Source: a bacterium
GTDB taxonomy: Bacteria > Calditrichota > Calditrichia > RBG-13-44-9
NCBI GenBank assembly: GCA_020350205.1
Contig: CP070707.1
Location: 1,573,709 to 1,637,708 of the forward strand
Length of the DNA stretch: 64,000 nt
Reading direction: 5' to 3'
Part shown: positions 1-64,000 of the stretch, one piece after another
Numbering within the stretch: the stretch's first letter is position 1
How the letters are laid out: the number at the start of each line of letters is the position of its first letter
Program-made: the position numbers and the translations under genes
The notes under the pieces: generated by a model
Databases searched by the model: none
The model's input: the letters and a program-made list of their open reading frames with translations, nothing else
What the model was told of the DNA's origin: nothing

Positions 1-17
1 CCCGGCAGGGAGTGCCG

Positions 18-36
18 CCTGCCTGCCGCAGGCAGG
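18..36. repeat. Short near-perfect palindrome
   Basis: A 19-base palindrome with 9-base arms (CCTGCCTGC and GCAGGCAGG) around one central base. It lies downstream of the minus-strand TPR gene that ends at 102. It could form a hairpin but has no adjacent T-run on either strand, so an intrinsic terminator is not supported. Nothing else is recognisable in bases 1-101. Confidence 0.5.
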
Positions 37-101
37 GGGCCCAGGTTTCAGGGAAGATCAGTTTGCCCGTTATCTTTCCGCCCAGCCAATTCACCCTGAG
101 G

Positions 102-1154
102 TTACCGCGCTACCTCTGTTTTTTTGATCTGTTCTTCCGCTTCCTGGCGGATTTCCAGGGCTTTTTTTAATTTATTTTTGGCACGTTCCCGGGTATCAGA
201 ATCCATTGAGATGCGCAGTGCTTCATCCGCATACAACAACGTCTTATCCCAGGATTCGTTTTCCCGGGCAATTTCGGCCAGGCGCACCAGACAATCCACT
301 TCATTAAACCCGTTATTAACAGGAAGTTGCCTTACCTCCAGGAGCAACTCATCATACAATTTTTCACTCAATGGCCATTCCCCGGCATAAAATGCTGCCG
401 AGGCCAGCGTCCATTTCAAAAAACGGCTTGTGGGATATGACTGGTGATTTTCGCGGGCAAGTATCAATGCCTGGCGAATATCCCCGTAATCCATTAAAAT
501 CCATACCAGCTGATCTTTACCGACCACCTCGATAAACAACCCCTTCTGAATCGCCTCTGATACCAGTTCCATTCCCTGCTCCCGCTGATCGGAAATGAAT
601 GGCAGCCATAACAGAAATTTAGCTTTGGCGCTCTTCCAGTATTTATAGCTTCCAATTCCCAGATAGGCATCGTAAAGCGTGCTATCCTTCTGAACAGCCG
701 CTTCCAGTGTTTTTACACCTTTTCGGGCATCCTGGTAGGCGGCATACCAGTTCCCGTCTTTCATTTTCAGAAAACTGCGGTACAGATACGCACTCCCCTT
801 ATAAAAATAAATCCAGGCATTGTCCTCCCCAAGCCGGTCCAGGGAGTCGGCAATCTGGATGGTTTTGTTCATTAAAGTATAAAATGCTTGCTTATTCTGA
901 AAATTTTCAGCATCCAGCATCTCCGCCTGCATGGTTGCCCCTTTGTAAAAGTAACCGGCAGGATAATGCGGAAGCGAATCGATGATATCCTGATATAATT
1001 GATCCGCCTGCTCAAACTGATTGTTAAGGGTCAGTTCAATCCCCCTTAAAATGGTTGATTTCAGCGGTTCGGCAACCGGATCCGGCAACAGCGCCCAAAT
1101 TCTCATTGGATAGATGAAGAGAATAAAATTAAAGAAAAGAAATGCAATTTTCAA
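102..1154 (-). CDS. Secreted tetratricopeptide-repeat protein
   Basis: A 350-residue protein with a hydrophobic N-terminal signal sequence (about residues 1-21), followed by helical TPR-like repeats: 'A..LYQDIID.LP..PAGYFYKG' near residue 50, and further units through about residue 330. A Lys/Glu-rich helical tail follows. The start is a TTG preceded by GGGAG. It begins 10 bases after the inactive M16 subunit and is probably the last gene of a three-gene operon with the two peptidases. TPR proteins are protein-binding scaffolds. The partner cannot be read from sequence, although the operon suggests a periplasmic role alongside the M16 pair. No enzymatic motif is seen. Confidence 0.8.
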   Translation of the reverse strand: MKIAFLFFNFILFIYPMRIWALLPDPVAEPLKSTILRGIELTLNNQFEQADQLYQDIIDSLPHYPAGYFYKGATMQAEMLDAENFQNKQAFYTLMNKTIQIADSLDRLGEDNAWIYFYKGSAYLYRSFLKMKDGNWYAAYQDARKGVKTLEAAVQKDSTLYDAYLGIGSYKYWKSAKAKFLLWLPFISDQREQGMELVSEAIQKGLFIEVVGKDQLVWILMDYGDIRQALILARENHQSYPTSRFLKWTLASAAFYAGEWPLSEKLYDELLLEVRQLPVNNGFNEVDCLVRLAEIARENESWDKTLLYADEALRISMDSDTRERAKNKLKKALEIRQEAEEQIKKTEVAR

Positions 1155-1164
1155 ACCGCTCTCC

Positions 1165-2541
1165 CTAATTCACCTTCTGATCATTCAAATCGTAGATCTC
1201 AACCTCACCCAGAGCTTGTAGGGATTTTTCCAACTTTTCTGCATCACCCACGATCACGATGACATATCCCTGCTCCGGTAGATACTTTTGAGCGGTTTTC
1301 TGAATATCTTTGGCCGTTACGGCTTCAATTTTCTGCTGGTATCGATTCCAGTAATCATCGCCCAGTTCATAGAGGCGTTGACGGAGAGCCAATGAAGCTA
1401 TTGCCGCCGCTGTTTCATTCTGTAAAGGAAATATCCCCCGCAAAAAGCGTTTGGCATTTTTTAGTTCATCCGCCGGGACTACTTCTTGCTTAATCCTGTC
1501 AAATTCCTCATGAAATGCCTCAATGGCGGGTAAAGTCACTTCCGTTCTGACCTCGGCATTTGCAATGAAGGCACCGCTCTCTTTTCTGGCAAGCAATGAA
1601 CTGTAAGCTCCATAGGTATACCCTTTCTCTTCCCGCAAATTCATAAACAGGCGTCCGCTGCCGCCACCACCTAAAATTTTATTCAGGAGGGACATTTTTA
1701 CAAAATCGGGGTGATTCCGGGGGAACAGAATATTTCCGATCAAGATATGGGATTGCTCAGAGCCCGGCCGATGGACCAGTTGAATACGCTGTTTTGACAA
1801 TGGAACAGGATTTGGGAATTCCCTTACAGCGACATTATCGGGTGACCACTTCCCGAAAAATTTCCCTGCAAGGCCTTCCGCTTCACCGGCAGTGATATCT
1901 CCGGCCATCACCAGAAAAGAATTCTGGGGCCCGAAAAATTGCTCATGGAAATGAACCAGATCTGCATGCTGAATCTCCTGCAGGGACTGTTGTGTCTTAT
2001 AGGTACCGTAAGGGTGAGGAATAAAAATGGCTTTTTCAATGCGTCGCTGGGACAGAAAATCGGGAGAACTTTTTTCATTTTCCAGATCTGCCACCTGCTT
2101 ATAGCGCTCTTTTTCCATTTCCGGTTCCGGGAAAGAGGGATGTTGAATCACATCGCTCATTAATTCCAGACCGGTTTTTACATAATCCTTCAGAAATTCG
2201 GCATGAATCACAAAGAAATCTTCATTGACCAGGGTATCCAGTTCACCCCCGACCTGTTCTATGGTTTGAACAATTTCAGAATAACTCTTTGACCTTGTTC
2301 CTTTCTTAATCGTATTTGCCACCAGCTGAGAGAGACCGGCCCGTTTATCAGGATCACTTTTTTGCCCGACATTCATCCCGAAGCGCAGGTAAACCTTGGG
2401 CAGTTCAGGCCTTTCGATAATCAGCAGATTCAGGCCACTTGAAAGCCGGCTTTCCATCAACTCCGGGAATTTAAATTCCAGTAAACTCGCATCAATCGGC
2501 GGCTTCATTTTGCGGGACTTTTTTTTCAATACATTATTCAT
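1165..2541 (-). CDS. M16 family peptidase-like protein, inactive subunit
   Basis: Insulinase-like (M16B) protein of about 458 residues. It keeps the two-lobed M16 fold and the C-terminal Arg/Tyr substrate-binding signature 'GRLFMNLREEKGYTYGAYSS'. The position of the zinc motif HxxEH, just after 'DKRAGLS', reads QLVAN, so it cannot bind the catalytic zinc. The reading frame is open up to 2646, but that would overlap the upstream gene by 83 bases. The ATG at 2541 ('MNNVLKK') leaves a normal 22-base gap and is preferred; neither start has a clear ribosome-binding site. In bacterial M16B pairs one chain carries the zinc site and the other the R/Y pair, and both are needed. The next gene upstream supplies the zinc site. 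Confidence 0.88.
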   Translation of the reverse strand: MNNVLKKKSRKMKPPIDASLLEFKFPELMESRLSSGLNLLIIERPELPKVYLRFGMNVGQKSDPDKRAGLSQLVANTIKKGTRSKSYSEIVQTIEQVGGELDTLVNEDFFVIHAEFLKDYVKTGLELMSDVIQHPSFPEPEMEKERYKQVADLENEKSSPDFLSQRRIEKAIFIPHPYGTYKTQQSLQEIQHADLVHFHEQFFGPQNSFLVMAGDITAGEAEGLAGKFFGKWSPDNVAVREFPNPVPLSKQRIQLVHRPGSEQSHILIGNILFPRNHPDFVKMSLLNKILGGGGSGRLFMNLREEKGYTYGAYSSLLARKESGAFIANAEVRTEVTLPAIEAFHEEFDRIKQEVVPADELKNAKRFLRGIFPLQNETAAAIASLALRQRLYELGDDYWNRYQQKIEAVTAKDIQKTAQKYLPEQGYVIVIVGDAEKLEKSLQALGEVEIYDLNDQKVN

Positions 2542-2563
2542 AAAAGCAGTTTCATTTATCAGC

Positions 2564-3868
2564 TTATGATTCTTTTCTGGGGTATATTTCAATGATGGAA
2601 CGATTCGTTGCACTAAAATATTTTCGAGCAACCCTCTGAAGATCATCCACCGTCACTTTTTCGAAGCGGGACATTTCCCGGTAGAGTTGTTCCGGATTGC
2701 CGGACAGGGTGGTATAAAAACACAGCAGATCGGCCAGCGATCTTACACTCTCCTGCTGGGAAATAAAATCATGCCTGATTTTATTCTGTGCCTTGACTAA
2801 TTCCTGCTTCGAAATGGCATCTTGTCCGATTTTTTCAAATTCCTGCAGAATGGTGTTCTCCAGATCGGAAAAATGTTTTTGAGGATGGAGCTGAGCAAAG
2901 ATAAAAAACAGACCCGGGCCGAATTTCCCATCCTGCCCCCCGAAAACATGCAGCGCAACCTGGTCCTCCTCTACCAGGCGACTGTAAAAGCGGGAACTTT
3001 CCCCGTCAAAAAGAATCTTTTCCAGAATTTCCAGCGCGTAATAATCAGGGTGTGTTCGCTCGGGAATTTTGAAAGCCACTGAAATGGCCGGGAAAGGTGC
3101 AAACTGATCTTCATAATTGAATCGAATTTCCTGCTTACCAGGAGGTTCGGTTAAATTCACCGGGGGTATGGATTGGCCGGCAGGAATCGGGCTGAAATAC
3201 TTCTGAATTAATTCTGCTGCATGGCACATCTGAAAATCTCCCACCAGGGTCAAAACAGCATTATTAGGCCGGTAATAAAGATCATGAAAATCCCTTACAT
3301 CTTGCAAAGTGGCCCGGTCAAGATCTTCCATGGAACCGATAACCGAATGCTTATAAGCAAAATTACTGTAGGCAATTTCATCCTTCAGTTCATACAAAAC
3401 CCGCATGTAGGGTTGATTATCGATCCGCAGGCGTCGTTCTTCCTTTACGGTGGCTCTCTGGTTATCAAAATTTTCCCGGGTAACATGTAAAGACTGCATC
3501 CGGTCCGCTTCCAGCCATAGTGCCAGCTCCAGTTGATTGGCAGGAACAATTTCCCAGTAGTTGGTACGATCCTGGGTGGTGGAGCCGTTTACCATTCCCC
3601 CCACATCATTGATCAGTTTCATATGTTCGGCTTTACCCACATTCTGGGAACCCTCAAACATCATATGTTCAAACAGATGGGCAAAGCCACTTTTGCCCGG
3701 TTGTTCATCCTTGGAACCCACCTTGTACCAGAGATCCACTGCCACGATCGGGGTGCGTTGGTTTTTCAGCATTACCACCTGCAGGCCATTATTCAGCTGT
3801 ATCCCAACAATCTGCTGTTCTTCCGGTTCCTGATCCAGTGTATTTAAAAATTGAAAATTCCGTTTCAC
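2564..3868 (-). CDS. M16 family zinc peptidase, active subunit
   Basis: Insulinase/pitrilysin-type metallopeptidase with the inverted zinc motif HLFEH ('SGFAHLFEHMMFEGSQN', near residue 65) and the third ligand in 'VKEERR' about 75 residues later. It lacks a convincing C-terminal R/Y signature of its own, complementing the inactive partner encoded 22 bases downstream; together they probably form a heterodimer. The frame also allows a TTG at 3880, but the GTG at 3868 has GAGG six or seven bases upstream and is preferred. No signal peptide is evident from either start. The family degrades short peptides; an exact substrate cannot be inferred. Confidence 0.9.
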   Translation of the reverse strand: MKRNFQFLNTLDQEPEEQQIVGIQLNNGLQVVMLKNQRTPIVAVDLWYKVGSKDEQPGKSGFAHLFEHMMFEGSQNVGKAEHMKLINDVGGMVNGSTTQDRTNYWEIVPANQLELALWLEADRMQSLHVTRENFDNQRATVKEERRLRIDNQPYMRVLYELKDEIAYSNFAYKHSVIGSMEDLDRATLQDVRDFHDLYYRPNNAVLTLVGDFQMCHAAELIQKYFSPIPAGQSIPPVNLTEPPGKQEIRFNYEDQFAPFPAISVAFKIPERTHPDYYALEILEKILFDGESSRFYSRLVEEDQVALHVFGGQDGKFGPGLFFIFAQLHPQKHFSDLENTILQEFEKIGQDAISKQELVKAQNKIRHDFISQQESVRSLADLLCFYTTLSGNPEQLYREMSRFEKVTVDDLQRVARKYFSATNRSIIEIYPRKES

Positions 3869-4249
3869 CGACCGCCTCAATAAAAATTAAAGGTTGAATC
3901 AAAAGCTAACAAAAATAACTGCGGCCGGGTGAGTAGCCAAGTTAAATTTTAATTGATAAATTTTTGAGGGGGAGTGCTGTCTATATTGAATGCTGGTAAT
4001 TGAGTGTGAAACTGCTCTGGATACAGGCCTCTGTTCCTCCGTCTTAAACACGGATTCGATTCAAGAAAATAAAGACCCGTTCAATCACTTTGCCGGACTT
4101 TGGCACGACTCTTTTTCAAATAAGGGAGATTTTTACGTGAGGGTTCAATAACAATTTTATCGCTGATAATCTATTTTGTTAAATCTGATATTACTTCGTT
4201 TTGTATAAAATATTGAAATCGCGTCGCCTAATTCCCTTAAATTTCTACC
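3869..4249. other. Intergenic region, nothing recognised
   Basis: About 380 AT-rich bases between the PorU-like gene (ends 4250, minus) and the M16 operon (starts about 3868, minus). No open frame, tRNA, strong hairpin or repeat was found. It presumably contains the promoter of the M16 operon near its left end, but no confident -35/-10 pair is visible. Confidence 0.5.
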
Positions 4250-7200
4250 TTAACGCACCACCGCTAGCTTTTCGATCTGTTCGTTTTTTTTAATCCCGTC
4301 ATCTATATCCACTTTATAGAGATATACCCCATTTGCAATGAGATCACCATCCCAATCACGGCCGTCCCACCCTTCTCGGGGCAGTTTATTAAATCCCTGC
4401 TCGGCGAAATCCCGGATCTCATAAATTTTCCGGCCGGTAACGGTGTAGATGCTGATGGTAACATCGGCCGCACCGGTTGGTGATACCAGCTGAAAGGTAA
4501 AATAGGTCTGGTCATTGAATGGATTGGGAAAATTAACAACCTCTGTAAGCATGAGATCGTTAGCGGCACTGGTTCGAAAAGCAACCAGTTTCTCGGTATA
4601 ATTATTGAGATTATCCCAGCAGGAAACCTTGACCTGGTGGGTACCGGTTCCCAGAGCAGGCAGGGTATATTCCAGTTTTCCCTTGCGGTAACTGTCCTTT
4701 TCGTAGACAAAAAACTCGGTAACATCCTTCTTCATATTTTCATCAATGATGAGTTCAATTTTATGACCTACTTCTCCAGTCAGGTTGATGCCATTTTCAT
4801 CGGACAGTTCGACCAGTAAGGTTGGCTGGTTGCTCACAAAATCCCCATCGAAAAAATTCGGGCTGTCTTTGAATGAAACCGAAATCTCCGGTCCCTCCTG
4901 ATCAGTTACCTGAGACTCGGTGCCATATAGCATCAGAGAGTCATTGTAGCCGATGGCATCACCCAGTTCCTCACTCCAGGCATAGATGCTGAGACGTCCG
5001 GAGGGGGTGGGATCGTACTTAATTGATTTGGGAACGATGAAATTTCCCACCAGTTCTCCATTGCGAACCGATACCAATCCCTTGAAAATAGTACCCCCAT
5101 TATAGACGTAATCATAACGTTCACTGCCATCAACCACGAATTCTTTATCCGTCGCATCAAAAACCTGCAGCAGGGCACTTCCTTCGAAATTGGAAAACAG
5201 AGTTTCATCGGTATTCAGAACCTGCGCAGTGACAGTCACCGTGGTCAGGGCTTTCAGCGTGTCGGGTTCGATAGAAAGAATATTAATCCGGTATTGCGGA
5301 TCGGCCAGTTTCAGCGTCGGATCACCATAGAGATGGAATTTTTGGAAATTGGTGCTGAAACTGGTGGCAAGATGAAACGCATCCCCGATTAATTTGCTGG
5401 GAAGGAATTCCGAACGTGTGTTGAACAGATGATCATAGAAGTTAGTTGTAAAAGCGGTATTTCCGGAAACATAGACCGGTCGGCTGGCAGAAATTACCCC
5501 GATTCCTCCCATTTGTGATAACCAGATCAACTCCTCACTCATGGAAGGTCTGGACGGATTATCAAATTTGCCCCAGGTACAGGTTGCCGCAACCCAGATC
5601 GGTAACCGGTAATCATTTTGAAATTTTGGTAAATCACGAGAGCGGTTCAGGACTGATTCATGCGCCCAGGTGTCCGGATCCCCGTGCCCGAAGAAATTGA
5701 TCATGAGAGTCCCGCGGTTAATCTGATTAATCAGATCTTCGGTGGCTTTAGGTTTCCAGCGTCCCAATCCTCCGGGAATTTTATCATAATCATGTAAATA
5801 AACCTTGCTCACATTAAACTTTTTGGGGACTTTGGAATTTATAATCGCCTCGGTGGGACGGAGATGATAGGAAAGTTCATGATTGGATCCGGGTCCTCCA
5901 ACCTCGTCATCGGATACAAACGTCAACCAGGTTTGCCAGCCGTTCTTATCCTGATCGAACAGATAGGAATTGCGATATTTTTCCGCCTTATCCCGGTAAA
6001 TTTCAATCTGCTCCAGATTTCCAACCGGTAAGCGCCCGATAGGTAGTGTAGGATCTATGCTTCCCAGATTACCGGACATACCAAAGGCAACATAAAAGTT
6101 ATCAGTCTCCCGACTGTCAATTTCACCGTTATTGGTAATTTCAAAGGGAGGCATCCAGTTGGGTACATCCGGCAAGCGGAGGCCGCGGTAATCGAAGTGT
6201 CCATCTCCAAACAGGAGAACGTATTTCAGAGTATCACTCCAATTCTCATAAGCATATTTAATAAAATCCCGGATCGCGGTAACATCACGAACCGATGAAG
6301 AGAACTCCACAAAGATCTGTTCCAGATCAATCCTTTCTGTCTGCAGCGGATCAGGAAACTGGCTCTCCCGCCAGTCCTCCAGAAATTGGGCATCATCATA
6401 AAATTCAGTCGGGGTGATGATGATAAATTCAGCCCGCCGGGAGGGATCTCTCAAATTGGGCCAGTTCGGCAGAGCCTCTAAGCCTCCCACATTTCGCACT
6501 GCACTGGGGGCATATACATAATATTCTTTCGGTTCAGTCAGGCTGGACAAACCCTGAAACACCACATTCTGCCCACCCTGAAGCGGTTCTATATTCCGCA
6601 CATTTTCCAGGTCGGTCACATCCCATACCCGGTTCTGTCCGGCCGGCAAACCGGTGACGTTATATTCAACCGGGGAATTGGCCGACACGATATCCCGGAA
6701 GTGCAGGGAATTATTCTCGGCAATAAATGGTCGCTTCACACTGATTTCAAAATTATCCAGGAAGACCTCACAGCCATCCAGATTACCAATATGCTGAATT
6801 TCCAGCTGATTTAAACCGCCCTGCAACGGATAGAGCGACGTACCCTGGTAGGTCCGGATTAAGGTGGCATTGTTGGTAAACAGAATATTATCCAAAATAA
6901 TCTGACTATTGAGCAGAACCTTTAGATTATACCTGAAAGTCTCCACGGTCCCGTAGAGACTGCCGGATCCACCGTGAAATCGAAATTCCACCCGCACCGA
7001 ATCATTGGACAGATTTTGAGGAATATTAAAAGGGGTGGATTTACTGTCGCTGGTTCCAGTCATTTTTAACCAGTACCAATCCAATCCCGAAGAAAGAATG
7101 TTGTTTTCATCAACCTCAATATGCTGATAATCCCAGAATCGGTTTGGCCGGTGAGGATTGGTGTTCTGCGGGGAGGTCAGAGACAGTATCCTCTTTCCGA

Positions 7201-8278
7201 CCTGGCTGTTAAAGGTCATGAGATAATAATTGGTCTCATCATAGGGATGAAGGGTGCGTGAACCATCCGGATTACCCTGATACTGCCAGGAAATCGTGCC
7301 ATTGATATTTACCGGCTGATGCCCTCCCAGGCCTTTGCCGTAAAACCTGAGCCAGTCATCATCATCCATCAGCCCATTATTATTGTTGTCCTGCACCTGT
7401 ATGGCAATTTCATTCAGATCCTGCGGTCGGCTTTCAAGAACACTGTAAGGGAGAGCGAATCCTCCGTGATTAAAAATTTGAATCGTATTGAGTTGAACAT
7501 TATCAATTTCAACACCTGCAGAACGCAATAAAGCACCACTGATCTGATAAATACCTTCTTCCTGAATAGGAATACGAAACCATTCACCAAAGCTTAAATC
7601 GTAATTTGCAAAGACTTTTTTCAACTGTAGAGCTGGCTGGGAGCCGAAAAGAGCCGCCTGTTCATAATTGATAACCTTATGCCGGATAATTTGCTGCTCA
7701 GACTGACTGACAGTAACCGGAATTTGCCGTGCCTGACCATCTTTAAATTCAAACAGAATCTGCATTCGTCTGAAGATCTGAACCTCCTGACTGCCGGGGA
7801 AATATCGAATAGGATAAATCCGCAAAGGAACTACATTGATACCGCGATAATCGTATTCCGCCCCAATATTTACTTCAGTTTCCGGAAACGGGAAGGCAGC
7901 ATTGTAGATTTCCTGATTCATCAGTTGCTCAGGATTGCGATCCGGAAAATCCAACATTCCCAGCGGTACAACGGTGATCCCGCGACGGGAATCACTCTCT
8001 ACGTTGATTACCTGATAACTCACCCGGGCACCGAGCGGTATGGCTAATCGAGTTTGGAGATGGGGAATGGCTGGAGTACCAAACTGATCATCCAATATTC
8101 CATCTTTGAATTGAAATAAACTGAATTCTGCTCCATTCTTCTCGAGGGAATTTTCCTGAAAGTCTTCCAGCACAATTTCAACCAGAACGGATTGAGAAGA
8201 CTGTTTGAGGATTTTATATTCAGATAACACAAGTGTCGGTATACATATGATAAATATCATCAAATATTTTAAGCTCAT
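4250..8278 (-). CDS. porU: Gingipain-family (C25) PorU-like cysteine protease
   Basis: A 1342-residue exported protein with an N-terminal signal sequence. The central region, about residues 600-970, is a C25 caspase-like domain with 'YVLLFGDGHFDYRG', the catalytic His in 'MINFFGHGDPDTWAHE' (about residue 864) and the catalytic Cys in 'VAATCTWGKFDN' (about residue 899). The C-terminus, about 1260-1342, is a FlgD/T9SS-like Ig domain ('NFPNPFNDQTYF' through 'ANGVYLYKV'). This architecture matches PorU, the surface sortase of type IX secretion that cleaves C-terminal signals from cargo. The window also encodes a PorV-like protein and T9SS-type cargo, which supports that role. The symbol rests on architecture; a secreted gingipain-like protease is the alternative. 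Confidence 0.8.
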   Translation of the reverse strand: MSLKYLMIFIICIPTLVLSEYKILKQSSQSVLVEIVLEDFQENSLEKNGAEFSLFQFKDGILDDQFGTPAIPHLQTRLAIPLGARVSYQVINVESDSRRGITVVPLGMLDFPDRNPEQLMNQEIYNAAFPFPETEVNIGAEYDYRGINVVPLRIYPIRYFPGSQEVQIFRRMQILFEFKDGQARQIPVTVSQSEQQIIRHKVINYEQAALFGSQPALQLKKVFANYDLSFGEWFRIPIQEEGIYQISGALLRSAGVEIDNVQLNTIQIFNHGGFALPYSVLESRPQDLNEIAIQVQDNNNNGLMDDDDWLRFYGKGLGGHQPVNINGTISWQYQGNPDGSRTLHPYDETNYYLMTFNSQVGKRILSLTSPQNTNPHRPNRFWDYQHIEVDENNILSSGLDWYWLKMTGTSDSKSTPFNIPQNLSNDSVRVEFRFHGGSGSLYGTVETFRYNLKVLLNSQIILDNILFTNNATLIRTYQGTSLYPLQGGLNQLEIQHIGNLDGCEVFLDNFEISVKRPFIAENNSLHFRDIVSANSPVEYNVTGLPAGQNRVWDVTDLENVRNIEPLQGGQNVVFQGLSSLTEPKEYYVYAPSAVRNVGGLEALPNWPNLRDPSRRAEFIIITPTEFYDDAQFLEDWRESQFPDPLQTERIDLEQIFVEFSSSVRDVTAIRDFIKYAYENWSDTLKYVLLFGDGHFDYRGLRLPDVPNWMPPFEITNNGEIDSRETDNFYVAFGMSGNLGSIDPTLPIGRLPVGNLEQIEIYRDKAEKYRNSYLFDQDKNGWQTWLTFVSDDEVGGPGSNHELSYHLRPTEAIINSKVPKKFNVSKVYLHDYDKIPGGLGRWKPKATEDLINQINRGTLMINFFGHGDPDTWAHESVLNRSRDLPKFQNDYRLPIWVAATCTWGKFDNPSRPSMSEELIWLSQMGGIGVISASRPVYVSGNTAFTTNFYDHLFNTRSEFLPSKLIGDAFHLATSFSTNFQKFHLYGDPTLKLADPQYRINILSIEPDTLKALTTVTVTAQVLNTDETLFSNFEGSALLQVFDATDKEFVVDGSERYDYVYNGGTIFKGLVSVRNGELVGNFIVPKSIKYDPTPSGRLSIYAWSEELGDAIGYNDSLMLYGTESQVTDQEGPEISVSFKDSPNFFDGDFVSNQPTLLVELSDENGINLTGEVGHKIELIIDENMKKDVTEFFVYEKDSYRKGKLEYTLPALGTGTHQVKVSCWDNLNNYTEKLVAFRTSAANDLMLTEVVNFPNPFNDQTYFTFQLVSPTGAADVTISIYTVTGRKIYEIRDFAEQGFNKLPREGWDGRDWDGDLIANGVYLYKVDIDDGIKKNEQIEKLAVVR

Positions 8279-8463
8279 GAAAAGACTCTCCGAAATTCAT
8301 ATTCTTTGAAATACTTTTTGAACACTTTTTGTTCCTTGCATTCTGTTTTTTATTGACTCATTGAATTTACCGGTAAGGCTACAGGGGTGCAAATGTAAAA
8401 TTAAGTACTATTCACCTAATTTTCTAAAAACCCGAATGTTGTTTCTTCTGTGAAATCTCAATT

Positions 8464-10260
8464 TTAGAAGGTATATCTCAGATTAATTCTCCCCAGTGAA
8501 AAATATTGCCTGTCGATGTTAAGATCAGTATAGGTTCGGGGGGAGAAAGAAGCAAATAAATGTAATCGTTTGTTCATATTATAAAGGAGGGTCATGCGGG
8601 GACTGAAGGCGAGATAATTCCGGATCAATGTTTTTTCATTCTGAGCGGAATAAGCCCACTCCTTTCGAATATACCAATTCAGCGCAGTTGTTAACTCGAA
8701 GCCGGAAAATCTGAAATACACAAGGCCTACATCAATGAGGTGACTCAGCAATTCCCGCGAAATTTGCTGCGCAAATATATCTTTAAAAAAAGTACCGTTA
8801 TCTTCCTTTTCCAATTGATAAATCAACTGAAATTTCAGCCCGCGAGACAGCCGGGTTCTGAGGGTATCGCTGAATACCATTTTTCTGAGCAGATAGCTTC
8901 GGATTTCCGGGAGAAAATCCTCAAAGTCGAATACGGTGTAATTTGCCAGAATTCCAATGGTATATTTATTTTCGAAACGATCACCCAAACGGTGAATAAA
9001 TGAGGGAGCCAGTTGGTAAATCCGGTTCCAGTTGTTATTGGCACTTTGCGCAGGATGGATATAGATTTGATGATAGAGATAAATATAGGCATTCAGCTGG
9101 AATGAAAAATAATCACTGAAATAATGCCGGTATACGGCATCTACAATAAACCGGATATCATCCTCATCAATTGTCTGGGTGGTGTCCGGAGAAGAATATT
9201 CATATTTGGTATAGGAGAGGGAGAGCTGGGTCTCGTTGGATCTGTTGATTCGCCAGTTTAACAGGTAATTGAATGCCGATTGTAGCCCATCGATGTCGGT
9301 GCGTGATTCATCAGAACCTACCGGACGGCGGGAAGCCAGAGTGGTATTCTGGCTGGTTGAAAATGCAAAAACCGTAAGCAGGGAATTGCTGTAAAAGCGA
9401 ATACCGATGCGGTTTGATAAATGTAATTCTTCACGATGATTCTGAATCAGATAATTGCTCTGCGTGACATCCCGATTCTGGATACGAGTTTCCACCTGGA
9501 ATAATGATCGGGAACTAATCCGGTAACTGAGTTCATTAAACAGATATCGTGAATTTGCTCCCATATCTTCCAGCTGTTTTTCCTGGCGAGTGGCGGAGGG
9601 CGGCAAAGGATAACTGTTCGCAATAAGTTCATACCCCACCTGGATCGAATCGCTGGCCTGCTCTGAAAATTGTTTGCGGAAGGCCAGAAATTGACGGTAC
9701 TCCTGATTACTGCGATCGGGAAACAAGTACAGTGAGCCAAATCCACCGGTGGAAGTGGAATATCCGCCCAGATCGTAGCTCCGCAGGTCAAATTTTAGAC
9801 GTGAATGTAAACCCTGATCAGGATAACTGTAAATGTTTTCAGTGGCCCAGCCCAGGGCCGGAGCAACAGACAACCAATTTTTTGGTTGATAGGTAAATTC
9901 CTGAAAAAAGGTGTGCTTGCTGAATTTTACAAAATTATTGTCGTCGGAAAAAATCTGTGATTTTAGATGGCTGATGGTTTTAAAAGCTGGAGAAAAAGGA
10001 TATGACCAGAAAGTCTCCAGATTATTCTCATCCCGCCATTTATTGTTTCGGCTGGTTTCAAGAAAAAGATTACTGGTGAACTGGTTATCGAAATAAAAAT
10101 GTGAATTTGCATGAGCGGGGGATTCCCAGTGCAGCTTTCCCAGCCAGTTCCAGCTTAAATTATCTTTAAACATATTGAGATAATATTGGCCCGGTTGTGA
10201 AAAAACGAGCGCAGGCAGAAAAGAAAACAACAGTGAGGTGATGATAAATTTTGCTCTCAT
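8464..10260 (-). CDS. Predicted outer-membrane beta-barrel protein, unknown function
   Basis: About 598 residues from the ATG at 10260, which opens a typical signal peptide ('MRAKFIITSLLFSFLPALVFS'). The frame is open to 10335 and also has an ATG at 10284, but neither upstream start has a properly spaced ribosome-binding site. The mature protein is rich in alternating aromatic and polar strands ('YQLEKED', 'LSYTKYEYSS') and ends in an aromatic-terminated strand ('GRINLRYTF'), as barrel proteins do. No named family was recognised. It lies 185 bases upstream of the PorU-like gene in the same direction and may be co-transcribed with it, so a link to surface export is possible but unproven. Confidence 0.7.
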   Translation of the reverse strand: MRAKFIITSLLFSFLPALVFSQPGQYYLNMFKDNLSWNWLGKLHWESPAHANSHFYFDNQFTSNLFLETSRNNKWRDENNLETFWSYPFSPAFKTISHLKSQIFSDDNNFVKFSKHTFFQEFTYQPKNWLSVAPALGWATENIYSYPDQGLHSRLKFDLRSYDLGGYSTSTGGFGSLYLFPDRSNQEYRQFLAFRKQFSEQASDSIQVGYELIANSYPLPPSATRQEKQLEDMGANSRYLFNELSYRISSRSLFQVETRIQNRDVTQSNYLIQNHREELHLSNRIGIRFYSNSLLTVFAFSTSQNTTLASRRPVGSDESRTDIDGLQSAFNYLLNWRINRSNETQLSLSYTKYEYSSPDTTQTIDEDDIRFIVDAVYRHYFSDYFSFQLNAYIYLYHQIYIHPAQSANNNWNRIYQLAPSFIHRLGDRFENKYTIGILANYTVFDFEDFLPEIRSYLLRKMVFSDTLRTRLSRGLKFQLIYQLEKEDNGTFFKDIFAQQISRELLSHLIDVGLVYFRFSGFELTTALNWYIRKEWAYSAQNEKTLIRNYLAFSPRMTLLYNMNKRLHLFASFSPRTYTDLNIDRQYFSLGRINLRYTF

Positions 10261-10386
10261 GTCAGCGAAATATGTCGTTTTCATTCCTCTTTTCGCATGG
10301 TCAGAGTGCTGAGACCAGTAATAATGTAAATTCACACCATAAATTTTCTGATGAAATCGATCGGAAAATAAAGCAGCTAATATGCG

Positions 10387-10728
10387 TTATTTTGACTCAA
10401 TGATATAGACTTCTTCGTCCTCTTTTTTCATATTATATTTTTCGCGGGCAACTTTTTCCATATAATCTTTATCAGTCTTTAATTTTTCAATCTCCTCCTC
10501 CAGATTTTTTTGCTGTTCCAGCAATTTCTCCTTCTGCATTTTCAACTTATTTTTCTCCTGGTACAGAGAATACAATTTTATCAGAGAGCGATTACCGGAA
10601 AGGAAAATGAATAGAATGGTGAGGACGATAATTCCGCTGACCCAACGCAACACTTTCTTCCCCTTCCGGGGCTGTTGGTGGTATCGGGTAGTCCGGGGCT
10701 TCTTATTTTTACTTTTTTTGGGGCTCAT
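10387..10728 (-). CDS. ftsB: FtsB/DivIC-type septum formation initiator
   Basis: Small bitopic protein of 113 residues: basic N-terminus (KKSKNKK..), one membrane helix ('VSGIIVLTILFIFLSG'), then a Leu/Lys/Glu coiled coil ('LYQEKNKLKMQKEKLLEQQ') and the conserved tail 'DKDYMEKVAREKYNMKK'. That is the FtsB/DivIC pattern; these proteins act with FtsL and FtsQ/DivIB in the divisome. The frame extends to a GTG at 10764, but those extra 12 codons lie over a perfect 9-bp hairpin, so the ATG at 10728 is preferred. It sits directly downstream of eno, a neighbourhood common for ftsB in many bacteria. Confidence 0.88.
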   Translation of the reverse strand: MSPKKSKNKKPRTTRYHQQPRKGKKVLRWVSGIIVLTILFIFLSGNRSLIKLYSLYQEKNKLKMQKEKLLEQQKNLEEEIEKLKTDKDYMEKVAREKYNMKKEDEEVYIIESK

Positions 10729-10739
10729 AAAAATCAGCG

Positions 10740-10761
10740 AAGGGATACCATAGTATCCCTT
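10740..10761 (-). promoter_or_regulatory. Hairpin between eno and ftsB
   Basis: A perfect inverted repeat, AAGGGATAC and GTATCCCTT, with a 4-base loop. It lies between the eno stop and the ftsB start at 10728. In the minus-strand transcript it is followed after five bases by TTTTT. It may be a weak terminator or attenuator that lowers ftsB relative to eno, or a processing or stability element. The T-run is short and not directly adjacent, so termination is uncertain. Confidence 0.5.
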
Positions 10762-10780
10762 CACGTTGGTTTATTTAAAG

Positions 10781-12085
<1,305 letters not shown>

Positions 12086-12206
12086 TCAATTTTATATTAA
12101 ATCAAATTACAACAATATAAAATGTTTTGCAAGATCCTAAAAAGCCTGGTCGGGTTGTCCGATGCTGATCATTTTATACAGTTCTTTTTTAGAAACAGCT
12201 TGTCAA

Positions 12207-13235
12207 TCAAACATACTTATTCAGTTCCCGGACAAATCCGTCAATATCTTCGCGGGTGGTATCGTAGGAGGTCATCCAGCGAACTTCAGAGGTTATTTCA
12301 TTCCAGACATAGAAGAAATATCTTTTCTGAAGTTTAGGAATGATCTCTGGGGGAAGAATGGCGAAAACCGCATTGGCCTGCACTGGCTGGGTGAGTTTAA
12401 TCTTTCCCGTTTCACGCACTTTTTCTGCCAGATATCGCGCCATATTATTGGCACTCCGGGCATTCTGTTCCCATAAATTTTCCTCCAGCAGCGCGATGAA
12501 CTGTGCAGAAATAAAGCGCATTTTGGAACCCAGCTGCATCCCCTGTTTCCTGATATATTTGAACTCTCTGGATACAGCCGGATTAAAGAAAACAACAGCC
12601 TCTCCAAACATCATGCCATTTTTGGTCCCGCCAAAGGATAAAATATCGACACCAGCCTGCACTGTGAGCTCCATAAAACTGCAGCCCAGGGATACGGCCG
12701 CATTGGCAATCCGAGCACCATCCATATGCAGGGAGAGTCCGTATTCATGGGCCAGTCGGGATATCTCTCGGATTTCCTGAACCGTATACACCGTGCCCAT
12801 TTCAGTAGACTGTGTGATCGATATAATCTTTGGCTGCGCATGGTGCTCAAATCCGAAACCATGCAAATGTGGTTTAATACTTTGCGGGGTCAATTTTCCG
12901 TCAGGAGACGGAACTGCCAGTAACTTGCAACCGGTATATTTTTCCGGTGCACCGCATTCATCCACATGCAAATGAGCCAGATCAGAGCAAATTACGGCAT
13001 GATATGACTGGGTCAGTGCCTTTATACCCAGCACATTGGCAGCGGTGCCGTTAAATAAAAAATAAACATCAATGTTTTTTCCGAAGTGCTTTTTAAACAG
13101 TTCGATAGCCAGGGGGGTATAAGGATCATCGCCATACGAAATGACATGACCGGTGTTGACTTCCTGCATTTTCCTGAAAATTACCGGATGAACACCGGCA
13201 TTATTATCACTGGCAAAACCTCTTGGATTTTTCAT
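12207..13235 (-). CDS. ltaE: Low-specificity L-threonine aldolase family enzyme
   Basis: Fold-type I PLP enzyme of the beta-eliminating lyase/threonine aldolase family, 342 residues, full length. The N-terminus 'FASDNNAGVHPVIFRKM' and 'GDDPYTPLAIELFKKHFG' are typical, and the PLP lysine lies in 'ILSFGGTKNGMMFGEAVVF'. It likely cleaves L-threonine or L-allo-threonine to glycine and acetaldehyde. It is transcribed away from the nad operon across a 173-base intergenic region with no recognised operator. The symbol is based on family; stereospecificity cannot be judged. Confidence 0.88.
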   Translation of the reverse strand: MKNPRGFASDNNAGVHPVIFRKMQEVNTGHVISYGDDPYTPLAIELFKKHFGKNIDVYFLFNGTAANVLGIKALTQSYHAVICSDLAHLHVDECGAPEKYTGCKLLAVPSPDGKLTPQSIKPHLHGFGFEHHAQPKIISITQSTEMGTVYTVQEIREISRLAHEYGLSLHMDGARIANAAVSLGCSFMELTVQAGVDILSFGGTKNGMMFGEAVVFFNPAVSREFKYIRKQGMQLGSKMRFISAQFIALLEENLWEQNARSANNMARYLAEKVRETGKIKLTQPVQANAVFAILPPEIIPKLQKRYFFYVWNEITSEVRWMTSYDTTREDIDGFVRELNKYV

Positions 13236-13408
13236 AAATAAATCCTGAATTTGGTAATAATTACTTTTACCTGTTAAATAATAATATGTTGAACTGCATC
13301 ACCCTAATTTATTTTAAATTTTATTCAAGTTGAAAAGCGTCTTTTAATATATTTAACTTTTGACCGATAGAACAATTTAAAGCGAACTGACGTCAATCCT
13401 TTATCACC

Positions 13409-14293
13409 ATGTTAACGAAAAGCGCGCAGAAAACGCCTCCAATAAAAATTCCACCCTCAGACAGAGAACTCGATAAAATAATCCGCAATGCCCTGCGCGA
13501 GGATATCGGGAAAGCAGATCTTACTTCCAGAGCGATCATTCCCAAAAATCTGCTCTACAGCGGATCTATTATCGTCAAGGAAGAGGGCGTTATTGCCGGC
13601 CTCCAGGTCGCGAAACATTGTTTCCGGATACTGGATCCGGAGATAAAATTTGCGGGAAAAGAGCCGGATGGCAGGGTAATTTCCAGAGGAACTATTGTAG
13701 CGAATATCAGCGGACCTGCCCGTAGTATCCTGACTGCCGAGCGAGTCGCATTAAATTTTCTGCAGAGAATGTCCGGAATTTCCAGTTTGACCCGTCAATT
13801 TGTTGAAGCGGTTAAAGGGACATCCGCGGTTATTTTGGATACCCGTAAAACTGCACCGGGTCTGAGACTTCTGGATAAGTGGGCAGTCTTTCTGGGCGGA
13901 GGGAAAAACCACCGCTGCGGTCTGTATGATATGATTCTCATCAAAGAAAACCATATTGCCGTTGCCGGCGGGATTGGGGAGTCCGTAAAAAGGGTGGAAA
14001 AATGGCAGCGCCGGGGTATTGCAGTGGAGGTAGAAGTGCGTGATATTTCAGAGCTTAAAGAGGCGTTACAATTGCCGGTGGATCGAATACTACTTGATAA
14101 TATGAGTTTAGATCAGATGTCCCGGGCCGTCAAACTGGCGCAGGGTAAAATTCCTTTAGAGGCCTCCGGAAATATAAATCTGCAAAATGTGGCAGAGGTT
14201 GCTCACACCGGGGTTGATTTTATCTCCATCGGAGCATTGACGCACTCTCCCAGGGCCCTTGACATCAGTTTACTTTTGACGGGAACTAATTAA
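13409..14293 (+). CDS. nadC: Nicotinate-nucleotide pyrophosphorylase (carboxylating)
   Basis: Quinolinate phosphoribosyltransferase, 294 residues. It converts quinolinate and PRPP to nicotinate mononucleotide, the last dedicated step of de novo NAD synthesis. Clear signatures are 'EDIGKADLTSRAI' near the N-terminus, 'AERVALNFLQRMSGIS', 'LDTRKTAPGLRLLDKWAV' and 'GGGKNHRCGLYDMILIKENH', plus 'LLDNMS' and 'EASGNINLQNV' near the C-terminus. First gene of a nadC-nadA-nadB operon. The ATG at 13409 has no strong ribosome-binding site. Confidence 0.97.
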   Translation: MLTKSAQKTPPIKIPPSDRELDKIIRNALREDIGKADLTSRAIIPKNLLYSGSIIVKEEGVIAGLQVAKHCFRILDPEIKFAGKEPDGRVISRGTIVANISGPARSILTAERVALNFLQRMSGISSLTRQFVEAVKGTSAVILDTRKTAPGLRLLDKWAVFLGGGKNHRCGLYDMILIKENHIAVAGGIGESVKRVEKWQRRGIAVEVEVRDISELKEALQLPVDRILLDNMSLDQMSRAVKLAQGKIPLEASGNINLQNVAEVAHTGVDFISIGALTHSPRALDISLLLTGTN

Positions 14294-14349
14294 AATTAAA
14301 AAAATATGACTAATACTCTTACATTAAAATATAGATCACCGGGGAAGAT

Positions 14350-15384
14350 ATGACCGTTCAAGAAACCTATGAAGTCATGAAGCAAAAATTATCTAATTTC
14401 CTTCCTGACTTTGAAATAAAATATAAAGCTGAGTTAGCCTATCAAATCAATCAGCTAAAAAAAGAAAAAAATGCCATCATTCTGGGTCATAACTACATGG
14501 AGCCTGCGCTGTTTCATTCCATTCCGGATATTGTCGGTGACTCGCTGGAACTGGCGCGTAAAGCTGCCGAGACTGATAAAGATATCATTGTTTTCTGTGG
14601 TGTAAGATTTATGGCTGAAACTGCTAAAATTTTGAATCCCACAAAAACGGTGCTGCTACCTGCCGCCAAAGCCGGCTGTTCTCTGGCAGAGAGTATCACT
14701 GCCGAGGATGTCCGGAAACTGAAAAAGAAATATCCCGGTGTTCCGGTTGTGACCTATGTAAACACGTATGCAGATGTAAAGGCAGAAAGTGATATTTGCT
14801 GTACCTCCGGGAATGCAGCGAAAGTCGTGGAATCATTTAACACCGACGCGGTTATTTTTCTTCCCGATGAGTACCTGGCTAAAAATGTGGCCCATGAAAC
14901 CGGAAAACGTATTATATTCCCCACCCGCACTCCACGCTCTAAAAATCAGCAGGAACTGGATTACGAAATCATCGGCTGGACCGGTCGCTGCGAAGTACAT
15001 GAAAAATTTACAGTTGAGGATATTGAGAATGTCAGAAGCCAGTTTCCTAAGGTGGTAATCCTGGCGCATCCGGAATGCAGCCCGGAAGTAGTTCAGGCCA
15101 GTGATTTTTCCGGCAGCACTTCTGCAATGATAAAATACGTCGAACAGATTTCCGCCCCCCAGTATTTGCTGCTTACAGAATGCTCCATGGGTGATAATAT
15201 TGCAGCGGCAAATCCGGGTAAAGAGATGCTTCGCATGTGCAGTGTACGCTGCCCCCACATGAACGAAATTACCCTTGAGGAAACGCTACAGTCACTGCAA
15301 AAAATTCGCTATGTGATCGAGGTTCCGGAAGAAATCAGGCAACGCGCACTCGCCCCTGTTCAAAAAATGTTGACTATAGGTTAA
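14350..15384 (+). CDS. nadA: Quinolinate synthase
   Basis: NadA, 344 residues, a [4Fe-4S] enzyme condensing iminoaspartate with dihydroxyacetone phosphate to quinolinate. Substrate residues appear in 'AIILGHNYMEPALFHSIPDIVGDS'-like sequence near residue 40. Cluster cysteines are in 'VFCGVRFMAETAKIL', 'ESDICCTSGNAAKVVES' and the C-terminal 'LLTECSMGDNIAAANP'. It starts 56 bases after nadC with GGGGA upstream, and precedes nadB, whose product feeds it. Confidence 0.97.
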   Translation: MTVQETYEVMKQKLSNFLPDFEIKYKAELAYQINQLKKEKNAIILGHNYMEPALFHSIPDIVGDSLELARKAAETDKDIIVFCGVRFMAETAKILNPTKTVLLPAAKAGCSLAESITAEDVRKLKKKYPGVPVVTYVNTYADVKAESDICCTSGNAAKVVESFNTDAVIFLPDEYLAKNVAHETGKRIIFPTRTPRSKNQQELDYEIIGWTGRCEVHEKFTVEDIENVRSQFPKVVILAHPECSPEVVQASDFSGSTSAMIKYVEQISAPQYLLLTECSMGDNIAAANPGKEMLRMCSVRCPHMNEITLEETLQSLQKIRYVIEVPEEIRQRALAPVQKMLTIG

Positions 15385-15443
15385 TTAGAATAAATTAGCG
15401 CAGCACTTTTAATGATACATATTGCCATATAACAGGTAACGCC

Positions 15444-17015
15444 ATGACCGAACACCTTGAAACTGATGTTCTCATTTTGGGAAGCGGAATTGCCGGAGGT
15501 ATTGCGGCGCTGCAGCTGGCTGAAAGCGGCATCGCGGTTACCGTTATTACCCGGGCCAAGCAACCTGAAGAGTCCAACACCTTCTACGCCCAGGGCGGCA
15601 TAATTTATAAAGGCAAAGATGATTCTCCACAGCTCCTGGCCGAGGATATAAAACGGGCCGGGGCGGGACATTGCAATCCGGAAGCGGTTAACCTTGTTTC
15701 TGAAATAGGACCGCGTCTGGTCGACGAGATTTTATTGCAAAAGTTACAGATCCCCTTCGATCGCCGTGGTAATGATGAATTCTCATTTTTCACAGAAGGA
15801 AGTCATTCTACCGCCCGTATTCTGCATTCCAAAGACAATACCGGAGAGATCATCCAGCAAAACCTCGTCCGTCATTTGCAGAATCATCCCAACATCACCC
15901 TGCTCACCGGCTATACTGCAGTGGACTTACTTACGGCTTCCCACCATTCGCTTAACCGGCTGGATGTCTATAAAAATCATACCTGCTCCGGGGCATATGT
16001 TTTTGATCAGGACAAAGAGTATGTTTTACCGATCGTAGCCCGTAAAACAATTCTGGCAACCGGGGGATTAGGGCAGATATACCTGCGCAGCAGTAATCCC
16101 AGCTGGGCGCGGGGAGACGGACTGGCTATGGCATATCGGGCCGGTGCCAGGGTAATCAACTGTGAATTCATTCAATTTCATCCCACCACCTTCCATTACA
16201 AAATGGCCCCCCATTTTTTAATCTCGGAATCAGTCAGGGGTGCAGGTGCCAAACTGGTGGATAATAACGGCAATCCTTTTATGAATAAATATGAGTCAGA
16301 CTGGGAAGATCTGGCACCCCGGGATGTGGTCTCACGTGCTATACATGAAGAGATGCTGAACAAAGATATTCCCAACGTCTATCTGGATTTTTCCTCTTAT
16401 ATTCCCGCATCCGAGATTGAGAATAAATTTCCAAAAATCTATCAGAGCTGTCTCAACTATGGTATCGATATTACCAAAGAACCGGTACCGGTGGTTCCCG
16501 GCGCCCATTATTTCTGCGGAGGTGTATGGGTAGACCACTGGGGCCATTCCACCATCGAAAATCTCTATGCCGTTGGTGAAGTGTCATGTACCGGCTTACA
16601 CGGGGCTAACCGGCTGGCCAGCGCTTCTTTGCTCGAAGGACTGGTATGGGGATATCTCAGTGCCGAGCATATCAAGGAAAATCTTAAAAATTCACCTAAA
16701 CCGGAACCTAGTAATTTTCCACTCTGGCGGGATCTGGGAATAGAGAAACCTGATCCGGCCCTGATCAGCCAGGATATGAGTTCCATAAAAAATATTATGT
16801 GGAATTACGTTGGCCTGGTCCGGACTTCAGATCGTCTGGCGCGTGCTTTACGTGAATTGCGTAGTCTGGAATTTGAAGTGGAAAGATTCTACCGCGTTTC
16901 CAAACTCTCGGATAGTCTGATTGGATTGCGCAATGCGGTCAGATCAGGTATTATTGTGGCCTCTGCTGCCTGGGCTAATAAAAAGAGTATGGGCTGCCAC
17001 TACCGACTCTCCTGA
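15444..17015 (+). CDS. nadB: L-aspartate oxidase
   Basis: FAD-dependent L-aspartate oxidase, 523 residues; it oxidises L-aspartate to iminoaspartate for NadA. The N-terminal dinucleotide site 'DVLILGSGIAGGIAALQLAE' (here split by family variation), 'QGGIIYKGKDDSPQLLAEDIKRAGAG', 'HSTARILHSKDNTG', the active-site stretch 'EFIQFHPTTFH' and 'GVWVDHWGHSTIENLYAVGEV' are diagnostic. The C-terminal helical domain ends in 'ASAAWANKKSMGCHYR'. Last gene of the nad operon; it converges with the hydratase gene six bases away, with no obvious terminator between them. Confidence 0.97.
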   Translation: MTEHLETDVLILGSGIAGGIAALQLAESGIAVTVITRAKQPEESNTFYAQGGIIYKGKDDSPQLLAEDIKRAGAGHCNPEAVNLVSEIGPRLVDEILLQKLQIPFDRRGNDEFSFFTEGSHSTARILHSKDNTGEIIQQNLVRHLQNHPNITLLTGYTAVDLLTASHHSLNRLDVYKNHTCSGAYVFDQDKEYVLPIVARKTILATGGLGQIYLRSSNPSWARGDGLAMAYRAGARVINCEFIQFHPTTFHYKMAPHFLISESVRGAGAKLVDNNGNPFMNKYESDWEDLAPRDVVSRAIHEEMLNKDIPNVYLDFSSYIPASEIENKFPKIYQSCLNYGIDITKEPVPVVPGAHYFCGGVWVDHWGHSTIENLYAVGEVSCTGLHGANRLASASLLEGLVWGYLSAEHIKENLKNSPKPEPSNFPLWRDLGIEKPDPALISQDMSSIKNIMWNYVGLVRTSDRLARALRELRSLEFEVERFYRVSKLSDSLIGLRNAVRSGIIVASAAWANKKSMGCHYRLS

Positions 17016-17021
17016 TCCCTT

Positions 17022-19001
17022 CTACAGGTTTATCTGATTTTTAACCCAGTTTTCCAATCCCTCACTGACGATGAGTTCCTGCGCTGCGATACCGATCGGG
17101 CTTATCCGGTATTTTTTTTCACCGGCCAGTAACAGGCATTTGCGAAAATCGATATGAGCCGTGATACCGGTCCTGAGGGTTAGTTTTTCATTCCCAAAGC
17201 GATCTTTCAGCTCCCGACTCAGCTCGGGAACTTCAATGACCAAAAAACCGTTGTTAAGGGCATTTCGCTTGTAGGTTTCATTGAGAGATCCGGCAAGAAC
17301 CAGAGCAATCCCGCGGTATTTCAGGGCAGTGGCGGCCTGTTCGCGGGAACTTCCGGTCCCAAAATTGAATCCCCCGGCAAGAATATCACCTTTTTTTACG
17401 ATGTTCCGAAATTGCGGATCATAATTTTCCATCACCACCTCTGCCTGTTGTTGGGCGGTGAAATCATCCAAATAGGTATATTTACCCGGATAGATACCAT
17501 CGGTGTTCAGGTTATCCTGATGACAAAAAACGATTTCCCCTTGCAGGGTTTCCGGGAAGCCGGGAATTACTCTGATATCAGACTCTGCTTCAGCCGGCAT
17601 CATTTTTTCTTTCATCATTCCGTTCGTTTCAGTCCCAGGCCAGTCTCCAGGGTAATCAATAAAACCCGCAATGGCCGATGCAGCTACTACTCCGGGAGAA
17701 GCCAGATACGCTGCCGCATTGCGGGAGCCCATCCGACCTTTAAAATTTCGGTTGGTTGCTGAAATACCCACCTCACCATCCTGTAGCAGCCCCATGCCCA
17801 GTCCGATGCAGGGCCCGCACCCCGGAGGAAGCTCAATGGCTCCCGCATCCAGCAAGGTCTTCCAATCTCCCCGCTTCCGGCTTTCCTGCTCAACCTCACT
17901 GGACGCCGCTGCGATATAAAATTCAACCCCGTCTGCTACTTTTTTACCCTTTACCATAGCGGCAGCTTCTGATAGGTCCTCCACCCGGCTATTCACACAG
18001 GAAACCAGATAAGCCTTTTGTATTTTAATTTTCCTGTTTCGGATAACCCCGATGGAGGTCATGTCTTTTACAGTATTCGGCCCGGAGATATGAGGCTGTA
18101 CAGTGCTTAAATCCAGGAGTAATTCTTTTACATAAAATGCTTTTTCCTCCGCCCGAAAGGTTCTGTATTCCTGCTGCAATTTTTGTAAATTTGCCTGATT
18201 TAACCTGGGATGTTTTCCGCTGCCATCAGTATCCGAAGGGACACCTGCCAGACCGCGGGATTCCACAAAACTGATCCTCTGGCTCAGCCAGGAAAAGGTC
18301 AGATCATCGACCGGAAATACTCCGGCCAGGGCACCCCATTCCGTGGTCATATTGGCAATTGTAAGACGCTGATCGATACTTAGGAATCGAATCCCGTCAC
18401 CCACAAATTCAACCGCACAATTCAGCACTTCATCCTGATTAAAAAATCCGCACAGCGTAATAATGACATCTTTACCTGTCACACCGGGATTTAATTCTCC
18501 CGTGAGTTCCACTTTGACAATCGGTGGAACCTGCCACCAGGTCCTGCCCGTAGCCCAGATAGCCGCAGCGTCTGTGCGGACGATCGGCGTGCCCAGGCAT
18601 CCCAAACCGCCATACATATTGGAGTGACTGTCGCTCGCAACCACCATGGTTCCCGGCCAGGCGTATCCTTCTTCACACATTATCTGATGCCCGATCCCCC
18701 GACCTGCCGGATAAAAATCGACTCCCATTTCCTCCGCAAACGTTTCAATTTTCTTATATTTATCGAGGTTTTTTTCACTTTTATCCTGCACATTATGATC
18801 CAGCGTATACACCGGCTGGCGAGGATTGGCCATTTTATTGGCACCAATGCTCCTGAATTTTGGGATCACCGCGCCGGTGTTGTCATGGGTCATAACGTAT
18901 GCAGGTTGAATCGAGATATAGTCGCCGCTCCGGACTTCCTGTCCTTCTTCCAGCCCCACCGCATAACGCTGGGCAATTTTTTCCACCATGGTCTGTGCCA
19001 T
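17022..19001 (-). CDS. Single-chain aconitase-superfamily hydratase, homoaconitase-like
   Basis: A 659-residue protein joining a LeuC/aconitase-type core to a LeuD-type swivel domain. Cluster cysteines are in 'YLVSCVNSRVEDLSEAA' and 'ELPPGCGPCIGLGMG'. The swivel loop reads 'GTGSSREQAATALKYRGI'. The motif 'VASDSHSNMYGGLGCLGTPI' resembles eukaryotic homoaconitase more than classical AcnA or AcnB. It may be the cell's TCA-cycle aconitase or act on a homologous substrate such as homoaconitate; sequence alone does not decide this. No lysine-pathway genes are nearby. The start has AAGGAGT upstream. Confidence 0.85.
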   Translation of the reverse strand: MAQTMVEKIAQRYAVGLEEGQEVRSGDYISIQPAYVMTHDNTGAVIPKFRSIGANKMANPRQPVYTLDHNVQDKSEKNLDKYKKIETFAEEMGVDFYPAGRGIGHQIMCEEGYAWPGTMVVASDSHSNMYGGLGCLGTPIVRTDAAAIWATGRTWWQVPPIVKVELTGELNPGVTGKDVIITLCGFFNQDEVLNCAVEFVGDGIRFLSIDQRLTIANMTTEWGALAGVFPVDDLTFSWLSQRISFVESRGLAGVPSDTDGSGKHPRLNQANLQKLQQEYRTFRAEEKAFYVKELLLDLSTVQPHISGPNTVKDMTSIGVIRNRKIKIQKAYLVSCVNSRVEDLSEAAAMVKGKKVADGVEFYIAAASSEVEQESRKRGDWKTLLDAGAIELPPGCGPCIGLGMGLLQDGEVGISATNRNFKGRMGSRNAAAYLASPGVVAASAIAGFIDYPGDWPGTETNGMMKEKMMPAEAESDIRVIPGFPETLQGEIVFCHQDNLNTDGIYPGKYTYLDDFTAQQQAEVVMENYDPQFRNIVKKGDILAGGFNFGTGSSREQAATALKYRGIALVLAGSLNETYKRNALNNGFLVIEVPELSRELKDRFGNEKLTLRTGITAHIDFRKCLLLAGEKKYRISPIGIAAQELIVSEGLENWVKNQINL

Positions 19002-19100
19002 TTGTACTCCTTATTTAAAATCTATGATATCATATAAAAATAATCAAAAAATTAAAAGAAAACCGGTCCGCTTGCAAAGGATATTGAATATTACCCATAT

Positions 19101-19135
19101 AAAAAAGGACTCTTCCGGAAAAAAGAAAAGTCCTT
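19101..19135 (-). terminator. Intrinsic terminator of the envelope operon
   Basis: On the minus strand AAGGACT and AGTCCTT pair around a 17-base loop and run directly into TTTTTT. It is 26 bases downstream of the FecR-domain gene and probably ends the whole 24.1-19.2 kb operon. Confidence 0.75.
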
Positions 19136-19160
19136 CTTATAATTTAAACACAAAGGTTGG

Positions 19161-19913
19161 TTATCGCTGCAGAAGCTCGTCTCGCTTTTTATTCCACTGC
19201 ACCCAATCTGACTTTCCGTCTTCCAGAACATCAAAATCGGATTTTTCGAACCTTCCATCAGGTCGGATGACCACCTGCTGCTGGGCTTTTACAATTTCCA
19301 ACCACTGGGCAATGGAAACATCCCGGGGGCCCTGAACGTCAGTGGGACCGGGAACATCGCGGGGAGGTCCAACAGGGCCTTTAGGCTGCTGCGGTACCAT
19401 ACCTGTCGATGTAGATTGTGGAGAGACTTCGACCTCACCGTCATACACCCGCAAGGTGGTCAGAGAATCTTCGGCCACATCCACCCGGTAGATGGTACCC
19501 CTTACCGCAATCACTGCAGTCGGTGACTTTACCGTTACGTAATCATCCTCAGAGAATATTTTTCGGATAGTGGCCCACAATTTCCCCACACTTAAAAATG
19601 AACTTGCTTTGATAGTTTCCTCAGTGACTTCAACTTCCTCAAGGGTATAGATTGAATTTTCATCAATACGGACTACATCCCCATTATGTAAAGTAATTTC
19701 ACAACGGGACTCTCTCTTGGTCTCAATTTTGTCTCCCGCAAAAACATCCATATTGAAGTGCGCCATGCGCAGCTCAGAGGATCCTTCCGGAATTACGAAC
19801 ACCCGGTTAAGGGGAAACGTCACTTTCCCCACCGGTTCACGGCTGGTGGAGGTGAATGCAACGAAGACCAAAAAAATTCCCACCAAGGTACCTCCCCGTG
19901 CTAACTTATGCAT
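19161..19913 (-). CDS. FecR-domain secreted protein
   Basis: About 250 residues. The ATG at 19913 is chosen because GGAGG sits five bases upstream and it opens a signal sequence ('MHKLARGGTLVGIFLVFVAF'); the frame is open 20 codons further. The centre is a FecR domain: 'FAGDKIETKRESRCEITLHNGDVVRIDENS' through 'VTVKSPTAVIAVRGTIYRV', about residues 50-150. A Pro/Gly-rich linker and a charged tail follow. Here the domain stands alone without a sigma factor or TonB receptor, as in many envelope proteins where it is thought to bind other surface factors. Last gene of the five-gene operon, behind the CsgG-like gene. Confidence 0.85.
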   Translation of the reverse strand: MHKLARGGTLVGIFLVFVAFTSTSREPVGKVTFPLNRVFVIPEGSSELRMAHFNMDVFAGDKIETKRESRCEITLHNGDVVRIDENSIYTLEEVEVTEETIKASSFLSVGKLWATIRKIFSEDDYVTVKSPTAVIAVRGTIYRVDVAEDSLTTLRVYDGEVEVSPQSTSTGMVPQQPKGPVGPPRDVPGPTDVQGPRDVSIAQWLEIVKAQQQVVIRPDGRFEKSDFDVLEDGKSDWVQWNKKRDELLQR

Positions 19914-19976
19914 ATAATCCTCCATTCCTCTTAGGTTGATTCGGTACTTATTTTTAGAGCCGTGTAAAACCACCCT

Positions 19977-20876
19977 TTATTTGGTCCGGACCAGATCTCC
20001 ACTGCTCAGACCGGTGCCGGAAACAATGATGGCTTTGCAGGCTTTTCCGTCCCCGATATCCTGAGCGACTTTAACCCTTCCAATGAGAGATTCTTCGCTT
20101 CCCAGAGACAATCCGGTATCAGGGTCAATAATTTCCTCGCCCTGCGAATAAACTGCAAATTCCATACCTGCTGTAACACCGCCGGCAGAACCTGGCTTCA
20201 TATATACCGTACCATCATCATTTACTTTAATAATCTTTCCCTGCCAGGGAATGTTTTCCATAGCTTTGGACACATAGTCAACACACTTATCGATCGATTT
20301 ACGGCTGGCCTTACCCACCAGCGTATTATCCCAGTGAGTGGGATTACCAAAATCAACATCTTCCACTCTGATTTTATCTAATCCGGTGTCACCTTCTTCA
20401 CCTACCGCGCTTTCTGCCAGTATAATTTCCGCCGTGGTGGTATTGACCAGTCGTATATCCACCACTGCTCTGGCCTCACGTTTGGTCAATTTACCCCCGA
20501 TTCCCAGTTTTCCGATAGAACCACCGATCCCGGATTTTTTTTCACCAAATTCTGAGATACTGCCCATCACCATCAATTCCACACCGAGCAGTTTACCTAC
20601 CTGGGCAGCACTTTGCGGGGTTACGGCACCGGACAATCCCAGCCCCTGCTCTTCAAGAATTTTCGAAAGTTCCTGTCGTTCGATGACCATGAAATTGCCA
20701 CTTTTTACCAGTTCGGTTACCAACATATCCGCCAGACCCGAACCGATATTATGACCCCAGCCGCTTCGGTCCTCGAAATCCACCACCGCAATTCTCTTTT
20801 TGAGACCTTTGAGATCATCTGCAGAAAGCTGAAAGGCCAAAAAAAGTACTATAATTAAAATGAGAGCATGCTTCAT
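19977..20876 (-). CDS. CsgG-family secretion or assembly protein
   Basis: A 299-residue protein with a signal sequence ('MKHALILIIVLFLAFQLSA') and a CsgG/HfaB domain: 'KRIAVVDFEDRSGWGHNIGSGLADMLVTELVKSGNF', 'VIERQELSKILEEQ', 'QVGKLLGVELMVMGSISEF' and 'VDIRLVNTTTAEIILAES'. The C-terminal region ('MKPGSAGGVTAGMEFAVYSQGE') resembles domains found after CsgG in related proteins. CsgG forms the outer-membrane channel for curli secretion. This protein lacks the lipobox Cys of true CsgG, and no curlin genes are near. Its start overlaps the upstream FlgT-like gene by four bases (ATGA), so the two are translationally coupled. Confidence 0.88.
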   Translation of the reverse strand: MKHALILIIVLFLAFQLSADDLKGLKKRIAVVDFEDRSGWGHNIGSGLADMLVTELVKSGNFMVIERQELSKILEEQGLGLSGAVTPQSAAQVGKLLGVELMVMGSISEFGEKKSGIGGSIGKLGIGGKLTKREARAVVDIRLVNTTTAEIILAESAVGEEGDTGLDKIRVEDVDFGNPTHWDNTLVGKASRKSIDKCVDYVSKAMENIPWQGKIIKVNDDGTVYMKPGSAGGVTAGMEFAVYSQGEEIIDPDTGLSLGSEESLIGRVKVAQDIGDGKACKAIIVSGTGLSSGDLVRTK

Positions 20877-22096
20877 GGGCTCGTTTCCTCCTGTAAGTTT
20901 TGCTTTCCTAACCTGGCGACGATGGTATTCTGAGTGACATTAACCACCTCAATGGTATAGGGCGAAAAATCCTTCATCACCAGTTCCTCAGCTACCTGAT
21001 TCGCAGTGCCGCGCACATCCAAATCGAACAGGGCGGTGTTCTGGGAAAAATCCCGCTGGTACACATTCTGTACACCCCGTACATAGTAAGGCAGCATATT
21101 TTTTATTTTGACAAGATCGGAATAACTTTCCACATTCATCAGGCGCAGATTGATCGTCGTTCCACTGTAAACGTCTTTTTGCCAGCGGTCCACGATTTTT
21201 CCGGAAAGATCTTCAGCCGCCAGTTTCGCCGCTTTTTTCAAGGCCTGGGTACCGCCGGAGAGCTGGTCAATATGCGCGGCAGCGGACTGCTGACCGGTGG
21301 TGGCGATAATTGTGCCATCATCTGCCCGTAGTACCCGCAGATTTATCGTCGCCTGGCATGAGATCATCCCCGCCTGTGCCAGGGCAGATGGGCCACTGGC
21401 AGCAACCTTGGACACCGCTTTGCCCACAATGAGTACTTCCGCACCACTTTGGGTTGCGATTGCCACGGCAGCCGCAGCATCACCTTCCAGAGTAGCCATG
21501 ACCGCATCTTTCTCAATCTTGCGCATCGAGGCTTCACGGTCGACAAACGGAAAACCCTTTTCTAACAGATCATTCATAATTTCATTTTCAGTGGTATTCA
21601 TGTCGATGGACCAGCTGTAATAATGGGTATCCATATTTTTTTCATCGACGATGACCATCACCCGGGGTTTCCCTTTCCGTGTAATCAGTAAACCAAGGGC
21701 AGCCAAGTTATCCTTCAGATTTCCTTTACGCACCAGGGCTTTAATGGTAACAACCAGCACATATTCACCCTCCTTGGCTTTCCCGAGTACTTCATATCGT
21801 TCCACATAACCCCGGGACTGGCTATAGATACGGTCCTCAATGGTCTGGTAATTTTGTACCAGAACATCCGATTGAATCATGGTTCCAATGACCTGTTCCA
21901 CTGCATTGCGCAGAGCACTGGCAACCGCATCATCCTCGGCTTTGGCCTGATCATTATTAATAATCGCTCCCCGGCCATTGGCAATGACCTCCTGGTAGGG
22001 CAGTTCCATCTGCCCGCCCGGAAAGTCCTGAGAAAAACTGAAGGAATTGAGAACGAGTAATAACCATACAGATATCATTATTTGGATAAATTTCAT
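20873..22096 (-). CDS. FlgT/LPP20-like secreted protein
   Basis: A 407-residue exported protein (signal 'MKFIQIMISVWLLLVLNSFSFS'). Residues about 35-130 form a FlgT-N/LPP20-type domain ('AEDDAVASALRNAVEQVIG', 'YVERYEVLGKAKEGEYVLVV'). A middle CsgG-like alpha/beta domain follows ('PRVMVIVDEKN', 'VAIATQSGAEVLIVGKAV', 'INLRVLRADDGTIIATTG'), then a C-terminal FlgT-like region. FlgT acts with the flagellar basal body in Vibrio, but there are no flagellar genes here, so a flagellum-independent envelope complex is more likely. It is coupled to the CsgG-like gene and has a paralogous N-terminal domain in the gene ending at 23314. Confidence 0.75.
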   Translation of the reverse strand: MKFIQIMISVWLLLVLNSFSFSQDFPGGQMELPYQEVIANGRGAIINNDQAKAEDDAVASALRNAVEQVIGTMIQSDVLVQNYQTIEDRIYSQSRGYVERYEVLGKAKEGEYVLVVTIKALVRKGNLKDNLAALGLLITRKGKPRVMVIVDEKNMDTHYYSWSIDMNTTENEIMNDLLEKGFPFVDREASMRKIEKDAVMATLEGDAAAAVAIATQSGAEVLIVGKAVSKVAASGPSALAQAGMISCQATINLRVLRADDGTIIATTGQQSAAAHIDQLSGGTQALKKAAKLAAEDLSGKIVDRWQKDVYSGTTINLRLMNVESYSDLVKIKNMLPYYVRGVQNVYQRDFSQNTALFDLDVRGTANQVAEELVMKDFSPYTIEVVNVTQNTIVARLGKQNLQEETSP

Positions 22097-22141
22097 AATT
22101 TTGCCTCTTATTTACATCTCCGTCTTGGTCGGCCGCTTCAA

Positions 22142-23296
22142 TTATAATTTAGATTTTAGATTTCGAATAATATTAAGCGCCTCGGTTCCGGAAACCGGAC
22201 CCAGAGGTTTGAATGTACCGTCATCAAAGCCCGGCATAATACCGCGACTGGAAACCGTCATGATGGCATTAAAAATAGGCGAGGTACCATTTACATCGGC
22301 AAATGGTGAGACCTGTCCGAAAAATTTGGTCTCTATACTGGAATCATTCCAGTACCGAATCAGAAATTTTTCGATGAGGCGGGCAAATTCCGCCCGATTG
22401 ACCTTTTCATCAGGATGAAAATTATTGTCGGGCATTAACTCCAACACCCCTTTATCCAGAGTTTCCTGGATAAATGATCTGGCCCAATGATCCTGCGGAA
22501 CATCCGGCGGTAGCTCTTCGCCGGTCTTTATAGCATCGGTTTTGCCCATTACCGGATCCGTCGGTGGCCGAAAACCGGCCTGGGTCGGTTTGGGAGCCTC
22601 ACGGAATACCTTTTGCAGGGGTAGTTCAAGGGCAAATAAAACTGCCACGTCAGAGCGGGTAATCTCTTTCTGAGAAGCAATTTTCTGCAGTTCCGGTCGT
22701 TGCCCGGCGATGGCAGATTTATAGGCCGCCAGATCTTTAATGGCCTTGTCCGCTTTCATATTGGTCTTATCAATTTCAAGAACCTTGGAATAAGAATCCT
22801 GTGCTTCATTGTACATATTGGCTTCTTTATAGATATCGCCCAGGGTCATATACCCCTCAACCGTAGCCCGTTTTTTATCAGGGACAGTTGACTTGGGAAC
22901 ATCTTCAATGGCATTTTTAGCTTCCTTAATGGCATCCTCATATTTTTCCTGCTTCGCTTTAACTTTAGCCCGCACGATCTTTGCCAGCACCCATTTTCCA
23001 TCCAGATCCAGTGCCTTGTTGGCCATTTCCATGGCGCCGTCCAAATTCCCCTCTTCAAGGTGGATCCAGGCCATTCCTTCGTAAGCCGGAGCGAATTTAG
23101 GATTCAGACTCTGCGCCTGTTGGAATTCGTACATGGCATCACTGTACTTCTCCTGATCATATAACGTTTTTCCACGGTCGTAGTGGATTTCCGGAGAATC
23201 AACCACGGATTGAGCCTTACGCGCTTTTTCACCGCCGCCACAACCAATGAGGTACAACAAAATAAAAGGCAGGATAATAAATATTTTGATCTTCAT
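22142..23296 (-). CDS. Lipoprotein with TPR repeats and S-layer homology domains
   Basis: A 384-residue lipoprotein: signal and lipobox 'LLYLIGCGG' (Cys about residue 19), then TPR units ('YDRGKTLYDQEKYSDAMYEF', 'APAYEGMAWIHLEEGNLDGA', and later ones) to about residue 200. Two SLH-type modules follow ('DVPQDHWARSFIQETLDKGV' and 'SPIFNAIMTVSSRGIMPGFD', with 'TFKPLGPVSGTEALNIIRNL'). SLH domains anchor proteins to cell-wall polymers. A lipid anchor plus SLH modules could bridge outer membrane and peptidoglycan. AGGAGA precedes the ATG. Second gene of the five-gene operon. Confidence 0.88.
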   Translation of the reverse strand: MKIKIFIILPFILLYLIGCGGGEKARKAQSVVDSPEIHYDRGKTLYDQEKYSDAMYEFQQAQSLNPKFAPAYEGMAWIHLEEGNLDGAMEMANKALDLDGKWVLAKIVRAKVKAKQEKYEDAIKEAKNAIEDVPKSTVPDKKRATVEGYMTLGDIYKEANMYNEAQDSYSKVLEIDKTNMKADKAIKDLAAYKSAIAGQRPELQKIASQKEITRSDVAVLFALELPLQKVFREAPKPTQAGFRPPTDPVMGKTDAIKTGEELPPDVPQDHWARSFIQETLDKGVLELMPDNNFHPDEKVNRAEFARLIEKFLIRYWNDSSIETKFFGQVSPFADVNGTSPIFNAIMTVSSRGIMPGFDDGTFKPLGPVSGTEALNIIRNLKSKL

Positions 23297-23313
23297 GGGA
23301 AATTCTCCTCAAT

Positions 23314-24120
23314 TTAGTCTAAAATAAGCATCACTTTACATTGTTGCAGATAATTCAAATTTTGTGCAGATGCACGGATCATGTTCGCTTCCTGATTGGA
23401 AATAACAATATCGGTATTATGAGTTCCTGTTACCTCAACCGCTTTAACAACCAGAGGATTATTGGTGACACGCTCATTGGCACGGGCCCGGTTGAGATCT
23501 TTTTCATATCCCACCACCCCGATTTGAAGCGCATAATCCCGACTCACAGATCCCGTTCCGTATACTTCCATACCATTCTGATCTACAATTTTGGGCGCCA
23601 GTGCGGGACGAAGTCCCAAACCCCGGGAATCTACAATCAAGCCGGTATATACTGCAGATGTGGGTTCACCGCCATAGCCGGGTGCTTGGGCACCCAAGGG
23701 AATATAGTCCGGCAATACGCTTCCGAAAATTCCAGACAGCGGAACTTCAACTTCCACTTCAACACTTCCATCACTTTTATAGCGGGTATCGATGACCCGG
23801 AAATTGCGAACGGCACCTTCCACCCGGTTATAAATGACATCGCTGACCACCATGTAATCCTGTACAGTGACCTCAGACGTAATATTCATACCCTGGACTC
23901 TTTCCAATAAATTACGCAAAGCCACTCGTTTAGCTGCTTCGATAGCACTCGCCCGTTGGGCTCCCACCGGTAAATTTGGGTTAGGTGCACCAATTCCGAC
24001 CTCACGGATGAGTTGATCGGTCCAATCTACCAGACCCCCGCTGGGCGTTTTTTCCAAATACTGTGAAAAACACAATACCGGAACAAAAATCAGAAGAATT
24101 ATTGACAGACATTTACGCAT
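23314..24120 (-). CDS. LPP20-domain secreted protein
   Basis: About 268 residues from the ATG at 24120, which has GGAGG six bases upstream; a GTG two codons earlier overlaps that site. A signal sequence ('MRKCLSIILLIFVPVLCFS') is followed by an LPP20-like domain: 'AIEAAKRVALRNLLERVQGM', 'VVSDVIYNRVEGAVRNFRVI', 'GSVEVEVEVPLSG'. The C-terminal half ('YTGLIVDSRGLGLRPALAPKIVDQNG') looks like a second alpha/beta domain. First gene of the operon with the SLH lipoprotein, FlgT-like, CsgG-like and FecR proteins. The LPP20-like domain parallels that of the FlgT-like protein. Precise function unknown. Confidence 0.78.
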   Translation of the reverse strand: MRKCLSIILLIFVPVLCFSQYLEKTPSGGLVDWTDQLIREVGIGAPNPNLPVGAQRASAIEAAKRVALRNLLERVQGMNITSEVTVQDYMVVSDVIYNRVEGAVRNFRVIDTRYKSDGSVEVEVEVPLSGIFGSVLPDYIPLGAQAPGYGGEPTSAVYTGLIVDSRGLGLRPALAPKIVDQNGMEVYGTGSVSRDYALQIGVVGYEKDLNRARANERVTNNPLVVKAVEVTGTHNTDIVISNQEANMIRASAQNLNYLQQCKVMLILD

Positions 24121-24223
24121 ATTCACCTCCGAAAAGTTATGTGATTTGATAAACTATATGATAGGTTTCTTGCAAGCTGTGATTATAATCACTTTGCATA
24201 TCTTTGGCAGGATCCTTTTCTTG

Positions 24224-24296
24224 AGCGGGTGACGGGACTCGAACCCGCGACCCTCAGCTTGGGAAGCTGATACTCTACCAACTGAGTTACACCCGC
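24224..24296 (-). tRNA. tRNA-Gly (anticodon CCC)
   Basis: A complete cloverleaf of 73 bases on the minus strand. The acceptor arms GCGGGTG and CACCCGC pair perfectly, and the discriminator base is T. The anticodon stem TCAGC/GCTGA encloses TTCCCAA, giving CCC at 24261-24263. The T-arm GCGGGTTCGAGTCCCGT is canonical. The 3' CCA is not encoded. Confidence 0.95.
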
Positions 24297-24376
24297 TTTG
24301 GTTGATTTTTAAAAAATTTAGGGTATTGAATATTTAAAATCAATTAAAAAAAAATGGCGACCGGGATAAGCCGGTG

Positions 24377-24405
24377 AAAAAAAACCCGATTCGTGAGGAA
24401 TCGGG
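24377..24405 (-). terminator. Intrinsic terminator of the GWxTD gene
   Basis: On the minus strand CCCGATTC and GAATCGGG form a perfect 8-bp stem with a 5-base loop, followed immediately by eight T. It lies 30 bases beyond the stop at 24436. Confidence 0.93.
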
Positions 24406-24435
24406 CTCGAGTAATATCAAATATGTAACAGAATT

Positions 24436-25809
24436 TTATCTGGCCAGTACATATTGCTCACGCCACTGATAAAATGAGACTTCGCCTCGTTTGGTGGAGT
24501 TGACCAGTTGGAATATGCCGAATCCATTGATGTCGACAAAATCAAACTCAACCCCGCCCTCCAGCTCAAGGTAATGCCAGATTTCATAGGGATTTTCATT
24601 GGGATTCACCGGATTTCTCTCATACTCATCCGGAGGCCCATAAATAACGTAGATGCGTCCCATGTCAGTAAACCAACCCTCAACACCTCCCTGGCTGAAC
24701 TTCTGATTGGATTCATCAACTCTTTGGTAATATAAATCTTTCCAGCCCTCATTTCCCTTTTCTCTCTCAGCCCAAAACCGCGCCAGAAACTGTTTCTTAC
24801 TCTCCAGCGAATTGAGTACTTTATAAACCTTTTTTTCCGAGTCAGAAGCAAGGTATGCAGCCTGTTCAAACATTTTATCGACTTCTTTTTCATTCAACAC
24901 CGCAAAGTGCTCCATAAACTTGCTTTCCAGCTCATCCTCCGGTTTAACCACCACGATATTGGGATTATGAACGTAAAAATTCCTGCGTCGATAGACCGAT
25001 ACATTCTCCACCGAATCGACTGCTGCGAAAATAAAGGTATAAAGACCTGTCTCAAGTTTACTCACATTGAACATACCACGCTCCACCAGAGATTCATTGG
25101 AATGAGTTCTCACGTAGTCCTTCTTCAGTCGAATATTTCCATCCCCATCCGCTATCGCAGCCTGAATTTTAAGATCAGCCTGACCCGGTATATTCTGGGT
25201 CTTGATGTTATAAATTTCAAGATAATAGTATAGCAGGGGCCGTTCTATCCCGAATATTCCAGAAGGATTCGGGATTACTTTCATGGTATTCTTGTAAAAA
25301 GGGTGCTCCTGATCCTCAAACCCGGTGATGATGTTAGAGCAAATTTGGAGGTCACTCATCGCAATTTTCCCACTGCTGAAGGGGCTGACCGAAATTTCTT
25401 CTTTCACCGTGTCAGATGGACTGGACATACGCAGAAAATATTTACCACGGGGAATCACCAGTTTCACGACCCCCATTTGACCGGTACTGATATCTTCATT
25501 AGCGGTTGACAATTCATCCTTGTTAAATTTAACGGGAATCTTATCATGGGCCAGGATTGAATCATTTTCTATATTCAGTAATGAAAAATCGAGCTCACAT
25601 GATGCCTCGTATCCGGCGGCGGATGGTTGAAATTCGATATCGCTGGGGTATACCACATAATAGACCTCCAGATAGACTGAACTGGTGTCATAGCGAAAGC
25701 GTCCATAATCCATTGAAAAATTAACTTCCTTGGTTGCCAGAAGTGAGGAAAAGGAAAAAAGCAGCGATAAAAGTAGGATTGGGGTAAAAGGTAAACGATG
25801 GGATTTCAT
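24436..25809 (-). CDS. GWxTD domain-containing exported protein
   Basis: About 457 residues from the ATG at 25809, which has GGGAGAG upstream and opens a signal peptide ('MKSHRLPFTPILLLSLLFSFSS'); the frame is open 13 codons further. The C-terminal part carries the family motif 'GWFTDMGRIYVIYGPPDEYE', preceded by 'FLARFWAEREKGNEGWKDLYYQR' and followed by 'YEIWHYLELEGGVEFDFVD'. The N-terminal part has beta-rich segments ('YFLRMSSPSDTVKEE'). The domain is common in FCB and acidobacterial genomes and has no established function. It stands as its own unit between a terminator and a long intergenic region. Confidence 0.9.
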   Translation of the reverse strand: MKSHRLPFTPILLLSLLFSFSSLLATKEVNFSMDYGRFRYDTSSVYLEVYYVVYPSDIEFQPSAAGYEASCELDFSLLNIENDSILAHDKIPVKFNKDELSTANEDISTGQMGVVKLVIPRGKYFLRMSSPSDTVKEEISVSPFSSGKIAMSDLQICSNIITGFEDQEHPFYKNTMKVIPNPSGIFGIERPLLYYYLEIYNIKTQNIPGQADLKIQAAIADGDGNIRLKKDYVRTHSNESLVERGMFNVSKLETGLYTFIFAAVDSVENVSVYRRRNFYVHNPNIVVVKPEDELESKFMEHFAVLNEKEVDKMFEQAAYLASDSEKKVYKVLNSLESKKQFLARFWAEREKGNEGWKDLYYQRVDESNQKFSQGGVEGWFTDMGRIYVIYGPPDEYERNPVNPNENPYEIWHYLELEGGVEFDFVDINGFGIFQLVNSTKRGEVSFYQWREQYVLAR

Positions 25810-26056
25810 AATATTCTCTCCCGGAAATGGTAATGAACTTTGGTACATGTATTAATTAAAAAAGTGTAATCACACATTATACTGAATAGGCTCTTGCCAG
25901 GTTGCGTGATATTATTCTTTTTTCCGGATTTGACGATTAATAAGTGAAATTTTTTTCCAGCGCATGAATCTAAAAGTATTCCTTAAAATAATATCATAAC
26001 TTGCCCAGTGTGTTAATAAACGATAAAAAGATCAATTATGTTAATATTGCGGTAAA

Positions 26057-26154
26057 TGTCATGCTGAATTCAGTTCAGCATCTCCGCTTTTATCAAAATG
26101 AGACCCTAAAATGCCTGTCATGGTGCGCTGTCCAGACAGGAATTCAGGGTGACA
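26057..26154. repeat. Short repeat element with inverted ends (TGTCAnnCTGAATTC)
   Basis: The element begins TGTCATGCTGAATTC and ends with GAATTCAGGGTGACA, whose reverse complement differs at only two central bases. The interior has further short inverted segments (TTCAGCATCTCCGC). It resembles small non-autonomous palindromic repeats seen between genes in FCB-group genomes. It is related in design to, but differs in sequence from, the copies at 36336, 52318 and 53735. Confidence 0.6.
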
Positions 26155-26265
26155 CAATTATACCATATAGTAGATATATATGAAATACCAATTCATATTC
26201 AACTAATTATCACAACGGCGATAAGTCATTTTAATACAATTCTACTATCCTGTCAATTTTGCCCT

Positions 26266-26313
26266 AAATAAAAAGGCCGGCATGGTGAAGAAAAATCCAC
26301 CCTGCCGACCTTT
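26266..26313 (-). terminator. Intrinsic terminator of the PorV-like gene
   Basis: On the minus strand a long stem (AAAGG, CGGCA and GGTG segments pairing with CACC, TGCCG and CCTTT, two mismatches) is followed by TTTTTATTT. It lies 25 bases beyond the stop at 26338 and probably ends the TonB receptor/surface protein/PorV transcript. Confidence 0.85.
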
Positions 26314-26337
26314 ATTCAGATAGAAATCAAGACCGCA

Positions 26338-27378
26338 TTAGAATCCGAAAGTTAATGCAAATAGGTTCTCGCCGTCAAAATATTGCGAATCTCGATAAGT
26401 ATAATCAAATCCAAAATCGACCTGATTAAACTGATAGTGGAGACCTACACCCAAAGTAAAGCGATTGAGCTGCTCTTCGGTTTCAACATCATTCATCAGC
26501 AGGTAACCACCCCTTAGTGCAATCAGATCTCTAAACATGTATTCCAGCCCAAATTTGAATTGGTCGTTTCCTACATTATAGTTCTCGAAGACACCAGCAA
26601 ATATTAAATTATTATCTTCTGCTACTGTTCTCCGATAGCTCACTCCCAATTCAAATTTTGCCGGTAGTTCATCGGAAGAGGGAAGTCTGTTGACGAACTG
26701 AGTTTCTGCTTGACCTGCAATAGGAACCTCAGTCGTAAAGGCACTTCCGCCGTATGATAATTCAGTTCCGATATTCTTAACCACCACGCCAAAATCAAAA
26801 CCCGGCAGACTACCTAGATCACGATATTGTAAACCGATATCAAATGCGAACGCGGTAGCACTAGCGCGTGGAATACCTTCATAGATTAAATTACCGGTAA
26901 GACCCACCTGAATACGGTCCGTCAGCAGCCTGGAATATGTTAAACCAGTTGTAACGAAGGTTGGTGAGAATTGCCTTCCGGAAGAGCCATCAGGATCGAA
27001 AACGGTAGTTTCCGGAATGTCTCCGAAATCGAAACTTTTTACAGATATACCAATGACTCCGACTTTCCCAGCCCGGAATCCCAATCCCAGGAAGTTAACC
27101 TGAATATCACTAAATACCTTCATGGTCGACAGGACACCTGTGGCTGTATTCTTCATGGATGACAGTCCTGCGGGATTCCAGTAGATAGCATCCACTCCTC
27201 TGGTCGTCGCGATGTTTGAACCACCCATGGCCAGGTCTCTCGCACCTACCGGAACAAGTAGCTGGGTTCCTGCAGCTGTTCCCACACGTGCTGCATCACC
27301 GGCGTACAGGGAAGACGTGACGACGAAGAGACTCAATATCACCCAGATGGTAAAATGAAAAATTTTTCTATTCGCCAT
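26338..27378 (-). CDS. PorV/PorQ-family outer-membrane protein
   Basis: About 346 residues from the ATG at 27378 (GGAG six bases upstream; an ATG five codons earlier has no such site). After a signal peptide, the mature start 'GTAAGTQLLVPVGARDLAMGGSNIATTRGVDAIYWNPAGLS' is the hallmark of PorV/UPF0164 barrel proteins of the FadL superfamily. It ends 'GENLFALTFGF', an aromatic-terminated strand. In T9SS, PorV carries cargo to the attachment complex. Here it follows the T9SS-type surface protein and TonB receptor and may serve that cargo. It could also be one of several paralogues in the genome. Confidence 0.85.
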   Translation of the reverse strand: MANRKIFHFTIWVILSLFVVTSSLYAGDAARVGTAAGTQLLVPVGARDLAMGGSNIATTRGVDAIYWNPAGLSSMKNTATGVLSTMKVFSDIQVNFLGLGFRAGKVGVIGISVKSFDFGDIPETTVFDPDGSSGRQFSPTFVTTGLTYSRLLTDRIQVGLTGNLIYEGIPRASATAFAFDIGLQYRDLGSLPGFDFGVVVKNIGTELSYGGSAFTTEVPIAGQAETQFVNRLPSSDELPAKFELGVSYRRTVAEDNNLIFAGVFENYNVGNDQFKFGLEYMFRDLIALRGGYLLMNDVETEEQLNRFTLGVGLHYQFNQVDFGFDYTYRDSQYFDGENLFALTFGF

Positions 27379-27423
27379 TATTAACTCCTTCATATTCTTT
27401 TAATACTTCATCACTTAATCTCA

Positions 27424-30400
27424 TTAATAGTATTTAATTATTTGCGCCGATTGCACAACAAACAGTTTTAGAATTTTTTCAGCACCCAAATCTGGCATGT
27501 CAATATGAGCGATATAAACACCACTGGCAACCGGAAGATCTGCTTCATTTCGCAGATCCCAACGCAGGAACTGGGAGTTATCCGTCTTCTCCAGTTTTCT
27601 AACCAGAGCACCACCTAAATCAAAAATGCGGATAATCGTCTCCGAAGCATATGGATTACCCTCAGAAGAGTTTCTGGGTGGTAGATGATAGAATGTCACA
27701 AAGCGAGTAAAACGATCCGGTTCCTGGGGATTGAAAGCATAATACGGATTTGGATAAACAGTGATTCTATCCACATCAGCTAATGCATCATCCTTGCTCA
27801 TAAGAACCTGCTTTGTGGAAAAAGCAAATACATCATTTACAGTGTTTGGTTTGGTACTACTAAACCTGAAAATAGTACCTTCTTCGGGAATTACTGCATC
27901 CACATTGGCCGGGAAAGTGGGATCAGCAACCGAACCACCATTCCAGTTGACAAGGACCGTGCGAGCCATTATTTCCTCACCTTCACCATGATAGTTACCC
28001 GAAAGACCGGCTGTAACGAATGCATCATAACCAGCGGTACCGGCAGAATTATCTTCTGGTTGTACCCAGTAGACCCAGTCCATATAAGGATCATTATCCC
28101 CACCGGATACAGCATGGTCACTCGCGTTGATGTTGTATACTGTATCACCTGCTGACGCATCACCCAAATCATTCAATACAAAGGGTATCAAACGAAAGTC
28201 GTCACTATCATCGTCAGGCGTGTTGCTGCCAATATTCCAGAGCTCAAACGGTACCCGATAAGTCTCTTCGTTCTCATACCACCAGTTTCCGTATCCACCG
28301 GCAGCTGTGAAGCGCATTTCAAAATCCCATGGAACAACGAGGTCCCATCCGGATCGCATTGAACGCTCGAGGAATCCTTCTCCATCATCACTCGTGTATA
28401 GTCCGCGATGTTCACCCGTACCACCGGTAGCAAGACCCCAGGTACTTCCATTGGTTTGTTGCCGGGCACCATCCGGCCGGTCGGTTCCCTCCGGATAGAG
28501 ATCATTAAACAGGAACGGGAATCCATTATCATTAAACGCAAAGCAACCAATTTCCGGCGGATCAATAGGTCCGGCGGCATTCGCCACGCACTCGAACTTC
28601 TTCCAATCGTTCGGCGGACCCGCAACCTTGATATTCACACCATCGGCAATGCTGCCACCACGGTCCGTCAGTTGAGCGACTTGACGCTGGTTCGTGAGTA
28701 ATACCGACGGGGTACCCGAGGTTCGCCGCAGATTCCAGAGGATTTCGCCCACCGGAGCAATGGTGGAATCAGTATTCTCGGTAAAGAATATTTCATAATC
28801 TTGGGCATTCGAGGCCGCAGGATCTACAATCGTGATAGAGACTTGACCGTCACTGCTCCCTTCTGCATGGTCAACAGCGATTTCACCTCCCGGCTGACCC
28901 TCGTATCGAACTCCAGGAGGAGGACTCTGTGTCCTAACTGTAAGAATCAGCAGAGAAGATTCCAGAGCTTCATCTTCAATCAACTGAGGATCCCCATTAT
29001 AATTATACGCTGTGACTGCATAATAATAAGTGTTCCCCGGGAAAAGGGCACGATTGTTTATATAATCTTTATCCACTACAAGATATCTTTCTATACCCAG
29101 ATCATTTCCAAATTGTACCGGAACCCGGATAACTTCTCCATATTTGGGATCAAATACATTACCGTAAATGGTTGTAACACCGTTATTGGCAATATCGAAT
29201 GTGGCAATCCGGACAGCTGAAGATTTACCCGCGGAGGAAGACGGCAATTGATATACATTATATCCTTCGAATTCATAACCGGCAATCACCGTATTCTCTA
29301 TAGCATTTTTAGAGGCAGTATCCCATCCCCAGTTCAGCACTATACCGGCTTCATCAGCAAACGCTTGCACATTCGGTGAAGACGGTGGTTTGGGAATGCT
29401 CTGAAACAGATCGTTATAAACGGTCTGAGCAATCTCATCGGTTAATTTTAAATCTGCAACTGAGTTCAGATAGGAGTCAGAAATACCTCCCAACATTGCC
29501 ACTACCACTTCCTGTGTGTCTCCGGGTTGCATGACGAAGGGACCTGAATTGAGGGACATTCGGCGGTCAGCAGGTGCAAAATTGGCACCCTGTCCGTCGA
29601 TATCACCTGTTCCCGCAACGGGATCACCGTTCAGTGGCCAGAGTGTAGCTTTTCCTGTGGCTCGATGTGTGAAAGGTGTGGGATTAATGACATCGTCAAG
29701 AGTAATATATCCACGCAGCAGGTTGTACCACATTAAGGTACCTTCATAATCCTGCAGAGTGGGATCATCCCACTGGGTATTCCCGGCAGAAAAGTAACCG
29801 AAAGAGGTCATGGGAAGATTGATCAGTCCCGGTCCGACTACTTTCAGGTTAAAAATGCCGTAATCTTCGGCATCATCAACTCCATTTAAATTTTTGTCCT
29901 GTCCGGCAATACCTTCAACCAGCGGACCCTGGAAAAAGTCATAACCCATCGCAGGCGGAGCAATGCCAAAGACGTCAAATTCACCGTCCGTGGCCTCTCC
30001 GTTATAAGCAAATCCCAAACCCACAACGGAATCACAACCAACCACATCATTGGTGTAAGTTCCGACATCAGGATCGCACCACTGTGCAACATACATTGAA
30101 TCAAAGACATCATTTGACTTATTGATGAAGGTGTATTTCTTAAAAATAATCTGTCCTAGGCGGGCATTGGGCTGATTATAGCCCCACATTGTAACCTGTA
30201 ACTCAACGCCCATTGGATCAGAACCATACAAGTAGGCAGTTTGTGACGCATCAAGATCATTATTCACATACCACAACACCTGATCGGCACTGGCTATTCC
30301 CGGGTGATCACCCGCTGTGGTTGCAGCACCATCCGCATCCAGCACCGGGTCGTAAATTCCGTTATCATTTACATCCACATAGGGAGCTCCAAGTTCAACC

Positions 30401-30954
30401 GGCCAGTTAATCCAATCTGCTTTATACTGCGCGATCAGCTCATCGGTTTGAGCGTCGGTCACCGCATCCGGATCCACCTGGAAGATCTCAGCCGCCTCCT
30501 GTTTTACCTGTCCGGCGGCGAGTGTTCGCCAATCGGAGCGGATCTTGTAAATTGCTGCCAGATTGGCGTCGCTTGCTGTGCCATCCTCTTGGATATGTCC
30601 GGCAACCGTTCCCACATTATAGGTTACACCCCCCACATGAATAGTGGGTGTACCCGCACGGTCAATAATACCACCCCAAACCAGGCCGTCAGTAAATACG
30701 ACGCCACCAGTGGCTCGTGGGTAAATTCCACCGGAATTTCCCTGCGGGTCGTTTCCGGAGCGTCCACCCAGAATTTGCCAGTAGGACCAATTATTGATAT
30801 TAGACAGGGCCCTTGTAGTCCTACCTTGAGCGGGCTTGGCAAAAGAAATCAGTCCCGGATCATTAAAAGGAACCTCTGTATACCCCTCCGTGACCAGGAA
30901 AAGAAACAACCCAGCCGCAAGGAGAGATAAAAATATTTTTTTATTCCGCATCAT
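27424..30954 (-). CDS. Large surface protein with T9SS-type C-terminal domain
   Basis: A 1176-residue exported protein. Signal sequence 'KKIFLSLLAAGLFLFLVTEG'. Asp/Gly/Asn-rich calcium-binding-like stretches occur ('VDVNDNGIYDPVLDADG', 'DKNLNGVDDAEDYG'). A fibronectin-like segment ('PPSSPNVQAFADEAGIVLNW' and 'FPGNTYYYAVTAYNYNGDP') precedes a C-terminal Ig-like sorting domain ('VYPNPYYAFNPQEPDRF' to 'VASGVYIAHID'). No enzyme motif was seen. It lies 38 bases downstream of the TonB receptor and 45 bases upstream of the PorV-like gene, an arrangement repeated in many FCB genomes. It is most likely surface-exposed; its ligand or substrate is unknown. Confidence 0.78.
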   Translation of the reverse strand: MMRNKKIFLSLLAAGLFLFLVTEGYTEVPFNDPGLISFAKPAQGRTTRALSNINNWSYWQILGGRSGNDPQGNSGGIYPRATGGVVFTDGLVWGGIIDRAGTPTIHVGGVTYNVGTVAGHIQEDGTASDANLAAIYKIRSDWRTLAAGQVKQEAAEIFQVDPDAVTDAQTDELIAQYKADWINWPVELGAPYVDVNDNGIYDPVLDADGAATTAGDHPGIASADQVLWYVNNDLDASQTAYLYGSDPMGVELQVTMWGYNQPNARLGQIIFKKYTFINKSNDVFDSMYVAQWCDPDVGTYTNDVVGCDSVVGLGFAYNGEATDGEFDVFGIAPPAMGYDFFQGPLVEGIAGQDKNLNGVDDAEDYGIFNLKVVGPGLINLPMTSFGYFSAGNTQWDDPTLQDYEGTLMWYNLLRGYITLDDVINPTPFTHRATGKATLWPLNGDPVAGTGDIDGQGANFAPADRRMSLNSGPFVMQPGDTQEVVVAMLGGISDSYLNSVADLKLTDEIAQTVYNDLFQSIPKPPSSPNVQAFADEAGIVLNWGWDTASKNAIENTVIAGYEFEGYNVYQLPSSSAGKSSAVRIATFDIANNGVTTIYGNVFDPKYGEVIRVPVQFGNDLGIERYLVVDKDYINNRALFPGNTYYYAVTAYNYNGDPQLIEDEALESSLLILTVRTQSPPPGVRYEGQPGGEIAVDHAEGSSDGQVSITIVDPAASNAQDYEIFFTENTDSTIAPVGEILWNLRRTSGTPSVLLTNQRQVAQLTDRGGSIADGVNIKVAGPPNDWKKFECVANAAGPIDPPEIGCFAFNDNGFPFLFNDLYPEGTDRPDGARQQTNGSTWGLATGGTGEHRGLYTSDDGEGFLERSMRSGWDLVVPWDFEMRFTAAGGYGNWWYENEETYRVPFELWNIGSNTPDDDSDDFRLIPFVLNDLGDASAGDTVYNINASDHAVSGGDNDPYMDWVYWVQPEDNSAGTAGYDAFVTAGLSGNYHGEGEEIMARTVLVNWNGGSVADPTFPANVDAVIPEEGTIFRFSSTKPNTVNDVFAFSTKQVLMSKDDALADVDRITVYPNPYYAFNPQEPDRFTRFVTFYHLPPRNSSEGNPYASETIIRIFDLGGALVRKLEKTDNSQFLRWDLRNEADLPVASGVYIAHIDMPDLGAEKILKLFVVQSAQIIKYY

Positions 30955-30992
30955 TTGTCACTCCTCATTTTTTACTTCACTAATAGCATAGT

Positions 30993-33900
30993 TTAAAAGT
31001 TCAACTTTAATCCTAAGAAGATCTGTCGCGGATTACCCCACAGTTCATTTCCGTAAGCTTCTCCCAGTCTTCTTCCAAGATGGGCAGCATAAACCCCACC
31101 ATTTTCCAAGTTAATGGCTCGATACATAGACGTATAAATCTCTCCCGCATTGGTAATACCATATTGTTCACCTGCAACTTGCTGAAGTCCATCAACTACA
31201 GGTTGATAACGGGCAGGATCGCTTAAGAATCCATCATCAGAGGCGCTACCGGTTAGCTCATAAACATTGAGTACATTTTTAGCATTCAGGACATTAAGTA
31301 CACGAGCATACATTGTTATATCTAGATTTTTGAAAACGGTGAAGGTTTTATCAAGCCGGATATCCAGGTTGGAGATCCATGGCGTACGGGAAGAACCTAG
31401 AGGTTCTAGAGCTTGACGGGACCGTGTATCAGTCATATAATCTACACCGGCCACATAAGGATCAACCTGTCCACCAGGAGGTGCATAAACCTTGGTGAAA
31501 GGATGCCCGCTGGAGAATGTGAACAGAAAATTCGCACCCAATCTTTCCAGGATAGGTCCACCATCATTTTTCCCAAACCGATAATCAAGTACAATTGATC
31601 CAGTATGTGTCTGAGAATAATCCAATGGTTGAATAATCGTAGGACGCTGAGTGTCCCGATATACGGCACCATGATAGGCGGTGTTATTTGATCCGGTGCC
31701 CTTTGCATTGGTCAGGGTGTAATTGATTTGCGACTGAACACGTGCAGTGCGTCTTAGAGTCAAGCGAAATTCCAATCCTTTGGTCGTGGCAAAGTCACCA
31801 TTAACAAATCTCTCATAATCCTGAACTTGTGCAGTGGGAAGCACGGTCTCCTTATCGACTTGAATCTGTCCCTTAATATTTTTATAAAATCCGGCAATGT
31901 CGATTGCGGCATAATTTGAAAGCTGCTGCCGGAATCCAATTTCATACGATGTGGTTCGCTCAGGTTCCAATCCGAAACCGATAGGATTTTGATAATAAAA
32001 ACCACCTCTGATCTGACGGGACATGGTCCAGTTACCGAAATAGACTTGGTTCAGCGATGGCATCTGTATAAACTTTCCGTATTGAGAATAGAACACCGTT
32101 TTTTCAGTAATCGGGAATGATAGGCCTAAGCGCGGGCTCACTTGAATAAACGGATCAAGCTCGACCCATTCAGACTGAAGTACCAGACCACTGTTGGCAT
32201 CAATTCTGGGATCAGCAGGATCTCTTAGTGTCTTATCATCACTATCAAAATAATCCATTCTTAATCCGGCATTGATTATTAGATCATTAAACTCAATCTT
32301 ATCCTGCAGATAGGCAGAGAAAAAAAGTGGTTTACGTGGTGCATCCACATAAACACCATTACCATAATCTATGGTGTTACTGGTTGAATTTCCATAGATA
32401 TCATATCCGTAACTTGCTACATTACCCTGTAATACCCAAGTATCCTCCGGTACATTTTGAATACTGCCATATGTTGTCCCGTATCCCGCAGCTGCACCAT
32501 AGGCAGGATCTGCAGTATAAAGCATTACAGAGGGATTAATGGCAAAACTTCTCACTGTATAGGAACGGACATCTACGCCGGCTCTGGCTTCATGATGTCG
32601 ACCTATCTGACTTACCCAGTTTACGGCTCCACCAAGGTAAGATTGTTGTAGATGAGTATACCGATCAACCGGATGCCCATCGCTGTTCATAAGAAATCCC
32701 ATCATGTTATACTCATATTCTTCTCTCCAGGCATCTCTGAAAGTTACATCTCCACCGGTATGTTGAGCTACCTTGGTACTGTCGAACCAGGATTGCCAGT
32801 CATTACCAAAATAGTCATCCTCTCTGTCATAATCATAATTAAAATAACTGAAAGTTAAATCGGCATATGAAGTAGGTGAGACAATATAGGTGGCTTTTGT
32901 ATTAAACAGCAAAGATGTAGTCACATCTGTTATAAGCCTGTTATTGAACAGATTCATGTGAGCCGTTTCATAGGGACCATTATTATGATAAACGCCGGGA
33001 TAGGTGTGGTCATTAATCGAGTAGGTACCTGAAAAACGGACCTTTATTGGACTATAGTCAAATAATAATGAACCGTTCAGGGAGTATTGATTGGTCTTAT
33101 TCTGAGGTGTATAACCATCCGGATACCAGACTGTCAGCAGTGTATCGTTAGGTCTATTGGAAGCAATATCAGGAATATTTTCGAAGGCATAGCCTGTGCT
33201 GAAACGCACCTGATCATCACCCTGGTAGGTATTCTCGGCAGCCAGGAAGAAACGGATTTTGTTTGACAAAATGGGCCCGCTCATCGTACCAACCAAAACG
33301 TGATGTTGATAAGAATAGGCTCCCAGAAATTTTTTCTCTTGATTAACAAACTTGTCCGTTTGCGCATCAACAGAAAAATGATAATCGGATCCGCCGGTTT
33401 TCATTTCTGTACGAATAATACCTGAATTGGCACCACCAAATTCCGCATTATAGCCACCCGCCAATACCTGAAATTCCTCAATGGCCTCCTGAATAACGTA
33501 AGATGCATTCCTGTTTGTAAGGATATTCATAGTAGAGGCACCATCCAGGTAGTAACCGGTTTCCTCCAGACGGCCACCACGAATGTGGACATTGCCATCC
33601 TGGACAACAACACTGTTCTGCAACTGGATCAGGTTGTTGAAACCGCGTACCGGCATGGCTTCAATTTCCTGCGATGTGACCAGCGAAATGCTCTGGGTGA
33701 CATTCTTTTCCACCAGAGGTCTTTCGGCAGTGATCACAATGGCTTCTTCCAGTTCCAAGGTGGTCGGTTCCATATCAAAATTGAGCTCGGTGGTAATGCT
33801 GGCTGAAACACGAATTCCTTCAACCAGAACATCCTTGTATCCAATGTAGTTTGCCCGGATACTATAGGTACTGACGGGAATATTCAGGATTACATAATAT

Positions 33901-34070
33901 CCGTCAATATCAGTCGAGCTACCCAGTGTGGTCCCCTCCAGGATCACATTAACACCCGGAAGCGGTTCTCCGGTTGACTTATCGACAACCACACCAGCTA
34001 TTTTACCCGAAGATTGGGCAAAAGCAATCACTGGAATGAGCAATAAGACCAGACATAATTTCTTAAACAT
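30993..34070 (-). CDS. TonB-dependent outer-membrane receptor, SusC-like
   Basis: A 1025-residue protein. Signal sequence (residues 1-18). A carboxypeptidase-regulatory-like beta-sandwich follows ('GKIAGVVVDKSTGEPLPGVN', 'DIDGYYVILNIPVSTYSIR', about 22-105), then a plug domain ('ITAERPLVEKNVTQSISLVT', 'QNSVVVQDGNVHIRGGR', about 115-230), then a long TonB-dependent barrel with aromatic strands to the end ('PRQIFLGLKLNF'). No TonB box was confidently identified. It imports a bulky substrate, or contributes to export or attachment of its neighbours. No sugar or metal marker identifies the substrate. The start has GGAGG upstream, and a putative leader element lies just before it. Confidence 0.92.
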   Translation of the reverse strand: MFKKLCLVLLLIPVIAFAQSSGKIAGVVVDKSTGEPLPGVNVILEGTTLGSSTDIDGYYVILNIPVSTYSIRANYIGYKDVLVEGIRVSASITTELNFDMEPTTLELEEAIVITAERPLVEKNVTQSISLVTSQEIEAMPVRGFNNLIQLQNSVVVQDGNVHIRGGRLEETGYYLDGASTMNILTNRNASYVIQEAIEEFQVLAGGYNAEFGGANSGIIRTEMKTGGSDYHFSVDAQTDKFVNQEKKFLGAYSYQHHVLVGTMSGPILSNKIRFFLAAENTYQGDDQVRFSTGYAFENIPDIASNRPNDTLLTVWYPDGYTPQNKTNQYSLNGSLLFDYSPIKVRFSGTYSINDHTYPGVYHNNGPYETAHMNLFNNRLITDVTTSLLFNTKATYIVSPTSYADLTFSYFNYDYDREDDYFGNDWQSWFDSTKVAQHTGGDVTFRDAWREEYEYNMMGFLMNSDGHPVDRYTHLQQSYLGGAVNWVSQIGRHHEARAGVDVRSYTVRSFAINPSVMLYTADPAYGAAAGYGTTYGSIQNVPEDTWVLQGNVASYGYDIYGNSTSNTIDYGNGVYVDAPRKPLFFSAYLQDKIEFNDLIINAGLRMDYFDSDDKTLRDPADPRIDANSGLVLQSEWVELDPFIQVSPRLGLSFPITEKTVFYSQYGKFIQMPSLNQVYFGNWTMSRQIRGGFYYQNPIGFGLEPERTTSYEIGFRQQLSNYAAIDIAGFYKNIKGQIQVDKETVLPTAQVQDYERFVNGDFATTKGLEFRLTLRRTARVQSQINYTLTNAKGTGSNNTAYHGAVYRDTQRPTIIQPLDYSQTHTGSIVLDYRFGKNDGGPILERLGANFLFTFSSGHPFTKVYAPPGGQVDPYVAGVDYMTDTRSRQALEPLGSSRTPWISNLDIRLDKTFTVFKNLDITMYARVLNVLNAKNVLNVYELTGSASDDGFLSDPARYQPVVDGLQQVAGEQYGITNAGEIYTSMYRAINLENGGVYAAHLGRRLGEAYGNELWGNPRQIFLGLKLNF

Positions 34071-34097
34071 TAGTTCACCTCCATAAAATAGTTTAAA

Positions 34098-34142
34098 TTA
34101 AAAAAGGCAGGAACAAAAAAACAAAACGATGGTTAATGTCAT
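34098..34142 (-). CDS. Possible leader peptide of the TonB receptor operon
   Basis: A 14-codon frame, MTLTIVLFFCSCLF, ending 27 bases before the receptor start. AGGAGG lies upstream at about 34154-34159, overlapping a two-codon frame (ATG ACA TGA) that begins at 34147. The peptide frame runs through the right arm and the T-run of a terminator-like hairpin. Too short to trust on coding statistics alone; the arrangement is what suggests it. Its codons show no bias to one amino acid beyond Phe and Leu. Confidence 0.3.
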   Translation of the reverse strand: MTLTIVLFFCSCLF

Positions 34143-34160
34143 GTCATAGGGTTCCTCCTG
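34100..34160 (-). promoter_or_regulatory. Terminator-like hairpin before the TonB receptor
   Basis: On the minus strand, GCAGGAGGAAC (34150-34160) pairs with GTTCCTGCC (34106-34114) through eight pairs and a two-base bulge, with a loop of about 35 bases. It is followed at once by TTTTTT (34100-34105). The left arm contains the AGGAGG that would serve the leader peptide, so translation and folding would exclude each other. It could be an attenuator. The loop is longer than in typical terminators. Confidence 0.4.
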
Positions 34161-34311
34161 CTTAAAAGTTAATGAATTTTAATATATTTAGAATACTCCT
34201 CGCCCCAAATCACATATAATAATACAAATATAGTACCAAACTTTTCATCAAAACATTATAACTGCAATAATTACCTTGAGTTATCAATGATAATTTTGTT
34301 TTCTTAGAAAT

Positions 34312-34325
34312 GTGACGCAGATCAA
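34312..34325. promoter_or_regulatory. CRP/FNR-family-like operator
   Basis: GTGACGCAGATCAA differs at one base from TTGACGCAGATCAA, a form of the FNR/DNR half-site pair TTGAT-n4-ATCAA. With its flanks (AAATGTGA, then TCAAATTT) it also resembles the CRP consensus. It lies about 175 bases upstream of the lipoprotein gene at 34498 and about 240 bases upstream of the divergent TonB receptor. No CRP/FNR regulator gene is in the window. Confidence 0.35.
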
Positions 34326-34326
34326 A

Positions 34327-34360
34327 TTTTCCTACTTCACTAGGAAAAGTTTTTCCTAGT
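34327..34360. promoter_or_regulatory. Triple TTTTCCTA operator-like repeat with palindrome
   Basis: A perfect 22-base palindrome occupies 34339-34360 (arms ACTAGGAAAA and TTTTCCTAGT). A third half-site TTTTCCTA is at 34327-34334. Arrays of three half-sites in alternating orientation suggest an operator for a dimeric regulator. It lies next to the CRP/FNR-like site in the divergent region between the TonB receptor and the duplicated lipoprotein. The same half-site was not found upstream of the other sulfur-island genes. Confidence 0.45.
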
Positions 34361-34497
34361 ACGTTAATGAGCGATAAAAACACCTTTCTCTCACTTCTTT
34401 TCTATATGAATTTATTTTTTTAATAAATGTTTTGTTTTTACTGGCCTGAACAATAAATTTTGCGTCAATTCACACAGAATAAACCGGAGGATTTTGC

Positions 34498-35211
34498 ATG
34501 CGAAACATAATTATTCCAGCTCTCTTCTTAATGTTGGTAATTTCCTGTTCATCGCAGGCACCTGAAGAGAAAAGTGTAAGCGAACCAGAAATCACCGAAC
34601 TCCAGAAAATGCATCATTTTATCCGCCCGATGTGGCATGATGCTTACCCTGCTAAAGATATGGGGCAGTTAAAAGAGCTTTATCCAAAGATTCTGGGACA
34701 GTATCAGTTACTCAAGGATGCTGCATTCCCTGAACAATGGCAGGATAAAAAGCTGCACTGGAACGAGGGGATCTCGCAAATGGGAAAAACCCTGGATGAA
34801 TACAAACTGGCCATGGATAATAATGATGACGAGAATTTACTCCAGGCTGCACGAAAGTTACATGATGATTTTGAGAATCTGATGATGATTGTCAATCCAC
34901 CTATCCCCGAACTGGACGATTTTCATAAAACACTGTATTATGTATATCACGACTATATGCCCGAAAAGAACTGGGAAATGTTAAAGGCCTCCATTCCCGA
35001 ATTTGAAAAGAAAGCCCAGGCGCTTCAGGAGGCCGAAGTGCCCCGCTGGATGGAAGAAAATAAAGACACCTATCAGGAAGCTATCAACCAATTGCAGGCA
35101 GCCGTAAAAAACCTTTCCCGGCTGAAAGACTCCGATGATGAGGCGTTATTAGAAAAAGCAGTCGAAGAAATACATGACGCCTATGTCAAGCTGGAAGGAT
35201 GCATGGACTGA
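34498..35211 (+). CDS. Lipoprotein with two tandem helical domains, unknown function
   Basis: A 237-residue lipoprotein. The signal ends in the lipobox 'LVISCSS' (Cys about residue 17). The rest is two alpha-helical units of about 97 residues: 'MHHFIRPMWHDAYPAKDMGQLKELYPKI' to 'AARKLHDDFENL' and 'FHKTLYYVYHDYMPEKNWEMLKASIPEF' to 'AVEEIHDAYVKLEGCMD'. Aligned positions share W/Y-HD-Y-P-KD/N-W/L, QEA.P..W and the final HDa.. helix. The size and four-helix pattern recall cytochrome c'-like bundles, but no CxxCH haem site is present. It has GGAGG before the ATG, runs convergent to the sulfur genes, and shares a bidirectional terminator with them. Function unknown. Confidence 0.8.
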   Translation: MRNIIIPALFLMLVISCSSQAPEEKSVSEPEITELQKMHHFIRPMWHDAYPAKDMGQLKELYPKILGQYQLLKDAAFPEQWQDKKLHWNEGISQMGKTLDEYKLAMDNNDDENLLQAARKLHDDFENLMMIVNPPIPELDDFHKTLYYVYHDYMPEKNWEMLKASIPEFEKKAQALQEAEVPRWMEENKDTYQEAINQLQAAVKNLSRLKDSDDEALLEKAVEEIHDAYVKLEGCMD

Positions 35212-35280
35212 AACCGGATTAAAGTGTGACATCATCAAAAAGTTAAAATCTGATCTGGCTCACGATTTTAAAACCAAATA

Positions 35281-35307
35281 AAAAGGCCCTGTCTCCAGGG
35301 CTTTTTT
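35281..35307. terminator. Bidirectional intrinsic terminator
   Basis: GCCCTG and CAGGGC pair around TCTC, with TTTTTT after the stem on the plus strand and an A-rich stretch before it that gives a T-rich run on the minus strand. It sits between the lipoprotein (plus) and DsrE2 (minus) genes, so it can end both transcripts. Confidence 0.9.
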
Positions 35308-35358
35308 ATTCCGGCGAAGTGTTGAAAGCATTTAAAAAGGATTATTGCAAATAATAAA

Positions 35359-35838
35359 TCAGGTGAAGATAATCTGCCCGCCGGCTGCGATTTCATAGAA
35401 TTTACCGACATTAATAATAGAGTCGGTCTGTTCACAGAAATCATCCATACTTAAATGGAACATATCCACGGTCGCCTTGCAGGCATACAGTTTCGTTCCT
35501 GCATCAAACACCATTTCAATAAACTCTCCAAGGGGTGGAATATCCAGTTTGTCCATCTCTTTCATCATTTTGGAGGTTGCGAAGGCAGACATTCCGGGAA
35601 TGATCCCTAACAGCGAAGGAATGTGCATCGCCGGATTTCCAACCGTGGCAACTTTCAATTTATTCATACGCTTTTTTATGATGGCCTCCAGGCCGAAAAA
35701 GGTGAAAAACAAATTTGCCTCAATCCCTTCCATACGGGCACCATTGGCCATAATGAGCCCCGGATAAACTCCCTCTAGGGAACCCTTGGAAACCACAATG
35801 GATACTTTTTTGATCGCTTCATATTTTGCATCGCTCAT
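35359..35838 (-). CDS. DsrE2-type (DsrE/F/DrsH-like) sulfur carrier family protein
   Basis: A 159-residue protein of the DrsE_2 family: 'KVSIVVSKGSLEGVYPGLIM', 'ANLFFTFFGLEAI', 'TVGNPAMHIPSLLGIIPGM' and 'KLYACKATVDMFHLSMDDFC' match it closely. Cys120 in 'LYACKA' is the conserved, probably persulfide-carrying residue; a second Cys is at 135. Relatives work with TusA and rhodanese in cytoplasmic sulfur transfer of sulfur oxidisers. It is encoded 39 bases after tusE in the same direction, consistent with a shared relay. Confidence 0.88.
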   Translation of the reverse strand: MSDAKYEAIKKVSIVVSKGSLEGVYPGLIMANGARMEGIEANLFFTFFGLEAIIKKRMNKLKVATVGNPAMHIPSLLGIIPGMSAFATSKMMKEMDKLDIPPLGEFIEMVFDAGTKLYACKATVDMFHLSMDDFCEQTDSIINVGKFYEIAAGGQIIFT

Positions 35839-35877
35839 CGGTCATATCTCCTTATTGATAGTCATTTTTCAGATCAA

Positions 35878-36195
35878 TCATACACAACCCTGTGGTTTGC
35901 CAAAACCGGCTATTTTGGCAGATTTTTTCGCAGGTCCCTGGGGGAACAGTTCATATAACTCATTGGTGGGAATTCCACCGGCATTCTTCATTCGACGAAT
36001 AGTAGGAATCTGACCCGTTTTCTGATAATCTTTACGGATGAAGCGGATCACATTCCAGTGCCCTTCAGTCAGATTATCAATGCCTTCCTCCTTGGCAATC
36101 TCTGGAGCCATTTCCTCAGTCCAGTCGTCATGATTCACCAGAAATCCTTCATTGTCAACCTCAACAGTTTTACCGGCAAAAGTTTTAGACGGCAT
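35878..36195 (-). CDS. tusE: TusE/DsrC-family sulfur relay protein
   Basis: A 105-residue DsrC-fold protein with the family core 'GHWNVIRFIRKDYQKTGQIP' and C-terminal arm ending 'GKPQGCV'. The penultimate Cys104 (CysA) is present. The second arm cysteine of true DsrC, 11 residues earlier, is Ala93 ('KKSAKIAG'). It therefore resembles TusE-type proteins that carry one persulfide rather than DsrC that forms a trisulfide with dissimilatory sulfite reductase. AAGGAGG precedes the start. Placed between DUF1641/SQR and DsrE2, it probably accepts sulfane sulfur from this island. A tRNA-thiolation role is possible, but no other tus genes are present. Confidence 0.88.
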   Translation of the reverse strand: MPSKTFAGKTVEVDNEGFLVNHDDWTEEMAPEIAKEEGIDNLTEGHWNVIRFIRKDYQKTGQIPTIRRMKNAGGIPTNELYELFPQGPAKKSAKIAGFGKPQGCV

Positions 36196-36335
36196 AATTA
36201 TTCCTCCTTGGTAGTGTTAATTAACTCATCTTACAATATGTATTAAAAAATTTGAATCTTCAGTCTCTTCTTAGCATAATGATTTAAACATCGTTTCTAT
36301 CGGTGTTAAGTCACCTGAGCACAAAAAGAGAAACC

Positions 36336-36431
36336 GTCATCTCGACCGAAGTCCAGGCTCTTCAGGCCGGGACGTAGCGGAGAGATCTTAAAAAATATAT
36401 TTCTTCCCGCCATAGCAGGACTCGAAATGAC
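36336..36431. repeat. Short repeat element with GTCATCTCGACC-type ends
   Basis: Starts GTCATCTCGACCGAAG and ends CTCGAAATGAC, giving inverted ends. The interior includes CAGGCCGGGACG followed by AGCGGAGAGATC. It is intergenic, between tusE and the DUF1641 gene. The left half matches the copy at 52318 for about 50 bases, including the preceding AAAGAGAA flank. Confidence 0.7.
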
Positions 36432-36471
36432 AATCAAATGCTATAGTACTTCACAAACTACTTAACGATTC

Positions 36472-37185
36472 TTATGATCCTGAGGCCCCACTATTATTTT
36501 CAACCATTACGTCACTATTTCCATTGGTTCGTACCATATTCTTCATAAAATTGATCATAAAAGATACACCACGCTTGAATTCAGGATCATGCATCTGTTT
36601 CATCAACTGCCAGTATCCGATCTTTTTATCCACCTGAATATCCATCTTCTGGAAAAAATTGAGAGCATTATTCATACTTCCGAGTATCTCAGGTTGGGTC
36701 ATATTCCGGAAAGTAATAATAATGGCAGCGATGTTCTCTCTCAGCAATCGTATATCATCCAGCGTAAAGGTGGTGACAATGGTATCCACAATTTTGAGAG
36801 CTTCCTTCCCGAACTCGAAATACCCTTTTTTCTCCAGCTCGGTGAGATTATCCATGACTTCGCTTAGTACTTGTTTTCCCAGCGGGGTTGCATCATTAAC
36901 AAAATCCACCGCACTTTCGATTTGGTCCATCATTTTGGATAAATTACGGGTATTACGCAGTAACTTTTTCATAAGAAATAAGAGGTCCTCGGTTTCAAAA
37001 TGATAGGCCACCTCATCCAGTTCTTGCACTGCTGTCTGAAATATATCTTTTCCGATCAGGGTCATATCATCTCTGAGCTCCTGCCATTCCCGCTGCCGGC
37101 TCTGCTGCTCCTGCATATACTGGGTGAGTGCATCCAGTTTTTGATTCATCTCAAGGATTTGTTGTTCAAGTTGTTTTGTTTCCAT
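36472..37185 (-). CDS. DUF1641 domain protein
   Basis: A 237-residue soluble, mostly helical protein: an N-terminal coiled coil ('LEQQILEMNQKLDALTQYMQ'), then the DUF1641 region ('PLGKQVLSEVMDNLTELEKK', 'LDDIRLLRENIAAIIITFRN') and 'FKRGVSFMINFMKNM'. No catalytic residues are evident. DUF1641 proteins are often encoded next to sulfide:quinone reductase-like or formate-linked flavoproteins. Here it begins three bases after the SQR-like stop, so it is very probably co-translated and may be an accessory subunit. Confidence 0.85.
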   Translation of the reverse strand: METKQLEQQILEMNQKLDALTQYMQEQQSRQREWQELRDDMTLIGKDIFQTAVQELDEVAYHFETEDLLFLMKKLLRNTRNLSKMMDQIESAVDFVNDATPLGKQVLSEVMDNLTELEKKGYFEFGKEALKIVDTIVTTFTLDDIRLLRENIAAIIITFRNMTQPEILGSMNNALNFFQKMDIQVDKKIGYWQLMKQMHDPEFKRGVSFMINFMKNMVRTNGNSDVMVENNSGASGS

Positions 37186-37187
37186 GA

Positions 37188-38417
37188 TTACTGCCTCTTT
37201 CCTGCCATGACCATCTGGGCCTCAATAGGCAATTCTGATCCCTTCAGGAGCAAATTCCAATACACCCAGCGAAACATCATTTTCCCCCAGTGATTCATCT
37301 TGGTTTCCTGAAGGAGTGAAAAGGGTCCGACACCCGGCAGCGGATACTTCCCGGGCAGCGGTTCCACATCGTAGTTAAAGTCAATTAATAAACCCTTACC
37401 AAATCCTGATTCGATAAAACAGTTTGCATGTCCGTCAAAATCTTCCTTCAATGATCTGCCATCAATGTACCGCAGGATATTTTCGTACAGAATATCCGCT
37501 TCGAAATGTGTGACCGACCCGGCTTTGGAGCTGGGCAGATCTGTGGCATCTCCGATCACAAAAATATTGTCATGCTTTTTGGATTGCAGCGTTTTCTGAT
37601 GAGTGGGAATAAAATTGAGATCATCACCCATTCCGGAATTACCAATCACCTCTGAGCCCATATTGGTTGGTACCGTTACCAGCAGATCATAACTGACCTC
37701 CCGGTTGTCCCAGGAAACAATCTTGTTTTGGGTAGTATCCACCCGGGCCACGGAGAATTCTGAAACCAGATTGATATTTTTCTGATCCAGAAAATTTCCC
37801 AGCAGTTCTGCTGCCCGGGGTTTGGTAAATGCACCAGGCAAAGGAGTCACATAATCTATCTGAACTTTATCACGAATACCCTGCTCGGTAAACCACCAAT
37901 CCGCCAAAAAGGAAAATTCCAGCGGGGCAACGGGACACTTGATGGGCATTTCAACAATATTGATTGCTAGTTTTCCACCTTCCCAGTATTTCAGATAATT
38001 TTGCAGACCCAAGGCACCTTCCAGAGTGAAAAAATCAAAGATATTCTTGTGCCATGCACCATTCAACATTCCTTCAGTCTCTTCTGGATGGATATCGCTA
38101 CCTGTCGCTATGATCAAAATATCATAGGATAACACCTGACCATTGGTCAATTTGACTTTATTCGCTTCAGGTTGAATAATTTCGATGGGTGACATAATGA
38201 CATCAATGCCAGCCGGAAAGAAGTCCCGGCGCGGTTTAATGACATCGATCCGGGAATAAATATTGAAGGGAATAAACAGGTATCCGGGTTGATAATGATG
38301 ATACTCGTCTTTATCAACAATCGTAATTTGCCATTCTCTCCGGTCGAGAACCGGGGCTAATTTATTAGCCATGATAGTACCACCTGTTCCGGCACCCAAA
38401 ATTAGAATTTTCTTCAT
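37188..38417 (-). CDS. sqr: Sulfide:quinone oxidoreductase-like flavoprotein
   Basis: A 409-residue two-dinucleotide-binding-domain flavoprotein: N-terminal FAD site 'KKILILGAGTGGTIMANKLA', 'IIATGSDIHPEE', and C-terminal FAD contact 'DNIFVIGDATDLPSSKAGSV'. Only two cysteines occur: Cys161 in 'MPIKCPVAPLEFSF', the hallmark SQR position, and Cys333. The redox pair in SQR corresponds to such a spacing; the third Cys of type I enzymes is missing. The reaction would be sulfide to sulfane sulfur with electrons to quinone. A related flavoprotein using another donor is possible. It lies 18 bases after the frame-restored merR and three bases before DUF1641. Confidence 0.82.
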   Translation of the reverse strand: MKKILILGAGTGGTIMANKLAPVLDRREWQITIVDKDEYHHYQPGYLFIPFNIYSRIDVIKPRRDFFPAGIDVIMSPIEIIQPEANKVKLTNGQVLSYDILIIATGSDIHPEETEGMLNGAWHKNIFDFFTLEGALGLQNYLKYWEGGKLAINIVEMPIKCPVAPLEFSFLADWWFTEQGIRDKVQIDYVTPLPGAFTKPRAAELLGNFLDQKNINLVSEFSVARVDTTQNKIVSWDNREVSYDLLVTVPTNMGSEVIGNSGMGDDLNFIPTHQKTLQSKKHDNIFVIGDATDLPSSKAGSVTHFEADILYENILRYIDGRSLKEDFDGHANCFIESGFGKGLLIDFNYDVEPLPGKYPLPGVGPFSLLQETKMNHWGKMMFRWVYWNLLLKGSELPIEAQMVMAGKRQ

Positions 38418-38435
38418 AACAGACCTTCCTGTAAA

Positions 38436-38910
38436 TTAATCGTTTATATTTGGTTTTATTTTTCTCTGATCAGTGGATCTGCTGTTAATCACTATATTTT
38501 TAATATTTTTGCAGCTCATATAGACATGATAAGCACTGCACGAACGGCAATCGACATCACGGCATTTTTTTCCCACATCCCGAACATTCCAGCAGGGACC
38601 AATTGCCTCACGATAGGCCTGGCAATCCAGACAATCTTCATCGATACCCCCCCCGGTATTCCCAACAGGGTATCAGGGACAACATCTTTCGAATACCATT
38701 GATATTAAGTCTTTCCTTGGTGATAAGGTCCCGGATACAGCACAGTCTTTCCATGTCTTTCATGGAATACAACCGCCTTCCGGAATGTGTTCTGGCAGGA
38801 AGGATCAGACCGGAATTTTCATACAGTCGCAGGATCTGAACCGCTACACCCAGTTGCCGGGCGGCGGCGCCGATGGTAAGAAAAGCTTCATCTTTAATTA
38901 AAAACTGCAT
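38436..38910 (-). pseudogene. MerR-family regulator, frameshifted at a run of eight G
   Basis: As read, the frame gives a 90-residue protein from 38910: a MerR winged helix ('LTIGAAARQLGVAVQILRLYE', 'LPARTHSGRRLYSMKDMERL') ending 'LIPCWEYRGGYR' at a TGA. Skipping one G of the coding-strand run of eight (38647-38654) joins a second open frame to TAA at 38436: a Cys-rich tail 'EDCLDCQAYREAIGPCW' and then 'KKC..VDC.SCSAYH..MSC'. Related MerR proteins have such a tail of about 60 residues. The restored 157-residue protein ends 18 bases before the SQR start. Causes could be a sequencing error, a real inactivation or slippage-based switching. It is likely the regulator of this operon. Confidence 0.8.
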
Positions 38911-39588
38911 CTCATGTCTTTTATTTATGGTTTACCTGAACCGGACTTAAATTCTTAAAAGAACAAAAAAATTATTAAACTGACATCAATCCATTTTTTG
39001 CAAACAAAATAGTCATCTACCCCACCTCTGCCTGCGCGGTGACTTCTGCAGACAATCCCGAGCCCCTCTTTTATTAAAGAATGGGTTCCGAAGGCGGCGT
39101 GATTTATAGAATCTCTGTTCATTTTCAGATATCTCACTTACATCAAGAAATTCGACAACTTCTACATTTTGAAATGTAGTTTCAGTATACAATGCTTGTG
39201 AAAATATATACATTGTAGTCCAAAAAAATTTATTTCACAAAGCGATTAAGGTATTAGGATGCAAAAAGTTATCCGTAAGATACAAAAAAAATATTTTACC
39301 GGTGAGTATGATAATATCCATATTATTACTTGAATATTTTCAGTTCATATTATGAATTCCCAACAAAATATCAGGTTATTTACCCCGCAACGGTGAAATG
39401 GATTCCCTTTTTTAAATTTAAGATTCTCTTTCGTTACATAATTCGCAATCACAACCTCTTCAGATCTTAGCGAAAATATTTCGGCTGCCGGACTCTCTGT
39501 AATATTTACCAGCAATATAAATCTCTGACGGAAACCACATGAATACTATTGCAAATGGCGGAAAAATTTCCGAAAAATTCCTCCTCTC
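38911..39588. other. Long non-coding region upstream of merR
   Basis: About 680 bases with no convincing gene; short open frames here have no ribosome-binding site or family features. It should carry the merR-sqr promoter. It contains two short inverted repeats (39162-39179 and 39188-39217). The rest is AT-rich and featureless. Confidence 0.55.
39162..39179. repeat. Perfect palindrome CTACATTT-TG-AAATGTAG
   Basis: Two 8-base arms separated by two bases. A second, looser inverted repeat follows at 39188-39194 (TACAATG) and 39211-39217 (CATTGTA). They are about 250-300 bases upstream of merR, farther than a classical MerR operator, so their role is open. Confidence 0.45.
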
Positions 39589-40071
39589 CTATTCCTCCTC
39601 ATTCCCATGCATCTGTTGGGCCAGGTAGTTCTCTATTCCCACGTCATCCAGCAGTCCAATCTGCGATTCGATCCAGTCCACATGTTCCTCTTCATCTTTG
39701 ATGATGCTTTCAAACAGATTGCGGGTTCCGGTATCTTCAAGTTTGCGGGCAAGCTGAATCCCCTCCTCATAAATTTTAATACCTTCCATTTCAGCTTTTA
39801 ATTGCCCGTCAAAATTTTTGCGCATCGCTTTATCCCAGGCCAGGTTGCGATTCATTTTCATATTTGGAGTGCCTTCCAGAAATAAAATGCGCTCTATCAA
39901 ACTTTCTGCGTGGTTCATTTCCTGTATCGCTTCCTTCTTTAAAAAAACTGCAAGCTTTTTGTAGCCCAGATCCTCACAACTCTCACCGTGCAGAATATAT
40001 TGCATGATGGCATACAATTCTCCTTCCAGCGATTTGTTCAAAATCTTAATAATTTCCGGTGATCCTTTCAT
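39589..40071 (-). CDS. bfr: Bacterioferritin, complete ferroxidase and haem subunit
   Basis: 160 residues from the ATG at 40071 (AGGAG upstream; the frame is open further but enters the neighbour gene). All ferroxidase ligands are in canonical places: Glu18, Glu51, His54, Glu94, Glu127 and His130 ('GELYAIMQY', 'QEMNHAESLIERILFLEGTP', 'DEEEHVDWIESQIGL'). Met52, the haem ligand shared between subunits, is present. It oxidises Fe(II) and stores iron in a 24-subunit shell. The partner gene lies 16 bases upstream and encodes a degenerate paralogue, so a mixed shell is likely. Confidence 0.93.
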   Translation of the reverse strand: MKGSPEIIKILNKSLEGELYAIMQYILHGESCEDLGYKKLAVFLKKEAIQEMNHAESLIERILFLEGTPNMKMNRNLAWDKAMRKNFDGQLKAEMEGIKIYEEGIQLARKLEDTGTRNLFESIIKDEEEHVDWIESQIGLLDDVGIENYLAQQMHGNEEE

Positions 40072-40087
40072 GTTCCGTTCTCCTTTC

Positions 40088-40567
40088 TTAATGACTTTTT
40101 TTATGAATATTCTGAGCCAGATATTTCCCTTCTCCCAGAGTCCCGATTTGGTCAATCTGTGCTTCCAGCCAATCGACATTTTGTTCTGCCTCGGAAACAT
40201 AATTCATCAGCAGTCTGCGGGTCCCATCGTCCCGGAATTCACGGGACTGAATGATCCCTTTTTTTAAGCGCTGTATTATTTCCAGTTCTAAAGTTAAATC
40301 ATTTTTCAATTGTTTTACAGGCGTACTCCCTATTCGAATCTTCAGATAGTCGCTCATATTCGGCTGTCCCTGCAGGTATAAAATCCTCTTAATAAGACTT
40401 TCTGCGGTCACCATCACCCGTATCGATTCCCGGCGGAATTTCCGATCCAATATGCCATACCCCCAGTTTTCACACATCTGAGAATGTATAAAATATTGGT
40501 TAATGGCCGTCAATATGGCCGAAAGGATCCCATTGAGATGATCAATGACTTCGGTTTTTCCTTTCAT
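40088..40567 (-). CDS. Bacterioferritin-like subunit with degenerate ferroxidase site
   Basis: A 159-residue paralogue of the neighbouring bacterioferritin ('MKGKTEVIDHLNGIL', 'INQYFIHSQMCENWGYG', 'LIKRILYLQGQPNM', 'VDWLEAQIDQIGTLGEGKYL'). Of the ferroxidase residues, only Glu94 remains; positions 18, 51, 54, 127 and 130 are Ile, Val, Thr, Ala and Asn. The haem-ligand Met52 is conserved. It therefore cannot oxidise iron alone but could bind haem at subunit interfaces and mix with the active chain, a division of labour known in two-subunit bacterioferritins. Upstream gene of the pair. Confidence 0.88.
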   Translation of the reverse strand: MKGKTEVIDHLNGILSAILTAINQYFIHSQMCENWGYGILDRKFRRESIRVMVTAESLIKRILYLQGQPNMSDYLKIRIGSTPVKQLKNDLTLELEIIQRLKKGIIQSREFRDDGTRRLLMNYVSEAEQNVDWLEAQIDQIGTLGEGKYLAQNIHKKSH

Positions 40568-40592
40568 ACCTTTATCCCCATTCTTTATTCAA

Positions 40593-41765
40593 TTAATCCT
40601 TGTTTTCCATGACCAGCGCGGGCCCCGGGAAAAACATCTCCAGCGCATTATTAACATGGGACCGCCAACTGCCCCAGCTATGACCCTCGGGATATTTTAT
40701 ATACCGGTAGGCAAAGCCGCGGTTTTCTAAGATCTTTACCAGATTATCCATTAATTGAAGACATACGGGGATATCATAGGTACCGACATCCAAATAAAAC
40801 TGGCTGCCTGAAAATGAGGCCTGCTGATAACCCAGGGCAACTGAATCCTCCACATTGCTGGACTGAACTGCAACTTTTTGAAAAATTTCCGGGTACTGCA
40901 TTCCCAACCATAAAGCAATATTTCCTCCATTTGAGATACCAAAAGTGGCGACAGGTTCTGGTCTATCCATGATTCGGAATTTTTCATTTACCCAGGGAAT
41001 CAACTCTTTGACAATAAAAGCAGCATAAACTTTCTTAAGATTTCCGGCGTATTCCCCCCCGCGGTCTTTGGCAGGAATAAAAATACCGACGACCGGTCTA
41101 ATACGTTTCTGCCAGATCAGATAATCCAGAATATTATTCATCTGACCTAATGAGAGAAAATCCAGGCCATCGTGAAAGACAACCAGTGGATATTGAATAT
41201 CCGAGTACTCGTAGTTCGGGGGAAGATAGATTTTAATCAAGCGGCTGTTTTTTAAATGCCCACTAAAAAAGGAAGTATCCCGCAGAGTTCCGTGCGGAAT
41301 ATTAACATAAAATTCTATCTCCGGCGAAGGAACATAACGGGGCATTGGCAACTCGGAATTCGGGCCATACCCACCGCGGATGAGAAGGGGATTCAAGGGA
41401 TCAAGTATGAACTCCGCATGATTCAATACATATTTATAGTCTAACCTGGCCCCGGCGTCAAATATCCGCCGAAGAAACCACAGATTCGTTCCAGCGATTC
41501 GCACCATGTGATCTGAAGAATCACGCCATCCATTGAAATCCCCTATTGCCGTGATACTCCGGACATTTCCCCTGAAAATAAAATATACAGTGCTGTCATT
41601 ATCCGGATAGGGAAATGAGGAAGCGGTGTTCATAAAACTGTCAACGTAAAACATTTTGAGGGAATCGGAGTGTCCTGCTAACTGTTCCAAGAAAGACTGA
41701 AACGTTTGTGAATAACTAATACCCGCATTTAAACATAAGAATACTATCCAGTAGACAGTTTTCAT
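40593..41765 (-). CDS. Secreted esterase with N-terminal E-set domain
   Basis: A 390-residue exported protein (signal 'MKTVYWIVFLCLNAGISYS'). An N-terminal CBM48/E-set-like beta-sandwich ('YFIFRGNVRSITAIGDFNGW', about 60-150) precedes an enterochelin-esterase-like alpha/beta hydrolase. The nucleophile Ser is in 'ATFGISNGGN' and the His in 'PEGHSWGSWR'. 'LPPNYEYSDIQYPLVVFHDG' is typical of the family (esterase D/Fes). Fes-type enzymes hydrolyse ferric siderophores in the cytoplasm. This protein is secreted and has no siderophore neighbours, so an ester or feruloyl-type substrate is equally possible. It is 25 bases upstream of no clear partner; it precedes the bacterioferritin pair in the same direction. 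Confidence 0.85.
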   Translation of the reverse strand: MKTVYWIVFLCLNAGISYSQTFQSFLEQLAGHSDSLKMFYVDSFMNTASSFPYPDNDSTVYFIFRGNVRSITAIGDFNGWRDSSDHMVRIAGTNLWFLRRIFDAGARLDYKYVLNHAEFILDPLNPLLIRGGYGPNSELPMPRYVPSPEIEFYVNIPHGTLRDTSFFSGHLKNSRLIKIYLPPNYEYSDIQYPLVVFHDGLDFLSLGQMNNILDYLIWQKRIRPVVGIFIPAKDRGGEYAGNLKKVYAAFIVKELIPWVNEKFRIMDRPEPVATFGISNGGNIALWLGMQYPEIFQKVAVQSSNVEDSVALGYQQASFSGSQFYLDVGTYDIPVCLQLMDNLVKILENRGFAYRYIKYPEGHSWGSWRSHVNNALEMFFPGPALVMENKD

Positions 41766-42042
41766 GGATATTGCGATTTATTTCTTTAGGTTAAAATTTA
41801 CACTCCAAAGCAGTAAAGCAAAAGTCCTATTTGAAATCCAACCAACTGATTTCACAAGTGGAGAAAAAATCCGTCTGATAACTCAGGGCATTTAGAAAGA
41901 AGGGCGGAATTGAAGTGGCATAAATACATTTTTTATATTTCCGCAATCGAGGGAATAAAATTGATGATTTTTAATACCAAAAATCCTCGAGAGAGTGCAC
42001 AGGGAGAGCCGGGAACTTCCGGACTGATCACAGCTCATGACT

Positions 42043-42528
42043 TTATGTCTGATTTTCGTAGACCTGGTCGATTTCCAGGGGACCGTTTTTTGCGGCCTGC
42101 ACGGCCAGAAAATCTGCACGTTCATTTTCGGGGATACCGGCATGAGCTTTGAGCCATTTTACCTCAATTTGATGCCCATTCAGTAATTCTAATAACTGCT
42201 CCCACAAATCCGGATTCAATGCCCGCTCTCTTTTTGAACGTTTCCAGCCCTGGGCCTGCCAGCGTTTGGCCCAACCCTGATTGATACTGTCAGCCACATA
42301 CCTGGAATCGGTATACAAAGTTACCTGACATTTTTCTCGCAGAGCCTCCAGGCCGGCAATCAATGCCATCAATTCCATACGGTTATTGGTGGTCTGGCGG
42401 AATCCCCTGGACAATTCCTTGCGGCGATTCTTATAGATGAGCACTACCCCAAAACCACCCGGTCCCGGGTTTCCGGTACAGGCACCGTCAGTATAAATAG
42501 TAACCTGCGGTAGATTCTGGTGGCTCAT
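42043..42528 (-). CDS. rnhA: Ribonuclease HI
   Basis: A 161-residue RNase HI. Catalytic residues: Asp in 'IYTDGACTGNPGPGGFG', Glu in 'NNRMELMALIAGLEAL', Asp in 'LYTDSRYVADSINQGW' and the C-terminal 'HAGIPENERADFLA'. It cleaves the RNA strand of RNA-DNA hybrids. Located 65 bases after lon in the same direction; co-transcription is possible. The 277 bases downstream (41766-42042) contain no gene. Confidence 0.97.
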   Translation of the reverse strand: MSHQNLPQVTIYTDGACTGNPGPGGFGVVLIYKNRRKELSRGFRQTTNNRMELMALIAGLEALREKCQVTLYTDSRYVADSINQGWAKRWQAQGWKRSKRERALNPDLWEQLLELLNGHQIEVKWLKAHAGIPENERADFLAVQAAKNGPLEIDQVYENQT

Positions 42529-42593
42529 ATCTGAATATAAATTCTTAGTTTTTTAAGAAGGAAAATTTATTCGTTACACAGAAGGATCTTTTT

Positions 42594-45020
42594 TTATCCG
42601 GTTATCACCCGGGGTCTCCGAGTTTCCTTTTTTCGAGAAATTTTACGGGTAGCTTTTCCCTGGATTTTGCGGTTATTTTTTCTTATGGCGTATTCAAAAA
42701 CTTCACTGAGCTTATCTACAAGCTGAAAGGTCATCTTATTTCGGATTTTTTCCGGCACCTCCAGTAAATCCTTTTCATTACGGCGGGGTAAGACAACCGT
42801 ATTAATCCCTGCCCGCCGGGCCGCCAATACTTTCTCTTTGATACCTCCCACCGGCAGGATCCTTCCCCGCAGGGATATTTCTCCGGTCATGGCCACATCA
42901 AAACGAACCGGACGATTGCTGAGCAAGGAAAATAACGAGGTAGCAATCGAAACCCCGGCCGAGGGACCATCCTTCGGAACGGAGCCTGAAGGAACGTGTA
43001 TATGAACATCATTTTTTTGAAAAAATTCCGGATCAATTCCAAATTTCTCCGCCTGGGCGCGAATATAACTCAATGCCGCCTGCGCGGATTCCCGCATGAC
43101 CTCTCCCAACTGGCCGGTAAGGGTCAGATTTTTTCCTCCCTTCATAAAAGTGGATTCAATAAACAAAATTTCACCACCTGCCTGTGTCCATGCTAATCCG
43201 GTAGAAATACCAATCTCATCCTGAATTCCGGCCCGTTCCTGAAATGTTTTAGGCGGTCCCAGATAGGAGGGTACATTTTCCGGAGAGATCCGCTGGGGCT
43301 GTCCACGCCCCTCGGCAAATCCACGGGCCACTTTGCGGCAAATTCTGGCCAATTCCCGTTCCAGATTCCGCACTCCGGCTTCATCGGTGTAGTGACTGAT
43401 GATGTGGGAAATACTGTCCAGGCGGAACTTCACCTGAGATTTCTTCAAACCATTTTCGTCCACTTGTCTCGGGATCAGGTACTGTTTGGCAATCTGAATT
43501 TTTTCTTCGGTAATATATCCCGGAAGTTCAATCACTTCCATGCGGTCCAGCAGGGCTGCCGGCATATTGTACAGCACATTACAGGTGGTAATGAACATCA
43601 CCCGAGAAAGATCGAATTTAACATCCAGGTAATGATCAACAAAGTCCCGGTTTTGCTGAGGATCAAGCGCCTCCAGAAGGGCGGAAGCAGGATCCCCGCG
43701 AAAATCCGAACCGATCTTGTCAATTTCATCCAACATGAATACCGGATTAGCAGTGCCGGCTTCTTTAATCATCTGGATGATTCGACCCGGGAGGGCCCCG
43801 ATGTAGGTACGCCGATGACCACGAATTTCCGCTTCATCACGAATTCCTCCCACACTAAAACGGACAAATTTCCGACCCATTGCCCGCGCAATCGAGCGAC
43901 CCAGACTGGTCTTCCCCACCCCTGGCGGACCGGCAAAACAGAGAATAGGACCCTTGGAGTGCTTCTTGAGTTTACGTATCGCCAAAAATTCCAGAATTCG
44001 GTCTTTTACATCGTTCAAACCGTAGTGATCTTCATCCAGAATTTTTTTGGCATTTTCCAAATCCATATTATCTTTGGTTTCATTGCTCCAGGGCAGAGAA
44101 ATCAGCCAGTCGATATAGGTGCGGGTGATAGTATATTCCGCCGCAATGGGAGACATTTCATCCATACGTTCCAACTCTTTTAAGGCAACTTCTTCCACTT
44201 CCGGGGGCATTTTAGAATTTTTAATCTGTTTCCGCAAATCCTCGATTTCTGCTTCCCAATCTTCCTCTTCCTCATCTCCTTCTTCACCCAATTCCTGTTT
44301 GATAGCCTTCAATTGTTCACGGAGGATAAATTCCCGCTGGGTTTTGTTGACCTGGCTATTCACCCGCTGCTGAATTTCCCCTGAGATTTCAACTATTTTC
44401 CATTCCCGATTCAAAATCTCGGAGAGGATATCCAGCCGCTTATCCAACAGTTCTTCTTCCAGCAGCTGCTGTTGTTCGCGCACACTGATTTCCAGATTGG
44501 CGGCAAGTGAATCCGCAAACTTTTCAACATTACGCTGACTGGAGATGGTCTGATAGAAATCAGCCGGAATGGCCTGGGAATTTGCCGAAATTTTCTTCAA
44601 TATTGATTTCAGATATCTAACCTGAGCTTCACAATAAATAGGATCTTTTATGCGGGTAGAAAGGGGCTGAATCTGGGCGATAATATAGGGGGCTTTCTGA
44701 ATCATTTCCCGGATCCTAACCCGGTTTACACCCTGAACCAGCAGGCGGATGCTGTTATCGGGCATATGAAACATTTTTAGAATAGCGGCACTGGTGCCCA
44801 CTTTAAAAATCTGAGAAATTTTATCGCGGCGATCTATTTCCGTAAAAATCCCGATATTATCCCGCTTAATCAGAGCCTCATTCACCAGTTCAATCATTTC
44901 AGGATTATCGAGCGTCAAGGGGAAAATGACATTGGGAAAAATTACAATATTCTTCACCGGTAAAATCAGTAAATCATGTGAATTATTTTTTGAACGATTG
45001 CTCTTTTTATTAGTCGTCAT
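42594..45020 (-). CDS. lon: ATP-dependent protease Lon
   Basis: About 808 residues from the ATG at 45020 (the frame also has a TTG at 45035). N-terminal LON substrate domain ('LLILPVKNIVIFPNVIFPLT'), coiled coil ('IKQELGEEGDEEEEDWE'), AAA module (Walker A 'GPPGVGKTSLGR', Walker B 'PVFMLDEIDKIG') and C-terminal protease with the Ser-Lys dyad in 'PKDGPSAGVSIATSLFS' and 'VGGIKEKVLAARRAG'. It degrades misfolded and regulatory proteins in the cytoplasm. It follows the small heat-shock gene by 55 bases, forming a proteostasis pair. No CIRCE element is visible before it. Confidence 0.97.
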   Translation of the reverse strand: MTTNKKSNRSKNNSHDLLILPVKNIVIFPNVIFPLTLDNPEMIELVNEALIKRDNIGIFTEIDRRDKISQIFKVGTSAAILKMFHMPDNSIRLLVQGVNRVRIREMIQKAPYIIAQIQPLSTRIKDPIYCEAQVRYLKSILKKISANSQAIPADFYQTISSQRNVEKFADSLAANLEISVREQQQLLEEELLDKRLDILSEILNREWKIVEISGEIQQRVNSQVNKTQREFILREQLKAIKQELGEEGDEEEEDWEAEIEDLRKQIKNSKMPPEVEEVALKELERMDEMSPIAAEYTITRTYIDWLISLPWSNETKDNMDLENAKKILDEDHYGLNDVKDRILEFLAIRKLKKHSKGPILCFAGPPGVGKTSLGRSIARAMGRKFVRFSVGGIRDEAEIRGHRRTYIGALPGRIIQMIKEAGTANPVFMLDEIDKIGSDFRGDPASALLEALDPQQNRDFVDHYLDVKFDLSRVMFITTCNVLYNMPAALLDRMEVIELPGYITEEKIQIAKQYLIPRQVDENGLKKSQVKFRLDSISHIISHYTDEAGVRNLERELARICRKVARGFAEGRGQPQRISPENVPSYLGPPKTFQERAGIQDEIGISTGLAWTQAGGEILFIESTFMKGGKNLTLTGQLGEVMRESAQAALSYIRAQAEKFGIDPEFFQKNDVHIHVPSGSVPKDGPSAGVSIATSLFSLLSNRPVRFDVAMTGEISLRGRILPVGGIKEKVLAARRAGINTVVLPRRNEKDLLEVPEKIRNKMTFQLVDKLSEVFEYAIRKNNRKIQGKATRKISRKKETRRPRVITG

Positions 45021-45075
45021 TACACTCTCAATCAATTGAAAAATAGTTTCATTAGGGTATTTGAAGGATATATTA

Positions 45076-45561
45076 TCATTTTATTTTAACCGGAATTTCA
45101 ATATCATGCCTGATATTGCCGCGAATATTTTTTGGCAAATCGATCCGCAGCAATCCATTTTCATAATGGGCAGTGATTTTATCTTTGTCAATTCGGGTAT
45201 TCATTTTGATCTTGACCAAAAATTTACCGAAGTCTAGTTCCTTTTTATAAAATTTTATGATCCGATTTTTCTCATCCGGTTCGGGTTGTTTTCTTTCGCC
45301 CTCAATCACCAGAAATCCCTCCCGGTAATTGATAAAAAAGTCTTCCAATTTCAGGGCGGCGATTTCCATAACCACACAAATCAACTGTTCCGTCTCCCAG
45401 ACATCGGTGGGCGGTGAAAAGGAAAAATCGGATACATATAAGATGGGTCTCTTCCCGGGATATGAATCCACATCCTTGCTTTCCGCCAAATCAATCACTT
45501 TTAACTCTTTATAGACTTTCTTTTTTATATCATCCATACTGTTCATCCATTTTATAGACAA
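45076..45561 (-). CDS. Small heat-shock protein, Hsp20/alpha-crystallin family
   Basis: A 161-residue protein with a C-terminal alpha-crystallin-like domain: 'PPTDVWETEQLICVVMEIA', 'INYREGFLVIEGERKQPEPDEK' and the signature end 'ITAHYENGLLRIDLPK' followed by 'IEIPVKI' (the I-x-I/V assembly motif). It holds unfolded proteins for later refolding or degradation. The start could be any of the ATGs at 45561, 45546 or 45537; none has a strong ribosome-binding site. Adjacent lon supports a stress role. Confidence 0.9.
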   Translation of the reverse strand: MSIKWMNSMDDIKKKVYKELKVIDLAESKDVDSYPGKRPILYVSDFSFSPPTDVWETEQLICVVMEIAALKLEDFFINYREGFLVIEGERKQPEPDEKNRIIKFYKKELDFGKFLVKIKMNTRIDKDKITAHYENGLLRIDLPKNIRGNIRHDIEIPVKIK

Positions 45562-45629
45562 CTGAAGCGAATAATTTTAACTTATCATATTCCATACCAT
45601 CGAATGTTCCGCTGATAAATTTAATTATT

Positions 45630-46640
45630 TCATGATCCTGTTATTGAATAATTAAATAATTCGGAAACTGACGGTGCTTCCTGATAGTCATGAAACAATT
45701 TTAAAATCTCTGTAAATGTTTTCAATTTAAAAATATGATTCCGTAATTTTGTAGCCTGCGGCAGGCCATGGGTATACCAGGCAAAGTGTTTGCGCATCTG
45801 CGGTAATGCAGTTTCCTCTCCGAATTCTGCAACTTCCATCTCATAATGCCTTTGCAGGATTTGAAACCGTTCCGGGAGAGTCGGTTGCTCTGGAATCTCC
45901 TTCCCCTGCAGAAACGCAATGATTTCACGAAATACCCAGGGTTTACCCAGAACACCCCGCGCGAGCATCAGCCCGTCTGATCCGGTGCTTTGTAACATTT
46001 TATGAGCGGTCGGGCCGTCAATGACATCCCCGTTCCCGATAACAGGGACCTTCACATTTTGCTTGACTTCGGCAATATACTCCCAGTTGGCTTTGCCGGA
46101 GTATCCCTGACTGCGGGTGCGAGCATGTACCGTAATGGCATCCGCTCCGCCGGCTGCAGCCGCCCGGGCAGCTTCTACCGCTACAATAGAGTCACTATCC
46201 CAGCCAATACGTATTTTTGCGGTTACCGGTAAGGAACTCACAGACTTTACAGCCACTACAATCTCCTCAAGCCGCTGCAGATCTTTTAAAAGTGCCGCAC
46301 CGGCTCCCTTCGCAACCACTTTCCGGACCGGGCATCCAAAATTGATATCAATGAGGGCAGGGTTCAGAGGCAAAATTTTTGGAATGATCTGCTTAAAAAT
46401 ATCGGGTTCTGAACCAAAAAATTGAAATCCAATCGGAGACTCATGGGGATATATATTGAGGAGTCTTAGAGAGGAATCGTTCTGATAGAGCATACCATCC
46501 ACACTGACCATTTCGGTGAAGGTAAGATCGGCACCAAATTCCCGGCAAATCTGACGAAAGGGGTAGTTTGAGATACCGGCCAGCGGTGCCAGAACCAGGT
46601 TATGGCTGGTTTGTAGTTTACCAATCTGTAAAGATTTCAA
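45630..46640 (-). CDS. dusB: tRNA-dihydrouridine synthase
   Basis: A 336-residue FMN-dependent Dus enzyme: 'LAPLAGISNYPFRQICREFG', active-site Cys in 'INFGCPVRKVVAKGAGAAL', 'AKIRIGWD', 'ITVHARTRSQGYSGKANW', 'VIGNGDV' and 'DGLMLARGVLGKPWVF'. The C-terminal helical recognition domain is present ('MRKHFAWYTHGLPQATKLRN'). It reduces uridine in tRNA D-loops. DusB subtype is chosen on the motif pattern. It stands alone downstream of the HdrD-like gene, across a 266-base gap with no recognised feature. Confidence 0.93.
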   Translation of the reverse strand: MKSLQIGKLQTSHNLVLAPLAGISNYPFRQICREFGADLTFTEMVSVDGMLYQNDSSLRLLNIYPHESPIGFQFFGSEPDIFKQIIPKILPLNPALIDINFGCPVRKVVAKGAGAALLKDLQRLEEIVVAVKSVSSLPVTAKIRIGWDSDSIVAVEAARAAAAGGADAITVHARTRSQGYSGKANWEYIAEVKQNVKVPVIGNGDVIDGPTAHKMLQSTGSDGLMLARGVLGKPWVFREIIAFLQGKEIPEQPTLPERFQILQRHYEMEVAEFGEETALPQMRKHFAWYTHGLPQATKLRNHIFKLKTFTEILKLFHDYQEAPSVSELFNYSITGS

Positions 46641-46906
46641 AAATGACCGTACGATGATAGCCTCACTTTTAGACGTCTAAATTTACATCATAAATTTGCT
46701 GTAATCAACACCGGTGCAGTCCGGAAAAAATACACCCGGTATGGGAAAGCTGGGAAGGTTTTGCTTTTCTGGTCTGATATCCCTCTCAACCACAGTATTT
46801 CAAAATAACCAGTCCTGCATCCCCCCCTCCTGCATCCTTACCCTAAAAAATCAAACTGTTTTATTCACCTCTCCCGGAGATTTTCAAAGTATCTGCAATA
46901 ATTATC

Positions 46907-48937
46907 CTATACAGTTTGTCCATTCATCGCCTTCGAAACAAGGAGCGCAATATCCTGGTTCTCCAGCTGTTCTTGCCTGGAGGTTTCATTTATCCCGTCA
47001 CTCAGCATGGTCGCGCAGAACGGGCAGGCACTGCAGACCATCTCTGCCCCGGATTGGACAGCTTCTTCCACCCGGTTGTGGTTTACCTTGGGTTGCTGCT
47101 CCTCCATCCACATACGTCCCCCACCGGCTCCGCAACAAAATCCATTTTCCCGGTTGCGGGGCATCTCAATGGTTTTCATACCTGGAATTGCCTGTAAAAT
47201 CTTCCGCGGATCATCATAAATGGAATGGTGACGTCCCAGATAGCAGGAATCGTGATATGTCACCTTTTGTGAAATCTCTTTTTGCAGCCGGATTTTTCCA
47301 CTGGTAATCAATTCCTGCAGCAATTGGGTATGATGAATTACCTGAAAATCGCCTCCAAACTGTTTGTATTCATATGCCAGGGTATGGTAGCAATGGGGAC
47401 AGGTAGTTATAATTTTCTTGAATTTATAGCGATGCAAGGTTTCCAGATTTTGCTCCGCCAGTATTTGGAACAAATATTCATTCCCGATACGCCGGGCGGG
47501 ATCCCCGTTGCAGGTTTCTTCCATCCCCAGAATGGCATAACTTGTCCCTGCAGCATTTAGAATCTTTACCATCGCCTGGGAGACACGCTGACTCCTTGCA
47601 TCATATGCACCAGCACAACCAACCCAGTACAGGTAGTCTACTCCCCCCTCGACCTCTCTCATTTTGGGAACCGGAAGACCCTCAGTCCATTTCTCACGGT
47701 CTTCAGGAGAAATTCCCCAGGGATTACCGTTGGTTTCCAAGTTTTTAAAGGTGGTGGTTACCTCAGTGGGGAAACGACTCTCTTCCAGAACCAGATGTCG
47801 CCGCATCTCCAGTATTTTGGGAATATGTTCAATATAAACCGGACAGGCCTGCTGGCAGGCCAGACAGGTGGTACAGCCCCACAATTCTTCCTCCAGGATA
47901 GCCTCCCCCACCATTTTTTGGGAAAATGATTTTTCCTCCCCATTTTTTTGAAGGAGTACGCTGGCTTCTCGAGAAAGATGGTGCTGCAGATCCAGGATCA
48001 CCTTCATGGGGGAGAGGGCTTTTTGGGTGGTGGTCGCCGGACAGACGTCCGAACACCTGCCGCATTCAGTGCAGGCATCCAGATCCATCAATTCCTTCCA
48101 GGAAAAATGATTGATTTGTGAGGCCCCGAAATGATCAAGTTCTTCCAATTCCATCTTCGAAGAAATCCCTTTAGGACCCAGTGTTTGAAAGAAAATATTC
48201 AAGGGTGCAGTAAGAACATGAAACAGCTTAGAATAGGGGATATAGGCTATAAAGGCTAGGGAGATGACCAGATGAAACCACCAGCTATAGAGGTGCCAGC
48301 GTTGCATACTCTGCCCGGTCATACCAGCTGAGTGAAAAAAATTCGCCACCAGTAATCCGGCCGGAGACCAGCCCTGCCACTGTGGTTGGGTTGCCCCAAT
48401 CCGCAGACCTTCGATGATAAAACCAGTAATTAAAATCAGTAAAAAGGAGCCAAGTATAATCAGGTCATCCCGACGATTCTTCAGGTTAACCGGTTTCATG
48501 AAAATTCTGCGATATGCTGCCATCAGAATTCCCACGATGGCCAGAACGCCAAAAACATCCAGGATAAGCGAGTAGTAAAGGTAAAAGGTTGACTCAAGAA
48601 AGGTCCAGGAAAACAACGGTTCGGTAAAATCGACCTGCAGAAAAATTAACAAGGTCCCGATAAATAAAATGATAAAACCGGCATACATCAACACATGCAG
48701 GAGACCGGCGTACATTTTCTTCATGAGCCGGCCCTGAGCCAGTGCATACTGAAATACCATTTTGAGGCGCAGTCCGAGCTGATCCATCCGGGCATCCGGC
48801 TTTCCGGATTTCCAGAGGCGCAAACGTCGATATAATTTCCATCCAAAGATGGAAAGACTGATCACGGCCAGTACATACATCCAAATGATGCCGGAAATAT
48901 TCCAATATATCTCTCGGGTAGGAGTCACATTGTACAT
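46907..48937 (-). CDS. Membrane-bound HdrD-like iron-sulfur oxidoreductase
   Basis: A 676-residue fusion. The N-terminal half has about five or six membrane helices of NarI-like cytochrome type ('GIIWMYVLAVISLSIFGWKL', 'LLHVLMYAGFIILFIGTLLI', 'WHLYSWWFHLVISLAFIAY'). Then come two ferredoxin motifs ('CTECGRCSDVCPAT', 'CTTCLACQQACPV') and two CCG domains ('YWVGCAGAYDARSQR' to 'TTCPHCYHTLAYEY', and 'YHDSCYLGRHHSIYDDP' to 'FCCGAGGGRMWMEEQ'). This is the layout of ETF-linked menaquinone reductases. No etfAB genes are in the window, so the electron donor is unknown. It is 35 bases downstream of the CpsB-like gene. Confidence 0.88.
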   Translation of the reverse strand: MYNVTPTREIYWNISGIIWMYVLAVISLSIFGWKLYRRLRLWKSGKPDARMDQLGLRLKMVFQYALAQGRLMKKMYAGLLHVLMYAGFIILFIGTLLIFLQVDFTEPLFSWTFLESTFYLYYSLILDVFGVLAIVGILMAAYRRIFMKPVNLKNRRDDLIILGSFLLILITGFIIEGLRIGATQPQWQGWSPAGLLVANFFHSAGMTGQSMQRWHLYSWWFHLVISLAFIAYIPYSKLFHVLTAPLNIFFQTLGPKGISSKMELEELDHFGASQINHFSWKELMDLDACTECGRCSDVCPATTTQKALSPMKVILDLQHHLSREASVLLQKNGEEKSFSQKMVGEAILEEELWGCTTCLACQQACPVYIEHIPKILEMRRHLVLEESRFPTEVTTTFKNLETNGNPWGISPEDREKWTEGLPVPKMREVEGGVDYLYWVGCAGAYDARSQRVSQAMVKILNAAGTSYAILGMEETCNGDPARRIGNEYLFQILAEQNLETLHRYKFKKIITTCPHCYHTLAYEYKQFGGDFQVIHHTQLLQELITSGKIRLQKEISQKVTYHDSCYLGRHHSIYDDPRKILQAIPGMKTIEMPRNRENGFCCGAGGGRMWMEEQQPKVNHNRVEEAVQSGAEMVCSACPFCATMLSDGINETSRQEQLENQDIALLVSKAMNGQTV

Positions 48938-48972
48938 CAGGGCCTCCGTTATATTTTGTCACACTGTTTTTT

Positions 48973-49776
48973 TTAAAACGAGGTTTTAAAACGTTTTCGA
49001 ATGGATTCAAAAAAACTCAATTTTTCTTCTTCGGGTATCTGGATCGGTTCAAGAATCTGTTGATCAATAATCATCTTCTGATGGACGAAAAGGACCTTGT
49101 TCAGATAATCCTCTGATATTTTATTCTGTAGAAATTCATAAACGGGTTTTAGAACATACTGGCGGACTCTGGGAGAATGGGCATCCGATGCAATGAAATG
49201 GACCAGTTCCCGCTCCAACAGCTGTAAAGCCACTTTTTGTATATCTTTTCCGAAATGTCCCAGAATGCTGCCACCGTTAACCTGTAGCAAACCTCCAAAG
49301 CGAATAAAATTGAGGATCCTGCGGGGACGTTCAACAATTTTGACATAACGTTCCGGGTGTGCCACGATCGGGATATATTTATCGGCCGCCAGTTTGAAAA
49401 GTACCTCCTCAGCCCCGTCTGGCATCTGAAACATGGGAAATTCCAGCAAGATATACTGTCCCCAATTGCCCAGTGTGGTTACCTTGCTTTTTTTAACTGT
49501 TTTCTCTACATATTGATGGTAAAAGATTTCAGAGCCGGAGTGAATTGTGATAGGGAGATTCGCACGTTCTGCCTTTTTGCGTAATTGGTTCAATTTTTTA
49601 AAATATTCAGTTTCTACCTCTCTGGGGATCCATTCATTAAAATGGGAGGTGGCGAAAACCTGGGTAATGCCCTGATCCACAGCTTGCCTCAGCATATCCA
49701 GCGATTCCTGGAAATTTTTCGGACCGTCATCAAACTGCGGAATCAAATGACTGTGAATATCGATGAATTGATTCAT
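48973..49776 (-). CDS. CpsB/YwqE-type PHP phosphotyrosine phosphatase
   Basis: About 267 residues from the ATG at 49776 (a TTG three codons earlier is also in frame). PHP metal-binding motifs: 'FIDIHSHLIPQFDDGP', 'VFATSHF' and the later 'IVAHPERY' and 'HFIASDAHSP'. Such enzymes dephosphorylate the tyrosine kinases that control polysaccharide export. No matching kinase or export gene is adjacent, so the partner is elsewhere. A generic PHP hydrolase is the alternative. Confidence 0.85.
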   Translation of the reverse strand: MNQFIDIHSHLIPQFDDGPKNFQESLDMLRQAVDQGITQVFATSHFNEWIPREVETEYFKKLNQLRKKAERANLPITIHSGSEIFYHQYVEKTVKKSKVTTLGNWGQYILLEFPMFQMPDGAEEVLFKLAADKYIPIVAHPERYVKIVERPRRILNFIRFGGLLQVNGGSILGHFGKDIQKVALQLLERELVHFIASDAHSPRVRQYVLKPVYEFLQNKISEDYLNKVLFVHQKMIIDQQILEPIQIPEEEKLSFFESIRKRFKTSF

Positions 49777-50077
49777 GGACCCCAATTAAACGTATAATAA
49801 GCTGCAGCAAGATTGTTGTATCAGCTCCACACTCTGGCAAAAGATAGGCAGAAAAGTCAATCTAATTCAACAGCAAAAAATATTGCACATCACGGGAGAT
49901 AGGGCACAGATTTCTTCCAGAGTTCAATTAGGCATCCAGTAACTGTCATTCAAAAAATACGAGATTTCACCCAATTTCCCGGATTTGAAGAGTACATCCG
50001 GAATAAATGTAAAAATCTCTTTCCATTCTCAGGCAGATTGGTTTTAATTTATCTCTGTTTGAACAGGGTGAGAGTCC
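49777..50077. other. Divergent intergenic region, nothing recognised
   Basis: About 300 AT-rich bases between the CpsB-like gene (minus) and the ABC operon (plus). It should hold both promoters. No clear -35/-10 pair, hairpin or repeat stands out. Confidence 0.5.
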
Positions 50078-51028
50078 ATGTCAGATCAAAACAGTCCGGA
50101 AGTTGTTATCGATGTCCAGCAGGTTTTCAAGTCCTTTAAGCAGGTCAAGGCTGTGCGAGGCATCGATCTGCAGGTGTACCAGGGACAATTTCTGGCGTTG
50201 CTGGGTCCAAATGGGGCGGGTAAAACCACCCTGGTAGAAATGATCGAAGGTATCCAAAAACCCGATAGCGGCAGGATTTTTATCCACGGCAAAAGCTGGA
50301 AAGGAAACGAGGAAAGCCTGCATCGCCTGATCGGGATTTCGCTTCAGGAAACCCGCTTCATCGACAAACTGACCGTTGCCGAGACTTTACGGCTTTTTGC
50401 CAGTTTTTATCAACTCCCGGCCAGGCGGATTGAAGAGATTATCGAACTGGCCGGACTTCAGGAAAAACGCAAGTCCTATGTGGTTAATTTATCCGGAGGG
50501 CAACGCCAGCGTCTGGCACTGGGCATTGCTCTGCTGAATCAGCCCAAAATTCTACTGTTGGATGAACCAACCACCGGGCTGGATCCCACCGCCCGCCGGG
50601 ATATCTGGCAAATTCTGCTCAATTTGCATGAATCCCGACAGACATCCCTGATCTTAACCACCCACTATATGGAAGAGGCTGAACAGCTCTGCGATTTTAT
50701 TGTCCTCATCGATAAAGGTAAAATTATCAGTCAGGGCACCCTCAACCAATTACTGGCTCAGGACAAAGAGGTAAAAAACATCGAATTTTCCCTGGAAGGC
50801 AATCTGTCCAATTTTAATATCAGCCAGATTCAGAAGGATATCCAAATGGACTGGGATGAAAAAAGTGGCAAAGGAATTTTATACATCAAAAGTATTGAAA
50901 ATCAGCTTCCCAATTTTATCTCAACACTAAGAGCAAACAATATCAGTTTAAAAAATATCGAATGCAGGAGGCCCACCCTGAACGACCTTTTCTTATCACT
51001 CACCGGCAGGGAGTTGCATGACGCGTAA
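50078..51028 (+). CDS. ABC-2 type transporter, ATP-binding protein
   Basis: A 316-residue ATPase: Walker A 'ALLGPNGAGKTTLVEM', Q-loop 'GISLQETRFIDKLTVAETL', signature 'NLSGGQRQRLALGIALLNQ', Walker B 'ILLLDEPTTGLDPTARRD' and the switch His in 'LILTTHYMEEAEQL'. The last 80 residues form the C-terminal extension seen in DrrA-like exporters. Its end overlaps the permease gene by 11 bases, so the two form one transporter. Substrate unknown; drug, lipid or polysaccharide export is typical of the class. Confidence 0.95.
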   Translation: MSDQNSPEVVIDVQQVFKSFKQVKAVRGIDLQVYQGQFLALLGPNGAGKTTLVEMIEGIQKPDSGRIFIHGKSWKGNEESLHRLIGISLQETRFIDKLTVAETLRLFASFYQLPARRIEEIIELAGLQEKRKSYVVNLSGGQRQRLALGIALLNQPKILLLDEPTTGLDPTARRDIWQILLNLHESRQTSLILTTHYMEEAEQLCDFIVLIDKGKIISQGTLNQLLAQDKEVKNIEFSLEGNLSNFNISQIQKDIQMDWDEKSGKGILYIKSIENQLPNFISTLRANNISLKNIECRRPTLNDLFLSLTGRELHDA

Positions 51029-52154
51029 TACTCTGGAACATCATTTACCGCAACTCATTATCGCCCATTTTAAGGAAATCATCCGGGAACCGGGAGTCAT
51101 TTTCTGGGGCATTGTTTTTCCCATTCTGATGGCACTGGGCCTGGGGATCGCTTTTACTAAAAAACCCGATCTGGTCCGAACCGTGGCAATCATCGAAAAT
51201 AACGTTAAGAGCGGAGGGGGGGATTCGGCTGTTACAGATTTAATTAAACCCTTTACCGACCAATTTACCCTGTCACGCAATGAAGAAGGAGAATTGTCTC
51301 TGAAAATCCCGGATGAGCAACTGGGCAATATGACCTACATCTTCACTCCCAAAAGCTGGAATGAGGCTACGATCCTGCTGAAACGGGGGCAGATTAATCT
51401 GATATTGGAAAATAAAGGGGGTCAATTGTATTATCATTTCGATCCCATGAACCCGGAGGCCCAGCTGCTGTATCTGAAACTCAGCCAGATCCATGGTGGG
51501 AAACTGATTCAAACAGACCTCTCCAGATCTCAAATCGAACCCCTGACCGTCACCGGAACCCGCTATATCGATTTTCTGATCCCGGGTCTCATTGCCATGG
51601 GCGTGATGATGTCCTGCATGTGGGGGCTGAGTTATGGTATCATCGATAAACGCTCCAAAAAATTACTACGCAGGATGATTGCCACCCCGATGCGCAAGTC
51701 CAATTTTCTGATTTCACTGATTACAGTCCGTTTGGGGATGAATATCATTGAGTCCTTACTTCTGTTTCTGTTCGCCTATATGTTCTTTGACATCTCTATT
51801 CAGGGGGATCTCATCGCCCTGCTGATCGTTTTTATTGCCGGAAATGTTGCTTTTTCAGGAATCGCTATCTTTATCTCGTCACGCACCGCCAACAATGAAA
51901 TCGGCAATGGCTTGATCAATGCGGTGGTTCTTCCCATGATGGTGCTTTCCGGCATTTTCTTCAGTTATCATAATTTTCCGGACTGGGCAATCAGCGTGAT
52001 TGATAAACTCCCCCTTACCCTTTTAGCAGATCATATTCGGGGAATTTTTATTGAGGGATCAGGGATTCCCGAGATTCTGCTGCCGTCAGTTATACTGTCC
52101 GCTATCGGAATCGGCTTCTTTTCGATTGGATTAAAAATTTTCAGGTGGTATTAA
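51018..52154 (+). CDS. ABC-2 type transporter permease
   Basis: A 378-residue membrane protein: one N-terminal helix ('GVIFWGIVFPILMALGLGIAF'), a soluble periplasmic-type insertion (about residues 45-170), then five helices ('YIDFLIPGLIAMGVMMSCMW', 'LLIVFIAGNVAFSGIAIFIS', 'NGLINAVVLPMMVLSGIFFS', 'LLPSVILSAIGIGFFSIGLK'). This is the ABC2_membrane_3/DrrB-like pattern. Coupled to the preceding ATPase gene. Confidence 0.93.
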   Translation: MTRNTLEHHLPQLIIAHFKEIIREPGVIFWGIVFPILMALGLGIAFTKKPDLVRTVAIIENNVKSGGGDSAVTDLIKPFTDQFTLSRNEEGELSLKIPDEQLGNMTYIFTPKSWNEATILLKRGQINLILENKGGQLYYHFDPMNPEAQLLYLKLSQIHGGKLIQTDLSRSQIEPLTVTGTRYIDFLIPGLIAMGVMMSCMWGLSYGIIDKRSKKLLRRMIATPMRKSNFLISLITVRLGMNIIESLLLFLFAYMFFDISIQGDLIALLIVFIAGNVAFSGIAIFISSRTANNEIGNGLINAVVLPMMVLSGIFFSYHNFPDWAISVIDKLPLTLLADHIRGIFIEGSGIPEILLPSVILSAIGIGFFSIGLKIFRWY

Positions 52155-52317
52155 AATTTATTAGGATTCTGGTATCTCGGCATGAAAATTCTCCTGAAGC
52201 AGCAAATTGTTTTCAAAGAACACCATTCTTCGGATTTAAATGTTATAGCTATAAATTTATCCCAAAAGACTGACATTCCTGTAGATGAAAACTAATTCGA
52301 AGACAGAAAGAGAACCT

Positions 52318-52369
52318 GTCATCTCGACCAGAGTCCCGGACTTTCAGGCCGGGACGCCGTGGAGATGAC
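52318..52369. repeat. Short GTCATCTCGACC repeat, compact copy
   Basis: Begins GTCATCTCGACCAGAGTC, contains TTCAGGCCGGGACG, and ends GGAGATGAC. It aligns with the left half of the copy at 36336, and the AAAGAGAA flank is also shared. The right part of the longer copy is missing. Confidence 0.7.
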
Positions 52370-52434
52370 TATTAAATGCAAATATTTTTTAGAAGGTATC
52401 TATATATTTGCTCACCAATAAGTAAACATTTACA

Positions 52435-52459
52435 ATTCCGGCATGCTTCTGGCCGGAAT
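52435..52459 (+). terminator. Possible intrinsic terminator
   Basis: ATTCCGGC and GCCGGAAT form a perfect 8-bp stem with a 9-base loop, followed by CTTTATTT. It is about 280 bases after the ABC permease stop, which is far, and the T-run is interrupted. Confidence 0.4.
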
Positions 52460-52672
52460 CTTTATTTACACAAACTGCCTCCCTATCCTGAATCCTCCAT
52501 ACCTGGGACGAATCCCAAAATCTGGCTAAAAAATACAAGCCAGATAACCGAACACAGATTATAGCTAGGGAAGATAAAAGGTGTTAATACAATAAGATAT
52601 TGAAAGAGTTCTTTATAATTTGTCTTTCGATTGGTTATATTTTCAATTCAATAAGATCATCAGGAGGTATCT

Positions 52673-53665
52673 GTGAACAAATTTCCTTCTCCCCAGCGTT
52701 ATGACAACATGCTTTTCCGCCGGTGCGGTGCCAGCGGTATTATACTTCCTGCCATTTCCCTGGGCCTGTGGTATAATTTCGGCGGGGTGGATGTTTTCGA
52801 GAATTCCCGGGCTATGATCTGGACAGCCTTCGATCTGGGCATCACCCATATTGACCTGGCCAATAATTACGGACCGCCATACGGATCGGCAGAAGAAACT
52901 TTCGGTCAGATCCTCCGGAAAGATCTGATGCCGTACCGGGACGAACTGATCATTTCCACCAAAGCCGGCTGGGACATGTGGCCGGGACCCTATGGCAATT
53001 TCGGATCCCGCAAATATCTGATCGCCAGCCTGGACCAGAGTTTAAAACGCATGGGACTGGACTATGTGGATATTTTTTATCATCATCGTCCGGATATGGA
53101 AACGCCGCTGGAGGAAACCATGGGGGCACTGGCACAGGTGGTTCGTCAGGGTAAGGCACTTTACGCGGGGATTTCGGCTTATGATGCGGAGCGAACTCGC
53201 CAGGCCGCAGGAATTCTGCGTGACATGGGTACTCCCTGCCTGATACACCAGCCCAGATATAATATGTTCGATCGCTGGATCGAGGGTGATCTGCTGGATG
53301 CGCTTGAACAGGAGGGCATGGGGTGCATTGTATTCTCTCCGCTGGCGCAAGGCCTTCTGACCGATCGCTATATTACCGGCATACCCAAGGGGTCCCGGGT
53401 AGCCCGTCCCGAAACCTATCTTAAAAAAGACGCTCTCACCCCGGAGATGATGTCCCGGGTCAAAAAGCTACAGGAACTCGCCCTGAGACGGGGCCAAACC
53501 CTGGCCCAGATGGCCATCGCCTGGATACTGCGACTCGAAGGGATTACCTCGGTTCTGGTGGGTACCAGCAGCGTCCGGCAGGTGGAGGATAATGTGGCTG
53601 CATTGAATCAATTAGCTTTCAGTGAGGAGGAATTAAATAAGATTGAGGAGATTTTGAAGAGCTAA
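52673..53665 (+). CDS. Aldo/keto reductase, YghZ-like
   Basis: A 330-residue TIM-barrel NADP(H)-dependent reductase. Start is a GTG behind a strong AGGAGG. Catalytic tetrad: Asp and Tyr in 'HIDLANNYGPPYGSAEETFG', Lys in 'IISTKAGWDMWPGPYG' and His in 'IFYHHRPDMETPLEET'. 'SPLAQGLLTDRY' and 'VLVGTSSVRQVEDNVAAL' are cofactor-binding. The match to YghZ (L-glyceraldehyde 3-phosphate reductase) is strong in 'GPYGNFGSRKYLIASLDQSL'. It likely detoxifies aldehydes. Not in an operon. Confidence 0.93.
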   Translation: MNKFPSPQRYDNMLFRRCGASGIILPAISLGLWYNFGGVDVFENSRAMIWTAFDLGITHIDLANNYGPPYGSAEETFGQILRKDLMPYRDELIISTKAGWDMWPGPYGNFGSRKYLIASLDQSLKRMGLDYVDIFYHHRPDMETPLEETMGALAQVVRQGKALYAGISAYDAERTRQAAGILRDMGTPCLIHQPRYNMFDRWIEGDLLDALEQEGMGCIVFSPLAQGLLTDRYITGIPKGSRVARPETYLKKDALTPEMMSRVKKLQELALRRGQTLAQMAIAWILRLEGITSVLVGTSSVRQVEDNVAALNQLAFSEEELNKIEEILKS

Positions 53666-53734
53666 ATGAAAAGCTTTTGGATGGGTATGTTTTCTCCGAA
53701 AAGCCCAAATATCAATCTGATAACTTAACTTACG

Positions 53735-53914
53735 GTCATCTTGAGCGATTCCGCACTCAATTTTGATTCGGAGACAATCAATACTGTGAGCAATCTAGTG
53801 AGTGCGGGAGAGTCGAAAGATTTTTCCTTTTGAAGATGTCGTATATAAATAGATCTCTCCACTCCCCGACACTCAAATTTTTAAAAATTTGAGCGCCGGG
53901 TCGGTCGAGATGAC
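53735..53914. repeat. Long repeat element with GTCATC-type ends
   Basis: Starts GTCATCTTGAGCG and ends GGTCGAGATGAC, the exact reverse complement of the GTCATCTCGACC start of the other copies. Inside are AGTGCGGGAGAGTCGAAAG, an AGATCTCTCC block and a perfect 22-base AT-rich palindrome at 53872-53893. It fills the gap between the reductase and the PDZ protease genes and encodes nothing. Confidence 0.65.
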
Positions 53915-54029
53915 AAAAGATTTCATCCTGTTATTAAATTAACTTGAAAAATCCAGTATTCCACTTTATTTCTCTTTTCTCACCTTTTCCCTTCACCTCT
54001 CTCCGGCTCTGCCGATACTATAAATCAAC

Positions 54030-55232
54030 ATGATGAGCTTGCATTCAATATATTTACGCAGGTACGGGCTTTTTGCCTTATTTTTGATCTCCTCGCAACT
54101 GTTCTCCCAACCGCACTTCGGCGGCGGAACAGCCCGCTTTAACAGCAGTGAGAGCCGGATTCCGTTTGACCTGCAGGGACACCGCATGTATGTGAGCGTT
54201 AAGGTCGACCGCACTTCCCGGCCGCTGTCCTTCATCCTGGACACCGGGGCCTTTACCAGCATCTCCGATCAGACCCGGCAGCTGCTGGACATGACCCGGG
54301 GCTCTTCCCTGCTTCCTTCGGGACAGATCAGCTATGCCCACTTTTTACAGGAACCGGTCACCCTGCAACTGGGGGATATGGCCGTAGAGGAGTTTCGTCT
54401 GGTGTCCATGGATTATACTTATTACTACACGGCCGATCCCGATTTTCACGGTTTCCTGGGCTCTGACTTCCTGAAATTTTTTTATGTAAAGATCGATTAT
54501 GGGCGGAAAGAGGTGACCCTGTCCCGTAAGCCTTTTCCGGTGCGGGAATCCTCACGGACCTACCGCATACCGCTGGATACCCGCAATGCGGCCTTTTTAC
54601 CGCGGATAGACTGCCAGGTCGACCAGCGCTGGAACTGGTCCGGTCTGATCGACACCGGCGCCCCCTTCGGGGTGATCTTTCCCATGGCAGCCCTGGATAA
54701 CCAGCGGCGCAGCCGGGTACCCCTTATTGCCTCTAAGGGAGTGTTTGCCAGCTGGCCCACCAGCAAACTGGACAAAAATTATCTCTCCCGGGTGAGCCTT
54801 TTGAGCCTCGGAAAATTTGAGCTGCGGGACTTCCCGGTTATTTTTTCCAACACCGAGGATATCATCCTGGGGGAGGAATTTCTATCCCATTTCGAAGTCT
54901 ATCTGCACTATCCGGACAATGAACTGATCCTGGTTCAGCAAAACAGCCTGAACTGGAAAAATAATTTCTTTTCCATCGGTATAAACCTGAATAAAAATTC
55001 CGGGAATAAAACGATTATCGAGGGGATCTGGGAGGGTTCCCCGGCCGCCCGGGCCGGGATTTCCCTGCACGGGGAGGTCATTTCCCTTAACCGGCAACCA
55101 ACCAGCCGTTTGAGTGTGAAAGAGCTGAACCGGATTTTAAATGACGACCGGATCAATATGATTGAACTGGTTCTGAGGGAGGGATTCCGCGAGAAATCTT
55201 ACACGCTGAAAAAAGAAGCAATATTGCCTTAA
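54030..55232 (+). CDS. Retropepsin-like aspartyl protease with C-terminal PDZ domain
   Basis: A 400-residue exported protein (signal about residues 1-27). Two retropepsin-type motifs: 'FILDTGAFTSISD' about residue 70 and 'SGLIDTGAPFGVIF' about residue 210, so both catalytic aspartates of a pepsin-like pair are present. A PDZ domain closes the protein ('IIEGIWEGSPAARAGISLHG', about 310-400). The likely role is periplasmic proteolysis with PDZ-guided substrate choice. No partner gene is next to it; pepA converges from the other side. Confidence 0.88.
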   Translation: MMSLHSIYLRRYGLFALFLISSQLFSQPHFGGGTARFNSSESRIPFDLQGHRMYVSVKVDRTSRPLSFILDTGAFTSISDQTRQLLDMTRGSSLLPSGQISYAHFLQEPVTLQLGDMAVEEFRLVSMDYTYYYTADPDFHGFLGSDFLKFFYVKIDYGRKEVTLSRKPFPVRESSRTYRIPLDTRNAAFLPRIDCQVDQRWNWSGLIDTGAPFGVIFPMAALDNQRRSRVPLIASKGVFASWPTSKLDKNYLSRVSLLSLGKFELRDFPVIFSNTEDIILGEEFLSHFEVYLHYPDNELILVQQNSLNWKNNFFSIGINLNKNSGNKTIIEGIWEGSPAARAGISLHGEVISLNRQPTSRLSVKELNRILNDDRINMIELVLREGFREKSYTLKKEAILP

Positions 55233-55295
55233 TTTACATTGATGCTGTTGAAGAAAGTTTTCAACGACTCGCAGGTAAATACGATCTTTAAATTT

Positions 55296-56792
55296 TTATT
55301 TGGACAGAGAACTTATCCAATACCACAAGAGTTTCACCCCAAATCCGGTAGCACCCTCCGGACGGTGACTTTTTGCCGGCATACCATAGGCCGTGCCAGC
55401 GATATCGAGATGCGCCCAGGCGGTTTTGCCAACAAATTGCTGCAGAAAAATTGCTGCAGTAATAGCCCCGGCCCCGCTTTTGGTGGAAATATTTCTGACG
55501 TCCGCGAGCTTGCTTTTCATCAGTTCTTTGTAGTCCTCCCACAGCGGAAGTGGCCAGAGTTTTTCCCCGGCCAGGTCTCCGGCCTCCCGCAACGCCCGGG
55601 TTAGGTCATCTTTTTCGCTCAATACCGCTGCGGCCATATTTCCCAGGGCCACTACCACCGCCCCGGTCAGGGTCGCCAGATCTACCATAACGTCAGGCTG
55701 GTATTTTTGCTCCAGGTAGCTCAAGGCGTCGGCCAGGATTAACCGTCCCTCAGCATCAGTATTGATAATCTCAATGGTCTTCCCGCTGTAACTGCGCACA
55801 ATATCGCCGGGTCGAATCGCTTTTCCGGAGGGCATATTTTCCACCAGCGGCAGGGCTGCCACCACATTGATTGGCAGTCGGGTTGCGGAAACCACCGACA
55901 GGGCTCCCAGAACCGCCGCCGCCCCGCTCATATCATATTTCATCTCTTCCATATTTTTTGAGGGCTTGATGGATATTCCTCCGCTATCGAAAGTAACCCC
56001 TTTTCCTACCAAACCCACTGTTTGTTTGGCTGCCGGATGCCGATATGAGGCAATGGCCAGGTATGGCGAATGATCACTCCCCTGCGCCACTGCCAGCAGG
56101 GCATTCATTCGCTTCTTTTCCAGCGCCTTCCTGTCCAGAACTTCCAGCTGCCATTTGTGGATCTCTCCCAGCTCCCTCATTCGCTTCACGAAGACCTGCG
56201 GGGTCAGTTCATTAGAGGGAAATTCCGCCAGCTGCCGGGCCAAATTCACTGCCTTTCCAAGATGTTCTCCGGTCTCCAGCCATTTCGTAAGCCGTTTTGG
56301 GGGATGGGGATGAATGATTTCAATCATTTCCACTTCCGGGGGGAGCTCCTCCCGCTCGGTCTGGAAGTGCGTCACCCGATACGCGGCGGTGTGAAGCGCT
56401 GCAACGCATTCGATAAATAAATTTTCCGGGTCCCTCGTTTGAGGGAACTGCCCATCCCAGTAGATTCCCGCTTTTACCTCTTTCAGTTCATTCATCACCT
56501 GCAAGGCAGCACCCCACCACTGCCGGGCTTTATCCAGATTCCATTCACTCTCTTTACCGGCTCCCTGCAGTACAACCAGCGGGATGCGGTTATGGGTGGT
56601 ATAAATCAGCCGTTTTTGATGTAGCTTCCATTCCGGACGCGGATGCTGAAACAGCTGATCCGGAACAGGATGCAGGTGTTCAATTAAAAAATTCAAAGCA
56701 TGTGGCCAGACTTTTTTATCCTGGAAAACCGGTAGTATGAGTACTGGAATTTCAAGAATCTGTAAACGTTTCGATCTGATTTGCACTTTCAT
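55296..56792 (-). CDS. pepA: Leucyl aminopeptidase (M17)
   Basis: A 498-residue M17 aminopeptidase. The metal and active-site block is intact: 'VTFDSGGISIKPSKNMEEMK' with Lys and Asp ligands, 'YDMSGAAAVLGAL' and the family signature 'INTDAEGRLILADALSY'. 'AAIFLQQFVGKTAWAHLDIA' is near the C-terminus. It removes N-terminal residues from peptides in the cytoplasm. Transcribed alone, convergent with the PDZ protease. Confidence 0.96.
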   Translation of the reverse strand: MKVQIRSKRLQILEIPVLILPVFQDKKVWPHALNFLIEHLHPVPDQLFQHPRPEWKLHQKRLIYTTHNRIPLVVLQGAGKESEWNLDKARQWWGAALQVMNELKEVKAGIYWDGQFPQTRDPENLFIECVAALHTAAYRVTHFQTEREELPPEVEMIEIIHPHPPKRLTKWLETGEHLGKAVNLARQLAEFPSNELTPQVFVKRMRELGEIHKWQLEVLDRKALEKKRMNALLAVAQGSDHSPYLAIASYRHPAAKQTVGLVGKGVTFDSGGISIKPSKNMEEMKYDMSGAAAVLGALSVVSATRLPINVVAALPLVENMPSGKAIRPGDIVRSYSGKTIEIINTDAEGRLILADALSYLEQKYQPDVMVDLATLTGAVVVALGNMAAAVLSEKDDLTRALREAGDLAGEKLWPLPLWEDYKELMKSKLADVRNISTKSGAGAITAAIFLQQFVGKTAWAHLDIAGTAYGMPAKSHRPEGATGFGVKLLWYWISSLSK

Positions 56793-57039
56793 AGGGTTGT
56801 ATACCTTGCTTGTGTTATTATTTTGATGGATTCAACTTTTTAACATGAAATAAAGTATGAATTTAACGATTTCTTCCTGGAAAAACAAAATTAAAGCTGC
56901 TTTACAATTTCACTTTTGACCGGTATCTCTAATCTCAAATTTACTCTTTCATTTATACAAATTATTCTTTAAATTTTGGACGGAACAATTTTTAAACCTT
57001 CACGGTTAGTTTGGTATGAAGGTTATTTCAGGAGGTATC

Positions 57040-57507
57040 ATGCGGAAATTTATGGTTCTTTTTGTATTATTGTCGCTGCCGTTATTGGCACAAGCCCAGT
57101 TGAAAGAAAAGACAAAAATGCCTGAATTTTCTCAGGTTGGAATCAGACCCTACAGCAATGTGATTCTGGGCTTTCTCAATTCAGACCGTTTAAGCATGAA
57201 CCATACCTTTTCCATGAGTTATATGAGCATGGGTAGTGCCGGCGGGATGATGGTCAACAGTTATATGAACACCATTAATTATCAAATCAGTAATCCGCTT
57301 TTTCTGCGATTGAATCTGGGCGTCATGAACACGCCTTATAATTCATTCAGCAATCCTGCATTGAATAATACCCAATTTTTCGGGGGTGCAGAACTTTTTT
57401 ACCAGCCTTCGGATAACAGCATGATTAAGCTGGGCGTTCAGGTAGGCCCTGGATATTATGGACCCGGTTATTATGGACCCCGGTATTATAATGGAATGGG
57501 TTGGTAA
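57040..57507 (+). CDS. Small secreted envelope protein with Gly-Tyr-Pro tail
   Basis: 155 residues from the ATG at 57040, which follows AGGAGG; the frame is open eight codons further. Signal 'MRKFMVLFVLLSLPLLAQAQ'. The mature part has beta-type segments ('GIRPYSNVILGFLNSDRLSM', 'FLRLNLGVMNTPYNSF', 'SMIKLGVQVGPG') and ends in GYYGP repeats ('GPGYYGPGYYGPRYYNG'). It resembles a small periplasmic or outer-membrane beta protein; family not recognised. First of five plus-strand genes ending with the PfkB kinase. Confidence 0.75.
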   Translation: MRKFMVLFVLLSLPLLAQAQLKEKTKMPEFSQVGIRPYSNVILGFLNSDRLSMNHTFSMSYMSMGSAGGMMVNSYMNTINYQISNPLFLRLNLGVMNTPYNSFSNPALNNTQFFGGAELFYQPSDNSMIKLGVQVGPGYYGPGYYGPRYYNGMGW

Positions 57508-57524
57508 ATGAGTTTAGGAGATGA

Positions 57525-58148
57525 GTGAGTTTGGCACGAAGAACCCGGAGAGACCTTTCCAATAAGAATATCCGTAAAATTATCCATAAACAGCAGAAAG
57601 AAAGCCGGCAACAGGCCGATACCCGGCTAAAATCATCCCCTGGTTTACTTACTCTTCTAAAGCCATTTTTATATTTTTTACTGGTGATCTGCCTGATCTT
57701 TGTCGTCTATCAGGTATCGACATCCCTGAATTTTACTGATATTTTCCTTAAACCTGACACGGTGAGCATTGCAAATCAGGAACACAGTCTCTCCGACCGT
57801 GAAACCGAGGGAGAAGAAATAAAGCCCCCCATCAAGCCGGTGAAGCAAAAAACACAGGTTGAGGTACTGAACGGTTGTGGTGTTGCCGGGATCGCAAAAG
57901 ACGTCACAGATTTCTTACGTGAAGCCGGTGTTGATGTGGTGTATCTGGGCAACCACAAGAATTTTAATGTTACTGCATCCCAGGTTGTTGACCGGAGCGG
58001 AAATACGGATGAAGCCGGCGAAATTGCAGATATGTTGGGGATCGACGAAAAAGAAGTCATCAGCGAAGTTGATAAAAGCAAACAACTGCAAGCTAGCATC
58101 ATTCTGGGAAAAGACTACAAAAATTTGAAACCGTTTAAGAAAAAATAG
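57525..58148 (+). CDS. Single-pass membrane protein with LytR_C domain
   Basis: A 207-residue protein from a GTG behind AGGAG. Basic cytoplasmic N-terminus, one membrane helix ('FLYFLLVICLIFVVYQVSTS', about 45-65), an acidic linker, then a LytR C-terminal domain ('QVEVLNGCGVAGIAKDVTDF', 'VVDRSGNTDEAGEIADMLGI', 'QASIILGKDYKNLKPF'). The LytR-CpsA-Psr catalytic domain is absent, so it is a stand-alone C-domain protein, probably in the cell envelope. It lies just upstream of rsfS and argS, a common neighbourhood. Confidence 0.88.
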   Translation: MSLARRTRRDLSNKNIRKIIHKQQKESRQQADTRLKSSPGLLTLLKPFLYFLLVICLIFVVYQVSTSLNFTDIFLKPDTVSIANQEHSLSDRETEGEEIKPPIKPVKQKTQVEVLNGCGVAGIAKDVTDFLREAGVDVVYLGNHKNFNVTASQVVDRSGNTDEAGEIADMLGIDEKEVISEVDKSKQLQASIILGKDYKNLKPFKKK

Positions 58149-58158
58149 AGGGACCTGT

Positions 58159-58539
58159 TTGACTTCAAAAGAACTCTCCCAAAAGTTAGCCCGGTTATCC
58201 TGGGAAAAGAAAGGAAATGATATTCTGATTTTGGACGTTAAAGGCTTAACCGATGTCACTGATTATTTTGTTCTGGTAACAGCTGAATCCGATCCTCATG
58301 TTAAAGCCATCAGTGATTATCTGCAGGAAAAATTGGAAAAGGAAAAATTAAAAGCCTGGCATAAAGAAGGTTATCAAAACCTGCAATGGGTCCTGCTGGA
58401 TTATATTGATGTGGTTGTTCACATTTTCCAGGAACATTACAGAAAGTTCTATGAGCTGGAAAAACTATGGGGAGATGCACGAATTATCCGAGTGGAGGAA
58501 GATGCAAAGAATCGAATGGTATTTGCAGAGCAAAATTGA
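58159..58539 (+). CDS. rsfS: Ribosomal silencing factor RsfS
   Basis: A 126-residue protein of the RsfS/Iojap family: 'ILILDVKGLTDVTDYFVLVT', 'HVKAISDYLQEKLEKE', 'NLQWVLLDYIDVVVHIFQEH' and 'RKFYELEKLWGDARII'. It binds L14 and blocks subunit joining in starvation. It starts with TTG behind AGAGGGA and overlaps the argS start by 38 bases. Confidence 0.96.
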   Translation: MTSKELSQKLARLSWEKKGNDILILDVKGLTDVTDYFVLVTAESDPHVKAISDYLQEKLEKEKLKAWHKEGYQNLQWVLLDYIDVVVHIFQEHYRKFYELEKLWGDARIIRVEEDAKNRMVFAEQN

Positions 58540-60145
58540 ACGGGCACTTGAGAGACTTTCCTACCCCAAACTAGCGTACTCTTTTGATATCCCAAAAATA
58601 GAAACACATGGTGACCTGAGCGTTAACCTGGCTATGTTGCTGGTGAAGGAGGTTCGTCAAAATCCCCGTCAAATTGCGCAACAGATCATTGATAATTTGG
58701 ATATCGATTCTGCTCACATTGAAAAAGCTGAAGTGGCCGGTCCCGGCTTTATCAATTTTTTCTTTTCACCCCAATATTTACAAAAAACCGTCAGTAACAT
58801 CCTCGAAGAGGGAAATCAATATGGTCGGCAAGATTTTGGAAAAACGCAGAATGCCCAGGTGGAATTTGTAAGCGCCAATCCCACCGGTCCCCTTACCATT
58901 GGTCATGGCCGGCAGGCCGTACTGGGAGATACCATAGCTAATTTCCTGGAATGGGCCGGTTACTCGGTAACCCGTGAATATTACTTTAATAATGCCGGCA
59001 GGCAGATGCGTATATTGGGGGATTCCGTAAAACTGCGTTATGAGGGGTTGCTGGGAAAGGCCACTGAATTTCCGGAGGACTATTATCAGGGTGAATATAT
59101 AGTCGATATTGCCAGAAAAATTTTGGAGAAGCATTCGGATGCATTCCTGAACCGCCCTGATAAATCCCTTGACATCTTTAAAGATTCCGCAGAAACATAT
59201 ATTTTCGAGGATATTAAGGGAACTCTGCAGCGACTCGGCATTCAATTCGATGTTTATTTTAATGAGAAAGATCTGTACGATAGCGGGGAAATCGAGCAGG
59301 TCATCCGTTTACTGAAAGATAAAAATCTGGCGTATGAAAAAGAGGGAGCCCTGTGGTTCCGGTCTACGGAGTTTGGACTCGATCAGGATCGGGTGATTGT
59401 GAAAAGCAGCGGAGAGCCGACCTACCGGCTTCCGGATATTGCTTACCACCGCGATAAATTTGAGCGCGGATTTGACCTGATTGTGGATATTTTTGGCGCA
59501 GATCATATTGCTACTTATCCTGATGTGCTCGCAGGCATTAAGGCGCTGGGCTACGATGACTCTAAAATCAAGGTTCTTATTCATCAATTCGTTACCTTAT
59601 ATCAGGGTTCGGAAAAAGTGAAGATGTCCACCCGCCGGGCGAATTTTGTGACCCTGGATGAATTGATGGATGAAGTGGGGGTGGATGTCACCCGCTGGTT
59701 CTTTTTAATGCGCAGCATGGACAGTCATCTCAATTTCGACCTGGTGTTGGCAAAATCGCAATCAGACGAAAATCCCGTTTATTATAACCAATATGCTCAT
59801 GCCCGGATTTGCAGTATCCTGAGAAATGCCGCGGAGAAGGAACTGAGCTATAAAAACGAAGTTACTCTGCAGCGGCTGGAGCATCTTTATGAATTTCAAT
59901 TGATTAAAAAATTACTGGAATTTCCCACGGTTGTCGAACGCTGTGCCCGGGAATTCACCCCGCACCAGCTCACTCAATATTTATCTGAGGTATCCACCGC
60001 TTTCCATAAGTTCTACACCGAGTGCTGGGTATTGACAACCGATAAAGATTTATCACAGGCCCGGCTGGCTTTGTGCCTGGCCACCAAAACGGTTCTGGCC
60101 AATGGTTTCACAATACTAGGCGTGGCCGCACCGGAATCAATGTAA
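58502..60145 (+). CDS. argS: Arginyl-tRNA synthetase
   Basis: About 547 residues from the ATG at 58502, preceded by GGAGG; the frame is open 32 codons further into rsfS but those residues do not resemble ArgS. N-terminal Add1 domain, class I HIGH-type motif in 'NPTGPLTIGHGRQAVLGDT', 'YFNNAGRQMRIL', and the KMSK-type motif 'KVKMSTRRANFVTL'. The C-terminal anticodon-binding domain follows ('YAHARICSILRNA', 'FHKFYTECWV'). It charges tRNA-Arg. Confidence 0.97.
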   Translation: MQRIEWYLQSKIERALERLSYPKLAYSFDIPKIETHGDLSVNLAMLLVKEVRQNPRQIAQQIIDNLDIDSAHIEKAEVAGPGFINFFFSPQYLQKTVSNILEEGNQYGRQDFGKTQNAQVEFVSANPTGPLTIGHGRQAVLGDTIANFLEWAGYSVTREYYFNNAGRQMRILGDSVKLRYEGLLGKATEFPEDYYQGEYIVDIARKILEKHSDAFLNRPDKSLDIFKDSAETYIFEDIKGTLQRLGIQFDVYFNEKDLYDSGEIEQVIRLLKDKNLAYEKEGALWFRSTEFGLDQDRVIVKSSGEPTYRLPDIAYHRDKFERGFDLIVDIFGADHIATYPDVLAGIKALGYDDSKIKVLIHQFVTLYQGSEKVKMSTRRANFVTLDELMDEVGVDVTRWFFLMRSMDSHLNFDLVLAKSQSDENPVYYNQYAHARICSILRNAAEKELSYKNEVTLQRLEHLYEFQLIKKLLEFPTVVERCAREFTPHQLTQYLSEVSTAFHKFYTECWVLTTDKDLSQARLALCLATKTVLANGFTILGVAAPESM

Positions 60146-60181
60146 ATTCTAACCTCTTTATATTAATCCTGGAGATCACCG

Positions 60182-61081
60182 ATGTCAATTTTAGTTGTGG
60201 GTTCAATTGCCCTGGATAGTGTCGAAACCCAGCAGGGTAAAGTCACCGATTCGCCGGGCGGATCAGCACTTTTTTTCAGTGCGTCTGCCAGTTTTTTTGC
60301 ACCGGTCAACATGGTAGGGGTAGTCGGGGAAGATTTTGATTTTAATCATATCGACTTTCTTAAAAATAAAAATGTGGACTTCATGGGTTTAAAGGTTGAA
60401 AAAGGCGAGACTTTCCGCTGGGGTGGCCGTTATCATAGTAACATGAATCAGCGCGATACCTTATACACGTATCTCAATGTATTTGAGACATTCAAGCCCT
60501 CCATTCCCGATAAATATCGTAACAGTGAATATGTTTTCCTGGCAAACATTGATCCGGAGTTGCAACTGCAGGTGCTTGCCAGTATTCCCTCTCCCATTCT
60601 GACTGTATTAGATACCATGAATTTCTGGATCGGCGGAAAACGCCAGGAACTGCAGGAAGTAATCAGCCAAGTCGATGTGATGATTTTAAACGATGAAGAA
60701 ATCCGGGAATTGACCGGAATTCACAATATTCACCTGGCGGGTAAACAACTATTACAAGAGGGCCCGAAGGTGCTGGTGATCAAAAAGGGAGAACACGGTG
60801 CCGTGATGATGACGACTGATGATTATTTCTCGGCTCCCGCATTTCCGGTAGAGAATGTCGTGGATCCAACCGGCGCCGGAGACTGTTTTGCCGGAGGATT
60901 TCTGGGTTATTTGGCCACCTGTTCGACCCTGAGTAACGAAAATTACCGCAAAGCGGTGGCCTATGGAACCGTTATCGCTTCCTTTAATGTTGAATCTTTC
61001 AGTTTTAATAAATTAAAGGAAATTTCCCGGCAGGATATCGAATCGAGGATGGAAACTTTCCGGAATCTAACACGTTTCTAA
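60182..61081 (+). CDS. PfkB-family carbohydrate kinase
   Basis: A 299-residue ribokinase-fold sugar kinase: N-terminal 'LVVGSIALDSVETQQGKV', substrate-binding 'GGSALFFSASASFFAPVNMVGVVGED', and the catalytic anion-hole motif 'DPTGAGDCFAGGFLGYL' at about residue 245. 'KGEHGAVMM' is also typical. Substrate is unclear; adenosine kinase-like and sugar kinases share these motifs. Its end overlaps the convergent rmlD-like gene by four bases. Confidence 0.9.
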   Translation: MSILVVGSIALDSVETQQGKVTDSPGGSALFFSASASFFAPVNMVGVVGEDFDFNHIDFLKNKNVDFMGLKVEKGETFRWGGRYHSNMNQRDTLYTYLNVFETFKPSIPDKYRNSEYVFLANIDPELQLQVLASIPSPILTVLDTMNFWIGGKRQELQEVISQVDVMILNDEEIRELTGIHNIHLAGKQLLQEGPKVLVIKKGEHGAVMMTTDDYFSAPAFPVENVVDPTGAGDCFAGGFLGYLATCSTLSNENYRKAVAYGTVIASFNVESFSFNKLKEISRQDIESRMETFRNLTRF

Positions 61082-61959
61082 TTTTCAGAAAATGCCAGCC
61101 TGCAGCCTTCCTCAAAATCCGAGAAGTGGGTTTTAAGAATACCTGCAGCCCGGGAGCTATCCAGGGAACAATCCAGAGGTCGCGGTGCATTCATTTGCAC
61201 ATCACTGGATTTTACCGGGATCAGAAGACTGCTATCCAGATTAAAAATCCAGCACAATACCAAGCCCATTTCATACCGATTAAACCGCTGTGGTCCACCC
61301 ACATGGAGTAAACCGCAATAGTCGTGATGCACCAGTTCCCAGATGGCATTCGCCAGATCCTTTACCAAAACAGGTGTGCGGTATTGATCTGTAAAAGCAT
61401 GTATATTTTGACCGCTTCGCAGGCGCCGGAACATAATTTCTGAAAAAGAAGGCCGGCTATCTAAAGCCGAACCATAAAAAAGAGCCGGGCGGATAACCAC
61501 CATATTGGAAGGATTGTCCAGGATATATCGCTCTGCCTCAGATTTGGTTCTGGCATAAACATTCAGGGGACAGGGCTTATCTTCTTCCTTATAATGCCCC
61601 CGATTTCCTTCAAAAACCACATCGGAGGAAATAAAGATGAAGCGGCTACCCAAAGACCTTGCTAAATCACTCAAACGGCAAGTCGTTTCAAAATTAATTT
61701 TGCGGGCCGGGACCGGATGTGATTCACACTCATCAATATCAGCCATGGCCGCCGTGTGAATAATAATATCCGGCCGCAATTTTTGAATGAACTCCCAATG
61801 ACCGGTTCGAAAATCAGCCTGGAAAAGTTCAAGTTTACTGCCAGGATTTTCGGGTATAGTTTGACAATAATGAGCGATAATTTGGGTATTTCGCGGGGCA
61901 AGTTTTAGCAGATTTTGTCCCAGAAAACCTGAACTGCCTGTGATGAGGACTTTTTTCAT
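61078..61959 (-). CDS. RmlD-like dTDP-4-dehydrorhamnose reductase
   Basis: A 293-residue extended SDR. NADP site 'VLITGSSGFLGQNLLKL', 'PDIIIHTAAMADIDECESHP', catalytic Ser-Tyr-Lys with 'FISSDVVFEG' and 'NVYARTKSEAERYIL', and the C-terminal 'RTPVLVKDLANAIWELV'. RmlD makes dTDP-rhamnose for surface polysaccharides. The other rml genes are not present, so another nucleotide-sugar or a general epimerase/reductase is possible. It follows the DUF5683 gene by 13 bases. Confidence 0.85.
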   Translation of the reverse strand: MKKVLITGSSGFLGQNLLKLAPRNTQIIAHYCQTIPENPGSKLELFQADFRTGHWEFIQKLRPDIIIHTAAMADIDECESHPVPARKINFETTCRLSDLARSLGSRFIFISSDVVFEGNRGHYKEEDKPCPLNVYARTKSEAERYILDNPSNMVVIRPALFYGSALDSRPSFSEIMFRRLRSGQNIHAFTDQYRTPVLVKDLANAIWELVHHDYCGLLHVGGPQRFNRYEMGLVLCWIFNLDSSLLIPVKSSDVQMNAPRPLDCSLDSSRAAGILKTHFSDFEEGCRLAFSEN

Positions 61960-61972
61960 AAACCGGGATTTT

Positions 61973-62677
61973 TTACCAGTTCAGTGAAAAATTCAGATTT
62001 AATACTCCTGCACCGGTCTGGGTGGTTTTATAGTTAAAATGTAAGTGAGACATCTGTCTGTCCTGTTTCTTATTTTCCTTGCGGATGATCCGAACCACAT
62101 CAATGGCGCTGACCAGGCGATTGAGAACAAAGGCACCCACCACAAAAGTGGCGCGTCTCTCCCAGTTATGCTCCTTTACCCTCAGATTATTATAATAGCC
62201 GCGGCTTTCTTTGGAATCCCATTGCCAGTAATAGTCAGCAGCTTCCGGATAAAGGGCATCCTTATTCCGATCTCTCAATCTCTGTTCATTAAAGGCATAT
62301 ATATTATCAGAACTACCAATATCGATCCAGTATTGTTCATCTTTTTGCGCAGTATTTACCTCTGCATGAACCGAGGCATAACCACGGTAATCCCTCTGGA
62401 TAACATTGGCATAAGATTGGGTACCAAAATAACCGACCCACAGTAAAAATTCTGTTCCCATAAAAAATTTTGCCCGTCCCTTATAACCCATTGACCATTG
62501 TCCGGCACCTGGCAAAATCAAGGAATACAGAATATTTTTCGTTTTCGACGGTGTCTTCTTTTGTGCATTTTCCATTTCATCCTGCAACTGTGTGCCATTA
62601 GGCCACGGTTGGGCTTGCTGAGCCAGAGAAATTGAAATAAAAACAAGCAGTGCAAAGCAAATAAGTTTCAAGTTCAT
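61973..62677 (-). CDS. DUF5683-like secreted protein
   Basis: About 234 residues from the ATG at 62677 (AGGA upstream), with signal 'MNLKLICFALLVFISISLA'. The DUF5683-type stretch is 'LYSLILPGAGQWSMGYKGRA' with a following membrane-like segment. The C-terminus is strand-rich ('LHFNYKTTQTGAGVLNLNFS'). A paralogue precedes it at 62734-63660. The family is linked to outer-membrane assembly in FCB genomes but is not defined functionally. Confidence 0.8.
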   Translation of the reverse strand: MNLKLICFALLVFISISLAQQAQPWPNGTQLQDEMENAQKKTPSKTKNILYSLILPGAGQWSMGYKGRAKFFMGTEFLLWVGYFGTQSYANVIQRDYRGYASVHAEVNTAQKDEQYWIDIGSSDNIYAFNEQRLRDRNKDALYPEAADYYWQWDSKESRGYYNNLRVKEHNWERRATFVVGAFVLNRLVSAIDVVRIIRKENKKQDRQMSHLHFNYKTTQTGAGVLNLNFSLNW

Positions 62678-62733
62678 TTCACAGTTTCCTGATATCAATT
62701 CACCATAACGATATTTTTACAGAGAGTGCTGCA

Positions 62734-63660
62734 TTACCATTTTACATTCACACCGAACATATTCAGATAATCCCCTTTATAGCGGATATTGTTGTAACTC
62801 ATTTCCATCTGGACCTGTCTGCGGTTGTAATTGCGGGTGGTGAATCCGGCGTCAATCGCGGACACCACATGATTGATTAGAACAGCCATCAACCCATACT
62901 GGGCCATATCATAATACCGGTTAGCCTGATCACGCATATCCATATAAAAATTAACACTGGGGGTTACATTCTCGGGTCGATAGTCAATATCAAAGCTGGC
63001 GTCATTCCAGGCATTACCGAACTGGCCGGGATATTTCCCGATCATTTCATAATATTGCTGGGTTTTAGTCGACGGCAGGCGATGACTGAATTCATTTCCT
63101 TCAATTTCCCGCAGATTGGAGATAATTTCATCCCTGTTGGCATTAAAGTATTGTTCATTGATGAGATACCAGGTTCCACCATTTGGAGCGGTGACCATTT
63201 CTACATAATTCTCCGGCACCACTAGATCGGTATAGATTCCCTTATCCAATCCCACCCAGTTTACATAGGACCAGTAGCGGTACTCGTCCCAGTTCGCATC
63301 AGCGTATTGCCTGAATTCCAGGTCTTTATCATCCCCCTTCTGTGTATTGGAAATATTTACCGCCAGGGCACTCACTTCAATTGCCAGAAAAACGGCGGTT
63401 TTTATATAAGACTTGGCATAGAATTGACCACTTCCGGGAATGAGGGCCGAAAATAACACCGCCTTTCCCACTGACTTTTGATTGGGGACTTCAGATTCCA
63501 CATAGGAATACGAGGTGTCCTGGGTTTTTGACATCGCCTGATTACGTAATTCCAGCCGCCGTGCCAGTAATTCATCGTTTCCCCAGTTAAAAGGCGTCTG
63601 AGCATGCATCATGGAGAAACAAAAAAGAAAAAATATTGCATAGCTTGATATGCGGCTCAT
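62734..63660 (-). CDS. DUF5683-like secreted protein, longer paralogue
   Basis: A 308-residue exported protein ('MSRISSYAIFFLFCFSMMHA'). It has the same core as the next gene ('VLFSALIPGSGQFYAKSYIK') and a similar end ('QMEMSYNNIRYKGDYLNMFG'). An insert of about 100 residues in the middle is not shared. AAGGAGA precedes the ATG. Its start overlaps the stop of the upstream partial gene (ATGA), so these genes form one operon running leftward to the rmlD-like gene. Confidence 0.8.
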   Translation of the reverse strand: MSRISSYAIFFLFCFSMMHAQTPFNWGNDELLARRLELRNQAMSKTQDTSYSYVESEVPNQKSVGKAVLFSALIPGSGQFYAKSYIKTAVFLAIEVSALAVNISNTQKGDDKDLEFRQYADANWDEYRYWSYVNWVGLDKGIYTDLVVPENYVEMVTAPNGGTWYLINEQYFNANRDEIISNLREIEGNEFSHRLPSTKTQQYYEMIGKYPGQFGNAWNDASFDIDYRPENVTPSVNFYMDMRDQANRYYDMAQYGLMAVLINHVVSAIDAGFTTRNYNRRQVQMEMSYNNIRYKGDYLNMFGVNVKW

Positions 63661-64000
63661 CGAATTCTCCTTAATAATTGATCGAAACGAATATCAAAAT
63701 CGAACAACACCCCAAAGTAAAATCGCCAGTCCTGCTTATACTCCGTTACCTGTTCAGTTTCGATACTCTGATAGCGGGTACTTTCTAAGGGATAAGCAGC
63801 TTCAAAAAAAATCCGGGTGGGAAACATGTACCATGAAAAAGATTCCAGGCGAAGCTGAATGCCAATGTCAGATTTGAAATCTCCCAGATCCAGAGAAGAA
63901 CTGCTCCAGGCATTGCCATACTGATAGAATGTTCCCAGATATATTTTGTCCAGATACCAGTTGAAAATGTTAAGATTTAAATTACGGGCCAGAGGAAAGC
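63657..64000 (-). CDS. C-terminal part of a predicted outer-membrane protein (cut by window)
   Basis: A frame open from the window edge to TGA at 63657, with the beginning missing. The 113 visible residues are strand-rich with alternating aromatic residues ('IFNWYLDKIYLGTFYQYG', 'DWRFYFGVLFDFDIRFDQLL') and look like the last strands of a beta-barrel. The stop overlaps the start of the DUF5683-like gene. A TolB-propeller/barrel protein is one possibility, but the visible part does not prove it. Confidence 0.7.
   Translation of the reverse strand, partial: FPLARNLNLNIFNWYLDKIYLGTFYQYGNAWSSSSLDLGDFKSDIGIQLRLESFSWYMFPTRIFFEAAYPLESTRYQSIETEQVTEYKQDWRFYFGVLFDFDIRFDQLLRRIR

Follow-up and report, generated by a model that had tools for sequence, protein, structure and literature searches.

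A five-gene cassette of exported proteins in a Calditrichota bacterium

The stretch of DNA analysed here (the window, 64,000 nucleotides) derives from a Calditrichota bacterium and carries five open reading frames, P0005-P0004-P0003-P0002-P0001, on a single strand, at the position where the original prediction had placed an envelope operon. The locus comprises the following features:

23314..24120, minus strand: gene 1 (P0005), LPP20/FlgP-like, exported, core (Pfam LPP20)
22142..23296, minus strand: gene 2 (P0004), TPR/SLH lipoprotein (Pfam SLH and TPR)
20873..22096, minus strand: gene 3 (P0003), LipL46-like, exported, core (NCBIfam LipL46)
19977..20876, minus strand: gene 4 (P0002), CsgG domain and FlgT_C/TsaP-like C-terminal domain, accessory (Pfam CsgG)
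19161..19913, minus strand: gene 5 (P0001), FecR-domain, exported, core (Pfam FecR)
20873..20876, minus strand: ATGA overlap of genes 3 and 4 (open reading frame coordinates)
19102..19138, minus strand: terminator-like hairpin with T-run, 3' of gene 5 (-17.2 kcal/mol, z -4.3)
24182..24210, minus strand: promoter-like sequence 5' of gene 1, weakly supported, CTGCCA-17-TATAAT (consensus scan)

The shared strand and short intergenic gaps (17, 45 and ~63 bases outside the overlap) confirm the predicted head-to-tail operon, and the four-base overlap expected between the FlgT-like and CsgG-like genes is the ATGA at the P0003/P0002 junction. A terminator had also been proposed after the last gene, in agreement with the hairpin and T-run found there; this hairpin is not among the terminators listed by the consensus scan. 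Promoter-like sites of the kind seen upstream of gene 1 are no more numerous than expected by chance. Further upstream lies a tRNA-Gly (24223-24296), and the adjoining upstream gene has its own terminator. The FecR frame is open as far as GTG 19973, but ATG 19913 is the more likely start, since GGAGG precedes it.

As predicted, the N-termini of all five proteins, inspected by eye, resemble export signals. The TPR/SLH protein alone has a conserved lipoprotein signal, with a lipobox cysteine that is invariant among 17 orthologues. Purifying selection acts on the operon genes (pN/pS 0.16-0.33).

Conservation of the gene order and its core

The order LPP20, TPR/SLH, LipL46-like, CsgG-like, FecR is kept at 18/18 Calditrichota loci from five families, judged wherever contigs reach, and the flanking genes differ between these families. 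In a tree of the LipL46-like protein, Calditrichota form a single clade (support 100/98). Three related operons have no CsgG-like gene; it was lost twice while the other genes were kept, and it occurs alone in one further genome. The conserved core is LPP20, LipL46-like and FecR, with the CsgG-like gene as an accessory; the TPR/SLH protein is likewise not part of the widespread core. This core triad is also found in unclassified bacteria, Nitrospinota and Deltaproteobacteria, with parts of it in WOR-3. It is present at 34/40 loci sampled from the phylum containing Myxococcales, 89 of whose 174 genomes encode the LipL46-like gene. In that phylum LPP20 and LipL46-like are sometimes a single fused protein; one open frame covers both at loci L075, L077-L080, L084 and L110.

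The order thus extends well beyond close relatives, whereas conservation confined to these would have counted against the original prediction. Our search of the open-access literature found no description of the cassette. The view that this is an envelope gene set of new composition is upheld. Recurrent neighbours of the operon are confined to housekeeping, PgsA-like or AI-2E-type genes, none of which identifies a machine served by the cassette. That distantly related phyla share this gene order suggests an old envelope structure not described before, and not an export channel of the curli type.

Relationship to FlgP, FlgT and spirochaete envelope proteins

P0005 carries a Pfam LPP20 match barely above the cut-off (E 1e-5), and the domain is found in 16/16 of its orthologues. 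Its profile matches Treponema pallidum Tp0624 (PDB 5JIR) at 4e-10 over residues 33-275, such that the whole P0005 family corresponds at full length to Tp0624 domains 1 and 2; the OmpA-like third domain of Tp0624 was not found in P0005. The same profile aligns with FlgP (8z5n_2) at E 1e-4, gap-free across the ring-forming insert, and an insert of this type correlates with ring formation (PMC12222027). Judged from these matches, P0005 is a FlgP-like SHS2 protein with a predicted ring insert. It differs from FlgP in having an extra domain of the Tp0624-D2 type and no conserved lipobox. The sections of the Tp0624 publication drawn on here make no link to LipL46 or FecR partners (PMC5104382).

P0003 comprises an FlgT_N/LPP20-like domain, a TolB_N/LpoB-like domain and a C-terminal domain. 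P0003 itself falls below the Pfam threshold for FlgT_N, which is reached by its relatives alone (14/20 members of the LipL46-like family, best 8e-11). Its structure model has FlgT as the best PDB match (E 3.5e-9) with a low global TM score (TMq 0.25), and domain placement in the model is poor (pTM 0.48); the insert of the LipL46-like model is a helix, as opposed to the β-hairpin of FlgP. PDB sequence searches with P0003 alone, with its Calditrichota profile and with the FecR protein returned nothing useful. The match of P0003 to NCBIfam LipL46 (NF033164; 6e-23) scores 81 bits against a curated cut-off of 400 bits, and P0003 would accordingly be classed as a distant relative of LipL46 only. P0001 contains a FecR domain (Pfam, 2e-12) and resembles two further Leptospira proteins, Lsa33 (1e-15) and LipL45 (2e-14), again far below the curated cut-offs. 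Unlike P0003 and P0001, these Leptospira relatives are lipoproteins described as surface antigens.

P0004 features TPR repeats and two SLH domains (SLH 4e-21), beside a third, half-SLH motif (ITRSDVAVLF), and may tie an assembly to the cell wall. Canonical S-layer anchoring through a pyruvylated polymer was rejected for this protein, as CsaB was not found above cut-off in any Calditrichota genome searched. P0002 yields FlgT (8z5n_0) as the best PDB match of its model (5e-14, TMq 0.65), ahead of CsgG (3e-8, TMq 0.38), and FlgT_C and FlgT_M are found in its CsgG-like relatives. Together, P0002 and the LipL46-like protein resemble an FlgT split over two genes.

With the Vibrio flagellar H-ring (FlgO, FlgP, FlgT) and the Campylobacter FlgP basal disk, the cassette shares export, gene clustering and an LPP20 protein that is FlgP-like through the insert; FlgT_N-, FlgT_M- and FlgT_C-like domains are recognisable as well, though divided between two genes and with P0003 itself under the Pfam threshold. 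It differs from these structures in its FecR and TPR/SLH partners and in that its host lacks a flagellum.

A candidate periplasmic scaffold and its alternatives

The original prediction saw the operon as built around a CsgG-like channel, with the other proteins as parts of an export or surface-assembly machine. We consider this reading, an outer-membrane export channel of the CsgG type with its accessories, improbable. P0002 does carry a strong CsgG domain (Pfam 1e-40), matches CsgG structures over positions 42-160 (4e-10) and is modeled with one long, glycine-rich hairpin. However, an N-terminal lipobox was found in 0/14 of its orthologues, whereas the true curli CsgG of a sister genome (G033), encoded at a separate locus, has FVSC. 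Moreover, the second membrane-hairpin region of P0002 is acidic (mean hydropathy ~-0.5, versus +0.29 in the G033 CsgG) and no hairpin is modeled there; both hairpin regions are mostly absent from the WOR-3 relative. The better fold match to FlgT, the FlgT_C-like tail and the two losses from otherwise intact operons likewise argue against a machine built around this gene. Curlin and CsgF were correctly predicted to be missing: within Calditrichota they occur only in G033, at another locus, and neither was found in the host genome, so a curli system in the host was rejected. An annotated CsgG domain does not imply a secretion channel. The homology to FlgT_N, FlgT_C and FlgP might instead suggest genes for a flagellar H-ring or basal disk, which is scarcely credible. 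FlhB was not found in the host, as the predicted absence of flagellar genes implied, nor in its whole Calditrichota family, where a flagellar role is largely refuted, and no flagellar genes lie near the operon. Across Calditrichota, FlhB occurs in 14/18 non-carriers versus about half of carriers, and it is absent from 10/18 carriers elsewhere. The cassette is independent of flagella, and a flagellar role was rejected on this distribution.

Two further alternatives are each unlikely. A TsaP-like collar encircling the secretin of a type IV pilus or a type II secretion system is suggested by the P0002 C-terminal domain, which matches that of TsaP (3e-5), and by the secretins of 32/36 Calditrichota genomes, including the host; Myxococcota, moreover, are often piliated. 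Yet genomes that lack the cassette have secretins just as often, none was found in one carrier (G020, an incomplete assembly) or among the annotated recurrent neighbours, and the TsaP-like part is confined to an accessory gene, in which a CsgG/FlgT_M-type domain takes the place of the N-terminal LysM of TsaP (no LysM was found in P0002 by Pfam). The cassette might also act without a ring, as a wall-synthesis regulator or outer-membrane-to-wall tether akin to LpoB or SLH-OmpM. LpoB-like matches in P0002, P0003 and 11/12 members of the CsgG-like alignment favor this, as does the SLH-bearing lipoprotein, but the P0002 and P0003 matches fall below cut-off (20.2 and 21.2 bits versus 22.3), no wall-synthesis genes are linked, and the SLH protein lies outside the widespread core of a cassette whose Calditrichota carriers lack CsaB.

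The reading we favor, at roughly an even chance, is that the five genes specify a scaffold in the periplasm, independent of flagella and built of FlgP/FlgT-type parts, probably a ring or disk on the periplasmic side of the outer membrane. Its core would comprise the exported LPP20/FlgP-like protein, the LipL46-like protein with FlgT N- and middle-type domains, and the FecR-domain protein, to which Calditrichota add the CsgG-domain protein with its FlgT_C-type tail and the outer-membrane TPR/SLH lipoprotein; the SLH domains of this lipoprotein may extend to the cell wall. The SHS2-fold parts with the FlgP/FlgT-type insert would oligomerise, TolB_N/LpoB-type domains would stack on them, and the lipoprotein would hold the resulting structure in place between the outer membrane and the wall, where this structure might support an envelope machine or connect membrane to wall. 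Fold alone is no proof of a ring, since proteins that form no ring (LptE, LpoB and Lpp20) have the SHS2 and TolB_N/LpoB folds too. More tentatively, and with the balance against it, the core may represent an ancient outer-membrane ring, independent of flagella and present in several phyla, that shares a common origin with the FlgP/FlgT H-ring; in that case the H-ring would derive by recruitment from an envelope structure of this kind, and LipL46, LipL45 and Tp0624 would be related to its parts.

Overall, several envelope proteins that have been named but not explained (Lpp20/FlgP, LipL46, LipL45, Tp0624, FlgT domains and CsgG-like proteins) become parts of one conserved gene set, which can be tested in myxobacteria that are culturable and non-pathogenic. 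If a ring forms without a flagellum, it would bear directly on the origin of the accessory rings of flagellar motors.

Operon organization and conservation in Calditrichota

The operon comprises five genes, listed here in transcription order:

P0005, first gene of the unit at 19161-24120, minus strand: LPP20-domain protein
P0004, second gene, 22142-23296, minus strand: TPR/SLH lipoprotein
P0003, third gene of the unit at 19161-24120, minus strand: LipL46-like protein
P0002, fourth gene of the unit at 19161-24120, minus strand: CsgG-domain protein
P0001, fifth gene of the unit at 19161-24120, minus strand: FecR-domain protein

Successive genes are separated by 17, 45, -4 (ATGA) and about 63 bases, and the unit is closed by a hairpin with a T-run; ORF positions and gaps thus bear out the original prediction of five same-strand genes with an overlap and a closing terminator. 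A tRNA-Gly and the terminator of the preceding gene lie 5' of the operon. The likelier start of FecR is ATG 19913, which is preceded by a GGAGG, rather than GTG 19973. Compared with relatives from its own genus and family, the operon has a pN/pS of 0.16-0.33, which shows purifying selection on its genes. Residues 211-221 of P0004 feature a conserved ITRSDVAVLF motif, resembling the terminal part of a degenerate third SLH repeat.

The window's genome is a single 4.06-Mb contig, 92% complete. LipL46-like genes were clearly matched in 18 of 36 Calditrichota genomes, spanning five of six families; a nineteenth match (G027) is weak and truncated. The remaining family, which includes a single-contig 5.0-Mb genome, yielded none in 12 genomes. 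LPP20, TPR/SLH, LipL46-like, CsgG-like and FecR genes keep the same order and strand at 18 loci, wherever the contig reaches, and flanking genes vary from family to family. The Calditrichota form a single clade in the LipL46-like tree (support 100/98), as expected of an old, mainly inherited gene. The upstream neighbours at 24436-34070 (minus strand) encode a GWxTD-domain protein, a member of the PorV/PorQ family, a protein of 1176 aa whose C-terminus weakly resembles PorZ, and a SusC/RagA-like protein. Such neighbours are reminiscent of type IX secretion or of a SusC-type system, and lie beside the operon mainly in the window's own family.

The core triad and the variable CsgG-like slot

Scanning genome contigs returned 36 loci, including WOR-3, Nitrospinota, several Deltaproteobacteria, Myxococcales, Armatimonadetes and Phycisphaerae records, and gene content outside the phylum was read with profiles of the five families. 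All five genes are present at L064, and four at L068, where no FecR turned up in the roughly 1 kb remaining before the fetched stretch ends. The set is rearranged in Nitrospinota, reduced to LipL46-like and FecR in WOR-3, and present as the LPP20-LipL46-like-FecR triad at L072, L076 and L082. In the Myxococcales-containing phylum, 89 of 174 genomes carry a LipL46-like gene. At 34 of 40 fetched loci this gene is flanked on its own strand by LPP20 (upstream) and FecR (downstream); three loci have FecR only, and three have neither. Gene order is therefore kept far outside close relatives, as the 18 Calditrichota loci and the triad in other phyla attest. At seven loci (L075, L077-L080, L084, L110), LPP20 and LipL46-like are fused into a single open frame, which argues that both work together. 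A Nitrospinota cassette (L069:5704-7932) encodes a 742-aa protein in which an NHL beta-propeller is linked to a CsgG/FlgO-type domain, and an additional LipL46-like gene, with a long C-terminal extension, adjoins another cassette (L070:1914-3689).

The original prediction that the operon is built around the CsgG-like protein is not supported. This gene is missing at three of 18 Calditrichota loci (L042, L046, L047), where 32-48 bases separate LipL46-like from the downstream FecR. No orthologue occurs elsewhere in these genomes, whose best matches have E-values of 9e-21 to 6e-34, whereas orthologues reach 1e-150 or better. In the tree, these loci occupy two distinct branches, each with sisters that retain the gene, and therefore represent two losses. 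Genome G032 conversely holds a solitary orthologue and no operon. The cassette is thus not centred on the CsgG-like protein. A GNA1162-like protein follows LipL46-like at three Deltaproteobacterial loci (L067, L074, L081), with FecR next at the first two; its fold belongs to the CsgG/LpoB superfamily, so a similar domain occupies the slot between LipL46-like and FecR. CsgG-like genes fill this slot at L106, one of the 34 loci with both flanking genes in the Myxococcales-containing phylum. The GNA1162-like protein is a lipoprotein, and a CDP-alcohol phosphatidyltransferase gene lies further on.

Resemblance to FlgT, FlgP and CsgG

The AlphaFold2 model of P0002 (14 sequences; pLDDT 78, pTM 0.73) best matches FlgT (8z5n_0, 5e-14, TMq 0.65; 3w1e, 3e-13), with CsgG well below (3e-8, TMq 0.38), and members of the CsgG-like alignment match FlgT_C and FlgT_M. 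A CsgG channel was rejected on this better fit, the gene losses, the lack of a lipobox (0 of 14 orthologues) and an acidic stretch in the position of CsgG's second membrane hairpin. Mean hydropathy of this stretch is about -0.5 to -0.65 in Calditrichota; in sister genome G033, the true curli CsgG has +0.29. Unlike P0002 orthologues, this CsgG has a lipobox, and it adjoins curlin and CsgF. The WOR-3 relative of P0002 lacks most of both hairpin regions. P0002 may still contact the membrane through its one remaining glycine-rich hairpin. The full curli-like locus of G033, from a sister genus (L094:1659-12839), encodes a CsgG with a lipobox, CsgF and at least four proteins with curlin repeats; such loci are rare in the phylum, occurring in 1 of 36 Calditrichota genomes. 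The window's genome has six CsgG-domain matches in total; a second such gene (L091:7773-8450; G000:C1:683802) is tightly flanked by two same-strand genes.

LipL46 and LipL45 are leptospiral lipoproteins. Pfam FlgT_N is matched by 14 of 20 LipL46-like family members (best 8e-11) and recurs in carriers of the cassette by whole-genome search; P0003 itself falls under threshold. Its model (pLDDT 77, pTM 0.48) best matches FlgT (3.5e-9), but with a low global TM (0.25). The LPP20 profile aligns along its full extent with Treponema Tp0624 (4e-10); further matches are FlgP structures, among them that of the Vibrio LPHT ring (1e-4). Its FlgP alignment is gap-free across the insert that lies after the SHS2 helix and before the second strand, a feature that reportedly accompanies ring formation in this family (PMC12222027). 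The match is suggestive only, since the corresponding insert in the P0003 model is helical. The published description of Tp0624 reports its N-terminal pair in nearly 50 bacterial proteins (PMC5104382). No published description of the cassette was found in the open-access literature, and it is apparently undescribed.

A possible outer-membrane scaffold

The cited papers describe H-ring and basal-disk proteins with flagella only (PMC6375700, PMC12222027). A flagellar role was rejected on the distribution of FlhB, which is found in neither the window's genome nor any genome of its family, is missing in 10 of 18 carriers outside Calditrichota, and within the phylum occurs in 14 of 18 genomes lacking the cassette versus about half of carriers. 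Some genomes are incomplete drafts, such that single absences are weak; the overall pattern is not. The cassette could possibly form the collar of a pilus or secretin. In the reading we propose, the FlgP-like and FlgT-like domains would assemble beneath the outer membrane, on its inner face, FecR being the third core part, and, in lineages possessing it, the TPR/SLH lipoprotein would link the outer membrane to the wall. No CsaB scored above cut-off in the phylum, and anchoring of the SLH domains to a canonical pyruvylated polymer was rejected. We give roughly even chances that the operon encodes such an outer-membrane-associated scaffold.
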